Assembly: GCF_000424065.1 (NCBI RefSeq)
Contig: NZ_AUJE01000018.1
Span: forward strand, 1-64,000
Direction: 5' to 3'
DNA from: Selenomonas ruminantium subsp. ruminantium ATCC 12561
GTDB lineage: Bacteria > Bacillota > Negativicutes > Selenomonadales > Selenomonadaceae
Length of the DNA stretch: 64,000 nucleotides
A program made the translations under genes and the position numbers. The notes below the pieces were generated by a model. It did no database searches, was not told the DNA's origin, and worked only from the letters and a program-made list of their open reading frames with translations. This document shows positions 1 to 64,000 of this stretch, in pieces. Positions within the stretch are counted from its first letter, which is position 1. Each line of letters opens with the position of its first letter.

Positions 1-264
1 ATAGAGCAGGAAGAATCCTATACTTCAAAGGCAAGCTGCCTTGACCTGGACGATATTCCTGTCTACAATGCCGAAAATCCGTATACTGGTATATTCAGTG
101 GCAAGCGTGTCCAGCGTGGACTGTATCGGTTTGCCGATGGCAGAACTGCAAATGCCGATGTCAACGGGGCGGCAAACATACTTCGCAAAAGTAAGCAGAA
201 CTTCGATTTCGAAGAACTGTGTAGAGGGCTTTTGGACAGCCCATTGAGAATAAGGGTATCCTGA
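1..264 (+). CDS. tnpB: TnpB (IS200/IS605 OrfB), C-terminal part
   Basis: Frame 1 is open from the first base to TGA at 262-264, giving 87 residues. It carries the TnpB C-terminal pattern: EESYTSKAS near the start, then FSGKRVQRGLYR and NADVNGAANIL. The Asp in NADVNGA matches the third RuvC acidic residue. No CxxC zinc-finger pair is visible here, as in the EESYTSK-type subgroup. TnpB proteins are RNA-guided nucleases encoded by IS200/IS605 elements and use an RNA made from the element's right end. The 5' part is outside the window, so intactness cannot be judged. Confidence 0.85.
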   Translation: MEQEESYTSKASCLDLDDIPVYNAENPYTGIFSGKRVQRGLYRFADGRTANADVNGAANILRKSKQNFDFEELCRGLLDSPLRIRVS

Positions 265-352
265 CAGCTAACTCCTTTGGGATATGTCTGTCGGGCGTTA
301 GTCCGTGTATCAAACTTCTCAAGAATCCCCCACTTCTATAAGTGGGGGAGGT
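130..352 (+). ncRNA. Candidate TnpB omega RNA (reRNA)
   Basis: By analogy with characterised IS200/IS605 elements, the guide RNA scaffold overlaps the 3' end of tnpB and runs through the right-end hairpin, with the guide read from flanking DNA just past the element. The terminal 9-bp hairpin at 327-348 and the 60-base untranslated stretch fit this. The 5' limit is a guess; no promoter or processing site is visible. Confidence 0.4.
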
Positions 353-611
353 TCAAAAAATAATCGATAAGTATAAAGTACAGAATGTTGAACTGACAAG
401 TCAGAAAAGTGAACTGGTTAATCATATTCCTCTGAGAAGGTTCCATTTTATTGGTCAGCTGGATGGCTATGATGTCGAAGTTGAGGTTGCGGCATTATCG
501 AGAAGAAATTCAGGTTGGTTTTTTACCTTCCTCTATGATACCGGAGACATAGAAGCTGAACATCAGGTACAAAAAGCGATTGAAAGTTTGAAATATGTTA
601 AAACGTCATAA
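342..611 (+). pseudogene. 5'-truncated hypothetical gene next to the IS end
   Basis: The frame is open through the IS hairpin, with a GTG at 342 that lies inside the hairpin arm and has no ribosome binding site. Genuine coding probably begins after the IS boundary near 354. The protein reads like a natural sequence (for example HFIGQLDGYDVEVEVA and SGWFFTFLYDTGD) and ends in a helix-like tail, but I recognise no family. The simplest reading is that the element inserted into or deleted the 5' end of this gene. A strong terminator follows at 622. Confidence 0.5.
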
Positions 612-621
612 TACAAATAAT

Positions 622-675
622 GGGGGCTGTTTTCTCCTGCATTTGATGCAAGGGGGGAGAAAGCCCCCGCTTTTT
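622..675 (+). terminator. Intrinsic terminator upstream of glmM
   Basis: GGGGGCT at 622-628 pairs with AGCCCCC at 662-668, with further inner pairing (TTCTCC with GGAGAA), followed by a T run at 671-675. It isolates the truncated gene from glmM. Confidence 0.8.
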
Positions 676-776
676 ATTGCTCGTGGCGTGGATTTTCTGA
701 AAAAAATATGATAAGATAATCAGGTATATGTAAATAAAGGTGGCAAAAGCCGCTATTATAGGGGGATTTTTTGATT

Positions 777-2126
777 ATGGCAAGATTATTTGGTACAGAT
801 GGTGTGCGCGGCGAGGCTAATGTGAACCTAACGCCGGAATTGGCTTATCGTTTGGGCCGTGCGGCTACGATTTATTTTGGCCGCGACAGCGAGGAACAGC
901 CGCTGATTCTCATTGGCCGTGACACGCGTCTGTCCGGTGAAATGTTTGAAGCAGCCCTGACGGCTGGTATCTGCTCTGCCGGTGGCCGTGCTATGCTGGC
1001 TGGTGTCATTCCGACCCCGGCAATTGCATATCTGGCACGCCGTCATAAGGCTAAGGCTGGTATCGTGATTTCCGCTTCCCACAATCCGTTCCATGACAAT
1101 GGAATTAAGTTCTTCGGTGGTGACGGCTACAAACTGCCGGATGCGGTGGAAGATGAGCTCGAAGAAATCGTGCATCAGCTCGAAAATGACGACAATCTGG
1201 CTCGTCCGACGGGGGAGAAAATCGGTCATATCGAGTACCGTACGGATCTGCTCAATCAGTACATCGAATTCGTCATCAGCACCTGCTCGGAACGTTTTGA
1301 CGGCATGAAGATTGTGCTGGACTGCTCCAATGGTGCCGCTTATGAGGTTATGCCCAAGGTTCTGCGTGAACTGGGTGCCAAAGTCAAGGTTATCCATGCG
1401 CTGCCCAACGGTGTAAACATCAACGACAACTGCGGTTCCACGCATATGGAATCCCTGCAGAAGGCTGTTGTGGAAAATAACGCAGACTTTGGTATTGCCC
1501 ATGATGGTGATGCTGACCGCTGTCTCTGCGTGGATGAAAAGGGACAGATTATCGATGGCGACCACATTCTCGTAATGTGCGCACAGGATATGATTAAAAA
1601 GGGCACTCTGCCGCATAAGACGGTTGTTTCCACGGTTATGGCCAACATCGGTTTCCATAAGGCCATCAAGGAAGCTGGCGGCCGCGTTGAAGTAACGCAG
1701 GTTGGTGACCGTTATGTACTCGAAAACATGCTCAAGAGCGGCTACAAAATCGGCGGTGAGCAGTCCGGTCATATCATCTTCACGGATTACAGCACCACGG
1801 GTGACGGCCCCATCACGGCTTTGCAGGTTCTGTCTTCTCTGAAACGCAGTGGCCGCAAGGCTTCGGAACTGACGGCGCTCATGACGACTTATCCGCAGCT
1901 TCTGGTTAACGTGCGCGTAGCTACGAAGGAAGGCTGGGAGAAGAACGAAGCTATCTCCGCAGCAATTGCCAAAGGCGAAGCTGAGCTGGGCAATGATGGC
2001 CGCATCCTCGTGCGTCCGTCCGGTACGGAACCGCTTATCCGCGTAATGGCAGAAGGCCCGGACCAGGCACAGCTTGACCGGATCTGCAACGAGATTGCCG
2101 ATGTGGTCAAAAAAGAGCAGGGCTGA
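777..2126 (+). CDS. glmM: Phosphoglucosamine mutase
   Basis: Interconverts glucosamine-6-phosphate and glucosamine-1-phosphate, a cytoplasmic step towards UDP-GlcNAc for peptidoglycan and LPS. The 449-residue product has the family order: N-terminal ARLFGTDGVRG, phosphoserine loop SASHNP with the phosphorylated serine at about residue 101, metal site DGDADR, sugar-binding GGEQSGH, and C-terminal phosphate loop RPSGTEPLIRVM. ATG at 777 gives the canonical MARLFGTDG start; an in-frame TTG at 771 is closer to the GGGGG run at 761-765 and is a possible alternative. It is followed after one base by cbiK, so the two are probably co-transcribed. Confidence 0.96.
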   Translation: MARLFGTDGVRGEANVNLTPELAYRLGRAATIYFGRDSEEQPLILIGRDTRLSGEMFEAALTAGICSAGGRAMLAGVIPTPAIAYLARRHKAKAGIVISASHNPFHDNGIKFFGGDGYKLPDAVEDELEEIVHQLENDDNLARPTGEKIGHIEYRTDLLNQYIEFVISTCSERFDGMKIVLDCSNGAAYEVMPKVLRELGAKVKVIHALPNGVNINDNCGSTHMESLQKAVVENNADFGIAHDGDADRCLCVDEKGQIIDGDHILVMCAQDMIKKGTLPHKTVVSTVMANIGFHKAIKEAGGRVEVTQVGDRYVLENMLKSGYKIGGEQSGHIIFTDYSTTGDGPITALQVLSSLKRSGRKASELTALMTTYPQLLVNVRVATKEGWEKNEAISAAIAKGEAELGNDGRILVRPSGTEPLIRVMAEGPDQAQLDRICNEIADVVKKEQG

Positions 2127-2127
2127 T

Positions 2128-2904
2128 ATGAAAAAAGCCATTTTATTTGCCAGCTTTGGTGTGATTAATGAGCAGGCGCGCAAAAATTGTATTGATGCCG
2201 CTGCAAGGCAGATAGAGGCGGCCTTTCCGGAGTTTACGCTCCGGCAGGCTTATACCTCGGTATTTATTCGCAAAAAATTAGCTGAGCAGGGGACCCATAT
2301 GGATTCCCTGTCGGAAGCCTTGGATGGCTTGGTGGCTGATGGTTTTACGGAAGTCATCATTCAGCCGGGATATCTTACTGCAGGTGAGGAATACGAGAAG
2401 AAAGTTCTGCAGGTTATAGAACCTTATCGGCAGAAGTTTGACCGTCTGCTGATTTCCCGTCCCTTGATGGAGTGTCCTGCTGATGGAGCCGATATGCTGG
2501 CTGTTTTGCAGGAAATTTTCCCGCTGGAAGCCGGTGAGGATTTGGTGCTTGTGGGACATGGTTCCCCGCATCAGCATAACCCGGCTTATGAAAATCTGCA
2601 GGCAGATGCCGATAAGGCCGGGTTCCCGGCTCATATCGGTGTGATTGAGCCGACGGATACGCCGGATTTTGCGGCGGTGTTGGCAAGGCTGCAGGCAAAG
2701 GGCGCGAAAAATATTCTGTTGGCGCCATTGCTCCTTTCTGGCGGGGCTCATGTCAATGAAGATATTGCTGGTGCAGAAGCAGAATCCTGGTTAAGCCGTT
2801 TGCAGGCGGCAGGTTTTTCGGTTAAGGTCAGCCTAAAAGGTTTGGGCGAATATCCGGCATTTCAGAAGTTATACGTCAAGCGTTTGCAGGAATGGGATTT
2901 TTAA
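2128..2904 (+). CDS. cbiK: Sirohydrochlorin cobaltochelatase, CbiK type
   Basis: Inserts cobalt into sirohydrochlorin in the anaerobic branch of cobalamin synthesis. The 258-residue product matches CbiK length and begins KKAILFASFGV. Histidine-containing motifs VGHGSPHQHN and SGGAHVNEDIAG correspond to metal-binding segments of the two half-domains. The ATG at 2128 lies one base after the glmM stop, so translation is probably coupled. No other cobalamin genes are nearby. Selenomonads need B12 for methylmalonyl-CoA mutase in propionate formation, which fits the decarboxylase genes that follow; that link is inference. A CbiX-type chelatase is less likely given length and motif spacing. Confidence 0.9.
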   Translation: MKKAILFASFGVINEQARKNCIDAAARQIEAAFPEFTLRQAYTSVFIRKKLAEQGTHMDSLSEALDGLVADGFTEVIIQPGYLTAGEEYEKKVLQVIEPYRQKFDRLLISRPLMECPADGADMLAVLQEIFPLEAGEDLVLVGHGSPHQHNPAYENLQADADKAGFPAHIGVIEPTDTPDFAAVLARLQAKGAKNILLAPLLLSGGAHVNEDIAGAEAESWLSRLQAAGFSVKVSLKGLGEYPAFQKLYVKRLQEWDF

Positions 2905-3050
2905 GGCAACGCTTGCATAACTTTCAGCTATAAGCAGTATTCATATAAAGGGTATTTCTATTTTTATAAATATGAGTTATAATAACTTAGTGTACTGCTT
3001 GGTTCATAATATGGCGTAAGTAATCGTTGAATGTGAACGAGACCGTACAC

Positions 3051-3059
3051 TGGTATAAT
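3051..3059 (+). promoter_or_regulatory. Extended -10 promoter for oadG-oadB
   Basis: TGGTATAAT at 3051-3059 is a perfect extended -10 hexamer. No good -35 sits 17 bases upstream (the nearest TTGAAT at 3027 is 21 bases away). It would start transcription about 50 bases before oadG. Confidence 0.55.
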
Positions 3060-3113
3060 TGAATTTAGGCAGGATTAGGTAAGGGATGCCTAAAAAATGA
3101 ATGAGGTGAGTAT

Positions 3114-3464
3114 ATGTCACATCCAGTAACAACCAATCCGTTGATTATTATGTTAATCAACATGACCGTTGTGTTCTTGGTGCTAATCGCCTTAGGTGTG
3201 GTCATCAATTTGATTCATTATATTGACCCCACGAAGCCGAAAGCTGCGCCCGAAGAAGCGGCACCGGCTAAGCCGGAAACCGTATCAGAGCCAGAGCCTG
3301 CAGCAGCTGCACCTGTGGAAGAGGGGATTTCTCCTGAGGTGGTTGCCGTTATTGCTGCGGCGGTCGCCAGCATGGGCTGTGCGGGTACGGTGAAAGCCAT
3401 TCGTCCAATCGAACGCAACAACTGGAAAAATTCCGGCCGTAACGCAATTCAGAGCCGGGGTTAA
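3114..3464 (+). CDS. oadG: Sodium pump decarboxylase, gamma subunit
   Basis: Small membrane-anchoring subunit of a Na+-translocating decarboxylase (oxaloacetate, methylmalonyl-CoA or glutaconyl-CoA type). The 116-residue product has one N-terminal transmembrane helix (about residues 9-36), a Pro/Ala/Glu-rich linker (about 44-72) and a C-terminal segment with AAAVASMGCAG and a basic tail containing NNWKNSGR, as in OadG-like proteins. It is followed 21 bases later by the beta subunit. The substrate cannot be read from these subunits, so the oad name is by family resemblance. Confidence 0.8.
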   Translation: MSHPVTTNPLIIMLINMTVVFLVLIALGVVINLIHYIDPTKPKAAPEEAAPAKPETVSEPEPAAAAPVEEGISPEVVAVIAAAVASMGCAGTVKAIRPIERNNWKNSGRNAIQSRG

Positions 3465-3485
3465 AGCAGGGAAGGAGGAATTATC

Positions 3486-4616
3486 ATGGAATTATTACAA
3501 GCATTTGCCGTTTCCCTGCAGGCCGTTTGGTTAGACAGTGGTTTTTCCGCGTTCACCATGGGCAATGGCATTATGATTCTCGTTGGTCTGGTGCTTCTTT
3601 ATATGGCTATTGTCAAGGAATTTGAGCCGTTGCTCTTAGGCCCGATTGCCTTTGGCTGTATCCTGGCCAACTTTCCGCGTACGGGATTTTTAGAGGAACC
3701 GGGACTCATGCAGGCCATCCATTATGGTATTGCCAATGAAATCTTCCCGCCACTCATTTTCTTAGGCATTGGTGCGATGACGGACTTTGGCCCGCTGCTG
3801 GCGCGTCCGGTTACCCTGCTTCTGGGAGCTGCTGCCCAGATTGGCGTGTTCGTGGCCTTGGTTGGCGCTATGCTCTTGGGCTTTAATGTACAGGAAGCTG
3901 GTGCTATCGGCATCATCGGTGGTGCTGACGGCCCAACGGCCATCTATCTGTCCATTCAGATGGCACCGCATCTTCTGGGGGCTATCGCCGTAGCAGCGTA
4001 CTCCTACATGTCGCTTGTGCCGCTGATTCAGCCGCCGATTATGAAGCTTTTGACCACGCAGAAAGAGCGTGAAGTGGCGATGGAACAGCTCCGCCCCGTG
4101 ACGAAGTTCGAGCGTGTCTGCTTCCCGATTGTAGCGGCTATCATCATCAGCCTGCTTCTGCCGCCGATTGCGGCTCTGCTGGGCTGTCTGATGCTGGGCA
4201 ACCTGTTCCGTGAATCCGGTGTTATGGACCGTCTTTCCGATACGGCGCAGAATTCCCTGTGCAATATCGTGACGATTTTCCTGGCAACCGGTACAGGCAT
4301 GACCATGAATGCAGACGACTTCCTGCAGCCGGCAACTCTGCTCATCATCGGCCTTGGTCTCTTGGCCTTTATGTCCGGTACGGCTGGTGGTGTGCTCTTT
4401 GGCAAGCTTATGTGCCGTCTGTCCGGTTGGAAGATTAACCCGCTGATTGGTTCGGCTGGTGTTTCCGCTGTGCCGATGGCTGCACGTGTAAGCCAGATGG
4501 TGGGCATGAAGGCAAAACCGGGCAACTACCTGCTGATGCATGCTATGGGCCCGAATGTGGCTGGTGTAATCGGTACGGCAGTTGCTGCTGGTACGATGCT
4601 GGCTATGCTCAAGTAA
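3486..4616 (+). CDS. oadB: Sodium pump decarboxylase, beta subunit
   Basis: Integral membrane subunit that decarboxylates carboxybiotin and couples this to Na+ export. The 376-residue product is almost entirely hydrophobic helices and contains the family Na+ site [13 protein letters not shown] (about residues 140-152) and a second conserved stretch, [10 protein letters not shown], in a late helix. RBS AAGGAGG precedes ATG. The alpha (carboxyltransferase) subunit is not adjacent; a candidate lies at 22.4-23.8 kb on the other strand. GcdB or MmdB would be equally acceptable names. Confidence 0.88.
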
Positions 4617-4645
4617 AGTATACATAAAAATACATAGAAAAAGCC

Positions 4646-4674
4646 TTTACAAGAGGTCTTTGATATGGTAATAT
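4646..4674 (+). promoter_or_regulatory. Promoter of the glutamine synthetase-family gene
   Basis: TTTACA at 4646-4651 and TAATAT at 4669-4674 are separated by exactly 17 bases, and TG at 4666-4667 makes an extended -10. Transcription would start near 4681, upstream of a hairpin with T run. Confidence 0.7.
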
Positions 4675-4710
4675 CTTTTTTGTAAAGAAGAATAGCTTTT
4701 GGCAATGGAG

Positions 4711-4757
4711 CCATGCAGACATAATTCCCCGTTTGGGGTGTGTTTGCATGGTTTTTT
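4711..4757 (+). terminator. Leader terminator (attenuator-like) before the GS-family gene
   Basis: CCATGCA at 4711-4717 pairs with TGCATGG at 4745-4751 around an inner CCCC-GTTT-GGGG hairpin, followed by six T at 4752-4757. It lies between the promoter at 4646-4674 and the start codon at 4789, so it could attenuate the downstream gene. It may instead simply end readthrough from oadB. Confidence 0.65.
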
Positions 4758-4788
4758 CGTATTTATATCATTGAAAGGGTGGTTTTAC

Positions 4789-6675
4789 GTGGAAAATTTA
4801 CTGTATGTGATTCCGGCGAATTCGAAAAAAGAGGATATTATTGAGCAGCTTAAAGCGCATCCGGAGATTAAATTCGTATCCCTCGTAGGTGTGGATATGG
4901 CCGGCAATGATACGGATGAAAAGATTCCCGTAGGTATTTTCCTGAAAGATATGGATGATTTCTATGCTGGTACTGCTGTGCAGACCGATGGTTCTTCCGT
5001 TGTACTGACGGGGATTGCCACCCTGAATAACGCCAAGGTCGATATGCCCATTGACCCGACTGTTAACTGGTTCGTCGATTACAATATGGAATTCTACGAT
5101 GAAGAAACGGGCAAGCCGGTAGGTACCCTGCGTATTCCGTCCTTCCTCGTGCATGAAGGCAAGCGCGTTGACTCTCGTGCAGTGCTGGCAGATACGCTGA
5201 ACTATGTGAAAGAAGAACTGCTCGCTACGTTCAAGAAACACCCCAAGATTTCCGGCCTTGAAAGCATTGATGGCAATGATGTTGTCGATATTCAGTTCAC
5301 CTCGGCTACGGAATTGGAATTCTGGGTAAAGACGCCGCTTGAAGAAGCTGCGATTGAAGAAATGTCTGCCTCCCAGGTTATGCAGGAGCAGTATTGGGAA
5401 CGTACGCATGGTGCTGTGCGCACGGCAATGGAAAACTGCCTGCTTGAGCTCGATAAATATGGCTTCAAGGTAGAAATGGGCCATAAGGAAGTTGGTGGCC
5501 TTAAAGCACAGATTGACGGCAGCGGTAACATGACTCATGTTTGCGAACAGCTGGAAATCGACTGGAAGTTTGCCGATGCCCTGCAGGCTGCTGACAACGA
5601 AATCTTCGTGCGTACGGTAGTCAAGGAAACCTTCCGTTCCATTGGTCTCGAGGTAAGCTTCAAGGCTAAACCGATGATTGGCCTGGCTGGTAACGGTGAA
5701 CACACCCATATCGGCATGGCAGCTGTCACCAGCGACGGCAAGACGCACAACCTCTTTACAGCAGATGACCAGTATAAGGACTTCATGAGCGCTGTGGGCT
5801 ATGGTGCACTCATGGGCATGCTCAAGAACTACGAAGCCATCAATCCGTTTGTATCGGCTACGAATGACTCCCTGAACCGTCTGAAACCCGGTTTTGAAGC
5901 TCCGGTATGTATCGTTACGTCTCTGGGCCACCGTCCGGACCAGCCGTCCCGTAACCGTACGATTCTGGCCGGCCTTATCCGTGACCTGGGTAATCCGTAT
6001 GCTACGCGTTTCGAACTGCGTGCCTGCAACCCGTATACTAATACGTATTTGGTTTTGGCTGCGATTTACTCTGCTTGTCTCGATGGTATCAAGACGGCGG
6101 TTACCCATACTACGGCAGAATTGCTGACGGAACTTTCCAAGGAGGCAGGCGAAGAAGGCTTCTATCTGGAAAAAGACCGTGCTTATCGCAGTGAAAACGA
6201 TGTCTTTGAAGACTATACGGATGAAGAACGCGACCGCCTGTTCGGTGCTCCTCCCGCAACGGTTTGGGAAAATATGCAGAACTTCGATAACTACACCGAT
6301 AAAAAAGCTGTTATCACGGCTGGCGGCGCCCTCAACGACACGATTATCAACGCTTTCCGTGCCGGCGCGCTCCTGCGTTGGAAGACGGAGCTGATCGCCC
6401 GCATCATTCCGGAAAACCGCGATATTGTCCGTGCAGCTAAGGAAATCAAATCGGATTTCGTAACGGATTTGGATTCCTATAACTGGAATAAAATTAACGG
6501 CATTCGTGCTTACCTGGCTAAGGACAGCATTGATGAAAAATCGCTGTTCACCCTGCTGATTAATGCCTTGAACGAAGGTGACTATGCAGCAGCTTCCGGC
6601 CTGCAGGTAGAGATGTACGACAAGGTTGAAGAACTGAAAGCCCTCTACGACAGCTACGTTAAAAACATGATTTGA
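4789..6675 (+). CDS. Glutamine synthetase-family protein, large form
   Basis: Belongs to the glutamine synthetase catalytic superfamily (ATP-dependent ligation of ammonia to glutamate). The 628-residue product contains LEFWVKT (metal-ligand region), AGNGEHTHIGM (the counterpart of the GS ATP/glutamate loop), a long central catalytic segment with NRLKPGFEAP and PSRNRTI, and a helical C-terminal extension of about 150 residues. It is longer than GSI (about 450) and shorter than GSIII (about 700). GTG at 4789 is chosen because AAAGGGTGG precedes it; the upstream frame to 4699 runs through the leader hairpin and has no RBS. Catalytic activity on glutamate is not certain for these longer relatives. 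Confidence 0.75.
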   Translation: MENLLYVIPANSKKEDIIEQLKAHPEIKFVSLVGVDMAGNDTDEKIPVGIFLKDMDDFYAGTAVQTDGSSVVLTGIATLNNAKVDMPIDPTVNWFVDYNMEFYDEETGKPVGTLRIPSFLVHEGKRVDSRAVLADTLNYVKEELLATFKKHPKISGLESIDGNDVVDIQFTSATELEFWVKTPLEEAAIEEMSASQVMQEQYWERTHGAVRTAMENCLLELDKYGFKVEMGHKEVGGLKAQIDGSGNMTHVCEQLEIDWKFADALQAADNEIFVRTVVKETFRSIGLEVSFKAKPMIGLAGNGEHTHIGMAAVTSDGKTHNLFTADDQYKDFMSAVGYGALMGMLKNYEAINPFVSATNDSLNRLKPGFEAPVCIVTSLGHRPDQPSRNRTILAGLIRDLGNPYATRFELRACNPYTNTYLVLAAIYSACLDGIKTAVTHTTAELLTELSKEAGEEGFYLEKDRAYRSENDVFEDYTDEERDRLFGAPPATVWENMQNFDNYTDKKAVITAGGALNDTIINAFRAGALLRWKTELIARIIPENRDIVRAAKEIKSDFVTDLDSYNWNKINGIRAYLAKDSIDEKSLFTLLINALNEGDYAAASGLQVEMYDKVEELKALYDSYVKNMI

Positions 6676-6680
6676 TGAAT

Positions 6681-6719
6681 AAAAATCCCCAGCAGCGATT
6701 TCACTGCTGGGGATTTTTT
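6681..6719. terminator. Terminator between the GS gene and the convergent small gene
   Basis: ATCCCCAGCAG and CTGCTGGGGAT form an 11-bp stem (6685-6695 with 6704-6714) flanked by an A run and a T run, so it can work on both strands. Confidence 0.9.
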
Positions 6720-6727
6720 GACGTCGC

Positions 6728-6934
6728 TTATTTTTTCAGCGCTTCTTTGAGAATAGCCGTCAAGGCTTTCTGGGAAATGCGCATCATGTCACCGAGGAGA
6801 GCGTTGTAAAGGTCGCCGCCATCGCAGACACCGCGTCCGTTTTCCGTGATGAAGAACTTTTTGGGATGTTCTTCTGCCTGATAAGCCTCGTTGAGTTTAT
6901 CCTGGACAAGTTTCTCGATTTCCTGATCTGTCAT
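6728..6934 (-). CDS. Small hypothetical protein
   Basis: A 68-residue cytoplasmic-looking protein starting MTDQEIEKLVQDKLN and ending in a lysine-rich helix. AGAGGTG lies about six bases before the ATG at 6934; the in-frame GTG at 6943 overlaps that RBS and is rejected. It contains a short GRGVCDGGDLYNALLGD centre between two helical halves. I recognise no family. It is convergent with the GS gene and divergent from the secreted protein gene. Confidence 0.6.
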   Translation of the reverse strand: MTDQEIEKLVQDKLNEAYQAEEHPKKFFITENGRGVCDGGDLYNALLGDMMRISQKALTAILKEALKK

Positions 6935-7165
6935 CGAATACACCTCTTTCCATATTTATCACATAAGATATAATACTACATTTGAAGTGTTTTTTCCTCT
7001 TTTTTGCTGAAGAAAATAAAAAATATTTATTGCAGGGAGGATTTCAGCCTATTTTCAGCGAATTTTTACGGAAAATTAATGGTAGTCTAAAGCAACTATA
7101 AGAATGACGGTGTATATTATAAGCATAGTCAAGATAGTTAATCACTTGAATGGAGGGTGAATATT

Positions 7166-7876
7166 ATGCGTAAGAAAATGTTAGCAGGATTTGTGGCTGG
7201 TGTACTCATGGCAGGTGCGGGTTTTGGTATGTTGAGTGGACAGGCTCAAGCCGCCGAGATGGCTGCTCAAAATGGGCGGCCGGATAAGCCGCCTGTGATG
7301 CGTGGTCATCAGAGTGGAGAGCGCCACGTGAAGATGAATCCGGATGAAGCAGCCAAGCACCTGAATAAGACTTTTGGGGTCAGTGAAGATGAAGTGAAGG
7401 CTGCCTTCAATGAAAAACGCGATTTTCGCGATATCGGTCAGGCAGCCATGCTGGCAAAAATCAGTGGTAAGTCCTTTAAAGATGTGCTGGCAATGAAGAC
7501 AAAGGACAAGCGTTGGCCGGAAATCACGAAGGAGCTGGGGATTAAGCCGGAACAGATACGTGCCCAGATGAATGAACTGAGTGCCGAGCGCATAGCACAG
7601 CGCGGCAATATTGACAAAGACCAGGCACTGTCCTTGTTAAATAAAGGCTATCGGCCGATGGATGTCAGCGTGGCCGCTAAGCTGGCTAAACTCAGCAACA
7701 AGGATATTCAGACCGTTCTGGATATGAAGAAAATCAATAACCGCTGGGGCGATGTAGCTGAACAGCTCGGTGTAGATCGGTCGGCCCTGCGTCCGAATAT
7801 GGAAAAAGGAAAGTTCCCAGGACATGGTCCGCAGGGCGGCCCGCCGGATGGTGGTGAGATGCCGGAAGAAAAATAA
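7166..7876 (+). CDS. Secreted protein with an internal duplication
   Basis: A 236-residue protein with a clear Sec signal peptide: basic MRKK, hydrophobic core, and likely cleavage after AQA near residue 28. The mature part holds two copies of a roughly 50-residue unit; the first has DIGQAAMLAKISGKSFKDVL then WPEITKELGI, the second DVSVAAKLAKLSNKDIQTVL then WGDVAEQLGV. The tail is rich in Gly, Pro and His (GHGPQGGPPDGGEMP). The ATG at 7166 sits nine bases after GGAGG; the GTG at 7157 abuts the RBS. No family name is offered. It is probably periplasmic or surface-exposed. Confidence 0.75.
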   Translation: MRKKMLAGFVAGVLMAGAGFGMLSGQAQAAEMAAQNGRPDKPPVMRGHQSGERHVKMNPDEAAKHLNKTFGVSEDEVKAAFNEKRDFRDIGQAAMLAKISGKSFKDVLAMKTKDKRWPEITKELGIKPEQIRAQMNELSAERIAQRGNIDKDQALSLLNKGYRPMDVSVAAKLAKLSNKDIQTVLDMKKINNRWGDVAEQLGVDRSALRPNMEKGKFPGHGPQGGPPDGGEMPEEK

Positions 7877-7942
7877 TAAAGGATTTTTCCACCCGCAAGG
7901 CGAATATTTCCCTATAAGCATCTTGCAGAAGGGGAGACCATT

Positions 7943-8209
7943 ATGATTATTACCGATAACGAAACAGTAAACGCCGCTGAGGATTTGATTCGCCGTCATA
8001 AGGAAAAACGTCCGGAAAAGCCGCGTACCATACAGGCAATCTCTGCCCGCTACTATCAGGCCATCGGCCAGTATCAACAGTTGATGCGGGCTGATGTGGA
8101 CAATCGGGAGCAGCGGGTTATGCTCTATTCGGAGATTAAGACTTTGGGTTGGTGTATGGGCCGGGAAGAAGCGAAAATCGTCAAGGAAATCAATGCACCA
8201 ATAAAATAG
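7943..8209 (+). CDS. Small hypothetical protein
   Basis: An 88-residue, charged, largely helical protein with no membrane segment; GGGGAG precedes the ATG. It contains EDLIRRHKEKRPEKPRT followed by a Tyr/Gln-rich helix and one Trp-Cys pair (GWCMGREEA). It follows the secreted protein gene by 66 bases and may share its transcript. I recognise no family. Confidence 0.55.
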   Translation: MIITDNETVNAAEDLIRRHKEKRPEKPRTIQAISARYYQAIGQYQQLMRADVDNREQRVMLYSEIKTLGWCMGREEAKIVKEINAPIK

Positions 8210-8221
8210 TATCTAAAAGAC

Positions 8222-8302
8222 GCCCGCCCCGTCGGGAATATCTTTCTTACGCTTAGACAGGCTTGTCAAACGCTGCAGAAAGATATTCCCGACGGGGCGG
8301 GC
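8222..8302. repeat. Perfect 26-bp inverted repeat between convergent genes
   Basis: Bases 8222-8247 are the exact reverse complement of 8277-8302, with a 29-base loop. The stem starts GCCCGCCCCGTCGGG. It lies between the end of the gene at 8209 and the end of the aminotransferase at 8342, so a bidirectional terminator role is plausible. There is no proper T run on the + side and only a short TCTTTT on the - side, so it is not a standard intrinsic terminator. Confidence 0.85.
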
Positions 8303-8341
8303 TTAGTTATGCTTATGATTTTATGGTTTCATGGCTTTAGG

Positions 8342-9640
8342 TTAGAGATTCTTTTCGGTTAAGACCATGTCCAGGGCGTTTAGTACGTCGTTGACATTTT
8401 CTTCCGTAATCACCAAAGGTGGCTGGAAGGCCATGACGTTGCGGTCTACGCCGTTCTTGCCGATGATAAAACCGCGGTCTTTGAGGACTTCGAGTACATC
8501 GTCAAGGATTTCCGGAGCCGGGCTGCCGTCCGTGTGGATGAATTCTGCGCCATCCATCAGGCCGAGGCCGCGCACATCGCCGATAACGGGATGTTTCTTT
8601 TGGAGCTCACGCAGGCCATTTCTAAGCTGCTCGCCACGTGCCTGAGCATTTTCCATAAGCTTGTGTTCCTCGATATAGTCGAGAACCGCCATAGCTGTGG
8701 TGGAGGATACCGGATTGCCACCAAGCGTCGAAGCGCCGGGGCGGGTGTAGGTATCAGCAATTTTGGCCGTGGAGATAAAGGCGGAAATCGGGGCGCCGTT
8801 GCCTAGAGCTTTCGCCATGCACATGATATCGGGAACAACATCGTAATTTTCGATGGCAAACATCTTGCCGCTGCGGGCAAAGCCTGTCTGTACTTCGTCG
8901 ATAATCAGCAGGGTGTTGTACTGGTCAAGGATTTCCTTGACGCGTTTGAAGTAGCCCTTGGGGGGCACTACGCAGCCAGCATTGCCCTGAATGGTCTCGG
9001 CGATGAAGGCGCCGGGATGGCCGGAGGTGGAGGATTTGATCAAATCCTCAATGGCATTGGCGCAGGCGTAATCGCAGTCCGGGAACTTCTTGTTCATGGG
9101 GCAGCGATAGCAGTTCGGGTTGGGGGCAAAGTGAATGCCGCCAACGGGATTGGGGTCGGTGCGCCACATAGTAAGGCCTGTTACGCTCATGCCGAGCTTC
9201 GTGCGGCCATGCAGGCCGTGGCGCAGGGCGATGATTTCGCTGTTGCCCGTGTAGACAGAAGCCAGCAGGAAGGCACCTTCCGTAGCTTCGGAGCCCGTGG
9301 AGCAGAAGAAAGACTTCTGCAGGTCGCCTGGCGTAACCTCGGCGAGTTTTTCGGCAAGATTCACGAAGTTTTCTGTGAGGTAGATGTTGCAGACATGCTG
9401 CAGCTCATCAATCTGGGCTTTCATCTTCGTGAGGATTTCCGGATTGCAGTGGCCGCAGTTCATAACGGACACGCCTGCGTACATATCCAGATATTTCTTG
9501 CCTGTGCTGTCCCAGAGGTACTGCATGGAACCTTTGACCATTTGGGCAGGTTCCTTGTAGAAATGACCTAAGCAGGGCATGATGTATTTTTTCTTTTTTT
9601 CGATAATGGCCTCAGGGCCGATAAATTTTTTGCTTTCCAT
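8342..9640 (-). CDS. Class III PLP-dependent aminotransferase
   Basis: A 432-residue fold-type I transaminase of subgroup III (ornithine, 4-aminobutyrate and alanine-glyoxylate 2 relatives). Visible motifs are the cofactor phosphate region STGSEATEGA, LLIIDEVQTGFARSGKMFA with the Asp that pairs to the pyridine nitrogen, and MAKALGNGAPISAF with the Schiff-base lysine. A CYRCPMNKKFPDCDYAC segment with four cysteines in the middle is distinctive. It lies 27 bases downstream of the U32 gene on the same strand and opposite a PucR-like regulator. The substrate cannot be assigned: a beta-alanine, GABA or AGXT2-like activity is possible. It is not the argD of this genome, which lies at 49.2 kb. Confidence 0.85.
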   Translation of the reverse strand: MESKKFIGPEAIIEKKKKYIMPCLGHFYKEPAQMVKGSMQYLWDSTGKKYLDMYAGVSVMNCGHCNPEILTKMKAQIDELQHVCNIYLTENFVNLAEKLAEVTPGDLQKSFFCSTGSEATEGAFLLASVYTGNSEIIALRHGLHGRTKLGMSVTGLTMWRTDPNPVGGIHFAPNPNCYRCPMNKKFPDCDYACANAIEDLIKSSTSGHPGAFIAETIQGNAGCVVPPKGYFKRVKEILDQYNTLLIIDEVQTGFARSGKMFAIENYDVVPDIMCMAKALGNGAPISAFISTAKIADTYTRPGASTLGGNPVSSTTAMAVLDYIEEHKLMENAQARGEQLRNGLRELQKKHPVIGDVRGLGLMDGAEFIHTDGSPAPEILDDVLEVLKDRGFIIGKNGVDRNVMAFQPPLVITEENVNDVLNALDMVLTEKNL

Positions 9641-9667
9641 ATTTCCCTCTCCTAAAAAATAAATAGG

Positions 9668-11617
9668 TTAGATGGAGTTGCGGCTCCGGCGGAAACGGTA
9701 GGTGCCAAGCCCCAGTTCGCGCGGGCCTTTTTTGAGCGTTTCGAGGTCGTCGGCGTGGAAGGCCTCTTTGCCTGCCGTAAGATTATCCAAAGCTGTGCGG
9801 TAAATGCGGGTGACCATGCCGGCAAATTCCGGGGCATAGTCCTGTGCCTCAATGCGGTAAGCGCCTAAGCCGTTAAACTTCGCAAGGTACGGATAGAGGC
9901 AGAGGTCCTTGGCAAAGTAGATATGGTTGCGGCCAAACTGGTCAACGCGCAGGGAATGCTTTTCACCAGCCTTGTCGAGCAGGGCATAGCGGCGGTCGAG
10001 CACTTCGGGATTGTTGAGTTCATTGAAGAACGGCAGGCTCATGCCCGGAATATTGTGGTCACAAATCATGGACTCATAGGAGCCGTGGACAACAACTTCG
10101 ATGGGCAGCTCGGAGCTTTCGACGATTTCGCGCAGCTGCTCAAACGAAAGCTCGTAGGAAGCCGTGCCCATGGTCAGGCCATTTTCCTTAAGGAACTTGG
10201 CGGCCAGATGGTTAAAGAGGTTGAAGGACACATCAGCCTGTACTGGCAAATCCGTCAGGCGCTTGGCCAGCTTCAACGAGCCAAGGTTGCTGACCATTAT
10301 GCCGTCGGCTTTGAGTTCACGCTGTCTCAGAGCAGTGAAGAACTGTTCCAGTTCGCCGCATTCCCGGCGCATGGTCGTGCGCGGCGTGTTGATGATGATT
10401 TTGGCGCGGCCCTTGTTGTAGGCGATAACTTCGGCAAAATCTTTGAGACTCCAAGGCTTGTTGGGGCGGAAGGTTTCGCCGCCGACATAGACGATATCGG
10501 CACCGTTGTCAATAACAGCGCAGGCTGCACCAACGGTGTTTACGCGGACACTTAATGTACGGTGGTCAGGATTTGACTTGTCAATATCGCGTTCCTGTTT
10601 CAGGATTTCGTCCTGGAAACCTGCTTCCTTCACCGCATCGCTGAAGAAGCGCGGTTCACGCGTGCCGTCAAAGCCGATATCCTTTTTATCCGGGGAACCG
10701 AAGGCAAAGGTGGTCGTAAAGTCGCGGGCACGGTTCTCGTACAGGCTCTTCCAGCCTTCTTCATCCGGCTGCCAGCCCATCGGGTCAGCAATATAGGCAT
10801 CAATGGCCTTGCGGTAGGTGCTGACAATGCGGCGGATAAAGGGGGCAGGGCGCATACGGCCTTCGATTTTGAAGGAGAACACGCCAGCCTGAATGAGCTG
10901 GGGGATATGGCGGTACATGCACATGTCCTTGAGCGCCAGCTTATAGGCACCCTCGCTGTCCTTGTCGAGCACTTCGCCCGTCTTTTCGTCAATCAGCTGA
11001 TAGGCCCAGCGGCAGGGTTTCAGGCAGCGGCCACGGTTGCCGCTCTGGCCAAAGACCACGCCGGAGTGAATGCACTGGCCGCTTTCGCTGATGCACATAT
11101 CGCCGTGCATGAAGTATTCCACTTCAATGCCTGTGCGCTCACGGAACAGGGAGAGCTCGGAGAGCGTCATCTCACGGCCCACAACGACGCGGGTAATGCC
11201 GTATTCTTTGAGCTTTTCGATGGCGTGCTCGTTATGGGTATTCATCATAACGGAGGTGTGCACAGGAATCTTGATGCCCATTTCGTGAATGAGTTCGAGG
11301 ACAGCAAAGTCCTGCACCAAAATAGCATCCGGGCGGATTTCATTAAGGTAGGTGAGGTATTCACGCAGTGCGGGGATTTCCTCATCGCTGATCAGGTTGT
11401 TGAGGGTGATGTAAAGCTTCACGCCATGCTCATGGGTGTAGGCGATGGCCTTTTTGAGTATTTCATCATCAAAGTTGAAATCACCTTCGTGCATGCGCAT
11501 ATTAAAATGCTTGCCTCCGAGGTAGCAAGCATCAGCACCAGCTTCCACACCGGCCACCAGGGCATCCCAGGTACCGGCAGGTGCCAGCAGTTCTACGGAT
11601 TTACGATTTAACAGCAT
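9668..11617 (-). CDS. U32 family protein, RlhA-like
   Basis: A 649-residue protein of the U32 'peptidase' family, whose characterised bacterial members mostly modify RNA; RlhA hydroxylates C2501 of 23S rRNA and has nearly this length. The N-terminal VELLAPAGTWDALVAGVEAG and the U32 signature region (YFMHGDMCISESGQC, then SGNRGRCLKPCRW) carry four cysteines expected to hold an Fe-S cluster. AAAGGAG lies just before the ATG at 11617. It is the first gene of a two-gene unit with the aminotransferase and is divergent from the PucR-type regulator. The RNA target is inferred from length and family only. Confidence 0.8.
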   Translation of the reverse strand: MLLNRKSVELLAPAGTWDALVAGVEAGADACYLGGKHFNMRMHEGDFNFDDEILKKAIAYTHEHGVKLYITLNNLISDEEIPALREYLTYLNEIRPDAILVQDFAVLELIHEMGIKIPVHTSVMMNTHNEHAIEKLKEYGITRVVVGREMTLSELSLFRERTGIEVEYFMHGDMCISESGQCIHSGVVFGQSGNRGRCLKPCRWAYQLIDEKTGEVLDKDSEGAYKLALKDMCMYRHIPQLIQAGVFSFKIEGRMRPAPFIRRIVSTYRKAIDAYIADPMGWQPDEEGWKSLYENRARDFTTTFAFGSPDKKDIGFDGTREPRFFSDAVKEAGFQDEILKQERDIDKSNPDHRTLSVRVNTVGAACAVIDNGADIVYVGGETFRPNKPWSLKDFAEVIAYNKGRAKIIINTPRTTMRRECGELEQFFTALRQRELKADGIMVSNLGSLKLAKRLTDLPVQADVSFNLFNHLAAKFLKENGLTMGTASYELSFEQLREIVESSELPIEVVVHGSYESMICDHNIPGMSLPFFNELNNPEVLDRRYALLDKAGEKHSLRVDQFGRNHIYFAKDLCLYPYLAKFNGLGAYRIEAQDYAPEFAGMVTRIYRTALDNLTAGKEAFHADDLETLKKGPRELGLGTYRFRRSRNSI

Positions 11618-11831
11618 CGAATAAAAACTCCTTTTTGGATAGGTTTTATCTTAATAGTTCCAATTAATAAGTATAACAGAGAATGCGGGGGCTATCAATA
11701 ATACATTGCATTCTAAAGTGGATTGTGTTACAACAATAAGTACCGAATAATGGTAAATACGACAAATGACCGGTTCGTTTGTAGGATTGTACAAAAACGA
11801 TTGTTATGGTTGTGGGAGAGGTCTAGAGACA

Positions 11832-13103
11832 ATGGAAGAAAAAAATGCAGCACTTGACTGGCTGGAATTGATGGCTGGCAAGGGCATTGGGGCTTTGGCG
11901 CAGAAAATGCAGCGACAGGGCGGAAAAGAGCTGATTATCACAGGACGGCAGGGAATCGAACATCACCCAAAATCCGGTGTTATCGCCTCACAGGCTGTGC
12001 TGGATATGCTGGCAGCAATGCCGGATTTTGATGAGAATCAATATTATTATGCCAAAAATCAGCAAATGCTGGTTTTTAAGGTGATTTTGGATGATGTGCC
12101 GGACAGTGTCCTGTTTATCTTTTGGCAGCAGGCAAAAAGCGAGGACATTGCGCCGCTTTCCGCTATGCAAGAATCTGCCCGCCTGGCCCTGAAATGGTAT
12201 CTGCGGGGGCATAGGGCTTTTGCCAAGCGGCTGCATGAGCAGCGGGCGGCTTTTTTCGAAGGGGTTTTTATCAAGCATAACATCAGCGTAGAATCCCTGC
12301 TGACTGAACAGGGCATTGAAGTGCATCGTGACCGTAAATATGCGGTTATGCTAATGGATATGGGGACAGATATGCCGCTTATTCCGCCTGCCGATTTTCG
12401 GGCTAAATTATTGCAGTTCAGTCAGCGTCATCAGATGGAGCTCATTTATCCTTTGGAATGGAACGGCATTTATCTGGTGATTTTGTCGGGACTTTACGTT
12501 CAGCAGGAATTAGGGATGCTTTCTTTGAAAAAAAGGCAGGAATTATTTGCCACATGGCAGCAGCTGTTCTCAGAGGTCTATAAGGTGGCGGTATCTATTG
12601 GTGTAGGTGGTGACTATCCGCTGGCTGAGCTGCATCGCAGCTATCAGGAAGCACGCATTGCCCTAATGTTTCGGCAGATTAAAGGCGAACAGGGCTTTGT
12701 GCAGGAGTTTTCCGGCATGGGCGTATTCAAGGAACTCTTTACCTGTGAAAAGTCGCGAATTGTGGAATTCTGTCGTCAGACTTTGGATAAGCTGCTGGCC
12801 TATGACCATGACTGTGACGCAGGCTTACAGATAACCTTGCGTACGCTGCTGGATACGAATTTCAACTATAAGCTGACGGCAGAAAAACTCTTTGTGCATG
12901 TGAACACGGTGCGTTATCGCTGTGAGAAAATTGCCCAGCTATTGGATATCGACATCAATCATCCGGATACCCGCTTTAATCTCTATGCGGCTATTCGGGT
13001 AGGGGATGTGCTAAAGGCGCTTAATCTCCTGCAGCCCGGTTATGTGGGGAATTTTGGCAGTCACAAGAATAACGGCAGTCATGGTACACAAACGATGTTT
13101 TAA
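11832..13103 (+). CDS. PucR/CdaR-type transcriptional regulator
   Basis: A 423-residue regulator ending in a PucR-family helix-turn-helix: LLDTNFNYKLTAEKLFVHVNTVRYRCEKI (the LxxHxNTVRYRxxKI pattern is diagnostic), followed by a short tail. The middle has a GGDYPLAELHRSYQEARIAL segment shared with CdaR/PucR proteins. The N-terminal half is a sensory region I cannot name. ATG at 11832 follows GGGAGAGG by about ten bases; the frame is open from 11766 but has no RBS there. It is divergent from the U32-aminotransferase pair, which is its most likely target. Such regulators usually respond to organic acids, purines or amino acid breakdown products. Confidence 0.8.
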   Translation: MEEKNAALDWLELMAGKGIGALAQKMQRQGGKELIITGRQGIEHHPKSGVIASQAVLDMLAAMPDFDENQYYYAKNQQMLVFKVILDDVPDSVLFIFWQQAKSEDIAPLSAMQESARLALKWYLRGHRAFAKRLHEQRAAFFEGVFIKHNISVESLLTEQGIEVHRDRKYAVMLMDMGTDMPLIPPADFRAKLLQFSQRHQMELIYPLEWNGIYLVILSGLYVQQELGMLSLKKRQELFATWQQLFSEVYKVAVSIGVGGDYPLAELHRSYQEARIALMFRQIKGEQGFVQEFSGMGVFKELFTCEKSRIVEFCRQTLDKLLAYDHDCDAGLQITLRTLLDTNFNYKLTAEKLFVHVNTVRYRCEKIAQLLDIDINHPDTRFNLYAAIRVGDVLKALNLLQPGYVGNFGSHKNNGSHGTQTMF

Positions 13104-13112
13104 GAACTTTGC

Positions 13113-13154
13113 AAAAAAATCCCTGCTGATTTTGCGGTCAGCAGGGATTTTTTT
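13113..13154. terminator. Bidirectional terminator after the PucR-type gene
   Basis: ATCCCTGCTGA (13119-13129) pairs with TCAGCAGGGAT (13138-13148), flanked by A and T runs. It serves the + strand regulator and the convergent flavoprotein remnant. Confidence 0.9.
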
Positions 13155-14094
13155 ATACAGATTCTTTTGCGGCATTCTTGCCGGCCGTATAGCCAAAGGT
13201 TTGGGCACGGCCATGGCTGTTGCCGGGAATGCAGGTGGGGTAGTCATTGCCATAGAAGGAGCCGGAGTTGTTGCCGGCGGCATAGAGTCCGGGAATGACG
13301 TTTTTCTCTTTGTCGAGAACCTGCATGTTCTCGTTAATACGCAGGCCGCCGAGCGTTACCAACATGGAAGTTCCCATCTTGCAGGCGAAGAAGGGGGCCT
13401 TTTCAATCGTGGTCATAAAGAGGGGCTTTTTGTGGAAGTCCTCATCTACACCTTTGCGGGCCAGTTCGTTGTAGCGGTCAATCGTGGCTTTGAGGGTTTC
13501 ATAAGGCAGCTCGCACTGTTTGGCCAAATCTTCAATGGTGTCGGCTTTTTTGACCAAGCCTTCTTTGATGTAGCGTTCCACATCTTCCGGATTGTGATGG
13601 AATTTCATTTCCTTGCAGGCAGTCTGATGGAAAGCAGGGGCTTCCTGCGGCCATTTGGAATCCCAAATGTTCCATTTGCATTGGCCGGGCTGCTGGCGTA
13701 CCTGGTTGGAAAGGTACCCAAAGGTCAAATCCTCGTTGCCGAAGCGCTCGCCTTTGAGATTGACGCCCAGCCATGGCTGACGGGTCAGGGCATCGGGATT
13801 TTCCTTGGGATTATCGACAAAGGCCTTGTCAAAGTACATGGCTGTATGCGGCCATTCGTCAATGTCTGCACCAATCCAGAGGCCCATCTTCTGGCCGTCA
13901 CCGGTGTTGAAGGTGCCGGGGTAAGAAATCTTGTTGATGGTTTTTGCACTGGGAATGTAGTAGTTCAACATTTCCTCATCATGGCCATAATCGCCGGCGC
14001 AGAGAATAACGGCTTTTTTGGCATTGAACTTGATGTAGGACTTATTTTCATTCTGAGCGATTACACCGGTGACGCGGCCTGCATGCGACAATAG
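13153..14094 (-). pseudogene. Flavoprotein (fumarate reductase-like), C-terminal fragment
   Basis: About 313 codons of the C-terminal half of an FAD-dependent oxidoreductase of the fumarate/urocanate reductase flavoprotein family. Visible are GRVTGVIAQ, KAVILCAGDYGHD, NTGDGQKMGLWIGA, LGGLRINENMQVLD and the C-terminal FAD motif IPGLYAAGNNSGSFYGNDYPT. The N-terminal FAD-binding GxGxxG domain, expected to need at least 200 more residues, is absent: a TGA lies just upstream in frame and the sequence passes straight into a cytochrome gene on the other strand. No RBS or start codon is present, so this is a broken gene or an assembly junction. Confidence 0.85.
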
Positions 14095-14106
14095 TGAACT
14101 GTTGTC
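14087..14106. repeat. Short inverted repeat at the flavoprotein/cytochrome junction
   Basis: GACAATAG (14087-14094) and CTGTTGTC (14099-14106) are inverted copies with one mismatch and a four-base loop TGAA. Read outwards, both genes encode Leu-Leu-Ser-His-Ala here: CTATTGTCGCATGC on the - strand and CTGTTGTCTCATGC on the + strand. Confidence 0.85.
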
Positions 14107-14458
14107 TCATGCCCATGCGCAGGCCAATGTAAATTGTATTGACTGCCATGAAAACGGCATCGAGGATAAAATCCAGGAAACCGTTTGGTATGTGACGGAT
14201 GATTTTGATGACCCGCCATACAAACGGGCTTTCCCGAATGAAATGTGCACGAAATGTCACAGTGATATTGACGCCATCGTGGCGAAAACGGACTTTGGCG
14301 AAGCCAATCCGCATAATTCCCATTTAGGCGATTTGGTATGCTCCGACTGCCATAAGATGCATAATCAATCCCATGCAAAATGTGCGGACTGCCATAACTT
14401 TGAGTTCCTGCAGAATTTGCCGGCAGACTGGGATAAAGAAGCAAAGAAAACCAAGTAA
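14099..14458 (+). pseudogene. Tetraheme cytochrome c, 5'-truncated
   Basis: About 119 codons with four CxxCH heme-attachment motifs (CIDCH, CTKCH, CSDCH, CADCH) and extra histidines for axial ligation, resembling small tetraheme cytochromes that feed electrons to periplasmic fumarate/urocanate reductase flavoproteins. A c-type cytochrome needs a Sec signal peptide, and none is present. The frame can be extended to an ATG at 14069, but that region belongs to the opposite-strand flavoprotein and has no RBS. The gene has therefore lost its 5' end at the same junction as the flavoprotein. It ends eight bases from the convergent padR. Confidence 0.85.
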
Positions 14459-14465
14459 GGGTTGG

Positions 14466-15023
14466 TTATTGCTGGACTGGGAGGTTCTTTAATTCCTGGC
14501 GAAGCCAGTCAAGCCGCTGTTTTTCCCGCAGGATGGCCTGCTGGAGTATGCAGCGGTGGCCAAAATGTTTCTGGCGTGCTTCTTCGTCGGCAAATAGTAG
14601 CTGCCAGCGGGCTTGGAGGTATTGATATTTTTCCTCATGGCGGGCGATTTCCTCTTGAAAGAGTTGGCGTGTCAATGGGTCAGCGGCCGAATCCAACAGG
14701 TAAAGCTTCATGGTAAAGTCGTCCCGGGTTGGCACAGGCTGGCTCAGTGGTTCATGCATCCAGGCGGACAGCAGTTGCTGTCCGCTTTTTGTAATCTGAT
14801 AGAATTTTTTTTCGAGTTTTTTGCCGACAAGTTCTGTGCGGGAACTGATCAAGCCGTCATCTTCCATATGGCGTAGTTCGGGATATATCTGGCTATGGTT
14901 GGAATACCAAAAATCGCCTAATTCTTCTTCAAAGAGTTTTTTGATATCATAGCCGGCCAGTTCGCGATGCGCCAGTAGCCCCAGAATAATGTATTTTAGT
15001 ACGTTCTTTTGTGCCATTGTCAT
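14466..15023 (-). CDS. PadR family transcriptional regulator
   Basis: A 185-residue regulator with an N-terminal winged helix: KYIILGLLAHRELAGYDIKKLFEEELGDFWYSNHSQIYPELRHMEDDGLI matches the PadR DNA-binding domain (split here at LGDFWYSNHS for reading), followed by a helical Vir-type C-terminal dimerisation region. AAGGAG lies five bases before the ATG at 15023. PadR proteins usually respond to small aromatic or toxic molecules and repress nearby genes. It is convergent with the broken cytochrome gene and may once have controlled that redox pair. Confidence 0.85.
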   Translation of the reverse strand: MTMAQKNVLKYIILGLLAHRELAGYDIKKLFEEELGDFWYSNHSQIYPELRHMEDDGLISSRTELVGKKLEKKFYQITKSGQQLLSAWMHEPLSQPVPTRDDFTMKLYLLDSAADPLTRQLFQEEIARHEEKYQYLQARWQLLFADEEARQKHFGHRCILQQAILREKQRLDWLRQELKNLPVQQ

Positions 15024-15097
15024 CACTTCTCCTTGTTTTGCTCGTTTTAGTATAGCATAGGTGGGCGAGACTGACATATATTTTTACGAATATTGCA

Positions 15098-15126
15098 TTG
15101 CATTCGCCTGGGCTTTATGCTACAAT
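15098..15126 (+). promoter_or_regulatory. Promoter of the pheS T-box transcript
   Basis: TTGCAT at 15098-15103, 17-base spacer, TACAAT at 15121-15126 with an upstream TGC extension. Confidence 0.65.
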
Positions 15127-15134
15127 TCTATGTA

Positions 15135-15357
15135 TTGTGGCGATGAACAAGAAGAGTAAATCTCGCAGGCTTTTCTAGAGAGTCTCTGTTGGTGGGAAGG
15201 AGATAAAGCCGGAGGTCGAACGTTCGCTTGGGAGTCTTTCGGAGGAAATGCCGGACGTATGACTGCGTTAAAGTTATCGAGTGAAAAATCAGGGTGGTAC
15301 CGCGAAATTCAGCCTTCGCCCCTCGTGCACATGTTGTGCGGGGGCGAGGGCTTTTAT
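15135..15357 (+). promoter_or_regulatory. T-box leader, probably phenylalanine-specific
   Basis: The T-box core AGGGTGGTACCGCG (15291-15304) is followed by a GC-rich terminator (about 15312-15350, then CTTTTA). The upstream part folds as Stem I with an apical GTTGGTGGGAAGG. A TTC triplet at 15223-15225, preceded by GAACG, is the likely specifier codon (Phe) by alignment with the two other leaders in this window. Uncharged tRNA-Phe would stabilise the antiterminator and switch on pheS-pheT. Confidence 0.9.
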
Positions 15358-15389
15358 AGTTTGCTTTTCATAAGGCAGGAGGTAAATAA

Positions 15390-16415
15390 ATGGAAGAAAA
15401 GATTTCGGAGCTGAAGGCAGCTGCCGTAGCTGAAGTCAAAGCCGCAAGCGATATGACGGCGCTTAATGATATCCGTGTGAAGTATTTGGGCAAGAAGGGT
15501 GAGTTCACCTCTATCCTGCGTGGTATGGGCAGCCTGTCCGCTGAGGAACGTCCGAAAGTCGGCAAGATTGTCAATGTAGCCAAAGCAGAAGTGGAAGAAG
15601 CCATCAATGTGCAGGCTGGTGAGCTTAAAGCGAAAGAACTTTCCGCACGCCTGGCCAGTGAAAAGATTGACGTTACCCTGCCGGGCCGCAATGTGCCGCA
15701 GGGTCATCTGCATCCGCTGACGCTGACGATGCAGCGCATCAAGGATATTTTCGTACATATGGGCTTCAGCGTGGAAGAAGGCCCGGAAATTGAGCGGGAT
15801 TACTTCAACTTTGAAGCATTGAACCTGCCGAAAGACCATCCGGCCCGCGACATGCAGGATTCCTTCTACATCACGGACGAAATTCTCATGCGTTCCCAGA
15901 CTTCGCCGGTACAGGCCCGCACGATGCAGGCTAACGAGCCGAACAAGCCGATTCGCATGATTGCGCCGGGCCGTGTTTATCGCCGTGATGAATACGATGC
16001 GACGCATTCGCCGATGTTCACGCAGGTGGAAGGCCTGGTTATCGACAAGGGCATCAGCTTTGCTGACCTCAAGGGGACGCTCGAACTCTTCCTGCATCAG
16101 ATTTTCAACGAAAATGTAGGCGTGCGTTTCCGTCCGAGCTTCTTCCCCTTCACGGAACCTTCTGCTGAAGTGGATATCTCCTGCGTGATGTGCCACGGCG
16201 AAGGCTGTAAGGTCTGCAAGGGCACGGGCTGGCTCGAAATTCTGGGCGCCGGCATGGTTCATCCCCATGTGCTGGAAATGAGTGGCTACGACCCGAAGGT
16301 GGTCAGCGGCTTTGCTTTCGGTCTGGGCGTGGAACGTATCGCCATGCTGTCCTATGGCATTGACGACCTGCGTCTGTTCTACGACAATGACGTGCGTTTC
16401 TTGCAGCAGTTCTGA
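15390..16415 (+). CDS. pheS: Phenylalanine-tRNA ligase alpha subunit
   Basis: Catalytic subunit of the alpha2-beta2 enzyme that charges tRNA-Phe. The 341-residue product has the N-terminal coiled-coil arm (about 1-90), then class II motifs: [46 protein letters not shown] and C-terminal [29 protein letters not shown] insertion forms a four-cysteine zinc-ribbon-like element, common in Firmicutes-type PheS. It follows a Phe T-box leader and is 16 bases before pheT. Confidence 0.97.
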
Positions 16416-16431
16416 TTAGGGAGGTTACAAC

Positions 16432-18861
16432 ATGCAGGTTTCCATTAAATGGTTAAACGATTATATAAAGTTCAACGAAACGGCTGAAGAACTGGCCGAC
16501 AAATACACGATGTCCGGCGTTCCCGTGGAAAATGTTATCCGTGCGGACGAAGGACTCGATAAAGTGGTAACGGGCCGTATCGAAAAGCTCGAAGCTCATC
16601 CGGATTCCGACCATCTGCAGATTTGCCAGATGAATGTGGGCGAGCCGGAACTCATTCAGATTATCACGGGGGCGCAGAATGTGTCCGAAGGCCAGGTTGT
16701 GCCGGTAGCTATGGTCGGTGCGCATCTGCCCAACGGCCTCCATATCAAGAAGGGCAAGCTGCGTGGCCTGCCGTCCAATGGTATGCTGTGCTCCGCAGAA
16801 GAACTCAAGATGGACCTCACCAAGCTGACGGAAGAAGAAAAGAACGGCATCTACATTCTGCCTGCTGATACGCCGGTCGGTGTGCCCGCTAAGGATGTAC
16901 TCGGCCTTGATGATGTCGTGCTCGAATTTGAACTGACGGCTAACCGTGCCGATTGCTTCAGTGTTGTCGGTCTTGTGCGTGAAGCCGCTGTGCTCACAGG
17001 CAATGAGCCGCACTATCCGGAAATCTCCGTTAAGGAAGATGATGAAGCCAAGGCTGCCGATATGATTAAAATTGGCATTGAAAGTGACCTCTGCGACCGT
17101 TTTGCCGCCCGTGTGATTAAGAATGTCAAGGTTGGCCCCTCTCCGGAATGGATGCAGCAGCGCCTCGAAGGCGCGGGCATCCGTGCCATCAACAACGTGG
17201 TCGATGTGACCAACTTTGTCATGGTGGAACTGGGCCAGCCCATGCATGCCTATGACTATGATGAAATTGCCGGACACAGCCTGACGGCCCGCCTGGCTAA
17301 AGAAGGTGAAAACCTCCATACTTTGGACGATAGCTCCCGCATTGCCAAGGGCACGGAACTCGTCATTGCCGACAGCGAAAAGCCGGCAGGCCTTGCCGGT
17401 GTAATGGGCGGTCTCGAATCAGAAGTAACGGAGAAGACTACGACCATCGTGCTCGAAGCAGCTTCCTTCAACGGGGCCAGCATCCGCCGTACTTCCCGTG
17501 CCTGCGGTTTGCACTCCGAGGCTTCGGGGCGTTTTGAACGCGGCGTGGATGTGACGGCTATTCCCCGCGCTCTTGACCGTGCCTGCCAGCTTCTGCAGGA
17601 AATGGGTGCCTGCACGGTAACGCAGGGCATGGTGGATGTATATCCAAAGCAGAAAGAGCAGACGGAAATCCATTATACAGCTGAACAGATTAACGCCCGT
17701 CTGGGTACGCAGCTCAGTGCCAGCAAGATGATGGAAATCCTCACGAGCCTGGGTTTTGCCGTACAGACGGAAGGCGAAGGCTTTGTGGCCAAGGTTCCCA
17801 CATGGCGCAATGACTGCACCTGCATGGAAGACCTCTCCGAGGAAATCTCCCGCATCTACGGCTTTGACAATATTGCTCCGACCCTGCCCTGGGGTGCTGT
17901 GATGCAGGGTAAGCAGAGCCCGCGTCAGGATTTCATCGACAAGATTAAGGAAATCCTCGTTGGTCTGGGCATGACGGAGGAACTGTCCTTCAGCTTCACG
18001 AATACCGACTTGCTGGACAAGATGCTGGTGCCGGCTGACAGCGAACTGCGCAAGGCTGTGCCCATTATGAACCCGCTGACGGATGATTATCCGCTCGTGC
18101 GCACGAGCCTGTTGACCTCCATCATGGAAAACGCTGTGCGCAACTTCTCCCGCAAGAATATGGATCTGCGTCTCTTTGATGTAGCGCCTGTATTCTTCCC
18201 AAAACAGCTGCCCGTAACGGAACAGCCCGAAGAAGTCGTAAAACTCGTTGGTCTGATGACGGGCCGCCGCAATACCGTGGGCTGGAACCAGACAAATGAC
18301 ATGATTGACTTCTACGATATGAAGGGCCTGGTCGAAGAACTGCTCAGCAGCCTCTCCATTTCCAAGTACACCGTAGAAGCCGGTGAACACTTCGCCCTGC
18401 ATCCGGGTAAGACCGCACTCTTTAAGAAGGGCCGCGAAGTCATTGCCACCCTGGGCGAACTGCATCCGCAGGCCGCAGAAAACTTCGGCATCAAGCAGAA
18501 GGTATATCTCTTTGAGATGGATGTGGAAGTACTCATGAAGTACACGGCCAAGAACTTCCATTTTGACAGCCTGCCCAAGTTCCCGGCAACTTCCCGCGAC
18601 TTGGCGATTGTGGTGGACACGGACGCCGAAGCTGGCAAGATTGAGCAGGTCATCACGAAGAACGGCGGCAAACACTTCAAGTCTGTAACGCTCTTTGATG
18701 TGTACACTGGTGAACATGTAGCTGAGGGCAAGAAGAGCTTGGCGTTTAACCTCCAGTTCCAGTCCAAGGATAAGACGCTGACCGATGAGGAAGCAGATAC
18801 GGCCTTCAATAATATTCTCAAGGCTGTGGAAAAACAATTTGGTGCTGAGCTGCGGGCATAA
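16432..18861 (+). CDS. pheT: Phenylalanine-tRNA ligase beta subunit
   Basis: The 809-residue partner of PheS, binding tRNA and editing Tyr-tRNA-Phe. Domains in order: tRNA-binding OB fold (about 40-150, with HPDSDHLQIC and TGAQNV), B3/4 editing domain (about 210-380, with NNVVDVTNFVM and GRFERGVD), B5 (about 400-480), a core catalytic-like domain, and the C-terminal FDX-ACB anticodon-binding domain (about 715-808, with FPATSRDLAIVVD). GGGAGG precedes the ATG. zapA follows nine bases later. Confidence 0.97.
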   Translation: MQVSIKWLNDYIKFNETAEELADKYTMSGVPVENVIRADEGLDKVVTGRIEKLEAHPDSDHLQICQMNVGEPELIQIITGAQNVSEGQVVPVAMVGAHLPNGLHIKKGKLRGLPSNGMLCSAEELKMDLTKLTEEEKNGIYILPADTPVGVPAKDVLGLDDVVLEFELTANRADCFSVVGLVREAAVLTGNEPHYPEISVKEDDEAKAADMIKIGIESDLCDRFAARVIKNVKVGPSPEWMQQRLEGAGIRAINNVVDVTNFVMVELGQPMHAYDYDEIAGHSLTARLAKEGENLHTLDDSSRIAKGTELVIADSEKPAGLAGVMGGLESEVTEKTTTIVLEAASFNGASIRRTSRACGLHSEASGRFERGVDVTAIPRALDRACQLLQEMGACTVTQGMVDVYPKQKEQTEIHYTAEQINARLGTQLSASKMMEILTSLGFAVQTEGEGFVAKVPTWRNDCTCMEDLSEEISRIYGFDNIAPTLPWGAVMQGKQSPRQDFIDKIKEILVGLGMTEELSFSFTNTDLLDKMLVPADSELRKAVPIMNPLTDDYPLVRTSLLTSIMENAVRNFSRKNMDLRLFDVAPVFFPKQLPVTEQPEEVVKLVGLMTGRRNTVGWNQTNDMIDFYDMKGLVEELLSSLSISKYTVEAGEHFALHPGKTALFKKGREVIATLGELHPQAAENFGIKQKVYLFEMDVEVLMKYTAKNFHFDSLPKFPATSRDLAIVVDTDAEAGKIEQVITKNGGKHFKSVTLFDVYTGEHVAEGKKSLAFNLQFQSKDKTLTDEEADTAFNNILKAVEKQFGAELRA

Positions 18862-18870
18862 GGTGATAGC

Positions 18871-19134
18871 ATGGCAGAAGAAAAAACTAACCGGCCGTCT
18901 GAACGGGTGGTTGTGGAGATTTACGGCAACAGTTATCCGCTGAAAACCGATAATCCGCAGGAGATGAAAAAACTGGCAGCTGCTGTGGATAAGAAAATGA
19001 AAGCGATGTCCCGGGCTGTGCGCAGTTTTGATGACCGTAAAATTGCTGTATTAACCGCCCTGCAGATTGCAGAGGAATATTATCAGCTCAAGAAAGATTA
19101 TGATGAGCTGATTGAACTTCTTGATGAAAAATAA
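18871..19134 (+). CDS. zapA: Cell division protein ZapA
   Basis: An 87-residue protein with the ZapA pattern: VVVEIYGNSYPLKTDNPQEMKKLAAAVDKKM near the N-terminus (read in two halves around NPQEM) and a C-terminal coiled coil IAEEYYQLKKDYDELIELLDEK. ZapA binds FtsZ and bundles protofilaments at the division ring. It lies directly after pheT, a common arrangement in Firmicutes, and the unit ends at the terminator at 19168. Confidence 0.85.
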   Translation: MAEEKTNRPSERVVVEIYGNSYPLKTDNPQEMKKLAAAVDKKMKAMSRAVRSFDDRKIAVLTALQIAEEYYQLKKDYDELIELLDEK

Positions 19135-19167
19135 CAAAATATAGCAGGAATTTTTCTCTTGCTCACG

Positions 19168-19224
19168 AATATAATCCGTAAAGTAAAGATAAAAGGCATT
19201 ACTTTACGGGTTATATTTTTTTTT
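19168..19224 (+). terminator. Terminator after pheST-zapA
   Basis: Nineteen-base arms (19168-19186 and 19199-19217), starting AATATAATCCG and ending GTTATATT with one mismatch, followed by a long T run to 19224. The chemoreceptor RBS starts immediately after, so the hairpin could also modulate that gene. Confidence 0.9.
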
Positions 19225-19240
19225 AAGGAGTGGGTAAAAT

Positions 19241-20959
19241 ATGGGGTTTATTAAAAATTTGCGGGTGGCCTATAAAATGCTGATATTAGCAGCGTTTGCT
19301 GTAATCGGTATGCTGATTATTGGCTATCAGGGATATTCGACAGCAAAAAAAGCTCAGATAGACATGGATGATAATTCCAGCTCGGTGAAATCCATCGGCT
19401 ATCTTAGCGATATGCGCTATGGCACACGCTATGCCCAGGGCATGATGATTATCATGACTACGGTAAAGGATGACCCACAGCGCATGCAGAATTTAGACAA
19501 GAAATTCCAGGAAGGTCTGAAATTCGTTGAAGATGGGATTAAGCAGTATGAAGCTGTTCCCGGGAAAACAGATGCAGTTAAGCAGGAATTAGAAGCGTAT
19601 AAATCCATTTGGGCAGCTTTGCAGAAAAACATGACCGAGGTCGTAAAACTTTGTCAGGCAGGCAAGCAGGAAGAAGGTATGGCGCTTTATAACCGCGAAG
19701 GTGCCAAATTGCTGGATCAGATGCGGCCGCATATCAATAAGATGACGGAACTGGAAAACAGCCATGCCGAAGAACTCAATAAGCAAAACGATGAAGATAC
19801 GGAAACGGCTATTCGCAATATGATTATTCAGATCCTTGTAGGGTTGATTATTATGGTTGCCGTAGCGATGTGGATTACCCGCGAAGTCGTTAATCCTGTT
19901 CAGGCGATGATGCGTTCGTTGGAACGTCTGCGCGGCGGTGACTTTAGCGACCATGCCCGTACCATTGTGCGCGGTGATGAGTTCGGTGAAATGGCAGACA
20001 AATTGGCTGAGGTTCGCATGACGCTGAACAAGCTCATGCGCAGTTCCAGCACGACTGCCGAACAACTCGCAGCATCCTCGGAAGAACTTACGGCCAGCTC
20101 CCATCAGTCGGCACAGGCATCGGAGCAGGTTGCGCAGTCCGTTACCAATGCTGCTGGTGCGGTAGCTGAACAGCAGGTGGATGTTAATGATGCGATGGAG
20201 TCCATTGAAAACGCAGTACAGGCCATTGAACGCCTAAGCAGGACAGCCAATCGGGTTTCCGAGCATGCGAACACCAGCAATAAGGCAGCTGTAGAAGGCA
20301 ATGAGGCAGTTAAACAGGCCGTCAACCAGATTAACAGTGTAGCGCAGATTGTCAACAGCTCTGCGGAAACCGTAGATAAGCTGGGACAGAGTTCACAGGA
20401 AATCGGTCAGATTGTCGAGACGATATCTTCCATTGCGGAGCAGACTAACCTTCTGGCACTTAACGCGGCTATCGAGGCTGCTCGTGCCGGTGAACATGGC
20501 CGCGGTTTTGCGGTTGTTGCCGATGAAGTGCGTAAACTGGCTGAAGCATCGCAGGAAGCTGCCAAGCAGATTACCGGTCTTATCAGCGGGATTCAGTCGG
20601 AAACCGCAGCAGCCGTTTCCTCCATGCAAAAGGGCAGTGCTGCTGTTAAAGAAGGTACGGCATCCGTTGAACAGCTTCGCGATACCTTTAAGAGCATTTA
20701 TGATGCCGCTTTGGGCGTAGCTAAACAGGCTGAAGAAATGACTAGAGAACTGCATGTTGTTGAGCAGGATACCCAGAATATCAAGGAAAAATCTGGGGAG
20801 ATTTTGCAAAAAGGCGGTATGGTAGCTTCGGAAATGGAAAGCGTATCTGCTGCTTCTGAAGAACAGTCGGCATCTGCTTCGGAAATTGCCGATGCCAGCT
20901 CGTCCCTGGCTAATCTGGCGCAGAATCTGCAGAACTCCCTGCAGAAGTTTAAGTTCTAA
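19241..20959 (+). CDS. Methyl-accepting chemotaxis protein
   Basis: A 572-residue transmembrane chemoreceptor. N-terminal helix (about 12-33), a periplasmic four-helix-bundle sensor (about 35-190), a second membrane helix (about 190-212), HAMP (about 213-265), then a long cytoplasmic coiled coil. The hairpin tip [30 protein letters not shown] lies near residues 395-425 and contacts CheA/CheW (motif quoted in two parts: [38 protein letters not shown]). The ligand is unknown. AAGGAG lies ten bases before the ATG. No other chemotaxis genes are nearby. Confidence 0.95.
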
Positions 20960-20974
20960 AGTTGAATTTATGCT

Positions 20975-21009
20975 AAAAAAGTGGGAACCTTTTGAGGCTC
21001 CCACTTTTT
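20975..21009. terminator. Bidirectional terminator between the chemoreceptor and dapL
   Basis: AAAAAGTGGGAACC pairs with GGCTCCCACTTTTT; A and T runs on both sides suit both convergent genes. Confidence 0.9.
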
Positions 21010-21021
21010 CGTGTGCTTAAA

Positions 21022-22257
21022 TCAGATATGCAATTGATTCTTGATGCGTTCCACAGCGCGGACGGTATTTTCGCGGTTGCCAAAGGCGGTAAGACGGAAA
21101 TAACCTTCACCACAGGGGCCGAAACCGGCGCCTGGCGTGCCCACGATATGGACTTCAGTCAGGAGCTTATCGAAGAAATCCCAGGAGGGCATGTTGTCCG
21201 GCGTTTTGAGCCAGATATAAGGCGCGTTGACACCGCCATAAGCCTTTATGCCGGCAGCCTGCAGACCTTCGCGGATGATGCGGGCATTTTCCATGTAGTA
21301 GCCAATGGTTTCCTTGACCTGTTTCTGGCCTTCTTCCGTGTAGATGGCCGCAGCACCTCGCTGAACGATGTATGCAGTGCCGTTGAATTTGGTGGTGTGG
21401 CGGCGGTTCCAAAGCTTGTTGAATTCGACAAGGCTGCCATCGGCAGCGCGGCCTTTGACGGTCTTGGGGATAATGGTATAACCACAACGGGTACCTGTAA
21501 AGCCGGCGGTTTTGGAGAAGGAACGGAATTCAATAGCAACGTCTTTTGCTCCTTCGATTTCATAGATGGAGCGGGGAACATCGTCTTCGGTGATATAGGC
21601 AGCATAAGCCGCGTCAAACAGAATTACCGATTCATTTTCACGGGCATAATCCACCCATTTCTTCAGTTCTGCGCGGGAAAGGGTAGTGCCCGTGGGGTTG
21701 TTGGGGCAGCAGAGGTAAATCATATCTACACGCTCTTTAGGCAGTGCCGGAGCAAAATCGTTGCTGGCATCACAGGGCAGATAGGTAACGCCGGCAAAGT
21801 GACCATCTTCATTTAATGTGCCGGTACGCCCTGCCATAACATTGGTGTCTAAATATACCGGATATACCGGGTCGGTAATGGCTACATGATTATCCGTACC
21901 AAAGATTTCCTGAATATTGCCGCAGTCGCTCTTGGAGCCATCGCTGATGAAGATTTCATCGCTTGCAATTTCAATACCCCGGGCTTTGTAGTTGTGTTCG
22001 ATAATGGCATCCGTGAGGAAACTGTAACCCTGTTCCGGACCATAGCCGCGGAAGGTATCGGCATTTGCCAGTTCATCGACAGCCTTATGCATAGCTTCGA
22101 TGCAGGCAGGGGGCAGGGGCTGGGTAACATCACCAATGCCCAGACGGATGATGTCTGCTTCGGGATTAGCTTCCTTAAAGGCTGCTACCCGGCGGGCGAT
22201 TTCCGCAAAGAGATAACTGCCGGGGAGTTTCAGATAATTGTCGTTGATTGTAGCCAT
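21022..22257 (-). CDS. dapL: LL-diaminopimelate aminotransferase
   Basis: Converts tetrahydrodipicolinate directly to LL-diaminopimelate, the short route to lysine and peptidoglycan. The 411-residue fold-type I PLP enzyme starts [20 protein letters not shown], typical of DapL, with [37 protein letters not shown] and the PLP lysine in [18 protein letters not shown] at 22257 follows GGAGG by seven bases; the frame extends to 22284 without an RBS. It is transcribed alone, convergent with the chemoreceptor gene. Confidence 0.95.
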
Positions 22258-22342
22258 ATAAACCTCCAATAGAATTGTTCTCAATATAACTTTTGGGTAT
22301 ATTATATCATGTTTCTATAACAAATCAATAGGTAAATGCAAG

Positions 22343-22380
22343 AAAAAGATGACTGCGCACAGCGAAGCGCAGTCATCTTT
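22343..22380 (-). terminator. Terminator of the carboxyltransferase gene
   Basis: Perfect 14-base arms (22345-22358 and 22367-22380, AAAGATGACTGCGC and its complement). On the minus strand the hairpin is followed by TTTTTCTT. It also separates the gene from dapL. Confidence 0.9.
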
Positions 22381-22410
22381 GACTTAGTGATATACAGGTG
22401 GGTGTTCAGT

Positions 22411-23799
22411 TTAGGAACGTTTGTAAGCCGTAACTTTCTGATAGTGTTTCTGGAAGAATTCTTCAGCAACCTGCGGGAACAGAGCATAGGAGAGAACATC
22501 TTCTTCAGAAGGATTGAGGAAGCCTTTTTCCTTGAGTTCTGCTTCGAATTCAGCAAACGTCTTGGCCTTTGCATCTTCTACAGAGCAATCTTCGATGATG
22601 TCTTCCGGAGCAATGCCCAGTGTCTTGGTAAGGAAGTCTCTGTCGATAGCAACCGGCGTACGGCCGAACTTACCACGAGCCAAATCCTTGAATTCTTTCG
22701 GTACCATCTTATAGCGTTCGCCGCTCATGACATTGAAGGTAGCCATGGTGCCCACAATCTGGGAAGACGGGGTAACGAGAGGAGGATAGCCAAGATCTTT
22801 GCGCACGCGCGGCATTTCGTCCAGCAGTTCCTGATATTTGTCTTCCATGCCGGCTTCTTTGAGCTGGTTGGCCAGATTAGAGAGCATACCGCCCGGAATC
22901 TGGAAGTCCAGTACGTTGGGGTTGATATCGAAATAACCTTTGAGGTTGAATTCGTTGATTACGCGTTTCTTGACTTCGAGGAAGTGCTTGGAAATCGGCG
23001 TGAGTTTCTGTACGTCAATGCCCGTGTCGTATGGCGTGCCTTCAAGCGCACGAACCATGGTTTCCGTGCAGGGCTGAGACGTATCCGAGGAGAAGGGTGC
23101 CAAAGCCGTATCAATGATATCGACACCAGCTTCAACGGCTTTGAGATAGGTAGCATGACCAAAACCGGAGGTGCAGTGCGTATGCAGTTCGACAGGAATA
23201 TCCAAAGCAGCTTTCAGTTTCTTAACCAAATCTTCAGCAACATAGGGCTTCAAGAGGCCGGACATATCCTTGATGCAGACGGAGTTGCAGCCCATGTCCT
23301 GAAGTTCCTTAGCCAGCTCAACGAACTTTTCGTTGGTATGCACCGGGCTGATGGTATATACGAGACAGCCCTGTACTTCCGGTTTTTCCGGGCAAGCCAA
23401 TGCAGCTTCAATAGCCACTTTCAGGTTGCGCACATCGTTGAGGGCATCGAAGATACGGAATACACCAACGCCATGAGCAGATGCATGACGGACAAATTTT
23501 TCAACGACGTCATTGGAGTAGTGGTTATAGCCAAGCAGATTCTGACCACGGAGCAACATCTGAATCGGTGTATTGAGGTTAGCCTTTAAGGTATCCAAAC
23601 GTTCCCAAGGGTCCTCACCCAAGAAACGCAGGCAAGTATCGAAGGTAGCTCCGCCCCATGCTTCCAAAGCCTTGTAGCCTACGGAATCCAAAGCTTTGAG
23701 CTGTGGGAGCATATCCTCGATGCGCATACGAGTAGCACACAGAGACTGATGGCCGTCACGCAGTACGGTTTCCATGATTTTGACAGGTTTCTTTGCCAT
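22411..23799 (-). CDS. oadA: Carboxyltransferase (oxaloacetate decarboxylase alpha / PycB-like)
   Basis: A 462-residue biotin-dependent carboxyltransferase. It has the DRDG-like VLRDGHQSLCATRMR metal and pyruvate site, WGGATFDTCLRFLGEDPWERL, MLLRGQNLLGY, the carboxylated-lysine region NSVCIKDMSGLL and the metal ligands in ELHTHCTSGFGHATY. It ends without the biotinyl domain (no AMKM), so a separate biotin carrier must exist elsewhere. ATG at 23799 is nine bases after GAGGAGA. It may supply the alpha subunit for the beta/gamma pair at 3.1-4.6 kb, or act in transcarboxylation or pyruvate carboxylation. The substrate is not settled by sequence. Confidence 0.85.
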   Translation of the reverse strand: MAKKPVKIMETVLRDGHQSLCATRMRIEDMLPQLKALDSVGYKALEAWGGATFDTCLRFLGEDPWERLDTLKANLNTPIQMLLRGQNLLGYNHYSNDVVEKFVRHASAHGVGVFRIFDALNDVRNLKVAIEAALACPEKPEVQGCLVYTISPVHTNEKFVELAKELQDMGCNSVCIKDMSGLLKPYVAEDLVKKLKAALDIPVELHTHCTSGFGHATYLKAVEAGVDIIDTALAPFSSDTSQPCTETMVRALEGTPYDTGIDVQKLTPISKHFLEVKKRVINEFNLKGYFDINPNVLDFQIPGGMLSNLANQLKEAGMEDKYQELLDEMPRVRKDLGYPPLVTPSSQIVGTMATFNVMSGERYKMVPKEFKDLARGKFGRTPVAIDRDFLTKTLGIAPEDIIEDCSVEDAKAKTFAEFEAELKEKGFLNPSEEDVLSYALFPQVAEEFFQKHYQKVTAYKRS

Positions 23800-23948
23800 A
23801 ACTAACACTCTCCTCTAAATTATTAACGCATAATTATAAGTTATGCGTATTAATTCGTGATAAGCTGAAAAAACAATAGAATAAAGCCGCCATACATGGC
23901 GTAAATACTAGGTTTTTGGAGCTATAAAATCATTAACATCACAAGCAT

Positions 23949-23977
23949 AGTATAGGTGCTAATTATGGCTTTGTCAA
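23949..23977 (-). promoter_or_regulatory. Promoter of the carboxyltransferase gene
   Basis: On the minus strand TTGACA (23977-23972) and TATACT (23954-23949) are spaced by exactly 17 bases. The resulting leader of about 140 bases contains two palindromes, CGCCATACATGGCG at 23888-23901 and ACGCATAA/TTATGCGT at 23826-23849, which are candidate operators or RNA hairpins. Confidence 0.75.
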
Positions 23978-24125
23978 TGTAAAATGTGATTTTTTTCTCA
24001 ATCTATAACTAATTGGAATGATAGATAGAGATTATTGTAAAATGTATACAATTTAGGTATGGTGTAAATTATCACAAACAGGCAGAAAGTTTTTTTTATG
24101 AACTATTGGTTTTTTATGCATACAT

Positions 24126-24134
24126 TGGTATAAT
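24126..24134 (+). promoter_or_regulatory. Extended -10 promoter for the ACT-PFL genes
   Basis: TTGGTATAAT with a perfect TATAAT at 24129-24134 and an upstream TGG. No strong -35 is seen. The start would be near 24141, leaving a leader of about 88 bases that contains the CACATTGT/ACAATGTG palindrome. Confidence 0.6.
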
Positions 24135-24228
24135 GATTGTGTGGTTAATAAGCTACTTTGTGTTGACACATTGTTCTATGTTTACACAATGTGCAGGTAA
24201 ATTTGGAATTGTAAGGAGAAATGTGTAA

Positions 24229-24498
24229 ATGAAACTTGTAGTAACAGTCGTAGGCAAAGACCGTGTAGGCATTATCGCCATGGTTAGCCAGATTTTGGCC
24301 GAGAACAATGTCAACATTTTGTCTATCAATCAGAATATCCTTGACGGCTATTTCAACATGATTCTGATTGCGGAAATCAGCAGCAGCAAGATTAAGCTGG
24401 TGGATTTGCAGAAGAAACTCAAGGAAAGCGGTCAGGAAATCAATGTGGATATCAAGGCACAGCATGCCGATATCTTCAATGTAATGCATAATATCTGA
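24229..24498 (+). CDS. ACT domain protein (UPF0237 family)
   Basis: An 89-residue single ACT-like domain: KLVVTVVGKDRVGIIAMVSQIL at the start (VGKDRVGI is typical of the glycine-cleavage-regulator-like ACT subgroup), then NILSINQNILDGYFNMILI. ACT domains bind small molecules, often amino acids, and dimerise. AAGGAG precedes the ATG. It is followed 30 bases later by the PFL/UPF0210 gene; this pair is conserved in many Firmicutes, with unknown function. Confidence 0.85.
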   Translation: MKLVVTVVGKDRVGIIAMVSQILAENNVNILSINQNILDGYFNMILIAEISSSKIKLVDLQKKLKESGQEINVDIKAQHADIFNVMHNI

Positions 24499-24528
24499 TG
24501 TGACGTTGACTTCTAGGAGGATATATTC

Positions 24529-25890
24529 TTGATTAGCATAGACGATATCATTGAAACAAATGAGATGATTACGGAGAACAAATTGGATGTGCGTACCATT
24601 ACCATGGGGATTTCCCTGCGGGATTGTGCTCACCCCAATATGGAACAGTTCTGCCGTAATGTATACGACAAAATTACGAAATCCGCAGAATTTCTCGTGA
24701 AGACTGGTGAGGATATCGAAGCGGAGTACGGTATTCCCATCATTCATAAGCGTGTATCGGTAACGCCGATTGCCATTGCCGCTGATGCCTGCAAGACGGA
24801 TACCTATGTGCCGGTGGCTGAGGCTATGGATCGAGCTGCCAAGGAAATCGGTGTGAATTTTATTGGTGGTTTTTCGGCATTGGTCGAAAAAGGTTTTACC
24901 AATGGTGATCGCATTTTGATTAACTCCATTCCGCAGGCATTAGCAACGACGGATGTGGTTTGTTCATCCGTAAATCTTGGTTCGACGAAAACCGGTATCA
25001 ATATGGATTGTGTTCGCGAAATGGGCGAGGTCATCAAGCGTACGGCGGAACTTACCCGTGATAATGATGCTTTGGGCTGTGCCAAGTTGGTTGTATTCTG
25101 CAATGCTCCTGGAGATAATCCCTTTATGGCGGGCGCATTCCATGGTGTCAGCGAAGCGGATAAGGTGGTCAGCGTCGGTGTCAGCGGCCCAGGCGTGGTA
25201 AAGCATGCGCTAGAAGCCAAGAAAGGCGCAGATTTTACCGAAGTTGCCGAAACCATCAAAAAGACGGCGTTTAAGATTACCCGCGTAGGCCAGTTGGTTG
25301 CTCGTGAAGCGTCCAAGCGTCTGGGGGTGCCCTTTGGTATCATAGACCTGTCTCTGGCACCGACGCCGGCAGTGGGTGACAGCGTGGCGCGTATCATTGA
25401 AGAAATGGGGATTGAGAGCTGCGGTGCTCCAGGTACGACAGCGGCACTGGCGCTCCTCAACGATGCCGTGAAAAAGGGCGGACTGATGGCTTCTTCCCAT
25501 GTTGGCGGCCTGTCCGGTGCGTTCATTCCGGTAAGTGAGGACGAAGGCATGATTAATGCCATTAAGACCGGCAGCCTGTCCTTGGAAAAACTCGAAGCCA
25601 TGACCTGTGTCTGCTCCGTTGGTCTTGATATGATTGCCATTGAGGGCGATACGAGCGCGGCTACGATTTCTGGCATTATTGCGGACGAAGCAGCCATCGG
25701 TATGATTAACAACAAGACCACGGCTGTCCGTGTTATTCCGGTTCCGGGCAAGAAGGTGGGCGACATGGTGGAATTCGGTGGCCTTCTGGGGTACTGTCCC
25801 ATTGTGCCTGTGCGCAATCAGTACAGCTCTGCGGCATTCATTGCCCGCGGCGGCCGGATTCCGGCTCCAATTCGGAGTTTGACAAACTAA
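24529..25890 (+). CDS. PFL family protein (UPF0210/DUF711)
   Basis: A 453-residue cytoplasmic protein of the UPF0210 family, related in fold to pyruvate formate-lyase-like barrels but without the glycyl-radical and Cys-Cys active site, so no enzyme function is claimed. Typical segments are [46 protein letters not shown] and [14 protein letters not shown]. The start is TTG at 24529, eight bases after AGGAGG at 24515-24520. It forms a two-gene unit with the ACT protein, which may regulate it. Confidence 0.85.
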
Positions 25891-25898
25891 TAGATTAT

Positions 25899-25926
25899 GC
25901 CTTCCCCTTTGGGGAAGGTTTATATT
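25899..25926 (+). terminator. Weak terminator-like hairpin before nth
   Basis: CCTTCCCC and GGGGAAGG pair around TTT, followed by a loose T-rich TTTATATTTA. It may reduce readthrough from the PFL gene into nth. Confidence 0.5.
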
Positions 25927-25938
25927 TAGGAGAATATT

Positions 25939-26577
25939 ATGCGTGTTACGAAGAAGATTAAGGAAGAACAGATACGCATTTTAGGGGAAGTCTATAAAGA
26001 TACAAAGCCAGCCTTGATATTTCGCAACCCCTTTGAACTCTTGATTGCGGTAATCCTGTCGGCCCAATGTACCGATAAGCGCGTGAATGTGACTACGGCC
26101 CGGTTGTTTCAGAAAGCGGCCACCCCAGAGGAAATCCTCTCTCTGGGGCTGGCGTCTTTAGAAGAGGAAATTCGTGACTGCGGATTGTTTCGCAACAAGG
26201 CTAAGAACATTATGGCAACCTGTCAGATCCTCTGCGAGGCGTATGGCGGTGAAGTTCCCGCAGATTTTGAAAAACTGCAGGAACTTCCCGGTGTGGGGCG
26301 CAAGACCGCCAATGTGGTCATGAGTGTGGGCTTTGATGTCCCGGCGATTGCGGTGGATACGCATGTGTTTCGTGTAAGCAATCGTCTAAAACTGGCTGTA
26401 GGTGATACGCCACTGGCTGTGGAACAGGGACTTATGAAGGCAATCCCAAAAGATAAATGGTCAGCGGCCCATCATTGGCTTATTTGGCATGGGCGGAATG
26501 TCTGCAAGGCGCGCAAGCCGTTATGCAATGCGTGTCCTCTGGCAGAAGTATGTCCAAGTTGTGAACCGCTGGCATGA
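25939..26577 (+). CDS. nth: Endonuclease III
   Basis: DNA glycosylase/AP lyase for oxidised pyrimidines. The 212-residue product has the expected length, the helix-hairpin-helix LPGVGRKTANVVMS with the catalytic lysine near residue 122, VDTHVFRVSNRL with the catalytic aspartate near residue 140, and the C-terminal [4Fe-4S] motif C-x6-C-x2-C-x5-C (CKARKPLCNACPLAEVC). GGAG lies shortly before the ATG at 25939. The next gene starts 21 bases downstream. Confidence 0.96.
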   Translation: MRVTKKIKEEQIRILGEVYKDTKPALIFRNPFELLIAVILSAQCTDKRVNVTTARLFQKAATPEEILSLGLASLEEEIRDCGLFRNKAKNIMATCQILCEAYGGEVPADFEKLQELPGVGRKTANVVMSVGFDVPAIAVDTHVFRVSNRLKLAVGDTPLAVEQGLMKAIPKDKWSAAHHWLIWHGRNVCKARKPLCNACPLAEVCPSCEPLA

Positions 26578-26598
26578 GCATAGAAGTGAGATGAGAGC

Positions 26599-27051
26599 AT
26601 GATTTATCGAAAAGCAACTTTTGCTGATGTGGAAGCAATATATGAGTTGGTGGCTGATTACGCAGAGCAGGGTGTAATGCTGGCGCGTTCGCGTAATACC
26701 TTGTATGAAACCTTGCGGGATATGGTGGTAGCCATTGATGATGATGGAACATTGGCCGGTGTCGGCGGTCTGCATGTGATTTGGGACAAACTGGCCGAAG
26801 TGCGGACTATGGCGGTATCACCGGACAAGCGCCGCCGTGGCATTGGTGCCGAAATCGTCAAACGTCTGCTGGAAGATGGTGAACAGTTGGGAATTGAAAA
26901 ATATTTCACGCTGACCTATCAGCCGGAGTTTTTCAAGTCCTTAGGCTTTGTGGTCATCAATAAAGAAGAACTGCCGCATAAGGTGTGGAAGGAATGCATT
27001 GACTGCCCTAAGTTCCCCAACTGTGATGAAATCGCTATGGTAAAAGTTTGA
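26599..27051 (+). CDS. GNAT acetyltransferase, probable N-acetylglutamate synthase
   Basis: A 150-residue single-domain GNAT enzyme. The acetyl-CoA loop is RRRGIGAEIVKRLL, preceded by AEVRTMAVSPDKR, and the C-terminus has CIDCPKFPNCDEIAMVKV, a cysteine-bearing ending seen in the short ArgA-like N-acetylglutamate synthases. That assignment would supply acetylglutamate to prime the arginine pathway at 45.8-54 kb, where ArgJ can then recycle the acetyl group. A general GNAT function remains possible. Confidence 0.7.
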   Translation: MIYRKATFADVEAIYELVADYAEQGVMLARSRNTLYETLRDMVVAIDDDGTLAGVGGLHVIWDKLAEVRTMAVSPDKRRRGIGAEIVKRLLEDGEQLGIEKYFTLTYQPEFFKSLGFVVINKEELPHKVWKECIDCPKFPNCDEIAMVKV

Positions 27052-27101
27052 AATAAAAGTTTTTCTGTGGTGGAAAAACTGTACATTTTTACATTTGGTA
27101 G

Positions 27102-27130
27102 TTGACATTATGCGGATAAACTGATATAGT
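27102..27130 (+). promoter_or_regulatory. Promoter of the aroF-tyrA T-box transcript
   Basis: TTGACA at 27102-27107, exact 17-base spacer, TATAGT at 27125-27130. Confidence 0.85.
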
Positions 27131-27136
27131 ATCAAA

Positions 27137-27406
27137 CAACGAGAATAAATGCAAAGACGGAGAGAAGTAAGAGGCAGAAGTTTTACAGAGAGCGGCGGGC
27201 TGGTGTAACGTCGCAGATGGAACCTTTGAAATACACTCCTGAGCAGCCGGTTGAACAGCTGATGTACAGATTAGTAGGCCGCGCCGGAATGCCACCGTTA
27301 TCATAGGCTAGGATATGTATGTATCCGAATAGAGAGGCTTGCATCAGCAAGCAGGGTGGTACCACGGGTATAACAGCTCGTCCCTGTGAGGGGGCGGGCT
27401 TTTTCT
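27137..27406 (+). promoter_or_regulatory. T-box leader, probably tyrosine-specific
   Basis: The T-box core AGGGTGGTACCACGG (27353-27367) is followed by a terminator (GCTCGTCCC with GGGGCGGGC, then CTTTTT to about 27405). Stem I contains GAAA-TAC-ACTCC, making TAC (27232-27234) the likely specifier, that is tyrosine. Uncharged tRNA-Tyr would induce aroF and tyrA, which together lead towards tyrosine; this is consistent with the specifier call. Confidence 0.9.
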
Positions 27407-27448
27407 ATTTGAACTTTGACTTGATTATGTTATTATGGAGGAATGAAC

Positions 27449-28462
27449 ATGATTATCGTAATGAGCCCCAGTGCGACAAAAGAAAATTTAGAAAAAGTCA
27501 TCAAAAAAGTGGAATCCGCTGGACTTAGAACCCATATATCGGAAGGCGAGGAAGTAACAATCGTAGGTGTAATCGGCGATCAGAAGAAAATCGCAAATTT
27601 GGAAATGAATATGATGGAGGGCGTGGAAAAGACTGTCCGCATCACGGAAAAATATAAATTGGTCAGCCGTAATTTTCACCCGGAAGATACCATTGTGGAT
27701 GTGGACGGCGTGAAAGTCGGCGGCAAGCAGATTGTGGTTATGGCAGGGCCATGTTCGGTGGAAAGCATTGAACAGCTTCGGGAAGCTGCTAAGGCAGTAA
27801 AGGCAGGCGGTGCGCAGTTCCTGCGCGGCGGTGCCTTCAAGCCCCGCACCAGCCCCTATGATTTTCAGGGACTTGCTGAAGACGGCCTCAAGATGCTGCG
27901 TCAAGTAGCAGACGAAGAAGGCCTCAAAGTTGTTACGGAAATCGTGGACAAGGACGATTTGGAACTGGTGGGTAAATATGCCGACCTCTATCAGGTCGGC
28001 GCCCGCAACATGCAGAACTTCCAGCTCTTGAAGGCTTTGGGCAAGGCCAATAAGCCGGTTATGCTCAAGCGCGGCCTGTCCGCTACCATCAGCGAATGGC
28101 TCAATGCTGCCGAGTACATTATGGCGGGCGGCAATGAGCAGGTCATTCTCTGCGAGCGCGGTATCCGTACTTATGAAACTTTTACCCGCAACACGCTTGA
28201 CCTTAGTGCGGTAGCAGCGGTCAAGGAACTTTCCCACCTGCCCATCATCGTTGACCCGAGCCATGGCACGGGCCGCTGGCAGATGGTGAAGCCCATGGCC
28301 AGAGCGGCCGTGGCTGCCGGCTGTGATGGCCTTATCATCGAAGTGCATCCGCATCCGGAAGTGGCACTTTCCGATGGTGACCAGAGTTTGACGCCGAAGA
28401 ATTTTAACCTGCTGATGGATGAACTGGGCAGGATTGCGGAAGTCATGGAGCGCACGGTGTAA
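27449..28462 (+). CDS. aroF: 3-deoxy-7-phosphoheptulonate synthase, type I-beta
   Basis: Condenses phosphoenolpyruvate and erythrose-4-phosphate, the first step of aromatic amino acid synthesis. The 337-residue product has an N-terminal ferredoxin-like regulatory domain (about 1-70, with GVIGDQKKI) and a TIM barrel with [38 protein letters not shown] and [10 protein letters not shown]. This architecture is the feedback-regulated I-beta type. ATG at 27449 is about seven bases after GGAGGA; the ATG at 27443 is too close. It is under a Tyr T-box and one base before tyrA. Confidence 0.95.
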
Positions 28463-28463
28463 T

Positions 28464-29360
28464 ATGAAACAGGAGAAATTAACGCTGGCCATAATCGGTG
28501 TAGGTCTTATCGGCGGTTCTCTGGGGCTTTGCCTCAAAGATAAACTGGGCGACGATATCTACATCACCGGTCTATGCCGTACGCAAGCCTCCATGGATAA
28601 AGCCATGGAGCTAGGGGCGGTGGATTTGGCCACGAACGATATTGCCAAAGTGGTAGGTAACGCCGATATCGTCTTTTTAAGTCCGCCGGTTTTGCAGATT
28701 GTGCCCATGGTGGAAAAGATTTTGCCCTATCTTAAAAAGGGCGCCATTATCACCGATGCGGGCAGTACCAAGCAGTATATCTGGGAGCATCTGCAAAAGA
28801 TTCTGCCGCCGGATATCTACTATATCGCCGGCCATCCCATGACGGGACGGGAAAAGAGCGGTGTGACGGCGGCGAAAAAAGACTTGTTTGTTGGCAAGGC
28901 TTATGTGATTGTAGAGGATACAGGTGCACCGCAGGAAGCGCATGATAAACTCATGAGCGTGTTGCAGCATACCGGTGCAAATTTTACGACGCTCGATATT
29001 GCCAAGCATGACCGCTGTGCTTCCGTTATCAGCCATGTGCCCCATGTGGCGGCGGCAGCGCTCGTAACACTCCTCAACCAGTCCGGCGGGGATATGGAAT
29101 CCTGCATCAAGCTTATTGGCGGTGGCTTTAAGGATACCACCCGTATCGCATCATCCAATGCGGATATGTGGGCGGATATCTGTATGACCAATGGCAAGGC
29201 CATTGCGGCAAATCTCAAAACCTTGCAGGAGATTATCGGCACGGTGATTACCGCCTGCGAAAATCAGGACAGACAGACCATTCACGATTACTTTGCTGCC
29301 AGTAAGCAGCGCCGCGATGCTTTGCTCGAAGATGCTGCACATAAATTTGATACAAATTGA
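28464..29360 (+). CDS. tyrA: Prephenate dehydrogenase
   Basis: NAD(P)-dependent oxidative decarboxylation of prephenate to 4-hydroxyphenylpyruvate, committing flux to tyrosine. The 298-residue product begins with a Rossmann motif, [12 protein letters not shown], then [14 protein letters not shown] and the substrate region [13 protein letters not shown], with a helical C-terminal dimerisation domain. There is no C-terminal ACT domain. The ATG lies one base after the aroF stop with only a distant GGAG, so translation is probably coupled to aroF. Confidence 0.93.
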
Positions 29361-29369
29361 TTTTTCTTC

Positions 29370-29398
29370 TTGACAGCGGGCAGGGAGAAGCCTATAAT
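29370..29398 (+). promoter_or_regulatory. Promoter of thrS
   Basis: TTGACA at 29370-29375, exact 17-base spacer, TATAAT at 29393-29398: a consensus sigma-70 promoter just downstream of tyrA. Confidence 0.92.
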
Positions 29399-29404
29399 AG
29401 GCCT

Positions 29405-29655
29405 ATCAGTTAAAGGCAAAGACAAAGACACGATGGCAAGGGAACGGCTCTTAGAGAGGAATCTGTTTGGTGAAATGGTTTCGGGCTAGTTGTTGCGATT
29501 ACCACTTTGGAGCTGCCGGCAGGAACGCTTTTGGCTAGTATTGCTGGACGGGTACTCTTACGTTACGAGAGCTTGAGTGGCCGCTGATTTTGGCGGCAAT
29601 CAGGGTGGAACCACGATGCTATAGCTTCGTCCCTATTTAGGGACGGAGCTTTTTT
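29405..29655 (+). promoter_or_regulatory. T-box leader, threonine-specific
   Basis: T-box core AGGGTGGAACCACG at 29602-29615, terminator AGCTTCGTCCC with GGGACGGAGCT then TTTTTT to 29655. ACC at 29501-29503, in GCGATT-ACC-ACTTTGG, is the likely specifier (Thr), matching the downstream thrS. Confidence 0.92.
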
Positions 29656-29674
29656 GATTTTAGGAGGGAATTGT

Positions 29675-31594
29675 ATGTTAAAGATTACGTTGAAAGACGG
29701 TTCTGTTCGCGAAGTAGAAGCGGGCGTCAGCGTTTTGGATTTTGTAAAACAGGTCAGCAACAGCCTGGCTAAGAAAGTTTTGGCTGCGAAGATTGATGGC
29801 GAAACGAAAGACCTCACGACGGTTCTCGATAAGGACTGCGCTGTAGAATTTCTGACGTTTGAAGAAGCAGACGGCCGTTGGGCACTGCGTCACACGGCAT
29901 CCCATATTCTGGCACAGGCTGTAAAACGTCTCTACAAGGAAGAAAATGTAAAACTGGCTATTGGCCCGGCTATTGACAATGGTTTCTACTACGATATCGA
30001 TATGGACCGCCAGCTCAGCGAAGCTGACCTCAAGGATATCGAAAAGGAAATGAAGAAAATCGTCAAGGAAAACCTCAAGCTCGAACGCAAAGAGGTCAGC
30101 CGTGCCGATGCCCTCAAGATGTTTGAGGAAATGGGCGAAAGCTACAAGGTGGAACTTATCAACGACCTGCCGGAAGATGCGCTGATTACGCTCTATACGC
30201 AGGGCGAATTCACCGATCTCTGCGCCGGCCCCCATGTATTATCCACGGGCAAGGTTAAGGCGCTCAAGCTGCAGAGTGTAGCTGGTGCTTACTGGCGTGG
30301 CAGCGAGAAGAACAAGATGTTGCAGCGCATCTATGGCACGGCTTTTGAAAAACAGGCTGACCTTGATGAATACCTGCACATGCTCGAAGAAGCAGCGAAG
30401 CGCGACCACCGCAAACTGGGCAAGGAACTTGACCTGTTCAGCCTGCACGAAGAAGGTCCGGGCTTCCCGTTCTTCCATCCGAACGGCATGGTTGTCCGCA
30501 ATGAACTCATCAACTACTGGCGTGAAGTACATCGCCGTTATGGCTATCAGGAAATCAAGACGCCGATGATTATGAACCGCAAGCTTTGGGAGACTTCCGG
30601 TCATTGGGATCATTACAAAGAAAACATGTACTTCACGAAGATTGACGATGAAGATTATGCCGTAAAACCCATGAACTGCCCGGGTGGTATGCTGGTGTAT
30701 AAATCCCATCAGCACAGCTATCGTGACCTGCCGCTGCGTATGGGCGAGCTTGGCCTTGTACACCGTCATGAGCTCTCCGGTGCGCTCCACGGTCTGTTCC
30801 GTGTCCGCAACTTCACGCAGGACGATGCGCATCTCTTCATCACGCCGGCACAGATTGAGGACGAAATCCAGCACACGATTGACCTCTTCGATGAAGTGTA
30901 CAGCACGTTTGGTCTGAAGTACACGGCAGAACTCTCCACGCGTCCGGAGGATTCCATGGGTTCTGACGAAATTTGGGAAAATGCTACGAATGCCCTGCGC
31001 AATGCTTTGGAACACCGCGGCCTCAAGTATGTCATCAACGAAGGTGACGGCGCGTTCTACGGCCCGAAGATTGACTTCCATCTGCGTGATTCCATCGGCC
31101 GTACGTGGCAGTGCGGTACGATTCAGCTCGATATGCTGATGCCGGAAAAATTCGACCTGACTTATGTAGGCGAAGATGGCGAAAAGCATCGTCCGGTTAT
31201 GCTGCATCGCGTGGTTTACGGCTCCATTGAACGCTTTATCGGTATCCTGATTGAAAATTATGCCGGTGCATTCCCAACGTGGCTGGCTCCGGTACAAGTA
31301 CGCATCCTGCCGATTACGGACAAACATGCCGATTATGCTTATGAGCTCAAGAAGAAAATGTTTGACCTCGGCCTGCGTGTTGAAGTGGATGACCGCAACG
31401 AAAAGACGGGCTACAAAATCCGTGAAAGCCAGGTAAAGAAGACGCCGTACACGCTGGTTGTCGGCGACCAGGAAATGGCTGACGGTACGGCAGCTGTCCG
31501 CAAACGTGGCGTGAAGGACAGCGAAGTGATGAAGGTTGACGATTTCATTAAATATGTTCAGGAAAAAATCGCCAGCAAGAGTGAAGAATTCTAA
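29675..31594 (+). CDS. thrS: Threonine-tRNA ligase
   Basis: Charges tRNA-Thr. The 639-residue product has the full bacterial architecture: TGS domain (1-62), editing domain with HTASHILAQAVKRLY (about 75-225), class II catalytic core with MNCPGGMLVYKSHQHSYRDL and ELSGALHGLFRVRNFTQDDAH, and a C-terminal anticodon-binding domain from about residue 535. ATG at 29675 follows AGGAGGG; the frame to 29654 has no RBS. It is preceded by a Thr T-box and followed by a strong terminator. Confidence 0.97.
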   Translation: MLKITLKDGSVREVEAGVSVLDFVKQVSNSLAKKVLAAKIDGETKDLTTVLDKDCAVEFLTFEEADGRWALRHTASHILAQAVKRLYKEENVKLAIGPAIDNGFYYDIDMDRQLSEADLKDIEKEMKKIVKENLKLERKEVSRADALKMFEEMGESYKVELINDLPEDALITLYTQGEFTDLCAGPHVLSTGKVKALKLQSVAGAYWRGSEKNKMLQRIYGTAFEKQADLDEYLHMLEEAAKRDHRKLGKELDLFSLHEEGPGFPFFHPNGMVVRNELINYWREVHRRYGYQEIKTPMIMNRKLWETSGHWDHYKENMYFTKIDDEDYAVKPMNCPGGMLVYKSHQHSYRDLPLRMGELGLVHRHELSGALHGLFRVRNFTQDDAHLFITPAQIEDEIQHTIDLFDEVYSTFGLKYTAELSTRPEDSMGSDEIWENATNALRNALEHRGLKYVINEGDGAFYGPKIDFHLRDSIGRTWQCGTIQLDMLMPEKFDLTYVGEDGEKHRPVMLHRVVYGSIERFIGILIENYAGAFPTWLAPVQVRILPITDKHADYAYELKKKMFDLGLRVEVDDRNEKTGYKIRESQVKKTPYTLVVGDQEMADGTAAVRKRGVKDSEVMKVDDFIKYVQEKIASKSEEF

Positions 31595-31641
31595 TTTTGC
31601 TAACACCGGATGTTTCTATAGCGTATATAAAGTTAAACCCT

Positions 31642-31692
31642 ATGAGAGAAGACGGCGCAATACTATGCGCCGTCTTCTCTCATATATTGATT
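31642..31692 (+). terminator. Terminator after thrS
   Basis: Perfect 18-base arms, 31642-31659 and 31666-31683 (start ATGAGAGAAGACGG), followed by ATATTGATTTTTT. The downstream TTGATT also serves as a possible -35 of the RNA at 31720. Confidence 0.9.
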
Positions 31693-31715
31693 TTTTCAGA
31701 TAAATATGATAGTAT
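31687..31715 (+). promoter_or_regulatory. Promoter of the candidate antitoxin RNA
   Basis: TTGATT at 31687-31692, 17-base spacer, TAGTAT at 31710-31715, reading into the antisense RNA of the small toxin gene. Confidence 0.6.
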
Positions 31716-31721
31716 AGAAAC

Positions 31722-31812
31722 ATAAAAAGGTGCTGCCGGTTGACGGTTGCCCCAAGATAAGTAGTTATAGAATAACCGCTAAGTTTCTCAGGCTGGGCGG
31801 TTATTTCTGTTT
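31722..31812 (+). ncRNA. Candidate type I antitoxin RNA
   Basis: A transcript from the promoter at 31687-31715 would begin near GGTGCTGCC (31729) and end at the hairpin AATAACCGC (31771-31779) with GCGGTTATT (31797-31805), followed by TCTGTTTATT. Its 3' end overlaps the last codons and stop of the small hydrophobic ORF on the opposite strand, so it would be an antisense RNA to the toxin mRNA. Its 5' sequence resembles that of the toxin transcript, because both lie in a flanking inverted repeat. Confidence 0.55.
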
Positions 31813-31902
31813 ATTCAAGTCTTTGCCAAGCGTATAGCCGAGGCTAAAGCAGGCGATGCCAAAGGCCAATAAGGCCATGGCAAACTCTAATGCCATAAGC
31901 AT
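31801..31902 (-). CDS. Small hydrophobic peptide, holin-like type I toxin candidate
   Basis: A 33-codon ORF on the minus strand: a short N-terminus, one hydrophobic stretch (ALEFAMALLAFGIACFSLGY) and a charged tail GKDLNKQK. Size, single membrane span and basic tail fit the holin-like (TxpA/BsrG-like) type I toxins, and the opposite strand carries a promoter and terminator for an antisense RNA. A run GAGGGGGA precedes the ATG at 31902; the second ATG at 31896 has better spacing and may be the real start (31 residues). It is too short for ordinary gene calling. Confidence 0.6.
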   Translation of the reverse strand: MLMALEFAMALLAFGIACFSLGYTLGKDLNKQK

Positions 31903-32004
31903 TCCCCCTCAGTACATATTTCCCTGTGGGATTTCTATGTCATCGAAGGGGCACAGTCCCTTCGGAGAAGGGCAACCGCCGACCGTTTAGGTAGCACCAG
32001 TAAC

Positions 32005-32033
32005 AGTATATCATGTTTGCCTTCTGCTCACAA
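32005..32033 (-). promoter_or_regulatory. Promoter of the small toxin gene
   Basis: On the minus strand TTGTGA (32033-32028) and TATACT (32010-32005) are separated by 17 bases. The mRNA would have a leader of roughly 100 bases, with a CCTTCTCCGAAGG hairpin that could hide the toxin RBS. Confidence 0.6.
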
Positions 32034-32057
32034 CAGAAGGTTTTTTGTCATAACAGA

Positions 32058-32678
32058 TTAATTCACTTTTTCAAAATCCGATGCCGGATGTTTACAGAGG
32101 GGGCAGATGAAATCGGCGGGGAGTTCATCGCCTTCGTATTCGTAGCCGCAAATCTTGCAGCGCCAAATGGTTTTTCCGGTTTTGCTGGGGGCTGGCGCCT
32201 GTGGTTTTGGTTTGATGTTCTGGTGATAGTAAGTATAGGTTGCAGAGGGAGTACTGCTTAGAATGTCCATATCGGTGACGCTGGCGATAAAGAGACTGTG
32301 CGTACCCAGATCGATTTCCTGTGTGACATAGCCGGAGATATAGCCATTGGTTCCTTCGTTGATAATCAGTGCCCCGCTGGCTGCCCGTTGTGTGGCGGTG
32401 AAGCCGGCAAATTTATCTACATCGCGTCCCGACTGGAAGCCAAAGCGCTTGAACAGCTCAAAAGTTGCATCCTGGCTGATGATGGAGGCGGTGAATTTTT
32501 TGCTGGCGGCAATCATGTCGCGGGTATGATTCTTTTTGTTGACGGCAATGGAGATTTGATTGGGGTCAATGGCCACTTGCGTTACGGTATTGATGATGCA
32601 GCCGTTGTCCTTGCCATCCAGATTGGCGGTGAGGACGTAAAGTCCATAGGAAATGTTGAACAAGGTGTTGGGATTCAT
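32058..32678 (-). CDS. High-molecular-weight rubredoxin (flavin reductase-rubredoxin fusion)
   Basis: A 206-residue fusion: an N-terminal FMN-binding flavin reductase-like domain (about 1-155; YGLYVLTANLDGKDNGCI, QISIAVNKKNHT, ASIISQDA), a Pro/Ala linker (KPKPQAPAPSKTGK), and a C-terminal rubredoxin with WRCKICGYEYEGD and FICPLCKHP, whose four cysteines hold one iron. Known Hrb proteins pass electrons to flavodiiron proteins for oxygen or NO reduction in anaerobes. It is divergent from smc and stands alone. Confidence 0.9.
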   Translation of the reverse strand: MNPNTLFNISYGLYVLTANLDGKDNGCIINTVTQVAIDPNQISIAVNKKNHTRDMIAASKKFTASIISQDATFELFKRFGFQSGRDVDKFAGFTATQRAASGALIINEGTNGYISGYVTQEIDLGTHSLFIASVTDMDILSSTPSATYTYYHQNIKPKPQAPAPSKTGKTIWRCKICGYEYEGDELPADFICPLCKHPASDFEKVN

Positions 32679-32803
32679 ACGCTATCCTCCTCTGCATAGA
32701 TGAAAATTCAGATATATCTGCCATCTATTATACACGGTTTCGCAAAGGGCGTAAATATGTTATGATATATGATATGTGTGAATCGTGAATGAGGTGTAAA
32801 ATT

Positions 32804-35800
32804 TTGCAGTTAAAACGCTTGGAGGCTTATGGATTTAAGTCCTTTGCAGATAAGATAACCATAGATTTTGACCAGGGAATAACTGCCATTGTGGGGCCAA
32901 ACGGCAGCGGCAAGAGCAACATCACTGATGCTATCCGCTGGGTGCTCGGGGAGCAGAATGTCCGCAACCTGCGCGGTACCAAGGCGGAGGACATTATTTT
33001 CACCGGTTCGGCGTCCCGCAAGGCTTTGGGCGTGGCCGAGGTTTCCCTGTTCTTTGCCAATGATGGCACCCTGCCGGTGGACTTCCGTGAAGTGGTCGTG
33101 ACCCGCCGCCTTTATCGCAGTGGGGAAAGTGAGTTTTACATCAACCGTTCCCGTTGCCGCTTGAAGGATATCTATAATCTCTTTGCGGATACGGGTATCG
33201 GCCATGACGGCATGAGCATTATCGGTCAGAATCGCATTGACGATATCTTAAACAGCCGTCCTGAAGACCGCAGGGCCTTCTTTGAGGAAACGGCGGGGAT
33301 TACGAAGTACCGCAACCGCAAGCGCGAATCGGTTAGAAAGCTTACGGATACGGAAAACAACCTCGTGCGTGTACAGGATATTATCCACGAGATTGAAAAT
33401 CAGCTCGAACCGTTGGCCCGTCATGCGGAAAAGACGCGGATTTACAATGGCCTGCAGGAAGAATTCCGGCGCTGTAAGCTCAGCAAACTGGCTAATGATT
33501 ATGCGCAGGAAGCAGCCAAGAAGCAGGAAAACGATGAAAAGCTGGCTGCTTTGCGCGATGAGGCCGTGGGGGCCGATACGCTGGTGCAGGCGGTGGCAGC
33601 AGAGAAAGAGCGGCTCAATAAGGAAATCATTGATTTGGAGCGGGCCTTGCAGGAGCAGGCGGAAAAAAATGAGAACCTGCGGCAAAAGATGGAAGGCGCG
33701 GCGCAGGAACTGGCGAAACTGCACGAGCGCCAGGACCAGAGCGATGGTGCCCGCCAAAAGATTTTGGACCGGCGGCAGGAACTCAACCATGAGATTGCTA
33801 AGGCTGTGGCCGACATTGCCCGCCTTACAGAACAGGCCAGTCACCATAAGCAGGATTTAGCGTTATTGGACGAACTGCTGCAGACGGAGCGGGCAAAGGA
33901 AAAGAAACTAGCCAAGCGGATTCACGAAGAAGAAGACAAGGCTCGTGCTTTGCAAAAGCAACGCGAGGAACAGCAAACCATCTGGAATGCCAAACAGCAG
34001 GAATATGCTCTGGCGGAGCGGGATTTGCAAAACGGTACGGATGGTCAGGAAGACCGCGAAAGAGAGCTTGAACAGGCCAAGGATAAATTGGCTGAATTAG
34101 AGGATTTGCAGGATAAACTTGCAGCTCGGTTACAGCAAGAGAAAGACAAGATTCAACAGCTGCAGGCGCAAAGCCAGGCGGCGGCTGAGGAAAAAACGGC
34201 TGCGGTAAGTGCACAGCAGCAGGCAGTCCGCCAGTTAAACGACTGTATCCAACAGTTAAAGAGTGGGGAGAGCAAACTGCAATTCCTGCAGAAGATGCAG
34301 CAGGCTTATGAGGGCTTCGGCAAGGCGGTCAAGGCGGTGCTCAAGGTGCAGGAAGGCTGGCGCAGCGGCGTGGCTGGTGCCGTGGCGGAACTCATTGATG
34401 TACCGAAGGATTACATTACGGCGATTGAAGTGGCCTTGGGTGGCAATCTGCAGAATGTGGTCACTAAGGATACGGATACGGCTAAAGCCGCTATTGCTTA
34501 CTTGAAGCGGGAGCGGCAGGGACGTGTTACGTTCTTGCCCTTGTCTACTTTGGTGGTTCGCCAGCCGCAGAGCATTAAGGAGGGCCGCGCCGATGGTGTT
34601 ATCGGCTGGGCTAATGGCTTGGTCAAGGTTGACAACCAGTACCAAAAGGCTGTGGATTTTCTCCTGTCGAGAACGCTGGTTGTCGATACCCTCGACAATG
34701 CATTACAGATTGCCAAAAATCATGAACAGCGCCTGCGGATTGTCACCTTGTCTGGTGAACTCTTAAATCCGGGCGGCTCATTATCCGGTGGCAGCCGTCA
34801 GCATGCGGAGGCAAGCTTTTTGAACCGCAGCGGCGAAATTGATGAATTGAAGGCGAAACTGGGTAAGCTTACCGCCAAACAACAGGAGCTGACCAGCAGC
34901 CGACAGGACAGGGAAAAGGCTGTAGCAGAGGCTGAGGCCAAGCAGCAGGAATTGCAGCACACTTTACAGGCGGCCCATATTCGCCGAGCAGAGCTAAGTA
35001 CCAATTTGGAGCGTTTGGCGGAGAACCTGACCGAGCAAAACCGTTTGATTGCCGATTTGGAACAGGCGATGGCGGCGATGGAGAAATCCTTTGCCAAGCT
35101 GCAGGAGAAAAAAATCTTTGCCAAACGGGCCGCAACTGCTGCGGAGGCAAAGTACAAGGAACTGGCACAGGAAGAAGAACGCATTCACAGTGCTATGGCC
35201 GATATCGAGCAGGATGCTGATGCCTTGGCGCAGTTTATCCATGAACGGGAAGTCAAGCGGGCAACCTTGGAACAGGAGGCTATGGGCAACCGGCAGTTTT
35301 TGGAACTTCGTCAGCAGGCTAAAGCCAATAGTGAAAACGCCCTGCGGGACAATGAACGGGAAGAACGGGATTTGGACAGCAGCCTGGCCGACAGCGTGGA
35401 CCGGCTGAAGGTGCTGGAGGGCCAGCAGCGGGCCTGGCAGGATGTCTATGACGAAGGTCAGGTCAAGCATGGTGATATTTATAAAGAGCGCATGGACAAG
35501 TTGGAGGCCAGCCAGGTGGCGGATAAGAAAGCCCATGAGGCCGCCCAAAAGCGCAACCGCCTGCAGGAAACGATTCAAAAACATGAATTGACGGATAACA
35601 AGCTGCAGATGCATTTGGAACAGCTGCAGGAGGAGATTCTGGCCGATTACGGGCTGACACCGGAGCGGGCGGCTGAAGAGGCCATGGAAGGCGAACCAGC
35701 TGAAATCCGCAGTCAGATGCAGAGTCTGGAGCGCAAGTTAAAAGAACTGGGGCCGGTAAACCCAAACGCGCTGGAAGAATACGAGGAACTTTCCAAACGC

Positions 35801-36352
35801 CACGATTTTATGGCTAAGCAGGCAGGCGATTTGACCACGGCCAAGGAGGATTTGGAGCGCATCTTAGCGGATATGGACGAGGCCATGACCAAGCAGTTCA
35901 AGGAGGCTTTTGCGCAGATTCAGGTGTATTTTGCCGATATCTTTATTCGCCTCTTTGGCGGCGGCAAGGCGGAATTGAAACTACTGGACGAAGAGGATGT
36001 GCTTAACTCCGGTGTGGATATCCTCGTGACTCTGCCGCAGAAGAAACGGCAGAACCTCTCGGCGTTGTCCGGCGGTGAGAGGGCGCTTACGGTTATCGCC
36101 CTGCTTTTTTCCTTCCTGCGCTATCGTCCGTCGCCGTTCTCGGTACTGGATGAAATTGATGCGCCGCTGGATGAGGCCAATGTGGTGCGCTTTGGTTCCT
36201 TCCTGAAGGAATTTGCTGATAACACCCAGTTTATTGTGGTTACCCATCGCAAAGGCACGATGGAGGCTGTGGATACTTTATACGGCGTCACGATTGAAGA
36301 CGCTGGTGTATCGAAGATATTATCTGTAAAACTAGACGAAATTGAGGAGTAG
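32804..36352 (+). CDS. smc: Chromosome segregation protein SMC
   Basis: Structural maintenance of chromosomes ATPase, the core of bacterial condensin with ScpA/ScpB. The 1182-residue product has Walker A GPNGSGKSN (about 31-39), two long coiled coils with a hinge at about 520-640, the ABC signature LSGGERALTVIALLF (about 1086) and Walker B SVLDEIDAPLDEAN (about 1112). The start is TTG at 32804, giving the usual MQLKRLEAYGFKSFADKI with GAGGTG at 32791-32796; the ATG at 32789 precedes that RBS. ftsY follows six bases later. Confidence 0.97.
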   Translation: MQLKRLEAYGFKSFADKITIDFDQGITAIVGPNGSGKSNITDAIRWVLGEQNVRNLRGTKAEDIIFTGSASRKALGVAEVSLFFANDGTLPVDFREVVVTRRLYRSGESEFYINRSRCRLKDIYNLFADTGIGHDGMSIIGQNRIDDILNSRPEDRRAFFEETAGITKYRNRKRESVRKLTDTENNLVRVQDIIHEIENQLEPLARHAEKTRIYNGLQEEFRRCKLSKLANDYAQEAAKKQENDEKLAALRDEAVGADTLVQAVAAEKERLNKEIIDLERALQEQAEKNENLRQKMEGAAQELAKLHERQDQSDGARQKILDRRQELNHEIAKAVADIARLTEQASHHKQDLALLDELLQTERAKEKKLAKRIHEEEDKARALQKQREEQQTIWNAKQQEYALAERDLQNGTDGQEDRERELEQAKDKLAELEDLQDKLAARLQQEKDKIQQLQAQSQAAAEEKTAAVSAQQQAVRQLNDCIQQLKSGESKLQFLQKMQQAYEGFGKAVKAVLKVQEGWRSGVAGAVAELIDVPKDYITAIEVALGGNLQNVVTKDTDTAKAAIAYLKRERQGRVTFLPLSTLVVRQPQSIKEGRADGVIGWANGLVKVDNQYQKAVDFLLSRTLVVDTLDNALQIAKNHEQRLRIVTLSGELLNPGGSLSGGSRQHAEASFLNRSGEIDELKAKLGKLTAKQQELTSSRQDREKAVAEAEAKQQELQHTLQAAHIRRAELSTNLERLAENLTEQNRLIADLEQAMAAMEKSFAKLQEKKIFAKRAATAAEAKYKELAQEEERIHSAMADIEQDADALAQFIHEREVKRATLEQEAMGNRQFLELRQQAKANSENALRDNEREERDLDSSLADSVDRLKVLEGQQRAWQDVYDEGQVKHGDIYKERMDKLEASQVADKKAHEAAQKRNRLQETIQKHELTDNKLQMHLEQLQEEILADYGLTPERAAEEAMEGEPAEIRSQMQSLERKLKELGPVNPNALEEYEELSKRHDFMAKQAGDLTTAKEDLERILADMDEAMTKQFKEAFAQIQVYFADIFIRLFGGGKAELKLLDEEDVLNSGVDILVTLPQKKRQNLSALSGGERALTVIALLFSFLRYRPSPFSVLDEIDAPLDEANVVRFGSFLKEFADNTQFIVVTHRKGTMEAVDTLYGVTIEDAGVSKILSVKLDEIEE

Positions 36353-36358
36353 TAGAAC

Positions 36359-37276
36359 ATGGGATTTTTTGACAAATTGAAAAAGGGTCTGAACAAGACC
36401 CGCGAAAATCTGACCAATAAGATTGAAAAGTTGGTTATCGGTTATGCCGATATTGATGATGAGTTCCTCGATGAACTCGAGGAAACGCTGATTATGGCCG
36501 ATGTGGGCGTGCAGACCACGGAAAAGCTCATGACGGCTGTGCGCAAGGGCATTAAGAAAAAGGAAATCAACAGTCCGGAAGATTTGAAGCCCTTTTTGGA
36601 AAAGGAAATCGCCGAAATCCTGAATGCCGGTGAGGATACCACCCGCACGGCGGAAAATGGCCCGACGGTGCATCTGGTTATCGGCGTAAATGGCGCAGGC
36701 AAGACCACGACCATTGGCAAGCTGGCTGCCTATTACAAGGCACAGGGCAAGACGGTTATGCTGGCGGCGGCGGATACCTTCCGCGCGGCAGCAATTGACC
36801 AGCTCGAAGTCTGGGCGCAGCGCAGCGGCGCACAGTTTATCAAGCACGAGGAGGGTTCTGACCCCGCGGCCGTAGCTTATGATGCTGTAAAAGCGGCCGT
36901 GGCCCGCAAAATTGATATTCTGCTTATCGATACCGCCGGCCGCCTGCAGAACAAGTCCAACCTTATGCAGGAACTGGAGAAAATCAACCGTGTCATTGGC
37001 CGCGAAATCCCCGGTGCGCCCCATGAAACCCTGCTGGTGCTCGATGCCACCACGGGACAGAATGCCATCAGTCAGGCGGAACTCTTCACCAAGGCAGCAC
37101 CGATTTCCGGCGTGGTGCTGACAAAATTGGACGGCACGGCCAAAGGCGGCGTGGTCATTGGCATCAAGAGCCAGCTTTCCATGCCGGTCAAATGGATTGG
37201 CGTAGGCGAGGGCATTGAGGATTTGCGTCCCTTTGTGGCGGAAGACTTTGCCAAGGCACTTTTTGCCAAGGAATAA
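36359..37276 (+). CDS. ftsY: Signal recognition particle receptor FtsY
   Basis: SRP receptor GTPase that docks ribosome-SRP complexes at the membrane. The 305-residue product is the short, Firmicutes-like form: [18 protein letters not shown] amphipathic start, NG domain with [15 protein letters not shown] (about 109), [25 protein letters not shown] and [10 protein letters not shown]. It lies directly after smc, an arrangement common in Firmicutes. Confidence 0.97.
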
Positions 37277-37303
37277 GAATCGTTTGGATATGGAGCGGGA
37301 ATA

Positions 37304-38104
37304 TTGTTTAAGAATATTATGCACCATAGGGCATCATCCTGTAGTGATTGTGCCAAATTGTGTTGTACAAAAATCGAAGATTTTCGTGTCAAAATTGGCA
37401 ATCTGACCATTTTTGAAGATGTGAACCTGCATTTGCATTGCGGACAGCTGACGGCGCTGATTGGCCCCAATGGGGCGGGCAAGAGCACGCTCTTAAAAGC
37501 CATTTTGGGTGAGGTTGCGCACACGGGCAGCCTGCAGTATACGGCGGCTGACGGGCGGCGCAAGGGACAGCCGATTATCGGCTATGTTCCGCAGTACCTT
37601 CGCTTTGATGTCAGCGCGCCCATCAGCGTGATGGATATCTTTTTGGCCTGTCTGACCGAAAAGCCGGTATGGTTGACTTCCGGCCGGAAAATGCGGCCCC
37701 GCATTCTGAAGAATCTTGCCAGGGTTCATGCCGAACACTTGATTGACCGGCGCCTGGGGGCTTTATCGGGCGGTGAATTGCAGCGTGTGTTATTGGCGCT
37801 TGCGTTAGAACCTTTGCCGGATTTACTGCTTTTGGATGAACCGGTATCAGGCGTTGACCAAAATGGGCTGGAGCTCTTTTATGAGATTTTGGCGGATTTG
37901 CGGGAGCAGGAGGATATGTCCATTCTGCTGATTTCCCATGATTTGAACATGGTTGCCCGCCATGCAGATCAGGTGGTCCTGCTGAATAAGGCGGTAGTAA
38001 CCAGCGGCACCCCGGAAGAAGTCTTTGCCGATAAGCGGACAAGGCAGATATTCGGCCTGCTGACGGGGGAAAGCCAGGAAGAAACGCAGGGAGGTAATGC
38101 CTGA
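37304..38104 (+). CDS. Metal ABC transporter ATP-binding protein (ZnuC/MntB type)
   Basis: ATPase of a zinc/manganese-type ABC importer. The 266-residue product has Walker A GPNGAGKST, signature LSGGELQRVLL, Walker B LLLLDEPVSG and the H-loop ISHD. An unusual N-terminal extension HHRASSCSDCAKLCCTK, with four cysteines and two histidines, precedes the ABC domain and may bind metal. TTG at 37304 is chosen because GGAG lies eight bases before it, while the next in-frame ATG (37319) is too far from that RBS. It overlaps the permease gene by one base. No binding-protein gene is adjacent. Confidence 0.88.
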   Translation: MFKNIMHHRASSCSDCAKLCCTKIEDFRVKIGNLTIFEDVNLHLHCGQLTALIGPNGAGKSTLLKAILGEVAHTGSLQYTAADGRRKGQPIIGYVPQYLRFDVSAPISVMDIFLACLTEKPVWLTSGRKMRPRILKNLARVHAEHLIDRRLGALSGGELQRVLLALALEPLPDLLLLDEPVSGVDQNGLELFYEILADLREQEDMSILLISHDLNMVARHADQVVLLNKAVVTSGTPEEVFADKRTRQIFGLLTGESQEETQGGNA

Positions 38105-38946
38105 TGAATGAACTTTACATCCTGCTCGATATCCTGCTGCCCTTTGATTGGGCGCATTACACGTTTATGAAACACGCCTTTTTGGCTATCCTCTGCATTA
38201 CGCCGCTTTTCGGCCTGCTCAGTACGATGGTGGTTTCCAACCGCATGGCCTTTTTCTCGGATTCTTTGGGACATGGGGCGTTTACCGGTATTGCCATAGG
38301 CGTGCTGCTGGGGGCGGTATCGCCGTTATTGTCGTTGATTGTCTTTTCAATTGCCTTTGCGGTGTTTATCACCTATATCAAGAACAAGAGTACGGCTTCG
38401 ACCGATACCATTATCGGTGTGTTTTCGTCAACGGCCATTGCCCTGGGCTTGATGATCATGAGCCGGGGCGGCGGCTTTAACAAGTTTTCCTCTTTCCTGA
38501 TTGGTGATGTGCTCAGTATTACAGTGGAGGATTTGCAGGCACTTGTCTTTGTGGTACTGCTGGTATTAGTTGGCTGGGCGGTGCTCTTTAACCGGCTGCT
38601 CGTGCTTTCCATCAATTCGGCTTTTGCCCGCAGCCGTGGCATCAGTACGTTTTGGGTGGAGAGCATGTTTGCCGCCATGCTGGCGGTGGTGGTTTCCATC
38701 AGCATTCAGTGGGTGGGGATTCTGATTATCAACGCCCTGCTGGTGCTGCCTGCCGCTGCCGCCCGCAATGTAACCAACAATGTCAAGAGCTATCAGCTGT
38801 TATCCGTAGCTATTGCCCTGACAGCGGGCATAGCCGGACTTTTGCTGGCTTATTACTTCAATATGGCTGCGGGAGCAACCATTGTGGTCTTGTCGGCGAT
38901 TATTTTCTTTGTGACTTTGCTTTTAAAATCGCGTTTTGTCCGGTAA
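38104..38946 (+). CDS. Metal ABC transporter permease (ZnuB type)
   Basis: A 280-residue membrane protein of the ABC-3 family, with about eight hydrophobic helices and the characteristic MVVSNRMAFFSDSLGHGAFTG and FAMLAVVVSISIQWVGILI-like segments that contact the ATPase (here MFAAMLAVVVSISIQWVG). ATG at 38104 overlaps the TGA of the ATPase gene. The metal (Zn, Mn or Fe) cannot be read from sequence, and no Zur/MntR box was identified. Confidence 0.88.
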   Translation: MNELYILLDILLPFDWAHYTFMKHAFLAILCITPLFGLLSTMVVSNRMAFFSDSLGHGAFTGIAIGVLLGAVSPLLSLIVFSIAFAVFITYIKNKSTASTDTIIGVFSSTAIALGLMIMSRGGGFNKFSSFLIGDVLSITVEDLQALVFVVLLVLVGWAVLFNRLLVLSINSAFARSRGISTFWVESMFAAMLAVVVSISIQWVGILIINALLVLPAAAARNVTNNVKSYQLLSVAIALTAGIAGLLLAYYFNMAAGATIVVLSAIIFFVTLLLKSRFVR

Positions 38947-38953
38947 ACGGCAT

Positions 38954-39064
38954 AAAAAAGGCGATGTGGCAGAGCCACATCGCTTGCAGAAGGGGAACGC
39001 TTGCGTCTGCACTGGTCTAACTGCATAAAGGGGGAGACCAGCGCATAAACGCACGTTGATTGGT
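38954..39064 (-). ncRNA. Candidate structured small RNA, minus strand
   Basis: Read on the minus strand, this stretch contains hairpins CTGGTCT/AGACCAG (39041-39012), GCAGA/TCTGC (39010-38986) with an inner ACGC/GCGT pair, and finally a perfect 10-bp hairpin GCGATGTGGC/GCCACATCGC (38983-38961) followed by CTTTTTTATG: an intrinsic terminator. A possible promoter lies upstream on the same strand (TTTACG at 39098-39093, 16 bases, TATACC at 39076-39071). The RNA would be about 110 bases. There is no gene on the minus strand for the terminator to serve. Confidence 0.45.
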
Positions 39065-39140
39065 AACCTAGGTATATTATTCGCGTTGTATGCGTAAAAA
39101 TCCTTTTTTATTAAAAATTTTGTTTGAGGAGGCATATTTT

Positions 39141-40139
39141 ATGAAACTGGCAATTTTGGGAACCGGCTTTATTGTTCATGAGGGCGCTCTGCCTGCCTTG
39201 CAGAGTGTGCCGGAGATTGAAGTAACGGCGCTATTTGCCCGCCCGCGCAGCAAGGAAAAAGCGGAGGAACTGGCCGTAAAATATGCTATTCCTCAGGTTT
39301 ATACGGACTATGATGAACTGCTGTCTAACGCAGATGTGGATTTTGTCTATGTGGGACTGACCAACAGTGTCCACTATGAATATGCCAAAAAAGCCCTTAT
39401 GGCTGGTAAGCATATCATCATGGAGAAACCGTTTGCCTCTACAGTGGCTGAGGTGGAAGAACTGCGTGATTTGGCTCTTGCACACCATCTGTATATGTTT
39501 GAGGCAGTAACCCTTTTGCATACGCCGAATTTCCAGGCAATCCGGGAAGCTTTGCCAAAACTGGGAAAAATAAAGGCCGTACAGGCAAATTATTCTCAGT
39601 ATTCCAGTCGCTATGACAAGTATTTGGCCGGTGTGGTTCAGCCGGCCTTTGACCCGGAACTTTCCGGCGGAGCCTTGTATGACATCAATATTTATAACCT
39701 CAATCTGATTATTGGCTTATTTGGTGAACCGGAAGATGCGGTTTATATGCCGAATATCGGTTTTAACGGCATTGATACCTCCGGAATACTCATGCTCCAA
39801 TATCCGGGATTTACCGCTACAGCTTTGGGCGCAAAGGATTCGGAAAGTCCCTGTTTTGCCACTGTGCAGGGCGAGAAGGGCTGGCTGCGCACCGTAGGTG
39901 CTCCAAATGAACTAAAAGCCTTTGAAGTATCCCTGCATGGTTCCAAAACGACAACCCGCTATGAATTAAACCGCTATAGCCATCGTATGGTACATGAACT
40001 TCAGGCGTTTGCCAAAATGTATCAGGAAGGTGATTATACCGGCATGGAAAAAGGACTTAACGTGTCCGTGGCGGTGATGAAAACCGCTGAAAAAGCGCGT
40101 AAAGCCGCAGGAATTGTATTTGGCTGCGATAAGCAGTAA
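39141..40139 (+). CDS. Gfo/Idh/MocA family oxidoreductase
   Basis: A 332-residue NAD(P)-dependent oxidoreductase. N-terminal Rossmann fold starting KLAILGTGFIVHEGALPAL, NSVHYEYAKKALMAGKH, then HIIMEKPFAS with the conserved EKP lysine at about residue 96, and a C-terminal alpha/beta substrate domain. The family acts on sugars, inositols and related polyols; no substrate can be named. GAGGAGG precedes ATG at 39141. The VOC protein gene follows 17 bases later. Confidence 0.85.
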   Translation: MKLAILGTGFIVHEGALPALQSVPEIEVTALFARPRSKEKAEELAVKYAIPQVYTDYDELLSNADVDFVYVGLTNSVHYEYAKKALMAGKHIIMEKPFASTVAEVEELRDLALAHHLYMFEAVTLLHTPNFQAIREALPKLGKIKAVQANYSQYSSRYDKYLAGVVQPAFDPELSGGALYDINIYNLNLIIGLFGEPEDAVYMPNIGFNGIDTSGILMLQYPGFTATALGAKDSESPCFATVQGEKGWLRTVGAPNELKAFEVSLHGSKTTTRYELNRYSHRMVHELQAFAKMYQEGDYTGMEKGLNVSVAVMKTAEKARKAAGIVFGCDKQ

Positions 40140-40156
40140 GAAATGGAGGAAAAATT

Positions 40157-40528
40157 ATGTTTAAATTTGACCATAATAATATTAATGTGCTGGATTTGGA
40201 AAAAAGCATGAACTTTTATCAGAAGGCGCTCGGACTCAAGGAAGTACGCCGCATAAATGGCGAGGACTTTACCATCGTATTTATGGGGGATGAAGCGGGG
40301 AGTCAGCATGTATTGGAACTGACATGGCTGAAAGACCGTAAAGAGCCGTATAACCTGGGAGATAACGAATTTCATTTAGCGTTGCGGACAGACGATTTTG
40401 CGGCAGCTCATGCCAAGCATAAGGAAATGGGTTGTATCTGCTTTGAAAATGAGGCTATGGGGATTTATTTCATCGTTGACCCGGATGGCTATTGGGTAGA
40501 AATCCTGCCGCCAGTGGTTGAAGTTTGA
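40157..40528 (+). CDS. VOC family protein, lactoylglutathione lyase-like
   Basis: A 123-residue two-module vicinal-oxygen-chelate protein: HNNINVLDLEKSMNFYQKALGLKEV at the start (His metal ligand), HVLELTWL, EFHLALRTDD, and VDPDGYWVEILPP at the end with the final Glu ligand. The arrangement resembles glyoxalase I, which detoxifies methylglyoxal, but a specific substrate is not proven. It is co-directional with and close to the oxidoreductase gene. Confidence 0.8.
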   Translation: MFKFDHNNINVLDLEKSMNFYQKALGLKEVRRINGEDFTIVFMGDEAGSQHVLELTWLKDRKEPYNLGDNEFHLALRTDDFAAAHAKHKEMGCICFENEAMGIYFIVDPDGYWVEILPPVVEV

Positions 40529-40542
40529 TTTATAAAGTTTGA

Positions 40543-40932
40543 TTATATATGTAAAAAGTTCATGCAGCGCATCGTTAACTCTTTGGCGTCACCATCTTTA
40601 TGCTGGCACAGGTAATCCAGTGTATAGACATAAAGGAATGATGTGATAGGCACGAAACGACGGCCTTTATGGAAATTACCCCAAAGCAATAGTTTTTGGT
40701 AGATTATTTCCATGTCATCAAGTGTAAGGTTGTGTTTCTTTACGATACGGCGCAGTTTGTAATCCTGCTGGCAGAAAGCATAGATTTCTGCCAGCAGTTC
40801 TTTATTTTGCAGGTCATCGCGGTATTTTTCAATCAGGCGGCTGTTGGCATTGGAACGGCGCATAGAGTGGCGCATTTCCAATAGGAAAATGATGGATAGC
40901 AGTGCTATCAGCAGGATTAAAACGTAATTCAT
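40543..40932 (-). CDS. Membrane-anchored hypothetical protein
   Basis: A 129-residue protein with one N-terminal membrane helix (NYVLILLIALLSIIFLL) and a basic, helical cytoplasmic domain containing RLIEKYRDDLQNKELLAEIY and YKLRRIVKKHNL. GAGGTG lies six bases before ATG at 40932; the longer frame to 41034 runs through a promoter region. No family is recognised. It converges with the VOC gene. Confidence 0.6.
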   Translation of the reverse strand: MNYVLILLIALLSIIFLLEMRHSMRRSNANSRLIEKYRDDLQNKELLAEIYAFCQQDYKLRRIVKKHNLTLDDMEIIYQKLLLWGNFHKGRRFVPITSFLYVYTLDYLCQHKDGDAKELTMRCMNFLHI

Positions 40933-40996
40933 GGCAAACACCTCGTTAATTTTTCTCAATGCTAGTTTAACACAGCTTAGGGCAAAATACGAGAAT

Positions 40997-41025
40997 TTGA
41001 CAATTCGAAAGAAAACTGTTATGAT
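40997..41025 (+). promoter_or_regulatory. Promoter of the gene at 41123
   Basis: TTGACA at 40997-41002, 17-base spacer, TATGAT at 41020-41025. Confidence 0.75.
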
Positions 41026-41122
41026 TACAGACATCTCATTTTCTGTGGGAGGAAAGTGAGTCGGGATACTAAGTATAATTTTTTTCTGTAAGGTTTTGGG
41101 ATTAGAAGGAGAGTTTTTGACA

Positions 41123-41383
41123 ATGAAAAATCTTGAATGGTGCGATTTAGCTGAGCGTTTCTATGCTTTTAAGACGGTGGCTGACCGTCTGGGCTTCTAT
41201 GTGCCGGAGACTGCTGGCATGGAAGACAGCCTTTATAAGTGCCGTCCGTTCGTAGCCGATGCGGAAGTTGCTGGCAAGATTCGCACGCTGGATGAAGGCA
41301 AAGCACTTCATTTCGATTTCAGCGAAATGGCAGATGATCAGCTGCCGGTTTACGATGAAAACGACGAGCTGGCACACGCTTAA
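41123..41383 (+). CDS. Small hypothetical protein
   Basis: An 86-residue soluble protein starting MKNLEWCDLAERFYAFKTVADRL and ending in an acidic tail, ENDELAHA. AAGGAG lies 11 bases before the ATG, and a TTG at 41117 is an alternative start. It contains SLYKCRPFVADAEV in the middle and no membrane segment. A consensus promoter lies about 100 bases upstream. No family recognised. Confidence 0.65.
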   Translation: MKNLEWCDLAERFYAFKTVADRLGFYVPETAGMEDSLYKCRPFVADAEVAGKIRTLDEGKALHFDFSEMADDQLPVYDENDELAHA

Positions 41384-41412
41384 TTCATTTTTCGTTTAGC
41401 TTTACTATGGAT

Positions 41413-41454
41413 AAGGCGCGCAATGTGTGGTATAATTCATACGTTGCGTGCCTT
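41413..41454. promoter_or_regulatory. Inverted repeat enclosing an extended -10 element
   Basis: AAGGCGCGCAA (41413-41423) and TTGCGTGCCTT (41444-41454) are inverted copies with one mismatch. They enclose TGGTATAAT (41428-41436), a perfect extended -10. The palindrome could be an operator for the flippase gene or a weak terminator of the preceding gene. Confidence 0.5.
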
Positions 41455-41516
41455 TTCTATACAGGCAGTGCGGCAGATTATTTGGGGTACGGAAATGTAC
41501 TCGTCATATATAGGCG

Positions 41517-43193
41517 GTGTTTCTCATTAGTAAGCAGGAAGTTACAACGGAAAATAAATCCAGTAAGGGAGAGTCTTTCCTTAAAGGAACCTTTATCCTG
41601 ACCGTGGCTGGTTTTGTGGTCAAGGTCATCGGTTCGTTGAACTGGATTTTTGTTTCCCGAATCTTAGGCGGTGAAGGTATCGGTCTTTACCAGATGGCCT
41701 TTCCTATCTATTTCTTTGCCATGACGGTCTCTCAGGCTGGTGTGCCAGTGGCTATCTCCATCATCACGGCGGAACGTGTGGCCTTGAAAGATATTTATGG
41801 CGCTAAGCGGGTATTCCATATTTCCATGGCGTTGATGCTCGTAACGGGCCTCTTTTTCTCGTTTATGACCTATTTTGCGGCGGACTGGCTCATTGAATGG
41901 CAGTTTGTCCGCGATGCCCGTGCGTATAAGTCGATTGTTGTACTGGCGCCTACGGTGTTTTTCGTCACCTTTTTGGCCAGCTCCCGCGGTTATTTGCAGG
42001 GCTGGCAGCGGATGACGCCGACGGCGGTTTCGCAGATTGTGGAGCAGATTTTCCGGGTTATCACCATGATTCTGCTGGCAGAACTCTTGCTCCCGTGGGG
42101 GCTTGATTATGCATCTGCCGGTGCATCTTTAGGTGCTTTGGCTGGTGCCGTAACCGGGCTTATGGTACTCGTGTACTTCCATTGGAAATTGGAAAAGGAT
42201 ATCGAGCGGGATTACGGGCATGATCTGCAGCCCCTGCCGGGGACGGAAGCTGAGCCTGCCTGGTCGATTATCAAGCGGATTTTTAAGCTGTCTTTGCCGG
42301 TGTCGGCGGCCAGCATTATGCTGCCAGTCGTGTCCAATCTGGATTTGATGATTGTGCCGCAGCGTTTGGAAGTGGCAGGCTATAGTGTCAATGAGGCAAC
42401 GGAGCTTTTCGGTTATCTGACCGGTATGGCGGTTCCCTTGGTAAACTTATCCTGTATCATTACGGCTTCCATGGCCATGAGCATTGTGCCGGCTATTTCT
42501 GAGGCCAGAGCGCTGAAGGATATGAAGCGTGTATATAATCAGACGGCAGCTTCTGTGCGTATTTCAAATTTCGTTTGCTTCCCGGCTTTTGTCATTGTCT
42601 TTGTACTGGCTACGCCTATTGCATCGCTTATCTACAATGCACCGGGCGCTGGCCCTGCGGTAATGATTTCGGCAGTCAGCATAATTCTATTGGGGCTTCA
42701 TCAGGTGTCTACAGGCATTTTGCAGGGCCTGGGCCATCCGACTATTCCGATGGTAAATATGATTTTGGCAGCTGTAGCCAAAGTTATTCTGAACTGGGAA
42801 CTTACGGCTATTCCCTGGCTGGGCATCATGGGTGCTGCCTGGGCGACGGCAGCGGATATGGGCGTTGCCGCCATTATCAATCTGATTTTTATTTACAAGT
42901 TTATCGGCTATCGCATGGAAATCCCGCAGTTGCTTAAAACAATAGTGGCCTCTGCAATCATGGCTGCAGCCGTGTATTTCTTCTATGATTTCACCATGGC
43001 CTGGTGGCAGATGGGGGCTGTTTCTACTTTTGGTGCGGTCTTCTTTGGCTGTGCTGTGTATATCGCGGTTATGCTCGTAATCGGTGGCCTTAAAGAGGAT
43101 GATTTGGAGCGTATGCCGATGATTGGCCGGATTGGGATTAAATTTCTGCGGAAAATAGGCGTTTTCAAGGCGGAGGAAAAACAGGAGGCGTAA
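41517..43193 (+). CDS. MOP superfamily lipid flippase (SpoVB/MurJ-like)
   Basis: A 558-residue polytopic membrane protein with about 14 hydrophobic helices, of the polysaccharide/lipid II exporter group: LKGTFILTVAGFVVKVIGS, SRILGGEGIGLYQMAFPIY, VPVAISIITAERVA, ASSRGYLQGWQRMTPTAVSQ and GILQGLGHPTIPM are typical of SpoVB-type proteins (lipid II or wall-polymer flipping). The start is uncertain: GTG at 41517 has only AGGCGG next to it, and no better start is seen before the first helix. The lipid kinase gene follows three bases later. Confidence 0.85.
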   Translation: MFLISKQEVTTENKSSKGESFLKGTFILTVAGFVVKVIGSLNWIFVSRILGGEGIGLYQMAFPIYFFAMTVSQAGVPVAISIITAERVALKDIYGAKRVFHISMALMLVTGLFFSFMTYFAADWLIEWQFVRDARAYKSIVVLAPTVFFVTFLASSRGYLQGWQRMTPTAVSQIVEQIFRVITMILLAELLLPWGLDYASAGASLGALAGAVTGLMVLVYFHWKLEKDIERDYGHDLQPLPGTEAEPAWSIIKRIFKLSLPVSAASIMLPVVSNLDLMIVPQRLEVAGYSVNEATELFGYLTGMAVPLVNLSCIITASMAMSIVPAISEARALKDMKRVYNQTAASVRISNFVCFPAFVIVFVLATPIASLIYNAPGAGPAVMISAVSIILLGLHQVSTGILQGLGHPTIPMVNMILAAVAKVILNWELTAIPWLGIMGAAWATAADMGVAAIINLIFIYKFIGYRMEIPQLLKTIVASAIMAAAVYFFYDFTMAWWQMGAVSTFGAVFFGCAVYIAVMLVIGGLKEDDLERMPMIGRIGIKFLRKIGVFKAEEKQEA

Positions 43194-43196
43194 ACT

Positions 43197-44075
43197 TTGC
43201 AGAAGCTGGTGCTGTTTTATAACCCGGTATCGGGACATGCAGCCTTTAAGAATAAGCTGGATTGGATTGTAGAAGCTTTTCAGCGGCGGGAAATGTTATT
43301 GATTCTCTACCGCACAAAAAAAGAGGGCAATGAAGATTTTGTAGATTTTTTACAAGAAGTAAAGCCAGATGGCGTTTTAGCTGCCGGTGGTGATGGCACT
43401 GTACATGAATGCGTCAATCTGTTGGTAAAAAATCACTTGGACTTACCTTTGGGGATTATTGGCAGCGGTACTTCGAATGATTTTGCCACATATCTCAAGA
43501 TAAATGAGGATATGGAAGCCTATTTTGATAAGATTGCGGCAGGAAGTATCCGGCGTATGGATGTCGGCAAGGTCGGTGACAAATACTTCATCAATGTTGC
43601 TAGTGCTGGCATGATGACCTGTATTGCCCATGAAGTGGACAGACGTTTGAAAAATGCACTGGGCAAGATGGCGTATTATCTTAAAGGCATTGGTGAGATT
43701 CCCAAGTTCCGGGCTGTGCCACTCGTCATTACGGCTGATGGTGTAAAACATGAATTGGAAGCGTTTCTGTTCGTGGTTATCAACAGTGGCGTGGTGGGCA
43801 GTATGAAAAATGTAGCTTCTGGGCTTGCTGTAGATGATGGCAAGTTGGACCTATTGGCTATCAAAAAATGTGGTGTCCATAAGTTGATGGCGGTTACGGC
43901 TGATTTGGTGGCGGGAAATCCTGTATCGGAAAAGGATTGTGTACTCCATCTGCAGGCACAGAATTTCCGTATTGAGACGCAAGGGGAACTGCAGAGCGAT
44001 TTGGATGGTGAAATCGGACCGTCCCTGCCGCTGGCGATAGAAACAGTTCCTCAAGCTATTGCGATTTATTGCTAA
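43197..44075 (+). CDS. Diacylglycerol kinase-family lipid kinase (YegS/BmrU-like)
   Basis: A 292-residue cytoplasmic kinase of the DAGK catalytic family: LVLFYNPVSGHA at the start, DGVLAAGGDGTVHECVN with the GGDGT nucleotide loop (about residues 64-68), and LGIIGSGTSNDFATYL with the conserved GTxNDFA. Members phosphorylate diacylglycerol or related lipids. The start is TTG at 43197 with AGGAGG eight bases upstream. It is probably co-transcribed with the flippase gene, linking both to envelope lipid handling. Confidence 0.88.
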   Translation: MQKLVLFYNPVSGHAAFKNKLDWIVEAFQRREMLLILYRTKKEGNEDFVDFLQEVKPDGVLAAGGDGTVHECVNLLVKNHLDLPLGIIGSGTSNDFATYLKINEDMEAYFDKIAAGSIRRMDVGKVGDKYFINVASAGMMTCIAHEVDRRLKNALGKMAYYLKGIGEIPKFRAVPLVITADGVKHELEAFLFVVINSGVVGSMKNVASGLAVDDGKLDLLAIKKCGVHKLMAVTADLVAGNPVSEKDCVLHLQAQNFRIETQGELQSDLDGEIGPSLPLAIETVPQAIAIYC

Positions 44076-44180
44076 GTTTAAGGGAAAACACGATTAAGCA
44101 CTAGCGGAATAGCTTAAAATGGTGTACAATAAAGAAGGCGCGATTTTTCGCGAATTTTATAAGGTGGAGGGAAACAATCC

Positions 44181-44747
44181 ATGAAAAAATTTGTTCAAAT
44201 GTTACTCGTTGTATGCATGGTGGTATTTAGTGCTCAGGTAGCTTTTGCCAATTATGACAATGTAACGATTCAGGAAGGTGCCGATATTACGGCTGTAAAG
44301 CGTATTGCTGTGGCTGCGCCGCTCTATACGCCTGTTGATGATAAGGCTCCGAACAAAGAAATGTTGACGCAGATTGTATCGGATGCCAGCCGCGTATCCC
44401 GTGGCTATGTTATTTCCTATGATGCTGTAGCTGAAGGGATTAAGACGGCTACCAATGTGGACATCAAAGCACTTGACCGCCGTCAGGCTGCTAAGATTTA
44501 CAAGGAAAACGTAGCTAATTATGCCGATGCATATGTAGTGTTGACGGTGGCAAACAATAGTCGTACGACTTTTTTCTTTGATGTGTTCAAAGCTGGTACC
44601 AATGAATTGCTTTATACGTATGAGATTCGCGCAAACAAAAGTGAAGGCGACACGGTAACAACCTTCAACAACCTCAGTGAACAGTTCTACAAACATTTTG
44701 ACCGTTCTGCTGATGAGCAGCTGAAAGGCAATAACAAAAAGAAGTAA
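44181..44747 (+). CDS. Exported hypothetical protein
   Basis: A 188-residue protein with a Sec signal peptide (MKKFVQMLLVVCMVVFSAQVAFA, quoted here as MKKF, hydrophobic core, cleavage after AFA near residue 23). The mature part begins NYDNVTIQEGADITAVKRIAVAAPLY and has a C-terminal basic tail. A Cys at residue 12 lies inside the hydrophobic core and does not make a lipobox. No family is recognised; the fold hints at periplasmic proteins with a GNA1162/DUF799-like look, which is only an impression. GGTGGAGG precedes the ATG. Confidence 0.7.
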   Translation: MKKFVQMLLVVCMVVFSAQVAFANYDNVTIQEGADITAVKRIAVAAPLYTPVDDKAPNKEMLTQIVSDASRVSRGYVISYDAVAEGIKTATNVDIKALDRRQAAKIYKENVANYADAYVVLTVANNSRTTFFFDVFKAGTNELLYTYEIRANKSEGDTVTTFNNLSEQFYKHFDRSADEQLKGNNKKK

Positions 44748-44752
44748 AAATA

Positions 44753-44797
44753 AAGGAGACAGGCTCCCTGTAAAAGGGGGGCTGTCTCCTTTTCTTA
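44753..44797. terminator. Bidirectional terminator between convergent genes
   Basis: AAGGAGACAG and CTGTCTCCTT form a 10-bp stem with A-rich 5' and TTTTCTT 3' flanks. Confidence 0.88.
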
Positions 44798-44802
44798 TCT
44801 GT

Positions 44803-45645
44803 TTATTCAGCAGGCTCAGCCAAATACAACGGTTTGATTTTTGCCGATTCAGCGGTGGTTTCATCAATGTAGCCGTTACGTACCATGGCATCGATTACGA
44901 TAAATTGTCGCTTTTTGGCCAGCATAAAGTCAACATAAGGCGAATAGAGCGATGGGGCATTAGGTGTGCCGGCCAGCATAGCTGCTTCGGGAAGTTTTAA
45001 ATCCTGAGGTCTTTTGTTAAAGTATCCTTCAGCAGCCGGACCGATGCCATAGAAATTGGAACCATAGTAAATGGTGTTGAGGTATAACTCTAATATTTCA
45101 CTTTTGCTGTAATTGGCTTCCATATCGAGTGAGAGCAATAGTTCTTCGGCTTTGCGGCCAAAAGACTGCTCGTGAGAGAGAAAGAGATTTTTGACTAGCT
45201 GCTGGGTGATGGTGCTGGCGCCTTCGGTGACTTCTCCATACTGGAGATTGACAAGTGTTGCTCGCATGATACCTTGCACATCGAAACCATAATGGCTGTA
45301 GAAGCGGTTGTCTTCAACAGCAATTATGGCATTTTGCATATCTTCGGGAATATCACGGAGTTTCACATAATGGTTCCGGTCGATACGGGCATCTACAGCC
45401 CTTTTGATGAAGAGCATACGACTGAGACGGTCGGTGGTGGATATTTTCTTAGGGGGGTCAGTCTGCTGATTAGCAGGCAGAACGGCCTCAAGTTTGGGCA
45501 GAAAATCACCAACGTGCTGCCAGGTGCGAGGGGAGAAAAAGTAAAAACCGCCCGCTAAAAAGAAGGTGATAAAGAAGAGCAGAATCAGAAAAAAGATTAA
45601 TCGGAAAAATTGTCGGTAAATTCGACGTTTTTTATGTTTTTTCAT
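44803..45645 (-). CDS. mtgA: Glycosyltransferase family 51 (monofunctional transglycosylase)
   Basis: Polymerises lipid II glycan strands at the outer face of the inner membrane. The 280-residue product has a basic N-terminus, one membrane helix (about 13-35), and the GT51 domain with catalytic AVEDNRFYSHYGFD, STITQQLVKNLFLS, RKAEELLLSLDME and ILELYLNTIYYG. It has no transpeptidase domain, so it is a monofunctional enzyme or a class A-like remnant of natural length. The mtgA name is by architecture. It is convergent with the exported protein gene. Confidence 0.87.
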   Translation of the reverse strand: MKKHKKRRIYRQFFRLIFFLILLFFITFFLAGGFYFFSPRTWQHVGDFLPKLEAVLPANQQTDPPKKISTTDRLSRMLFIKRAVDARIDRNHYVKLRDIPEDMQNAIIAVEDNRFYSHYGFDVQGIMRATLVNLQYGEVTEGASTITQQLVKNLFLSHEQSFGRKAEELLLSLDMEANYSKSEILELYLNTIYYGSNFYGIGPAAEGYFNKRPQDLKLPEAAMLAGTPNAPSLYSPYVDFMLAKKRQFIVIDAMVRNGYIDETTAESAKIKPLYLAEPAE

Positions 45646-45703
45646 AAATGTACTCCTTAAAAAATTATAATTACATTATAACACGATTTTTTATAAATAG
45701 GGG

Positions 45704-45733
45704 TTGCAATTTTATGCAATATAGATGTATAAT
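45704..45733 (+). promoter_or_regulatory. Promoter of the arginine operon
   Basis: TTGCAA at 45704-45709 and TATAAT at 45728-45733 with an 18-base spacer. The start would be near 45740, about 90 bases before argC, leaving a leader with two TTGAC palindromes. Confidence 0.7.
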
Positions 45734-45758
45734 TATAAATGAAGTTTACAGGATACAG

Positions 45759-45805
45759 TTGACATATCAAAATTGACGGATTAAAAATCCGTGTTGACAG
45801 GTCAA
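45759..45805 (+). promoter_or_regulatory. arg leader with two TTGAC palindromes and a hairpin
   Basis: TTGACATATCAA (45759-45770) and TTGACAGGTCAA (45794-45805) flank a hairpin ACGGATT/AATCCGT (45776-45792). The 12-bp palindrome TTGACNNGTCAA recurs after argH and in the accessory region. Downstream of the promoter, it could be an operator or part of a leader RNA structure. It does not resemble the known ArgR box. Confidence 0.6.
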
Positions 45806-45831
45806 ATTTGTATCGGAGGAGGAATTTCTCT

Positions 45832-46866
45832 ATGAAGGTCAGCGTTATTGGTGCTACCGGTTATGCCGGAGCCGAACTTCTGCGGCTGCTCTATCAGCAT
45901 CCGCAGGCAGAAGTGGTGCATATCACTTCGGAAAGTCATACCGGTGAAAAGATTGCCAGCCTTTATCCGCATCTGCGGGGGCTTTACGATATGGAACTGG
46001 AGTCCATGAAGGATATCGAGCGTATCGGCAAAGACAGCGATTTTGTCTTTATCGGTCTGCCGCATGGTCATGCCATGGAAGTGGGTCGGGCGCTTGCGGG
46101 GATGCCGGTGCGAATCATTGACCTGGGCGCTGACTATCGTTTTAGCGACACAACGGTGTATGAAGCATGGTATCATGTACCGCATACCCATCAGGATGCC
46201 GAACGTGTTTATGGTCTGGCTGAACTTTATCGGGAGCAGATAAAGGGGGCCAAAATCATCGGCAATGCCGGCTGCTTTACCACTGCCAGCATTTTGGCAC
46301 TCGCGCCATTGGCCAAGCAGCATCTTATCGATGTGAATACGATTATCGTCGATGCCAAGTCCGGTGTATCTGGGGCAGGGCGCGGTGCCAAGCAGGCCAA
46401 TCATTTCCCGGAGCTTTACGATAACTTCCGGGCTTACAATGTAGCCAAGCACCGACATACGCCGGAGATTGAGCAGGCACTGGCCGATATTTCGGGGGGA
46501 AAGGTTCTCTTGAACTTCACGCCGCATCTTGTGCCGATGTCGCGGGGGATTCTTTCCACCTGCTATGCCAACCTCAAAGAGGGCGTAACTGCGGATTTGG
46601 TCAGTGCCGCTTTTGCAAAGCTCTATGGCAAGGAATACTTTATCCGTTTATTGGGCGAAGGTGCATATCCTTCCACCAAGGAAGTTCGCGGTTCTAACTT
46701 CTGCGATATCGCCTGGCATGTGGATGAACGAACAGGCCGCGTGATTGTGCTCTCGGCCATTGATAATCTCGTGAAGGGCGCTGCCGGGCAGGCAGTACAG
46801 AATTTCAATATCGCCTGCGGTTTTGAAGAACGTATGGGACTTGATTTCGTCCCCCTTTATCCCTGA
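45832..46866 (+). CDS. argC: N-acetyl-gamma-glutamyl-phosphate reductase
   Basis: NADPH-dependent third step of arginine synthesis. The 344-residue product has the Rossmann start KVSVIGATGYAGAELLRLL, FIGLPHGHAME, and the catalytic cysteine in IGNAGCFTTASILAL, with the substrate region PHLVPMSRGILSTCYA. ATG at 45832 follows GGAGGAGG; the frame starting at 45808 overlaps the leader palindrome. First gene of the operon argC-J-B-D-F-G-H. Confidence 0.97.
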   Translation: MKVSVIGATGYAGAELLRLLYQHPQAEVVHITSESHTGEKIASLYPHLRGLYDMELESMKDIERIGKDSDFVFIGLPHGHAMEVGRALAGMPVRIIDLGADYRFSDTTVYEAWYHVPHTHQDAERVYGLAELYREQIKGAKIIGNAGCFTTASILALAPLAKQHLIDVNTIIVDAKSGVSGAGRGAKQANHFPELYDNFRAYNVAKHRHTPEIEQALADISGGKVLLNFTPHLVPMSRGILSTCYANLKEGVTADLVSAAFAKLYGKEYFIRLLGEGAYPSTKEVRGSNFCDIAWHVDERTGRVIVLSAIDNLVKGAAGQAVQNFNIACGFEERMGLDFVPLYP

Positions 46867-46901
46867 TAAAAAACGAAAAACAACTCTGAGGAGGAAGATA
46901 T

Positions 46902-48113
46902 ATGTTTAGTGATGCACATAAAAAAGCCGGGGTTACTTACCCGCAGGGCTTTCAGGCTGCCGGTGTCAAGGCCGGCATAAAGAAAAGCGGCAATCTCGAT
47001 GTTGCCGTAATCTATACGGAACAGGAAGCGGCCGTGGCCGGTACCTTTACCCAGAATGCGGTAGCATCGGCTCCGGTACGCGCGTCTAAAAAAGTTGTAG
47101 CTACGGGCATGGCACATGCCATCACGGCGAATGCCGGCTGCGCTAATGCCTGCACGGGCGAACAGGGCGAAAAAGATGCGGCGGCTATGCAGGATATCAC
47201 GGCCACGGCTTTGGGCTGCAAGGCGGACGATGTAGTGGTTGCCTCCACCGGCGTTATCGGTGTGAACCTGCCCATGGACAAGATGGAAGATGGTATCAAG
47301 CAGGCGGTTAAGGAACTGTCCACCGAAGGCAGTGAGAACGCCGGCAAGGCCATCATCACCACGGATACCTATTCCAAGTCCTGCGCTACAGAAATTACGC
47401 TCGGCGGTAAGGAAGTACGCTTTGGTGCTATCGCCAAGGGTTCGGGCATGATTCAGCCCAATATGGCCACTATGCTCTGCTTTATCACGACGGATGCGGC
47501 CATTGACAGCAAGCTTCTGCAGAAGGCCCTGTCGGAAATCGTCGAGGTTTCCTTCAATATGATTTCCATTGACGGCGATATGAGCACCAATGATATGGTT
47601 ATCGTACTGGCCAACGGTGCCGCAGGCAATGCGAAAATCACCGAAGAAAATGAGGATTACAAGCTCTTTAAGGCCACGCTGCAGAATATCTGCCAGGAGC
47701 TGTCCAAGAAGATTGCGGCTGACGGTGAAGGCGCTACCAAGTTCCTGACTATTTCCGTAACGGGGGCAAGAAATTTTGCCGAAGCTAAGACCATTGGCAT
47801 GAGCGTTGCCAAGAGTCCGCTCGTAAAGACGGCGTTCTTCGGTGAAGACCCCAACTGGGGCCGCGTAATCTGCGCTGTGGGTTATGCCGGCGTACCGATG
47901 GACCCGAATAAGACTGTCGTGAAGTTCGGTGATATTCCCGTTTATGCCAATGGTGTAGGCGCAGATTATGATGAAGCAGAACTGCGGAAGGTCATGGAGG
48001 CCCATGATATCGTTATCGGTATCGATATGGGTGAAGGCGATGCCAAAGCCGATATTTGGAGCTGTGACTTCTCCTATGAATATGTGAAGATTAACGGGGA
48101 ATACCACACCTAA
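46902..48113 (+). CDS. argJ: Bifunctional glutamate N-acetyltransferase / ornithine acetyltransferase
   Basis: Transfers the acetyl group of N-acetylornithine back to glutamate, closing the acetyl cycle. The 403-residue precursor is cleaved by its own nucleophile threonine in the motif QPNMATMLCF (Thr at about residue 190), preceded by AKGSGMI. TANAGCANACTGEQG and EDPNWGRV are further family marks. The short ArgA-like gene at 26.6 kb could supply the initial acetylglutamate. AGGAGGAAG precedes the ATG. Confidence 0.97.
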   Translation: MFSDAHKKAGVTYPQGFQAAGVKAGIKKSGNLDVAVIYTEQEAAVAGTFTQNAVASAPVRASKKVVATGMAHAITANAGCANACTGEQGEKDAAAMQDITATALGCKADDVVVASTGVIGVNLPMDKMEDGIKQAVKELSTEGSENAGKAIITTDTYSKSCATEITLGGKEVRFGAIAKGSGMIQPNMATMLCFITTDAAIDSKLLQKALSEIVEVSFNMISIDGDMSTNDMVIVLANGAAGNAKITEENEDYKLFKATLQNICQELSKKIAADGEGATKFLTISVTGARNFAEAKTIGMSVAKSPLVKTAFFGEDPNWGRVICAVGYAGVPMDPNKTVVKFGDIPVYANGVGADYDEAELRKVMEAHDIVIGIDMGEGDAKADIWSCDFSYEYVKINGEYHT

Positions 48114-48125
48114 GGAGGCAGGCTG

Positions 48126-49010
48126 ATGTTTACAGCAGAAGATAAAGCCGCCATTTTGGTGGAGGCCCTGCCCTATATCCAGCAGTTCTATGGCAAGACC
48201 ATCGTCATCAAATACGGCGGCAATGCCATGATTAACGATGATCTCAAAGAAAAAGTTATGCAGGATATCGCCCTGATGAAATACGTTGGTATCCGTCCTG
48301 TCATCGTTCATGGCGGCGGTCCGGATATCACGGGCTTCCTCAAAAAGGTCGGCAAGGAATCAGATTTTGTGGCAGGGCTTAGAGTCACCGATGAAGAAAC
48401 CATTGAGATTGCGGAAATGGTGCTCGACGGCAAGGTCAATTCCGAGATTGTCAATCTCCTGAACCGCCGCGGCGTAAGGGCTGTGGGGCTCAGCGGTAAA
48501 GATGCTGGGCTGATCAAAGCCCGCAAGAAACTGGCCACGGTTTACGAAGGCGAGGACACCAAAAAGGTGGATATCGGCTATGTCGGCGAAGTGGAGCAGG
48601 TGGACACAGGTATTCTCGAAGACCTGCTGCAACAGGGCTATGTGCCCATTATCGCGCCCATTGGTGTAGGCGATAACGGCGAGAGCTACAATATCAACGC
48701 CGATTATGTGGCGGCAGAGATTGCCGGTGCCTTGCAGGCAGAAAAACTGCTGCTTTTGACGGATATCGAGGGGATTTACAAGGACTTCAATGACAAGTCA
48801 AGTTTCATCTCCACCTTGCATCTGCCCGAGGCCAGGCAGTACATCAAAGAAGGCATTATCGCTGGCGGCATGATTCCCAAAGTGGAAGCCTGCCTGACGG
48901 CTTTGGAGCAGGGCGCAGGCAAGACCCATATCATTGACGGGCGGCTCGCACACTCCATTATCTTGGAAATCTTTACCTCCCGGGGCATTGGCACCCAGGT
49001 GGTGCGGTAA
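48126..49010 (+). CDS. argB: Acetylglutamate kinase
   Basis: Second step of arginine synthesis, phosphorylating N-acetylglutamate. The 294-residue amino-acid kinase has VIKYGGNAMIND near the N-terminus, PVIVHGGGPDI, LRVTDEETIEIAEMVL, NADYVAAEIAGAL and LLLTDIEGIY, then GGMIPKVEACL. An N-terminal helix of about 25 residues before the kinase core, as in arginine-inhibited hexameric enzymes, suggests feedback inhibition; this is inference. AAGGAGG precedes the ATG. Confidence 0.97.
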   Translation: MFTAEDKAAILVEALPYIQQFYGKTIVIKYGGNAMINDDLKEKVMQDIALMKYVGIRPVIVHGGGPDITGFLKKVGKESDFVAGLRVTDEETIEIAEMVLDGKVNSEIVNLLNRRGVRAVGLSGKDAGLIKARKKLATVYEGEDTKKVDIGYVGEVEQVDTGILEDLLQQGYVPIIAPIGVGDNGESYNINADYVAAEIAGALQAEKLLLLTDIEGIYKDFNDKSSFISTLHLPEARQYIKEGIIAGGMIPKVEACLTALEQGAGKTHIIDGRLAHSIILEIFTSRGIGTQVVR

Positions 49011-49167
49011 GGAACTGTGCAGAAATAAATCTGTCAATAGAGCGCAGAACAAATTTTCATAGGCTAGGCGGAGGAGGGAGTCATAGCGGGGGCTATGGCG
49101 ACCGACGACAACAACGCCTATGGAAATTTGGGCAAGCTATATGACTGATTTATTTTGTAACAGTTCC
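49011..49167. repeat. Nested palindrome between argB and argD
   Basis: Almost the whole spacer is one three-tier inverted repeat. Outer arms: GGAACTGT...AAATAAATC.GTCA (49011-49036) with its imperfect complement ending ACAGTTCC (49160-49167). Middle arms: CAAATTTTCATAGG with its near complement CCTATGGAAATTTG. Inner hairpin: CATAGC-GGGG-GCTATG (about 49082-49097). It starts immediately after the argB stop, and the argD RBS follows. No flanking duplication is visible. It may be a structured RNA element in the operon mRNA or a MITE-like insertion. Confidence 0.85.
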
Positions 49168-49181
49168 GAAGGGGGCACAAT

Positions 49182-50384
49182 ATGCAGGAACAGGAAATTT
49201 TTGCGGAGGACCAGCAAAGCTATCTGCCGGTTTTTAACCGCTATAAAATCGTCCTTGACCACGGCGAAGGCGCCGAGGTTTGGGATATAAACGGCAAGAA
49301 ATATCTGGATTTCTTGGGTGGCATTGCGGTAAATGTACTGGGGCATAACAACAAGGCCTTGGTACAGGCGGTGACGGAGCAGGCAGGAAAACTCATTCAC
49401 TGCTCCAATCTCTACTACACCAAGCCACAGGCTGATGCGGCGGCCAAACTGGTCAAGCTCAGCGGTCTGGATAAGGCATTCTTCGCCAACTCCGGCGCGG
49501 AAGCCAATGAAGGGGCCATCAAGATTGCCCGCAAGTATGGATACAGCATCAATCCCGAAAAGACGGAAATCATATCCGCCTGGGACAGCTTCCATGGCCG
49601 TACATTGGCTACGCTGACGGCTACGGGACAGACGCATTACCATGAAGGTTTGGGGCCATTGCCCGCAGGTTTCACCTATGTGCATTACAACGATATCGCC
49701 GAACTGGAAAGCAAAATCAGCGACAAGACGGCGGCGGTGATGCTCGAAACCATTCAGGGTGAGGGCGGTGTCCATACACCGGATGGCGATTACCTCAAAC
49801 AGGTTAGAGACCTTTGCGATAAGCATGGTGCCCTGCTGATTCTCGATGAAATACAGGCAGGTATCGGCCGCAGCGGCAAGTTCTTCGCCTATGAGAATTA
49901 CGGCATCAAACCGGATATCGTAACACTGGCCAAAGGTTTGGCGGGCGGTGTGCCCATCGGCGCCTTTATCGTCACCGACAAGGTAGCGGCAGCCTTTAAG
50001 CCTGGCGACCATGGCACGACCTTTGGCGGCAATCCGCTGGCCTGTGCGGCAGCCAATGTGGTACTCGATACGGTACCAAAAGATGAATTTTTGAAAAATA
50101 TTCAGGCTGTAGGCAAATATTTTAAGGATAAATTGCAGGAATTAGCGAAAAAATATCCAAAATTTATTGTAGATGTGCGTGGTGAGGGTCTGATTCTCGG
50201 CGCTGAACTTGCCGGTGCCGAACATGGCCGGGATATCGTCAATGACTGTCTGGCCAAGGGGCTGATTATCAACTGCACGGCGGGCAAGGTATTGCGCTTT
50301 ATCCCGCCGCTCATCATCACCACAGCACAGATTGATGAAGCATTTGCCGTAATGGACGAAGTTATCGGCAAATACGCCGAATAA
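49182..50384 (+). CDS. argD: Acetylornithine aminotransferase
   Basis: PLP-dependent fourth step, converting N-acetylglutamate semialdehyde to N-acetylornithine. The 400-residue product shows FFANSGAEANEGAIKIAR (PLP phosphate), FHGRTLATLTATGQ, LLILDEIQAGIGRSGKFFA and the Schiff-base lysine in TLAKGLAGGVPIGAF at about residue 251. GAAGGGGG precedes the ATG. The unusual palindromic spacer separates it from argB, and argF follows 11 bases downstream. Confidence 0.96.
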   Translation: MQEQEIFAEDQQSYLPVFNRYKIVLDHGEGAEVWDINGKKYLDFLGGIAVNVLGHNNKALVQAVTEQAGKLIHCSNLYYTKPQADAAAKLVKLSGLDKAFFANSGAEANEGAIKIARKYGYSINPEKTEIISAWDSFHGRTLATLTATGQTHYHEGLGPLPAGFTYVHYNDIAELESKISDKTAAVMLETIQGEGGVHTPDGDYLKQVRDLCDKHGALLILDEIQAGIGRSGKFFAYENYGIKPDIVTLAKGLAGGVPIGAFIVTDKVAAAFKPGDHGTTFGGNPLACAAANVVLDTVPKDEFLKNIQAVGKYFKDKLQELAKKYPKFIVDVRGEGLILGAELAGAEHGRDIVNDCLAKGLIINCTAGKVLRFIPPLIITTAQIDEAFAVMDEVIGKYAE

Positions 50385-50395
50385 GGGGGCTTTGG

Positions 50396-51325
50396 ATGTT
50401 AAAAGGACGCGATATGTTGTCCATCCACGATTTATCCGTGGATGAAGTACAGGAGATTCTGGCACTGGCCCATGAACTCAAGGCCAAGCAGAAGGCGGGA
50501 ATCGAACATCATCTCTTAAAGGGCAAGACCCTGGGCATGATTTTTGAAAAGTCTTCCACGCGAACCAGAGTTTCGTTTGAAGTTGGCATGTACCAGCTCG
50601 GCGGGCAGGCGCTGTTCCTCTCGAACCGCGATTTGCAGCTGGGCCGCGGCGAACCCATTAAGGATACGGCACGCGTGCTGTCCCGTTATCTGGATGGCAT
50701 TATGATTCGTACCTACGGCCATGACCGCGTGGAGGAACTGGCCAAATACGCCGATATTCCGGTTATCAATGCGCTGACGGATTTGCTCCATCCCTGTCAG
50801 GTGCTCACTGACCTCTTAACCATTCAGGAGCATAAGGGCAAGAACCTCAAGGGCCTCAAAATGGCTTATGTGGGCGACGGCAACAATATGACCAACTCCT
50901 ACATGTATGGCTGTGCCAAGGCCGGTATGACCTTTGTGGCTGCTACACCGGCAGATTATAAGCCGGATGCCACGGTGACCAAGCAGGCAAAAGAAGATGC
51001 CAAACTCACGGGCGCCAGCATTGAGCTCGTAACCGACCCGGTAGAAGCGGTCAAGGGCGCTGATATCGTGGTTACGGATACCTGGGCCAGCATGGGACAG
51101 GAAGATGAACACGATGCGCGCAAGAAAATCTTCGCTCCCTATCAGGTCAACAAGGAACTTATGGCTCATGCGGACAAGCGGGCTATCGTAATGCACTGCC
51201 TGCCGGCTTACCGCGGTGAAGAAATCACCGAGGAAGTCTTAGAGGCCAATGCCCATGTGATTTTTGATGAAGCAGAAAACCGCCTCCATACCCAAAAGGC
51301 CATTATGGCGCTGACAATGGGTTAA
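50396..51325 (+). CDS. argF: Ornithine carbamoyltransferase
   Basis: Forms citrulline from ornithine and carbamoyl phosphate. The 309-residue product has the carbamoyl-phosphate motif SSTRTRVSFE (about residues 53-62), HPCQVLTDLLTI, TDTWASMGQE for ornithine, and HCLPAYRGEEI with the active-site cysteine. Anabolic role is inferred from its place in the arginine operon. Confidence 0.97.
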   Translation: MLKGRDMLSIHDLSVDEVQEILALAHELKAKQKAGIEHHLLKGKTLGMIFEKSSTRTRVSFEVGMYQLGGQALFLSNRDLQLGRGEPIKDTARVLSRYLDGIMIRTYGHDRVEELAKYADIPVINALTDLLHPCQVLTDLLTIQEHKGKNLKGLKMAYVGDGNNMTNSYMYGCAKAGMTFVAATPADYKPDATVTKQAKEDAKLTGASIELVTDPVEAVKGADIVVTDTWASMGQEDEHDARKKIFAPYQVNKELMAHADKRAIVMHCLPAYRGEEITEEVLEANAHVIFDEAENRLHTQKAIMALTMG

Positions 51326-51363
51326 GGCGAGTATAGATTTAGAAGTGGAAAGGAAGTTCTATT

Positions 51364-52578
51364 ATGGCTAAACAGATTAAAAAAGTAGTTCTGGCTTACT
51401 CCGGTGGTCTCGATACATCCGTTATTATTCCCTGGCTCAAGGAAAATTATGATGGCTGCGAAGTTATCGCCTGCTGCGCTGATGTAGGGCAGGGCGATGA
51501 ACTGGATGCCGTGCATGACAAAGCGCTGAAATCCGGTGCTTCCAAGGTATATATCGCTGACCTCAAGGAAGAATTCCTCAAGGAATATGTATGGCCGACG
51601 CTCAAAGCCGGTGCTGTTTACGAAGATAAGTACCTGCTCGGTACGTCCTTTGCCCGTCCGATTATTGCCAAGAAGCTGGTGGAAATCGCTAAGCAGGAAG
51701 GCGCGGATGCTATTGCTCACGGCGCTACCGGCAAGGGCAATGACCAGGTGCGTTTTGAGCTGACCGTTAAGGCTCTGGCTCCGAACATCACGCTGATTGC
51801 TCCGTGGCGTGAATGGGACCTCGATTCCCGTTCTGCCGAAATCGAATATGCCAAGAAGCATGATATCCCCATTGCTACGGATAACAAGACCTATTCCATG
51901 GATAGAAACATCTGGCATCTGTCCCATGAAGGTGCTGACCTTGAAGACCCGGCCAATGAACCGAAAGACAGCATGTTCCTGATTTCCAAGGCTCCGCAGG
52001 ATGCTCCGGACGAACCGGAATATGTGACCATTGACTTTGAAAAGGGCGAACCGGTTGCTGTTAACGGCAAGAAACTCGGCGCTGTAGAACTGCTGACCGA
52101 ACTCAACGAAATCGGTGCGCGCAATGGTGTGGGCATCGTGGATATCTGCGAAAACCGTCTGGTGGGCATGAAGTCCCGTGGCGTGTATGAGAATCCGGGC
52201 GGAGCACTGCTCTATTATGCACATCGTGAACTGGAATATCTCTGCCTTGACCGCAGCACCTACCATTACAAACAGCAGGTTGGCATCCGCTATGCTGAAC
52301 TCGTCTATGATGGCATGTGGTTCTGCCAGCTGCGTGAAGCACTGGATGCTTTCGTAAACAGCACACAGCAGACGGTTACCGGTCAGGTTAAGCTCAAACT
52401 CTACAAGGGCAATATCATTTCCGCTGGTTCCACGTCTCCGTATTCCCTCTACAGCCAGGAATTTGTAACCTTCGAACATGATGATGTGTACAATCAGGCT
52501 GATGCTACGGGCTTTATCAACCTGTTCGGCCTGCCGCTTAAAGTTCGTGCCCTGATGCAGGAGAAGACGGGTAAATGA
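51364..52578 (+). CDS. argG: Argininosuccinate synthase
   Basis: ATP-dependent condensation of citrulline and aspartate. The 404-residue product has the N-type PP-loop [18 protein letters not shown] near the start, [15 protein letters not shown], and [14 protein letters not shown]. It follows argF after 38 bases, and its TGA overlaps the ATG of argH. Confidence 0.97.
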
Positions 52579-53993
52579 GTGAGGCCATGTGGGGAGGTCG
52601 TTTCACCAAGACCGTAGATGAAATGGTCAACGAATTCCAGGCCTCCATAAACTTTGACAAACGCATGTATCACGAAGATATTGCCGGTTCCATTGCCCAT
52701 GCCATCATGCTGGCCAAATGCGGCATTATCTCCGATGATGACTGCGGTGCCATTCTGCAGGGCTTAAAGGATATCGAAGCGCAGATTGAAGCCGGGGAGT
52801 TTGACTTCTCGGTGGATTTGGAAGATATCCACATGAATATCGAAAAGCGGCTGACCGAGGCCATTGGCGAAGCTGGCGGGCGGCTCCATACCGCCCGCAG
52901 CCGCAATGACCAGGTGGCACTCGATACTCACATGTACATCCGCCGGGAAGTGGTGGCCGTGCAGAAAGAAATCATCAATTTGCAGGAAGCCCTGCTCGAA
53001 ACAGCGAAGAAAAATCAGGATGTGATTATGCCTGGTTACACGCATCTGCAGCGGGCACAGCCGATTCTCTTTGCGCATCACCTGATGGCTTACTTCGGTA
53101 TGCTTTCCCGTGATTATGCCCGGTTCAGCGGCGTCTACCAGCGGGCGGATATCATGCCGTTAGGCGCTGGCGCGCTTGCCGGAACCACCTTCCCGATTGA
53201 CCGGGAACTTGTGGCCAAGCAGCTGAACTTCGAGCAGATTTACAGCAATAGTTTGGATGCGGTCAGCGACCGTGACTACATCATGGAATTTCTGTCGGCA
53301 GCCAGCATTTTGATGGTACATCTTTCCCGCTTGTCGGAAGAAACCATCCTCTGGTGCAGCCGTGAGTTCTCCTTTGTGGAACTTGATGATGCCCATTGCA
53401 CGGGCTCGTCCATGATGCCGCAGAAGAAGAATCCGGATGTTTCCGAACTCGTGCGCGGCAAGACGGGCCGGGTAATCGGCCACCTGATGGCTATGCTGAC
53501 CACGGTCAAAGGTTTGCCGTTGGCCTATAACAAGGATTTGCAAGAGGATAAGGAAGGTATCTTTGACTCTATCGACACGGTGAAATTCAGCCTGGGTGTC
53601 TATGCCCAGCTTATCCGTGGCATGAAGGTCAAGAAAGATGTTATGCGCAAGGCGGTGGAGGAGGACTTCTCCAATGCAACCGACCTGGCCGACTACCTGG
53701 TAAAGAAGGGCATGCCCTTCCGTCAGGCACATGCGGTATCCGGTACGGCCGTGCACAAATGCATTGCCGAGGGCAAATATCTTGCCGATATGACCCTGCC
53801 GGAATTGCAGGAACTCTCGCCGCTCTTTGAGGCCGACATCGCCGAGGCTTTGAAGCCGGAAACCTGCGTCAACCAGCGCATTTCCTTGGGCGGTACGTCA
53901 ACAGAGCAGGTCAAACTGCAGCTGACCGCCGCACAGGAACTTATCGACGCTGAAAAAAAGACCAATACGACATTGACGAGTCAACAAATCTGA
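52575..53993 (+). CDS. argH: Argininosuccinate lyase
   Basis: Last step, releasing arginine and fumarate. The 472-residue product has [46 protein letters not shown] and the fumarase-superfamily signature [12 protein letters not shown] (about 277-288). ATGA overlap with argG. Oddly, the last codons run into the first two copies of the TTGAC palindrome cluster, giving the tail [10 protein letters not shown], which may be a recent extension of the C-terminus. Confidence 0.97.
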
Positions 53994-54033
53994 CATGTCA
54001 ACATAAATTTGACAAGTCAAATTGACTTGTCAA
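53973..54033. repeat. Cluster of four TTGAC palindromes at the argH end
   Basis: TTGACGAGTCAA (53973-53984), CTGACATGTCAA (53990-54001), TTGACAAGTCAA (54009-54020) and TTGACTTGTCAA (54022-54033). The first two overlap the end of argH. The arms are constant (TTGAC/GTCAA) while the central two bases vary, as expected of protein-binding palindromes. Confidence 0.85.
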
Positions 54034-54041
54034 ACATAACG

Positions 54042-54086
54042 AAACAGCCTTGCAGAAGAAAGATTTTCTGTAAGGCTGTTTTTCGG
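54042..54086. terminator. Terminator of the arginine operon
   Basis: AAACAGCCTT.CAGAA pairs with TTCTG.AAGGCTGTTT (one bulge on each side), followed by TTTTTC. It lies directly after the palindrome cluster. Confidence 0.85.
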
Positions 54087-54415
54087 TTTGTACATGGAGT
54101 TCAAGAAGCTTGACAAATACACGTAGCGGATACTGAAAGAATGGATTGAAAACAATATGACATGTCAACTCCATAATATAGGAACTGTAAAGAATTTTTC
54201 CTGTAAATCCCCAGCTGAATACGTTTCGGAAATAACACAATGAACTTGTTATCTACCGCCGACGGGCGACACGTTGTGATAATATGAAATTATCGAATAA
54301 TGTAGCAGGTTTTTCCATGAGTGGTATCGAATAATCTCCATGAAGAAAATGCAGTGGAGAGCTAATTTTAACGTGTGTATGATTATAAGCAATTTATGGA
54401 TTAGCTTATAAAGAA
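54087..54415. other. Intergenic region before the helicase-nuclease
   Basis: About 330 AT-rich bases with no convincing gene; a minus-strand frame at 53998-54240 runs through the terminator and repeats and is not credible. Contains ATGACATGTCAA (54157-54168), another TTGAC-type palindrome, and an 11-bp direct repeat TATCGAATAAT at 54291-54301 and 54325-54335. Possible weak promoter TTGTGA (54274) with TAATGT (54298). Confidence 0.6.
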
Positions 54416-57400
54416 ATGTCGGTGATAAAAATGCATGATGAAAGAATAAATCATAAAACAGAATCGCAGTCTATAATTTATAATCGTGTATCATCTTTGT
54501 TTCAGTTTATTCAAGAATTGAATAAACTGAAACAGAAAACGATTCTTAATGTTAAAGATTATCGGTGGCATCTATGGTGTTCTGATTTGCCAAATGACCC
54601 GGAGAATATCAAGCTGTTTTATCAAGATAGAACTTCGGATGATGAGAATGTGTCAGTGGATGATGAGCAGGATAATGTACTGCTTAAGGTGCATAAGGAA
54701 GATTTTGAACCGTGTCCGGCGCCTGAGAATATTCTACTAGATTGGTTGAAAGATGGTTGGAATGATTTTCGTTGCGACCTAGAGTATTATGATGAAAAAG
54801 TTGTTATGGAAATTGATCCTGATACCGCGGAGGAAGTTGAAAAAGTAATATCTTTTGATGAGAATACGAACAGAGTTTGTGAATCGAAGCGTTGGTCTGT
54901 CCTTCGTGAACAATGGAGGGAAAATCAAAAAAGAATTGCTGGGAATCGTGATGTTTTTGATAAAATATATAGTGAATACTATGCGTTGAAACGGGATAGT
55001 GAAACAGAGGAGGTCGTTGTTGGAAATGGTATTTTTTGTGATGCAAGGAATACATCTGTTTGTCATCCAATATTGACACGTAGGGTAAAGTTGGACTTTG
55101 ATGCTGTCAGTAACACAATGTATATTCTTGATACTGATGCTGAGCCTGAGATTTACTCTGATGTATTAAAGATATTGAATGGTGTTAATCTGCAGACAAT
55201 CAATGCATTACAGGATGAATTGGTGGAAAAAGATTATCATCCGCTGGATAGAAATGATACCCCCGAATTTCTAAAAGTTTTAATTCGTCAATTGTCGTCA
55301 GATAGTGTTTATTCAAATAATGGAGAACCAGATGGTTGGAAGCATAATAACCGCTTTTTGCTTTATAATAATCCGTGTTTTATCCTTCGTAAGCGGCAGG
55401 ATGGTACGATAAGAGCCATAGAAAAAATCAATGAAGCGATTGGGGCGGGAATGGAAATCCCGAAAACGCTGATAGATTTAGTCAGTGGAGGAAAAGCAGA
55501 TGTTTCACCTGCTGATAGAGAATATTCCATTGAAGAACAGTTGGCCATGGTTGGCGGTGAGAGTGTAGATATTCTTCTGAGCAAGGAAGCTAATCGTGAA
55601 CAGTTGGAAATAGCGCATCGCATAGAGAAATATAATGCTGTGCTGGTTCAAGGGCCTCCTGGTACGGGTAAGACGCATACTATTGCTAATTTGTTAGGAC
55701 ATTTTATTGCACAGGGGAAAAGTGTCCTTGTTACCAGTCACACAACAAAAGCATTGGATGTCCTAAAAGATAAAATAGCACCAGGACTGCAAAGCCTTTG
55801 TGTGTCGTTGCTGGACGACTCTAATAAGGATATGGAGAGGTCTGTTGAAGGCATTACCAGCTTTATGTCGCATCATTCCGCAAATAGTCTGAAGAAAGAA
55901 ATGGAAACTATCGGTGAAGAGCGTAAAAGCATTATTGCTGGTCTGGCAAAGGTCAGGAAAAAAATTTTCATGTGCATTCAAAAGGAATGTGAATCGATTA
56001 TATATCAAGGGGAAAGTCTGACACCGACAGATGCAGCTAAATATGTTGCCTTCAATCAAGAAAAGTTAGATTATATTCCTGGCACAGTTAAGGCGGAGGC
56101 TGTGCTGCCTTTGACTTTTGATGAACTGGTCGAGCTGTACCGTAGCAATAAAATAATAACGGATATGGATGCTGCTGAGTTAAGTTATGACCTCCCTGCG
56201 CCGAATGAATTGCTAGGGGTAACTGATTTTGAAGAATTATGCCGGCATTATTCTGAGGTGGAACATCATATCAATTCTGTTAGTGAGGCAGGTTTTCTTT
56301 CTGTGGATGCGTCCACGGAAAGTCAGACCATCAAGTTTAGGTTGTTTGGTCGGGAATTTATAATTGGTTATCCAGCAAAAGAGCCAATCAAAGCATTAAA
56401 AGAGTATTGCAGTAAATATGGTGAAATTTTGCCTTGGCAGCAGGCCGTTGTGGTCGATGGCGAGACTGGAGGCGGGTATAGAACCCGCTGGGAACGTCTT
56501 ATCGAACAGGTTGAAATTACGAATGATTTGAGTGCCAAAATGGCCGATATAGGTCTGGGCATGGAGGTTACTTTTGCCGAAGGGATATTGGTGGATGATT
56601 TACTGGCACCATTAAAGGAAGCTAAAGGATATCTGGATAAAGGTAAATTGCCATTTATGTTTTCTGTTTTCCATAAGGCTTGTGATAAAGCTTTGAAATC
56701 TGTCCGGGTGTCTGGAAACGTACCATCTTGCAGTAAAGATTGTGAGGTGGCTATTCTGACGATTGAACTTCAACAGGCGCGTAGGAAATGTAATAATTTT
56801 TGGAATGAACTGCTGGTGCCGCATGGTGTATCGGAATTTCAGTCACTAGGGCCGCAGCCGGAACGAGCAGCTGTCCAATATACGCATTCTGTAGGCAAAT
56901 TTTTGAATTGGACTGCTACGGATTATATGGATTTTAGTAATTTGTTGAAGAGTGCAGGCCTTCCTGAGGCTGAGGTGTGTGGTATTACGGCGTTGGATTC
57001 TGCACAAACGGCACTTAGTAAACGCTTAACAGCTATTCATGAGTCTATTCCATTATGTTGTGATGTGTGCATGGATATCCTGAATCTAACTAGTTATCGG
57101 GAGCAGTTGGAAAAGCTTTCACAAATTCTTGTTAAGGATAAACGGGTGAATAGTAATATCCTGCAGGATATATATCGTGCAGTAGCGACAAAGAATACTG
57201 AACTTTATTGTGACTCACTGGGACGGTTGGTAGCTGTTTATGACAAATACAATGTAATGTTTAAGCGAAATGAGTATCTCAAACGCTTGCAACCTTATGC
57301 GCCGGATTGGGCGGAAGCGATCAGTAAACATGAAGGGATACATGGCAGTGATGTGGTTCGTAGTGATATCATGGAGGCGTGGAAGTGGCGGCAGTTATCT

Positions 57401-59431
57401 ATGCTGATTGAAGACCTTACGTCAACTCCGCTTAGTGAATATCAGGCAGAGAGCAGAAGATTGAGCAAAGCATATCGGGAAATTACAGCTAAGTATGCGG
57501 AGAAATCCGGTTGGTATCATTTGCTACGGAAGACAGAGGCAGATATGGATATGCAGCAGGCACTACAGGGATGGTGTTTGGCTGTGAAAAGAATTGGCAA
57601 GGGAAAAGGAAAAAGAGCACCTATGTTTAAGGTTGAAGCCAGAAAGAAGATGGAGAAATGTCAAGAGGCAGTTCCTGCTTGGATTATGCCAATTCATAAG
57701 GTAATGGAAAATTTGAATCCAGAAAAAAATACTTTTGATATTGTTATTGTGGATGAGGCGAGCCAGGCAGATATTTCATCTTTGGCAATCTTATTTATGG
57801 GCAAGAAAGTGATTGTAGTCGGTGATGATAAGCAAGTTAGTCCGATGGCAGTAGGGATTGATACGGATAAAACGGATAATTTGCGTCAAATGTATTTGTC
57901 ATCAGATATTCCCAATTATAAACTGTATGATTCTCAGACATCTATCTATGATATTGCTATGACCACATATCATCCATTGATGTTAAGGGAACATTTCCGT
58001 TGTGTGCCGGAAATCATTGGCTACAGTAACTGGCTTTCTTATGATGGTAAAATTATGCCGTTGCGCTCTGCCAGCAGCAGTAATTTGCTACCTGCAGTAG
58101 TGAATTACCGTGTGATTGATGGCAAAAGGGATGCACGAAGAAAAATTAATGAACCGGAAGCGAAGGCTGTTGTTGCATTGATGAAGGCGTGCATGGAACA
58201 GCCAGAGTATAAAGGGAAGTCATTTGGTGTGATATCCTTGTTGGGAATAGAGCAGGCTAAGCTAATTGAAAAGTTTATCACGCAGGATGAGGAGATAGAT
58301 GCACAAGAAAGGGAAGAACGGCGTATACTGTGCGGAGACTCTTCAAATTTTCAGGGGGATGAACGGGATGTTGTCTTTTTGAGCATGGTTGATAGTCCTT
58401 CCAATCCTACGGAAATTTTGACTAAGCGAGGAGATGGTGTACAGGATTCGACACGCAAGCGTTATAATGTTGCTGCCAGCCGTGCAAGAGATCAGCTATG
58501 GGTGGTTAATTCCTTAGACCATAATGTGAATCTTCAAGCTGGAGATATTAGAAAAGGTCTGCTTGAATATGCATTAAATCCTAATAATACAGAGGTTCAG
58601 CAAACTGTGGTTTCAGCAATGGCAGATTCAGAGTTTGAAATTCAGGTGGCGATGAAGCTGAAGTCTCGTGGATATCATATTGTACAGCAATGGGAAGTGG
58701 GTGCCTACAGAATTGACATGGTGGCTGTTTGTGGCGATAAAAAAGTGGCCATTGAGTGTGATGGTGAGCGTTATCATAGTTCGCCAGCACAGGTGCGTAA
58801 TGATATGGAACGTCAGACGATATTGGAACGCATTGGCTGGACATTTATCCGAATCAGGGGAAGTGAATACTTCAGACAGCCGGATAAGACTATTGAACGT
58901 GTAGTGGAAGAACTGGAGGATTTGGATATCCATCCTGAAGTATCTGAAGAAGTATCAATTGAAGCAGGAAGAGAAACGGAACTGCTGAAACGTGTCAAAC
59001 ATAGAGCTGAGATACTATTGCAATCAGAGTCAACAGTGGAAACTTCTATTGTTAACAAAGCTGATAGTGATGCTTTCTTAGATCATAATCCAACTGATGT
59101 TGGTATTGAGTTGCCAGTATCAACGGAAGTATCCGGTAAGGCTAATTCTGTTTTTGAGCAGCCAAGTTTGTTTTCAGGAGTGACAATGCAGCCTCCAAAG
59201 AGTTTAAGTGGAGTCGCGGAACTGTTAGAGCAGCATAACTATCAAGTGATTGATAAAAGTCAGGAGATGGAGGTAATCTGGGTTATAACGGAAAAGTCCG
59301 CCGAAAATGAGTTGCTTCAACTGCTAGGGGAGGAATACACGGTTATATGGAATAAGCGTGGCATAATATCGACAGAAAACGAGCCATATTTCAGTATAAG
59401 GAGTAGAGATTATGGCAAAAGAAAAAAGTGA
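54416..59431 (+). CDS. Large SF1 helicase with C-terminal Vsr/DUF559-like nuclease domain
   Basis: A 1671-residue protein. A long N-terminal region of unknown fold (about 1-400) is followed by an SF1 (Upf1/DNA2-like) helicase core split by a large insertion: Walker A VQGPPGTGKTHTIANLL (about 412), Walker B DIVIVDEASQADISSLA (about 1108), GDDKQVSPMA, REHFRC, FQGDERDVVFLSM (about 1310) and NVAASRARDQLWVV (about 1348). A PD-(D/E)xK-type nuclease, SEFEIQVAMKLKSRGY to YRIDMVAV and VAIECDGERYH (about 1403-1495), follows. Architecture resembles single-protein helicase-Vsr antiphage genes. Start may be ATG 54416 or 54431 (GGTGA upstream). It is AT-richer than its neighbours and overlaps the next gene by 20 bases. 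Confidence 0.85.
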   Translation: MSVIKMHDERINHKTESQSIIYNRVSSLFQFIQELNKLKQKTILNVKDYRWHLWCSDLPNDPENIKLFYQDRTSDDENVSVDDEQDNVLLKVHKEDFEPCPAPENILLDWLKDGWNDFRCDLEYYDEKVVMEIDPDTAEEVEKVISFDENTNRVCESKRWSVLREQWRENQKRIAGNRDVFDKIYSEYYALKRDSETEEVVVGNGIFCDARNTSVCHPILTRRVKLDFDAVSNTMYILDTDAEPEIYSDVLKILNGVNLQTINALQDELVEKDYHPLDRNDTPEFLKVLIRQLSSDSVYSNNGEPDGWKHNNRFLLYNNPCFILRKRQDGTIRAIEKINEAIGAGMEIPKTLIDLVSGGKADVSPADREYSIEEQLAMVGGESVDILLSKEANREQLEIAHRIEKYNAVLVQGPPGTGKTHTIANLLGHFIAQGKSVLVTSHTTKALDVLKDKIAPGLQSLCVSLLDDSNKDMERSVEGITSFMSHHSANSLKKEMETIGEERKSIIAGLAKVRKKIFMCIQKECESIIYQGESLTPTDAAKYVAFNQEKLDYIPGTVKAEAVLPLTFDELVELYRSNKIITDMDAAELSYDLPAPNELLGVTDFEELCRHYSEVEHHINSVSEAGFLSVDASTESQTIKFRLFGREFIIGYPAKEPIKALKEYCSKYGEILPWQQAVVVDGETGGGYRTRWERLIEQVEITNDLSAKMADIGLGMEVTFAEGILVDDLLAPLKEAKGYLDKGKLPFMFSVFHKACDKALKSVRVSGNVPSCSKDCEVAILTIELQQARRKCNNFWNELLVPHGVSEFQSLGPQPERAAVQYTHSVGKFLNWTATDYMDFSNLLKSAGLPEAEVCGITALDSAQTALSKRLTAIHESIPLCCDVCMDILNLTSYREQLEKLSQILVKDKRVNSNILQDIYRAVATKNTELYCDSLGRLVAVYDKYNVMFKRNEYLKRLQPYAPDWAEAISKHEGIHGSDVVRSDIMEAWKWRQLSMLIEDLTSTPLSEYQAESRRLSKAYREITAKYAEKSGWYHLLRKTEADMDMQQALQGWCLAVKRIGKGKGKRAPMFKVEARKKMEKCQEAVPAWIMPIHKVMENLNPEKNTFDIVIVDEASQADISSLAILFMGKKVIVVGDDKQVSPMAVGIDTDKTDNLRQMYLSSDIPNYKLYDSQTSIYDIAMTTYHPLMLREHFRCVPEIIGYSNWLSYDGKIMPLRSASSSNLLPAVVNYRVIDGKRDARRKINEPEAKAVVALMKACMEQPEYKGKSFGVISLLGIEQAKLIEKFITQDEEIDAQEREERRILCGDSSNFQGDERDVVFLSMVDSPSNPTEILTKRGDGVQDSTRKRYNVAASRARDQLWVVNSLDHNVNLQAGDIRKGLLEYALNPNNTEVQQTVVSAMADSEFEIQVAMKLKSRGYHIVQQWEVGAYRIDMVAVCGDKKVAIECDGERYHSSPAQVRNDMERQTILERIGWTFIRIRGSEYFRQPDKTIERVVEELEDLDIHPEVSEEVSIEAGRETELLKRVKHRAEILLQSESTVETSIVNKADSDAFLDHNPTDVGIELPVSTEVSGKANSVFEQPSLFSGVTMQPPKSLSGVAELLEQHNYQVIDKSQEMEVIWVITEKSAENELLQLLGEEYTVIWNKRGIISTENEPYFSIRSRDYGKRKK

Positions 59432-59657
59432 TGTAAAATTTGAAATGGCAAACGAATTAGGGGTGATTTCGGAAAAGGAAAAGGGATGGAGGTTGGAATT
59501 TAATCGGGTAATATGGAATGGAAGAGACCCGAAATATGATATTCGTGCTTGGGGGCCTAACCGTGAAAAAATGGGTAAGGGAATAACATTGACAGAAGAT
59601 GAGTTGAGAAAGCTGAAAGAACTCATTGACAAGGAAATTGCTTTTTTAGACAGTTGA
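59412..59657 (+). CDS. PC4/YdbC-like ssDNA-binding protein
   Basis: An 81-residue protein resembling YdbC, the bacterial member of the PC4 (transcription coactivator p15) ssDNA-binding fold: ELGVISEKEKGWRLEFNRV, then WNGRDPKYDIRAWGPNREKMGKGITLT and a C-terminal helix ELRKLKELIDKEIAFL. It starts 20 bases inside the helicase-nuclease gene in another frame, so the two are translated from one mRNA and probably work together. Family assignment is from remembered sequence pattern (WNGR.PKYDIR, KMGKGITLT); I consider it likely. YdbC proteins are usually stand-alone genes. Confidence 0.75.
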   Translation: MAKEKSDVKFEMANELGVISEKEKGWRLEFNRVIWNGRDPKYDIRAWGPNREKMGKGITLTEDELRKLKELIDKEIAFLDS

Positions 59658-59680
59658 GATAGTGGATTGAGATACTGAGG

Positions 59681-59736
59681 CAGGCGGCTGGGTTTTGCAA
59701 ACATGACTTTGACAAGTCAAGCTGTCTGCTTTTTGT
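59681..59736 (+). terminator. Terminator after the helicase/PC4 pair, with TTGAC palindrome in the loop
   Basis: CAGGCGGCT and AGCTGTCTG can pair fully if G-U pairs are allowed, followed by CTTTTTG. The loop carries TTGACAAGTCAA (59709-59720). Confidence 0.6.
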
Positions 59737-59793
59737 ATATTATCTAAGTGGCGTTCATTATCTTTAAGTGAAAATGGAGAGGCGAGAAAACTT

Positions 59794-60294
59794 ATGTCAA
59801 AATGGAATATGGCTGATAGGCCTTATGAAAGTAGAGAGTATCTTCAAGGATGGTCTATCGCAGGAAAACAATTACAGACATTATTCAACAAATATAATGA
59901 GGGAATATTAAACGTATATCAAGGATTTTGTTGGATAAGAACACAAATTATTAGCCCTACTTTTGATTCAATGAATTTTAGATATAAGAATAGAGTATAT
60001 TCAGTATTGGTAGATTTAGTTACCGAGGGGGAAAGTTCCCTGTTAGGTAATTTAAGACCATATCAGGAAAGTGCTTTTAATCGTAAGGGGACCGGCAAGC
60101 AGCAATATATGTGTCATGTTTCCGATGAACATGTACGATTCTTGATGGAACAAGCCAAGAAGCATCAGCGCAAGGGAAAGGTCTTAGAGGTTATTAACCG
60201 CGTATATAGACAGGCAGGCGATGAGGTAGAAGTCGAGGGAGAACACCGTGGCCTTATGCCCAAATTGTCACAAGCGCATGCACGTGCTCAATGA
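59794..60294 (+). CDS. Hypothetical protein
   Basis: A 166-residue soluble, basic protein starting MSKWNMADRPYESREYLQGW, with aromatic-rich ILNVYQGFCWIRTQIISPTF and a C-terminal basic region (KKHQRKGKVLEVINRVYRQ). It is not hydrophobic and has no recognisable enzymatic motif. GGAGAGGCG lies upstream of the ATG. It sits between the helicase/PC4 pair and small unknown genes and could belong to the same accessory cluster. Confidence 0.55.
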   Translation: MSKWNMADRPYESREYLQGWSIAGKQLQTLFNKYNEGILNVYQGFCWIRTQIISPTFDSMNFRYKNRVYSVLVDLVTEGESSLLGNLRPYQESAFNRKGTGKQQYMCHVSDEHVRFLMEQAKKHQRKGKVLEVINRVYRQAGDEVEVEGEHRGLMPKLSQAHARAQ

Positions 60295-60338
60295 GGAGAG
60301 GGCAGTAAAGTTGCTGCAGAGTCGGAATCGAAGAAAAT

Positions 60339-60381
60339 AAAGCGGTTGACATGTCAAAAATTGACTTATCAACCGCTTCTT
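60339..60381 (+). terminator. Terminator-like hairpin built of two TTGAC palindromes
   Basis: AAGCGGTTGA and TCAACCGCTT form a 10-bp stem followed by CTTTG. TTGACATGTCAA (60346-60357) and TTGACTTATCAA (60361-60372) overlap the stem and loop. Confidence 0.6.
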
Positions 60382-60395
60382 TGTATTACACTACT

Positions 60396-60566
60396 ATGAG
60401 TCCCTGGACTGAAGACAGACTGGATGAGCTGCTAAATAACGAAAAAGAGGCTCATAAGAAGGACAGGTACAAAAAATGCCCTGACTGTTATTGCTTGGGG
60501 AAGTGCCAGTCAGAGCGTATTAACCTTTGCGAACTGGGGAAGCTCGCTGACGGTACTATCCAATAG
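60396..60566 (+). CDS. Small cysteine-rich hypothetical protein
   Basis: A 56-residue candidate: MSPWTEDRLDELLNNEKEA helix followed by KKCPDCYCLGKCQSERINLC, with five cysteines that could bind zinc. The frame is open back to an ATG at 60351 inside the TTGAC hairpin. Neither start has a clear RBS, so expression is uncertain. No family recognised. Confidence 0.4.
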   Translation: MSPWTEDRLDELLNNEKEAHKKDRYKKCPDCYCLGKCQSERINLCELGKLADGTIQ

Positions 60567-60849
60567 GGATTAGGGAAAGGGTAGCACCGATATATGCTAT
60601 GTGACTTATTATATGGAATAATCCTGCCTGCAGTACTGTATTTTTTTACATAAATATAGCCTGATGACTGTGGAAATATACATTCGGTTAAGGATTTGAG
60701 GCAAAGGGCGTATAATAAATTCATTATTTGTGCGTTATCGTTGTTATATAAGCTTGCAGTTTTGTCTGGAGTTATGGTATGTTATTGACTATCCCCTTGA
60801 CGGCGGAAATGCCGTCAAAGAATTAAGAGATGTAAAGGAGTATCCCGAA
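60567..60849. other. Spacer with a short hairpin
   Basis: Mostly AT-rich, with no confident gene. TTGACGGC (60798-60805) and GCCGTCAA pair around GGAAAT. The frame of the following small gene is open upstream through this area (VIDYPLDGGNAVKELRDV), so that gene may begin earlier than annotated. Confidence 0.5.
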
Positions 60850-60990
60850 ATGTGTGTGTTACGGTTTGAAGAGAGGCCCAAGAAATTTAACGAAGGCAGT
60901 GCAGTGCGGCTTATTGATGTACTAAGAAAACAGCATACAGAAAAGCCGGATAGAGCGTCAGAACAGAATAAAAGTGTGGATGTAGAATGA
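60850..60990 (+). CDS. Small hypothetical protein
   Basis: A 46-residue candidate starting MCVLRFEERPKKFNEGSAV, with AAAGGAG nine bases before the ATG. Its TGA overlaps the ATG of the next gene (ATGA), so the pair is translationally coupled. The frame is open further upstream and the sequence there also looks protein-like, so the true protein may be longer. No family recognised. Confidence 0.45.
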   Translation: MCVLRFEERPKKFNEGSAVRLIDVLRKQHTEKPDRASEQNKSVDVE

Positions 60991-61226
60991 AGATGATGAC
61001 CATCAATTTTGACGGTGAAGAATATCCGGCTAGATTAATCGATGTAAGCGGCAAGCGCTTGATATCAATAGATAGGCTGGATGTTGCCCTTATGACAAAA
61101 GCCGGCTGTTATGTATCAGAGGAAGCCCGCGCTATTGATGAAGGTATTTTTCTCTATGTACCAGAGCCAATCCTAGTATCTGATGAAAAGACACTTGTGC
61201 GGTATGTAAAGGAACTTGTAGTGTGA
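60987..61226 (+). CDS. Small hypothetical protein
   Basis: A 79-residue protein starting MKMMTINFDGEEYPARLIDV and containing KRLISIDRLDVALMTKAGCYVSEE (read in two parts). It overlaps the previous small gene by four bases and ends 19 bases before crcB. No membrane segment or catalytic motif is visible and no family is recognised. The overlap and size would suit a two-component module such as toxin-antitoxin, but nothing in the sequences proves it. Confidence 0.55.
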   Translation: MKMMTINFDGEEYPARLIDVSGKRLISIDRLDVALMTKAGCYVSEEARAIDEGIFLYVPEPILVSDEKTLVRYVKELVV

Positions 61227-61245
61227 TTTAACGAGGAGTAAATAC

Positions 61246-61629
61246 ATGCAGTTTTTATATGTGTTCATTGGAGGCGGGCTCGGAGCAGTGTGCCGTTATA
61301 TGGCGACCACAGCCATAGGTGCAAGATTTGGGAGGATGTTTCCCTTTGGGACATTATTGGTAAACACAGTGGGGAGTTTCTTTATGGCGCTTGTTATGGG
61401 GATTTTGTTGTCGCTGGCCAAATCGGCCAACATGCTTCCGGAATCTTTGCGGTTGTTGTTGACCGTGGGTTTCTTAGGTGGATTTACAACATTTTCATCC
61501 TTTAGCATGGAAACCTTGACCTTGATAAATGGAGGCAACATATTCTTGGCCTTGGCTAATGTTTGTGCCAATGTATTACTGGGACTTGGTGCGGCAATAC
61601 TTGGTTTTCATATTGCAGCCGCTTTATAG
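61246..61629 (+). CDS. crcB: Fluoride channel CrcB/Fluc
   Basis: Exports fluoride across the inner membrane as a dual-topology dimer. The 127-residue product has four hydrophobic helices, GGGLGAVCRYMATT, FPFGTLLVNTVGSFFMAL with the pore asparagine, and the signature GFLGGFTTFSSFSMET with phenylalanines and the Na+-site GGFTTFS. AACGAGGAG precedes the ATG. No fluoride (crcB) riboswitch was found in the 60 bases upstream or in the spacer before the two small genes. Confidence 0.93.
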   Translation: MQFLYVFIGGGLGAVCRYMATTAIGARFGRMFPFGTLLVNTVGSFFMALVMGILLSLAKSANMLPESLRLLLTVGFLGGFTTFSSFSMETLTLINGGNIFLALANVCANVLLGLGAAILGFHIAAAL

Positions 61630-61794
61630 TCAGCAACAAATTCAGAATAACGAATAAAAGTATATCTTTTGAGGAAAGTAACATATCGGAAAAAGTGCCA
61701 ATAGTTATGGTAATACATTCTGCAAGGCTCTTTTGACATCTTTGCTTATAAATTATACAATAGGCTTATATTGTTAAAGCAGGAGGAACGCCGG

Positions 61795-63273
61795 ATGTTA
61801 GTTGGTGAAGAAAGAAATAAAGTAGACCAGATTTGGGATACATTTTGGACAGGTGGGCTGACCAATCCGCTTTTGGTTATCGAGCAGTTCACCTATTTGC
61901 TGTTTATTAAGCAGCTGGATGATATAGAGACAGAGAACGAAGCAAATGCGGCATTGTTGGGCTTTGAGAACGAGGAGAAAATCTTTGGCCCGAATCAGCA
62001 GAATTATCGGTGGAGCAAGTTCAAGAACTTAGCGCCAGCTGTGCAGTTTCAGCTTATGCAGGAGGAGATTTTTCCTTTTATCAAAACGCTGCATCCGGAT
62101 GATGATGCGTCCTATACCCGTTTTATGAAGGATGCGACATTCCAGATTTCCGCACCGGACAAACTGGCGAAAATCATTGAGGGAATAGACAAGCTGGATT
62201 TGACGGAACGGGACAGCAAGGGCGATTTGTACGAGTACATGCTGTCCAAGCTGGCCTCTTCCAAAATCAACGGTCAGTTCCGCACGCCCCGCCATATCAT
62301 CAAGATGATGGTGGAAATGGCAGCGCCGCAGCCCTCGGACATCATCGTAGACCCGGCTATGGGAACGGCAGGATTTTTGGTCGCCGCTGAAGAATTTGTT
62401 CGTGAAAATCACGGCGATATGCTCTTGGATGATGAACAGGCACAGCATTTTAATTCTGCGATGTTTCACGGTTTTGATACCGACCCCACCATGTTGCGCA
62501 TTGGTACCATGAACATGATGCTTCATGGCGTAGAAAATCCTGGGATAGATTATAAGGACAGCCTTTCCAAGAATAACTCCGATAAGGAACTTTATACCCT
62601 TTGTCTGGCCAATCCTCCGTTTAAGGGTTCTCTGGACAGTGAAACGGTGGAGGAAAGTCTGCTGCGTGTCACCAAGACGAAGAAAACAGAGCTGCTTTTT
62701 CTCGCATTGTTCCTGCGCATTTTGAAACTGGGCGGCAGAGCGGCGGTTATTGTTCCTGATGGTGTGCTCTTTGGTTCGTCCAAGGCTCATCAGGCGTTGC
62801 GTAAGGAAATTGTGGATAACAACAAATTGACGGCAGTAATCTCCATGCCCAGTGGTGTGTTCAAACCTTATGCAGGCGTGTCAACGGCAATACTGTTCTT
62901 TACCAAGACAAATGCAGGTGGTACGGACAAGGTTTGGTTCTACGATATGCAGGCTGATGGTTACAGCCTTGATGATAAGCGGCAGGAGATTGAGGACAAC
63001 GATATTCCTGACATTATCGCTCGTTTCAAGAATCTGGAAAAGGAAGAAGGCCGCAAACGCACGGAGCAGAGCTTCTTTGTGCCGGTAGAAGAAATCCGGC
63101 AGAACGGATATGACTTGTCCATCAACAAGTATAAGGAAATTGAGTATGTGCCGGTGGAATATCCTAGCTCTCAGGAATTGATAACTAAGCTTGATGAGTT
63201 GGAGTTGGAATATGTTGATTCCATGGAAAAATTACGGAGCTTATGTTATTATCAGGAGGGGAATGATGAGTAA
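61795..63273 (+). CDS. hsdM: Type I restriction-modification system, methyltransferase subunit
   Basis: N6-adenine methyltransferase of a type I R-M complex. The 492-residue product has the N-terminal HsdM helical domain (DQIWDTFWTGGLTNPLLVIEQ), SAM motif I VDPAMGTAGFLVAA, catalytic NPPF in CLANPPFKGSLD, and the GQFRTPRHIIKMMVEM region before motif I. AGGAGG precedes ATG at 61795. hsdS starts within its last codons. hsdR is not in the window and should lie beyond 64000. Confidence 0.95.
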   Translation: MLVGEERNKVDQIWDTFWTGGLTNPLLVIEQFTYLLFIKQLDDIETENEANAALLGFENEEKIFGPNQQNYRWSKFKNLAPAVQFQLMQEEIFPFIKTLHPDDDASYTRFMKDATFQISAPDKLAKIIEGIDKLDLTERDSKGDLYEYMLSKLASSKINGQFRTPRHIIKMMVEMAAPQPSDIIVDPAMGTAGFLVAAEEFVRENHGDMLLDDEQAQHFNSAMFHGFDTDPTMLRIGTMNMMLHGVENPGIDYKDSLSKNNSDKELYTLCLANPPFKGSLDSETVEESLLRVTKTKKTELLFLALFLRILKLGGRAAVIVPDGVLFGSSKAHQALRKEIVDNNKLTAVISMPSGVFKPYAGVSTAILFFTKTNAGGTDKVWFYDMQADGYSLDDKRQEIEDNDIPDIIARFKNLEKEEGRKRTEQSFFVPVEEIRQNGYDLSINKYKEIEYVPVEYPSSQELITKLDELELEYVDSMEKLRSLCYYQEGNDE

Positions 63274-64000
63274 ACTTGGAGACATTGCAAGATTCCAATC
63301 TGGGGGGACACCGTCACGGAAAAAAGCAGAATATTTCCGAGGGGAAATACCATGGATAAGTACGGTAGCATTGAACGGTGATATTATCGGTTTTGAAGAT
63401 GCAAAAGAATTTATTTCTGAGTTAGCGATAACAGAATCAGCCGCTAAAATTGTTCCAGCAAATTCGATAATGGTAGGAACTCGTGTTGGTGTTGGTAAGG
63501 TTGCAATAAATAATGTACCAATGTCAACAAGTCAGGATGTAGTATCTTTAGTTGATATCGATGAAGCAATTTGGAATAAAAAATATATTGTGTATTCTAT
63601 TTTAGCTAAGACGGAATATCTTAATAACCAAGCTAGAGGAGCAACCATCAAGGGGATAAAAATAGATGTTCTTGAAAATATAGAAATTATAGACAGATGT
63701 ATTGATGAGCAGATAAAAATTGTTTCGATTATGGATCAATTAAATAAAATGATAGATAATCGAAATAGCGTTATTGATGTTTTAGATGTGCTAGTCAAAT
63801 CACGGTTTGTTGAGATGTTTGGGGATTTTAATATTGAATTACCATTCCAAATCTGGAAGTTAGATTGTATAGCTGACATTGTTTCTGGCATTACGAAGGG
63901 GCGTAAGACAAAAGAAAAGGATTTGCGAGAAGTTCCATATATGGCAGTATCCAATGTAAAAGATGGTTACATTGATTGGACTACTATAAAAACTATCATG
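63266..64000 (+). CDS. hsdS: Type I restriction-modification specificity subunit, partial
   Basis: Open from ATG at 63266 to the window end (245 codons). It starts MSKLGDIARFQSGGTPSRKK and EYFRGEIPWIS, typical of HsdS target-recognition domain 1, with ARGATIKGIKIDVLENIEI, then a conserved helical spacer (CIDEQIKIVSIMDQLNKMI) and the start of the second domain WKLDCIADIVSGITKGRK. The AGGAGGGG at 63254-63261 serves the start; ATG 63263 is too close. It overlaps hsdM by eight bases. It is AT-richer than hsdM, as usual for exchangeable specificity genes. Confidence 0.93.
   Translation, partial: MSKLGDIARFQSGGTPSRKKAEYFRGEIPWISTVALNGDIIGFEDAKEFISELAITESAAKIVPANSIMVGTRVGVGKVAINNVPMSTSQDVVSLVDIDEAIWNKKYIVYSILAKTEYLNNQARGATIKGIKIDVLENIEIIDRCIDEQIKIVSIMDQLNKMIDNRNSVIDVLDVLVKSRFVEMFGDFNIELPFQIWKLDCIADIVSGITKGRKTKEKDLREVPYMAVSNVKDGYIDWTTIKTIM

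Follow-up and report, generated by a model that had tools for sequence, protein, structure and literature searches.

A helicase-nuclease gene overlapping a PC4/YdbC-family gene in Selenomonas ruminantium: a candidate two-gene DNA-processing module

The 64,000-nucleotide stretch of Selenomonas ruminantium subsp. ruminantium ATCC 12561 analysed here (the window) carries a gene for an SF1 helicase-nuclease that overlaps a gene of the PC4/YdbC family. The large protein has SF1 motor motifs and a Vsr-fold nuclease with its acidic residues, the PC4-family gene is under purifying selection, and the two genes are co-inherited. We hold, with middling confidence, that they form a two-gene DNA-processing module, most likely directed against phages or plasmids, in which the PC4 protein would manage single-stranded DNA (ssDNA) for the motor-nuclease. 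Helicase-nuclease defence proteins are known; a dedicated PC4 partner would be the new part.

The two genes and their products

The pair consists of two open reading frames on the forward strand, 54416-59431 (1671 residues) and 59412-59657 (81 residues), which have the 20 bases 59412-59431 in common. The first was assigned by reading frame, Pfam, motifs and a fold model, and the second by reading frame, Pfam, phmmer and dN/dS. A Shine-Dalgarno-like AAGGAG of the PC4 gene lies within the helicase gene (59398-59403, forward strand), 8 nt before the PC4 ATG. The GC content through the pair was 35.5-44%, compared with 51-54% in the upstream arg cluster. The sizes, the overlap and the AT-richness claimed for the pair by a sequence-only reading of this DNA were thus confirmed. 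ARAGORN found no tRNA genes in the 64-kb window, and scans for promoters (26 promoter-like sites versus 18.7 ± 4.4) and terminators (4 terminator-like versus 3.6) were near chance.

Pfam placed the helicase parts AAA_11 and AAA_12 in the large protein. Walker A, GPPGTGKT (residues 413-420; 55652-55675, forward strand), was invariant in the homologue alignment, the Walker B region is VIVDEASQ (residues 1110-1117; 57743-57766, forward strand), and what we take to be motif VI is at residue 1349. Walker A and Walker B are about 690 residues apart, and this spacing is mostly helical in the model. Both the SF1 motifs and the large insertion between the two Walker motifs had been noted in the sequence-only reading, and both are present. 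The motor was modelled as residues 385-1540 (mean pLDDT 81.6, pTM 0.50). Foldseek matched this model to SETX, Sen1, DNA2, IGHMBP2 and UPF1 (best E 3.4e-9 to 5.6e-7), with a query TM of only about 0.2. VIA-align placed the coronavirus helicases first (Z 17.6 over 314 residues), followed by IGHMBP2 (16.1), UPF1 (15.9), UvrD (15.7) and DNA2 (15.3). RNA helicases are among the fold matches, and UvrD, a 3'-5' helicase, comes close behind UPF1. The large protein thus has an SF1 motor core, most likely of the Upf1/DNA2 side. Its polarity, judged from the helicase class only, is probably 5'-3'.

The nuclease domain comprises residues 1407-1500 (58634-58915, forward strand) and was found by Pfam, fold model and alignment. 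PF18741 (MTES_1575 REase) scored 106.4 bits against a cut-off of 38.2. The motifs YRIDMVAV (from residue 1431) and VAIECDG (from residue 1444) carry the acids D1434 and E1447. The C-terminal model, residues 1395-1671 (pLDDT 81.0, pTM 0.46), contains in order the Vsr-type nuclease, a low-confidence linker and a confident small domain. The nuclease in this model aligned with 3r3p at Z 13.0 and with Vsr (1cw0) at Z 11.0 (rmsd 2.0, 99 residues aligned). Because the nuclease is of Vsr type, the motor would be expected to act on DNA. The nuclease itself had been recognised in the sequence-only reading; its placement at the C-terminus was inexact, as a tail of about 130 residues with the small domain follows it.

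The C-terminal small domain (CTD; about residues 1597-1670, 59204-59425, forward strand) was delimited by alignment and model as a divergent 'VDKR..WVIGG' module. It resembles the tails of the homologues L024 and G407 ('VDKRTNGGSLWIIGG...GGRATKNQPGWW') at 19-22% identity. A search of PHROGs with the window tail found no CTD family, and a PDB sequence search with the CTD tails of two relatives gave nothing better than E 0.06. A 'KRG' motif in the CTD was present in 7 of 7 PC4-linked copies and 0 of 2 unlinked copies. As a mark of PC4 linkage in these sequences the motif is suggestive only, and overall CTD identity does not group the linked copies. Two other homologues (L075 and L076; open frames of 1655 and 1882 aa) bear different C-terminal tails, so the tail of this helicase family seems to be exchanged often.

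On its sequence, the 81-residue protein belongs to the PC4/YdbC family, as had been proposed. PF02229 (PC4) scored 40.3 bits against a cut-off of 25, and phmmer matched residues 7-72 to YdbC (2ltd, E 1.3e-22) and also found SP_0782 (2l3a, E 2.2e-17). These two members of the same family are uncharacterized proteins in the PDB table, which names no helicase partner for them. Compared with the PC4 genes of G024, G013 and G272, dN was 0.12-0.14 and dS was 1.8-3.8, which is saturated. The low dN against saturated dS indicates a real gene under purifying selection. PC4/YdbC relatives also occur in 21 phage records (hits H25-H44), for example Bacillus phages AR9 and PBS1, and PHROG 26484 is a DNA-binding protein family.

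Genomic setting and inheritance of the pair

The pair lies on an insertion of about 7.6 kb between the argH terminator and hsdM (approximately 54083-61734), as determined by comparison with four relatives (G008, G020, G003 and G017). In these relatives the insertion is absent and hsdM follows argH within about 160 bp. The pair is accessory. The cargo consists of the helicase gene, the PC4 gene, small ORFs and a crcB-like gene, and about 26 nt of the argH terminator were matched at both insertion ends. The hsdM gene starts at 61771, and the claimed spacing of about 2.1 kb to hsdM-hsdS held. The sequence-only reading was right about this closeness; the link itself is weak, as the crcB-like gene stands between PC4 and hsdM, and hsdM lies by argH without the pair in the four relatives. 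A tie between the pair and the type I restriction-modification operon was therefore set aside. That locus (window 61771 onward; L036:1771-10151) comprises hsdM, hsdS, an integrase-like gene, a partial hsdS and hsdR, mostly beyond the window, with hsdM named by Pfam and the others by eye. It looks like a phase-variable specificity locus.

A palindrome, TTGACAWGTCAA, had 21 matches in the window with at most one mismatch (both strands counted), versus 0.55 expected. Copies lie at 53973-54168, 59709-59720 and 60346-60372, and also at 10573, 45759, 45794 and 48790. They cluster after argH and just after the PC4 gene, and similar copies follow argH in relatives. A host intergenic repeat and a regulator site are candidate readings.

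The same genome encodes a 34%-identical helicase paralogue (G000:C33; L037:7051-11634, reverse strand), with relatives in L007-L020 and L053. Both nuclease acid positions are lost in the aligned paralogues L013, L018, L037 and L053, and these resident proteins may, by their sequences, be nuclease-dead. Because the window copy keeps the acids, it probably differs from them in job. Of the 22 genomes of the genus, 19 have the helicase family and 3 have any PC4 match. The breadth of the family and the paralogue in the same genome also suit a cellular role. The two genes might be a DNA repair or fork-maintenance pair that trims damaged or stalled host DNA rather than a defence, which we consider unlikely but a fair rival. 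DNA2 among the motor fold matches agrees with such a role, as does a gene resembling that for DNA polymerase III delta' (by eye) 2-5 kb from the helicase in L037 and L049, together with the breadth of the family in the genus. However, the window copy is part of an accessory insertion and keeps both nuclease acids that the paralogues have lost.

In the window's class (Negativicutes, 380 genomes), the helicase was found in 57 genomes (E at most 1e-60) and PC4 in 121 (E at most 1e-3). The two genes, judged by eye from coordinates, were adjacent in five of the 57: the window genome, G024, G272, G118 and G013, the last with its helicase split over contigs. In G036 and G290 a 69-76% identical helicase stops at or near a contig end, so adjacency is unreadable. 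The Clostridia sample had the helicase in 18 of 391 genomes, with PC4 adjacent in one of the 18 (G663); in G722 both genes are at contig ends and adjacency is likewise unreadable. Two of the three plasmid-collection records with a helicase match coverage of at least 90% had an adjacent PC4 gene. PC4 is just downstream of the helicase in Acetoanaerobium noterae (helicase 41.5%, PC4 65%) and just upstream, that is, in reverse order, in Fusobacteria bacterium ZRK30. A Fusobacterium vincentii record of this collection has the helicase without adjacent PC4. Helicase patterns gave no matches in viral contigs, and four phage records had partial helicase matches at 27-29% identity.

Eight adjacent pairs from three classes or phyla were thus collected: the five of the window's class, G663, A. 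noterae and ZRK30. When PC4 is downstream, the spacing is a 20-base overlap, 2 bp in three pairs, 4 bp or 11 bp (later start used). In G663 helicase and PC4 are separated by an ORF that carries the C-terminal domain and is either a gene in its own right or the product of a frameshift in an A run. The absence of the small gene beside most homologues had been named in advance as evidence against the pairing, and for the broad helicase family this is what was found (5 of 57 genomes in the class, 1 of 18 in Clostridia). PC4 as a mark of the whole family was rejected on these counts; adjacent PC4, as these sequences place it, marks subclades of the family. Beyond close relatives the pairing survived the survey, with eight pairs and a PC4 tree that mirrors the helicase tree.

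The helicase tree contained 36 sequences and was made by a quick method, with long branches; G013 was left out because of its split gene. The PC4 label changed three times on it, for the window with G024 and G272, for G118 with Acetoanaerobium and G663, and for ZRK30. L024 and L025 are sisters of the window helicase group and have no adjacent PC4; the L024 contig ends 365 bases past its helicase. The PC4 tree contained 77 sequences with few columns, many weak forks and a bootstrap that had not settled. On it, seven of the eight helicase-linked PC4 proteins fell in one group (99/76), with branching that agrees with the helicase tree, and the ZRK30 PC4 stood elsewhere. The pair therefore appears to be old. 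The ZRK30 pairing looks independent, because its order is reversed and its PC4 is elsewhere on the tree. The trees are most simply read as a single ancient pairing with losses in some lineages and a separate pairing event in Fusobacteria; alternatively, PC4 may have been gained several times. The sole other member of the helicase-linked PC4 group (L077:8568-8804, reverse strand) belongs to a genome without a helicase match (G119) and lies between dnaA and hsdM/S/R-like genes (neighbours named by eye).

PC4 could also be a passenger, or regulate transcription at the locus, and not be a partner of the enzyme. Eukaryotic PC4 is a transcription cofactor (PMC4350104), and PC4/YdbC genes occur in many unrelated places. 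This reading is nevertheless quite unlikely, given the overlap or short gaps (2, 2, 2, 4 and 11 bp) in six pairs, the matching trees, core identities down to 40% within a set of six paired helicases, and the purifying selection on PC4.

Known systems and proposed mechanism

Among the curated antiphage models of NCBIfam, Hhe and ProA scored best for the helicase. The scores were 207.3 bits for Hhe (NF042953, cut-off 2000) and 235.7 bits for ProA (NF058533, cut-off 1500), and both models match the helicase motifs and nuclease region of the window protein. Hhe is a DUF4011 anti-phage protein; DUF4011 was not among the best 25 of 28 Pfam rows (E up to 0.1) for the large protein. The best PADLOC match was the candidate PDC-S37 (227.5 bits), with a best stretch covering 913-1370 of 1550 only. 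The Mokosh MkoA and MkoC models scored 77-135 bits, with their best stretches on the helicase part. The DNA2 helicase-nuclease, itself a motor fold match, joins an SF1 motor to a nuclease as the window protein does. RPA serves DNA2 as ssDNA-binding partner. The two enzymes differ in domain order and nuclease type, and PC4 is not RPA.

Druantia III DruE is a helicase-nuclease defence effector that engages ssDNA-containing intermediates; unlike the window protein it has a YprA-like helicase, and its abstract names no PC4 subunit (PMC13192584). A PC4-like fold is known in phage-host conflict from AcrIIA22, a 54-aa nickase countering Cas9, for which no helicase partner was found in the passages seen (PMC8545432). 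No pairing of YdbC/PC4 with a helicase-nuclease or a restriction-modification operon was found among the titles and abstract starts of the open-licence PubMed Central papers listed, with subscription papers outside this set; the sequence-only reading knew of no such system. Passage searches in the main text of PMC12458937 and PMC12839542 gave no mention of PC4.

We propose that the motor would load on exposed single strands, which replication forks, recombination intermediates or incoming DNA could offer, and would unwind the duplex, probably 5'-3'. PC4 would bind the released strand and stop its re-annealing. By analogy with RPA and DNA2, it might also guide or limit the nuclease cuts, and PC4 may make its contact with the enzyme at the CTD. 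Judged from context only, namely the accessory location, an intact nuclease and the genes that PC4 is found beside, defence is the likeliest role. Of the two-gene defence system put forward in the sequence-only reading, the domain assignments and the adjacency stood. Most homologues, including the sisters L024 and L025, have no adjacent PC4, most PC4 genes are in non-defence contexts (by eye), and PC4 relatives occur in phages; these facts count against the module.

PC4 might instead be an antidote-like guard that restrains the nuclease until phage ssDNA titrates it away, which we regard as very unlikely. The small gene is expressed together with a nuclease that may be toxic, and AcrIIA22, which is PC4-like, acts against a nuclease system in an indirect way, through a change to the DNA (PMC8545432). 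However, homologues such as L024, L025 and L069 keep the same nuclease motif without adjacent PC4. Under the preferred reading of PC4 as the ssDNA-managing partner, a direct handle would be gained on how helicase-nuclease defence proteins choose or tolerate DNA. One small removable gene would make an ssDNA role in a helicase-nuclease assayable.

PC4 genes beside restriction and nuclease genes

A survey of gene neighbours covered another 69 PC4 genes, at 68 loci, after four near-duplicate loci were dropped. Most of the genes were the best matches of the class, with eleven from Clostridia, six from the plasmid collection and four that are likely housekeeping. Neighbours had to be on the same strand within 100 bp, and were typed from Pfam matches or from close resemblance to a member that had been scanned. 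A restriction, nuclease, helicase or NACHT-type neighbour was found for 15 of the 69 genes: HsdR or its C-terminus (L059, L079, L101, L108, L113), an Eco57I-like type IIG enzyme (L044, L083, L085, L086, L088), a YhcG nuclease (L045, L089), a ResIII protein (L094), an SLFN-g3 helicase (L112) and a NACHT protein (L125). PC4 is directly behind restriction enzymes at at least 12 loci. Many of the 15 cases are related, so they represent about nine independent cases or fewer. The remaining loci are mostly housekeeping or conjugation contexts (by eye). The type IIG loci form a recurring operon of the enzyme followed by PC4. In four of the five, a YhcG-like nuclease gene comes after PC4 with an 8-base overlap, and an SNF2-PLD helicase is upstream in L044. 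This operon is possibly a further uncharacterised system.

Among the first 25 families of each tally, PADLOC assigned 5 REase_I, 5 type IIG and 5 PD_DExK to 48 PC4-neighbour proteins, and 2 REase_I, 2 specificity subunits and 3 mad3 to 65 of 66 outer genes, one being left out as it was also a test protein. These tallies are indicative at best, because the controls come from the same islands and the counts are among the families listed. In Clostridia, PC4 was found in 94 of 291 genomes (104 matches). Forty of the 104 were examined, taken at roughly every other row from the first five sixths of the list, with loci already in the survey skipped. A type IIG or HsdR-like gene was directly before PC4 in 3 of the 40, and the 14 query proteins had matches in 0 of 40 control windows taken in those genomes; this difference is too small in number to be significant alone. 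The data indicate a clear PC4-restriction adjacency in the window's class and a thin one in Clostridia.

PC4/YdbC proteins may repeatedly have come to serve DNA restriction machines as a cofactor that handles ssDNA, with separate lineages placed as the last gene or the small partner of SF1 helicase-nucleases, type I HsdR operons, SNF2-PLD with type IIG operons, SLFN-like helicases and YhcG nucleases. We put this rule forward tentatively, as a possibility somewhat short of even. With PC4 genes found behind those for HsdR and type IIG enzymes, a general ssDNA role in restriction becomes testable. If the rule is true, a little-studied 'housekeeping' family would double as a general subunit of defence systems, with the window pair as one case of the rule.
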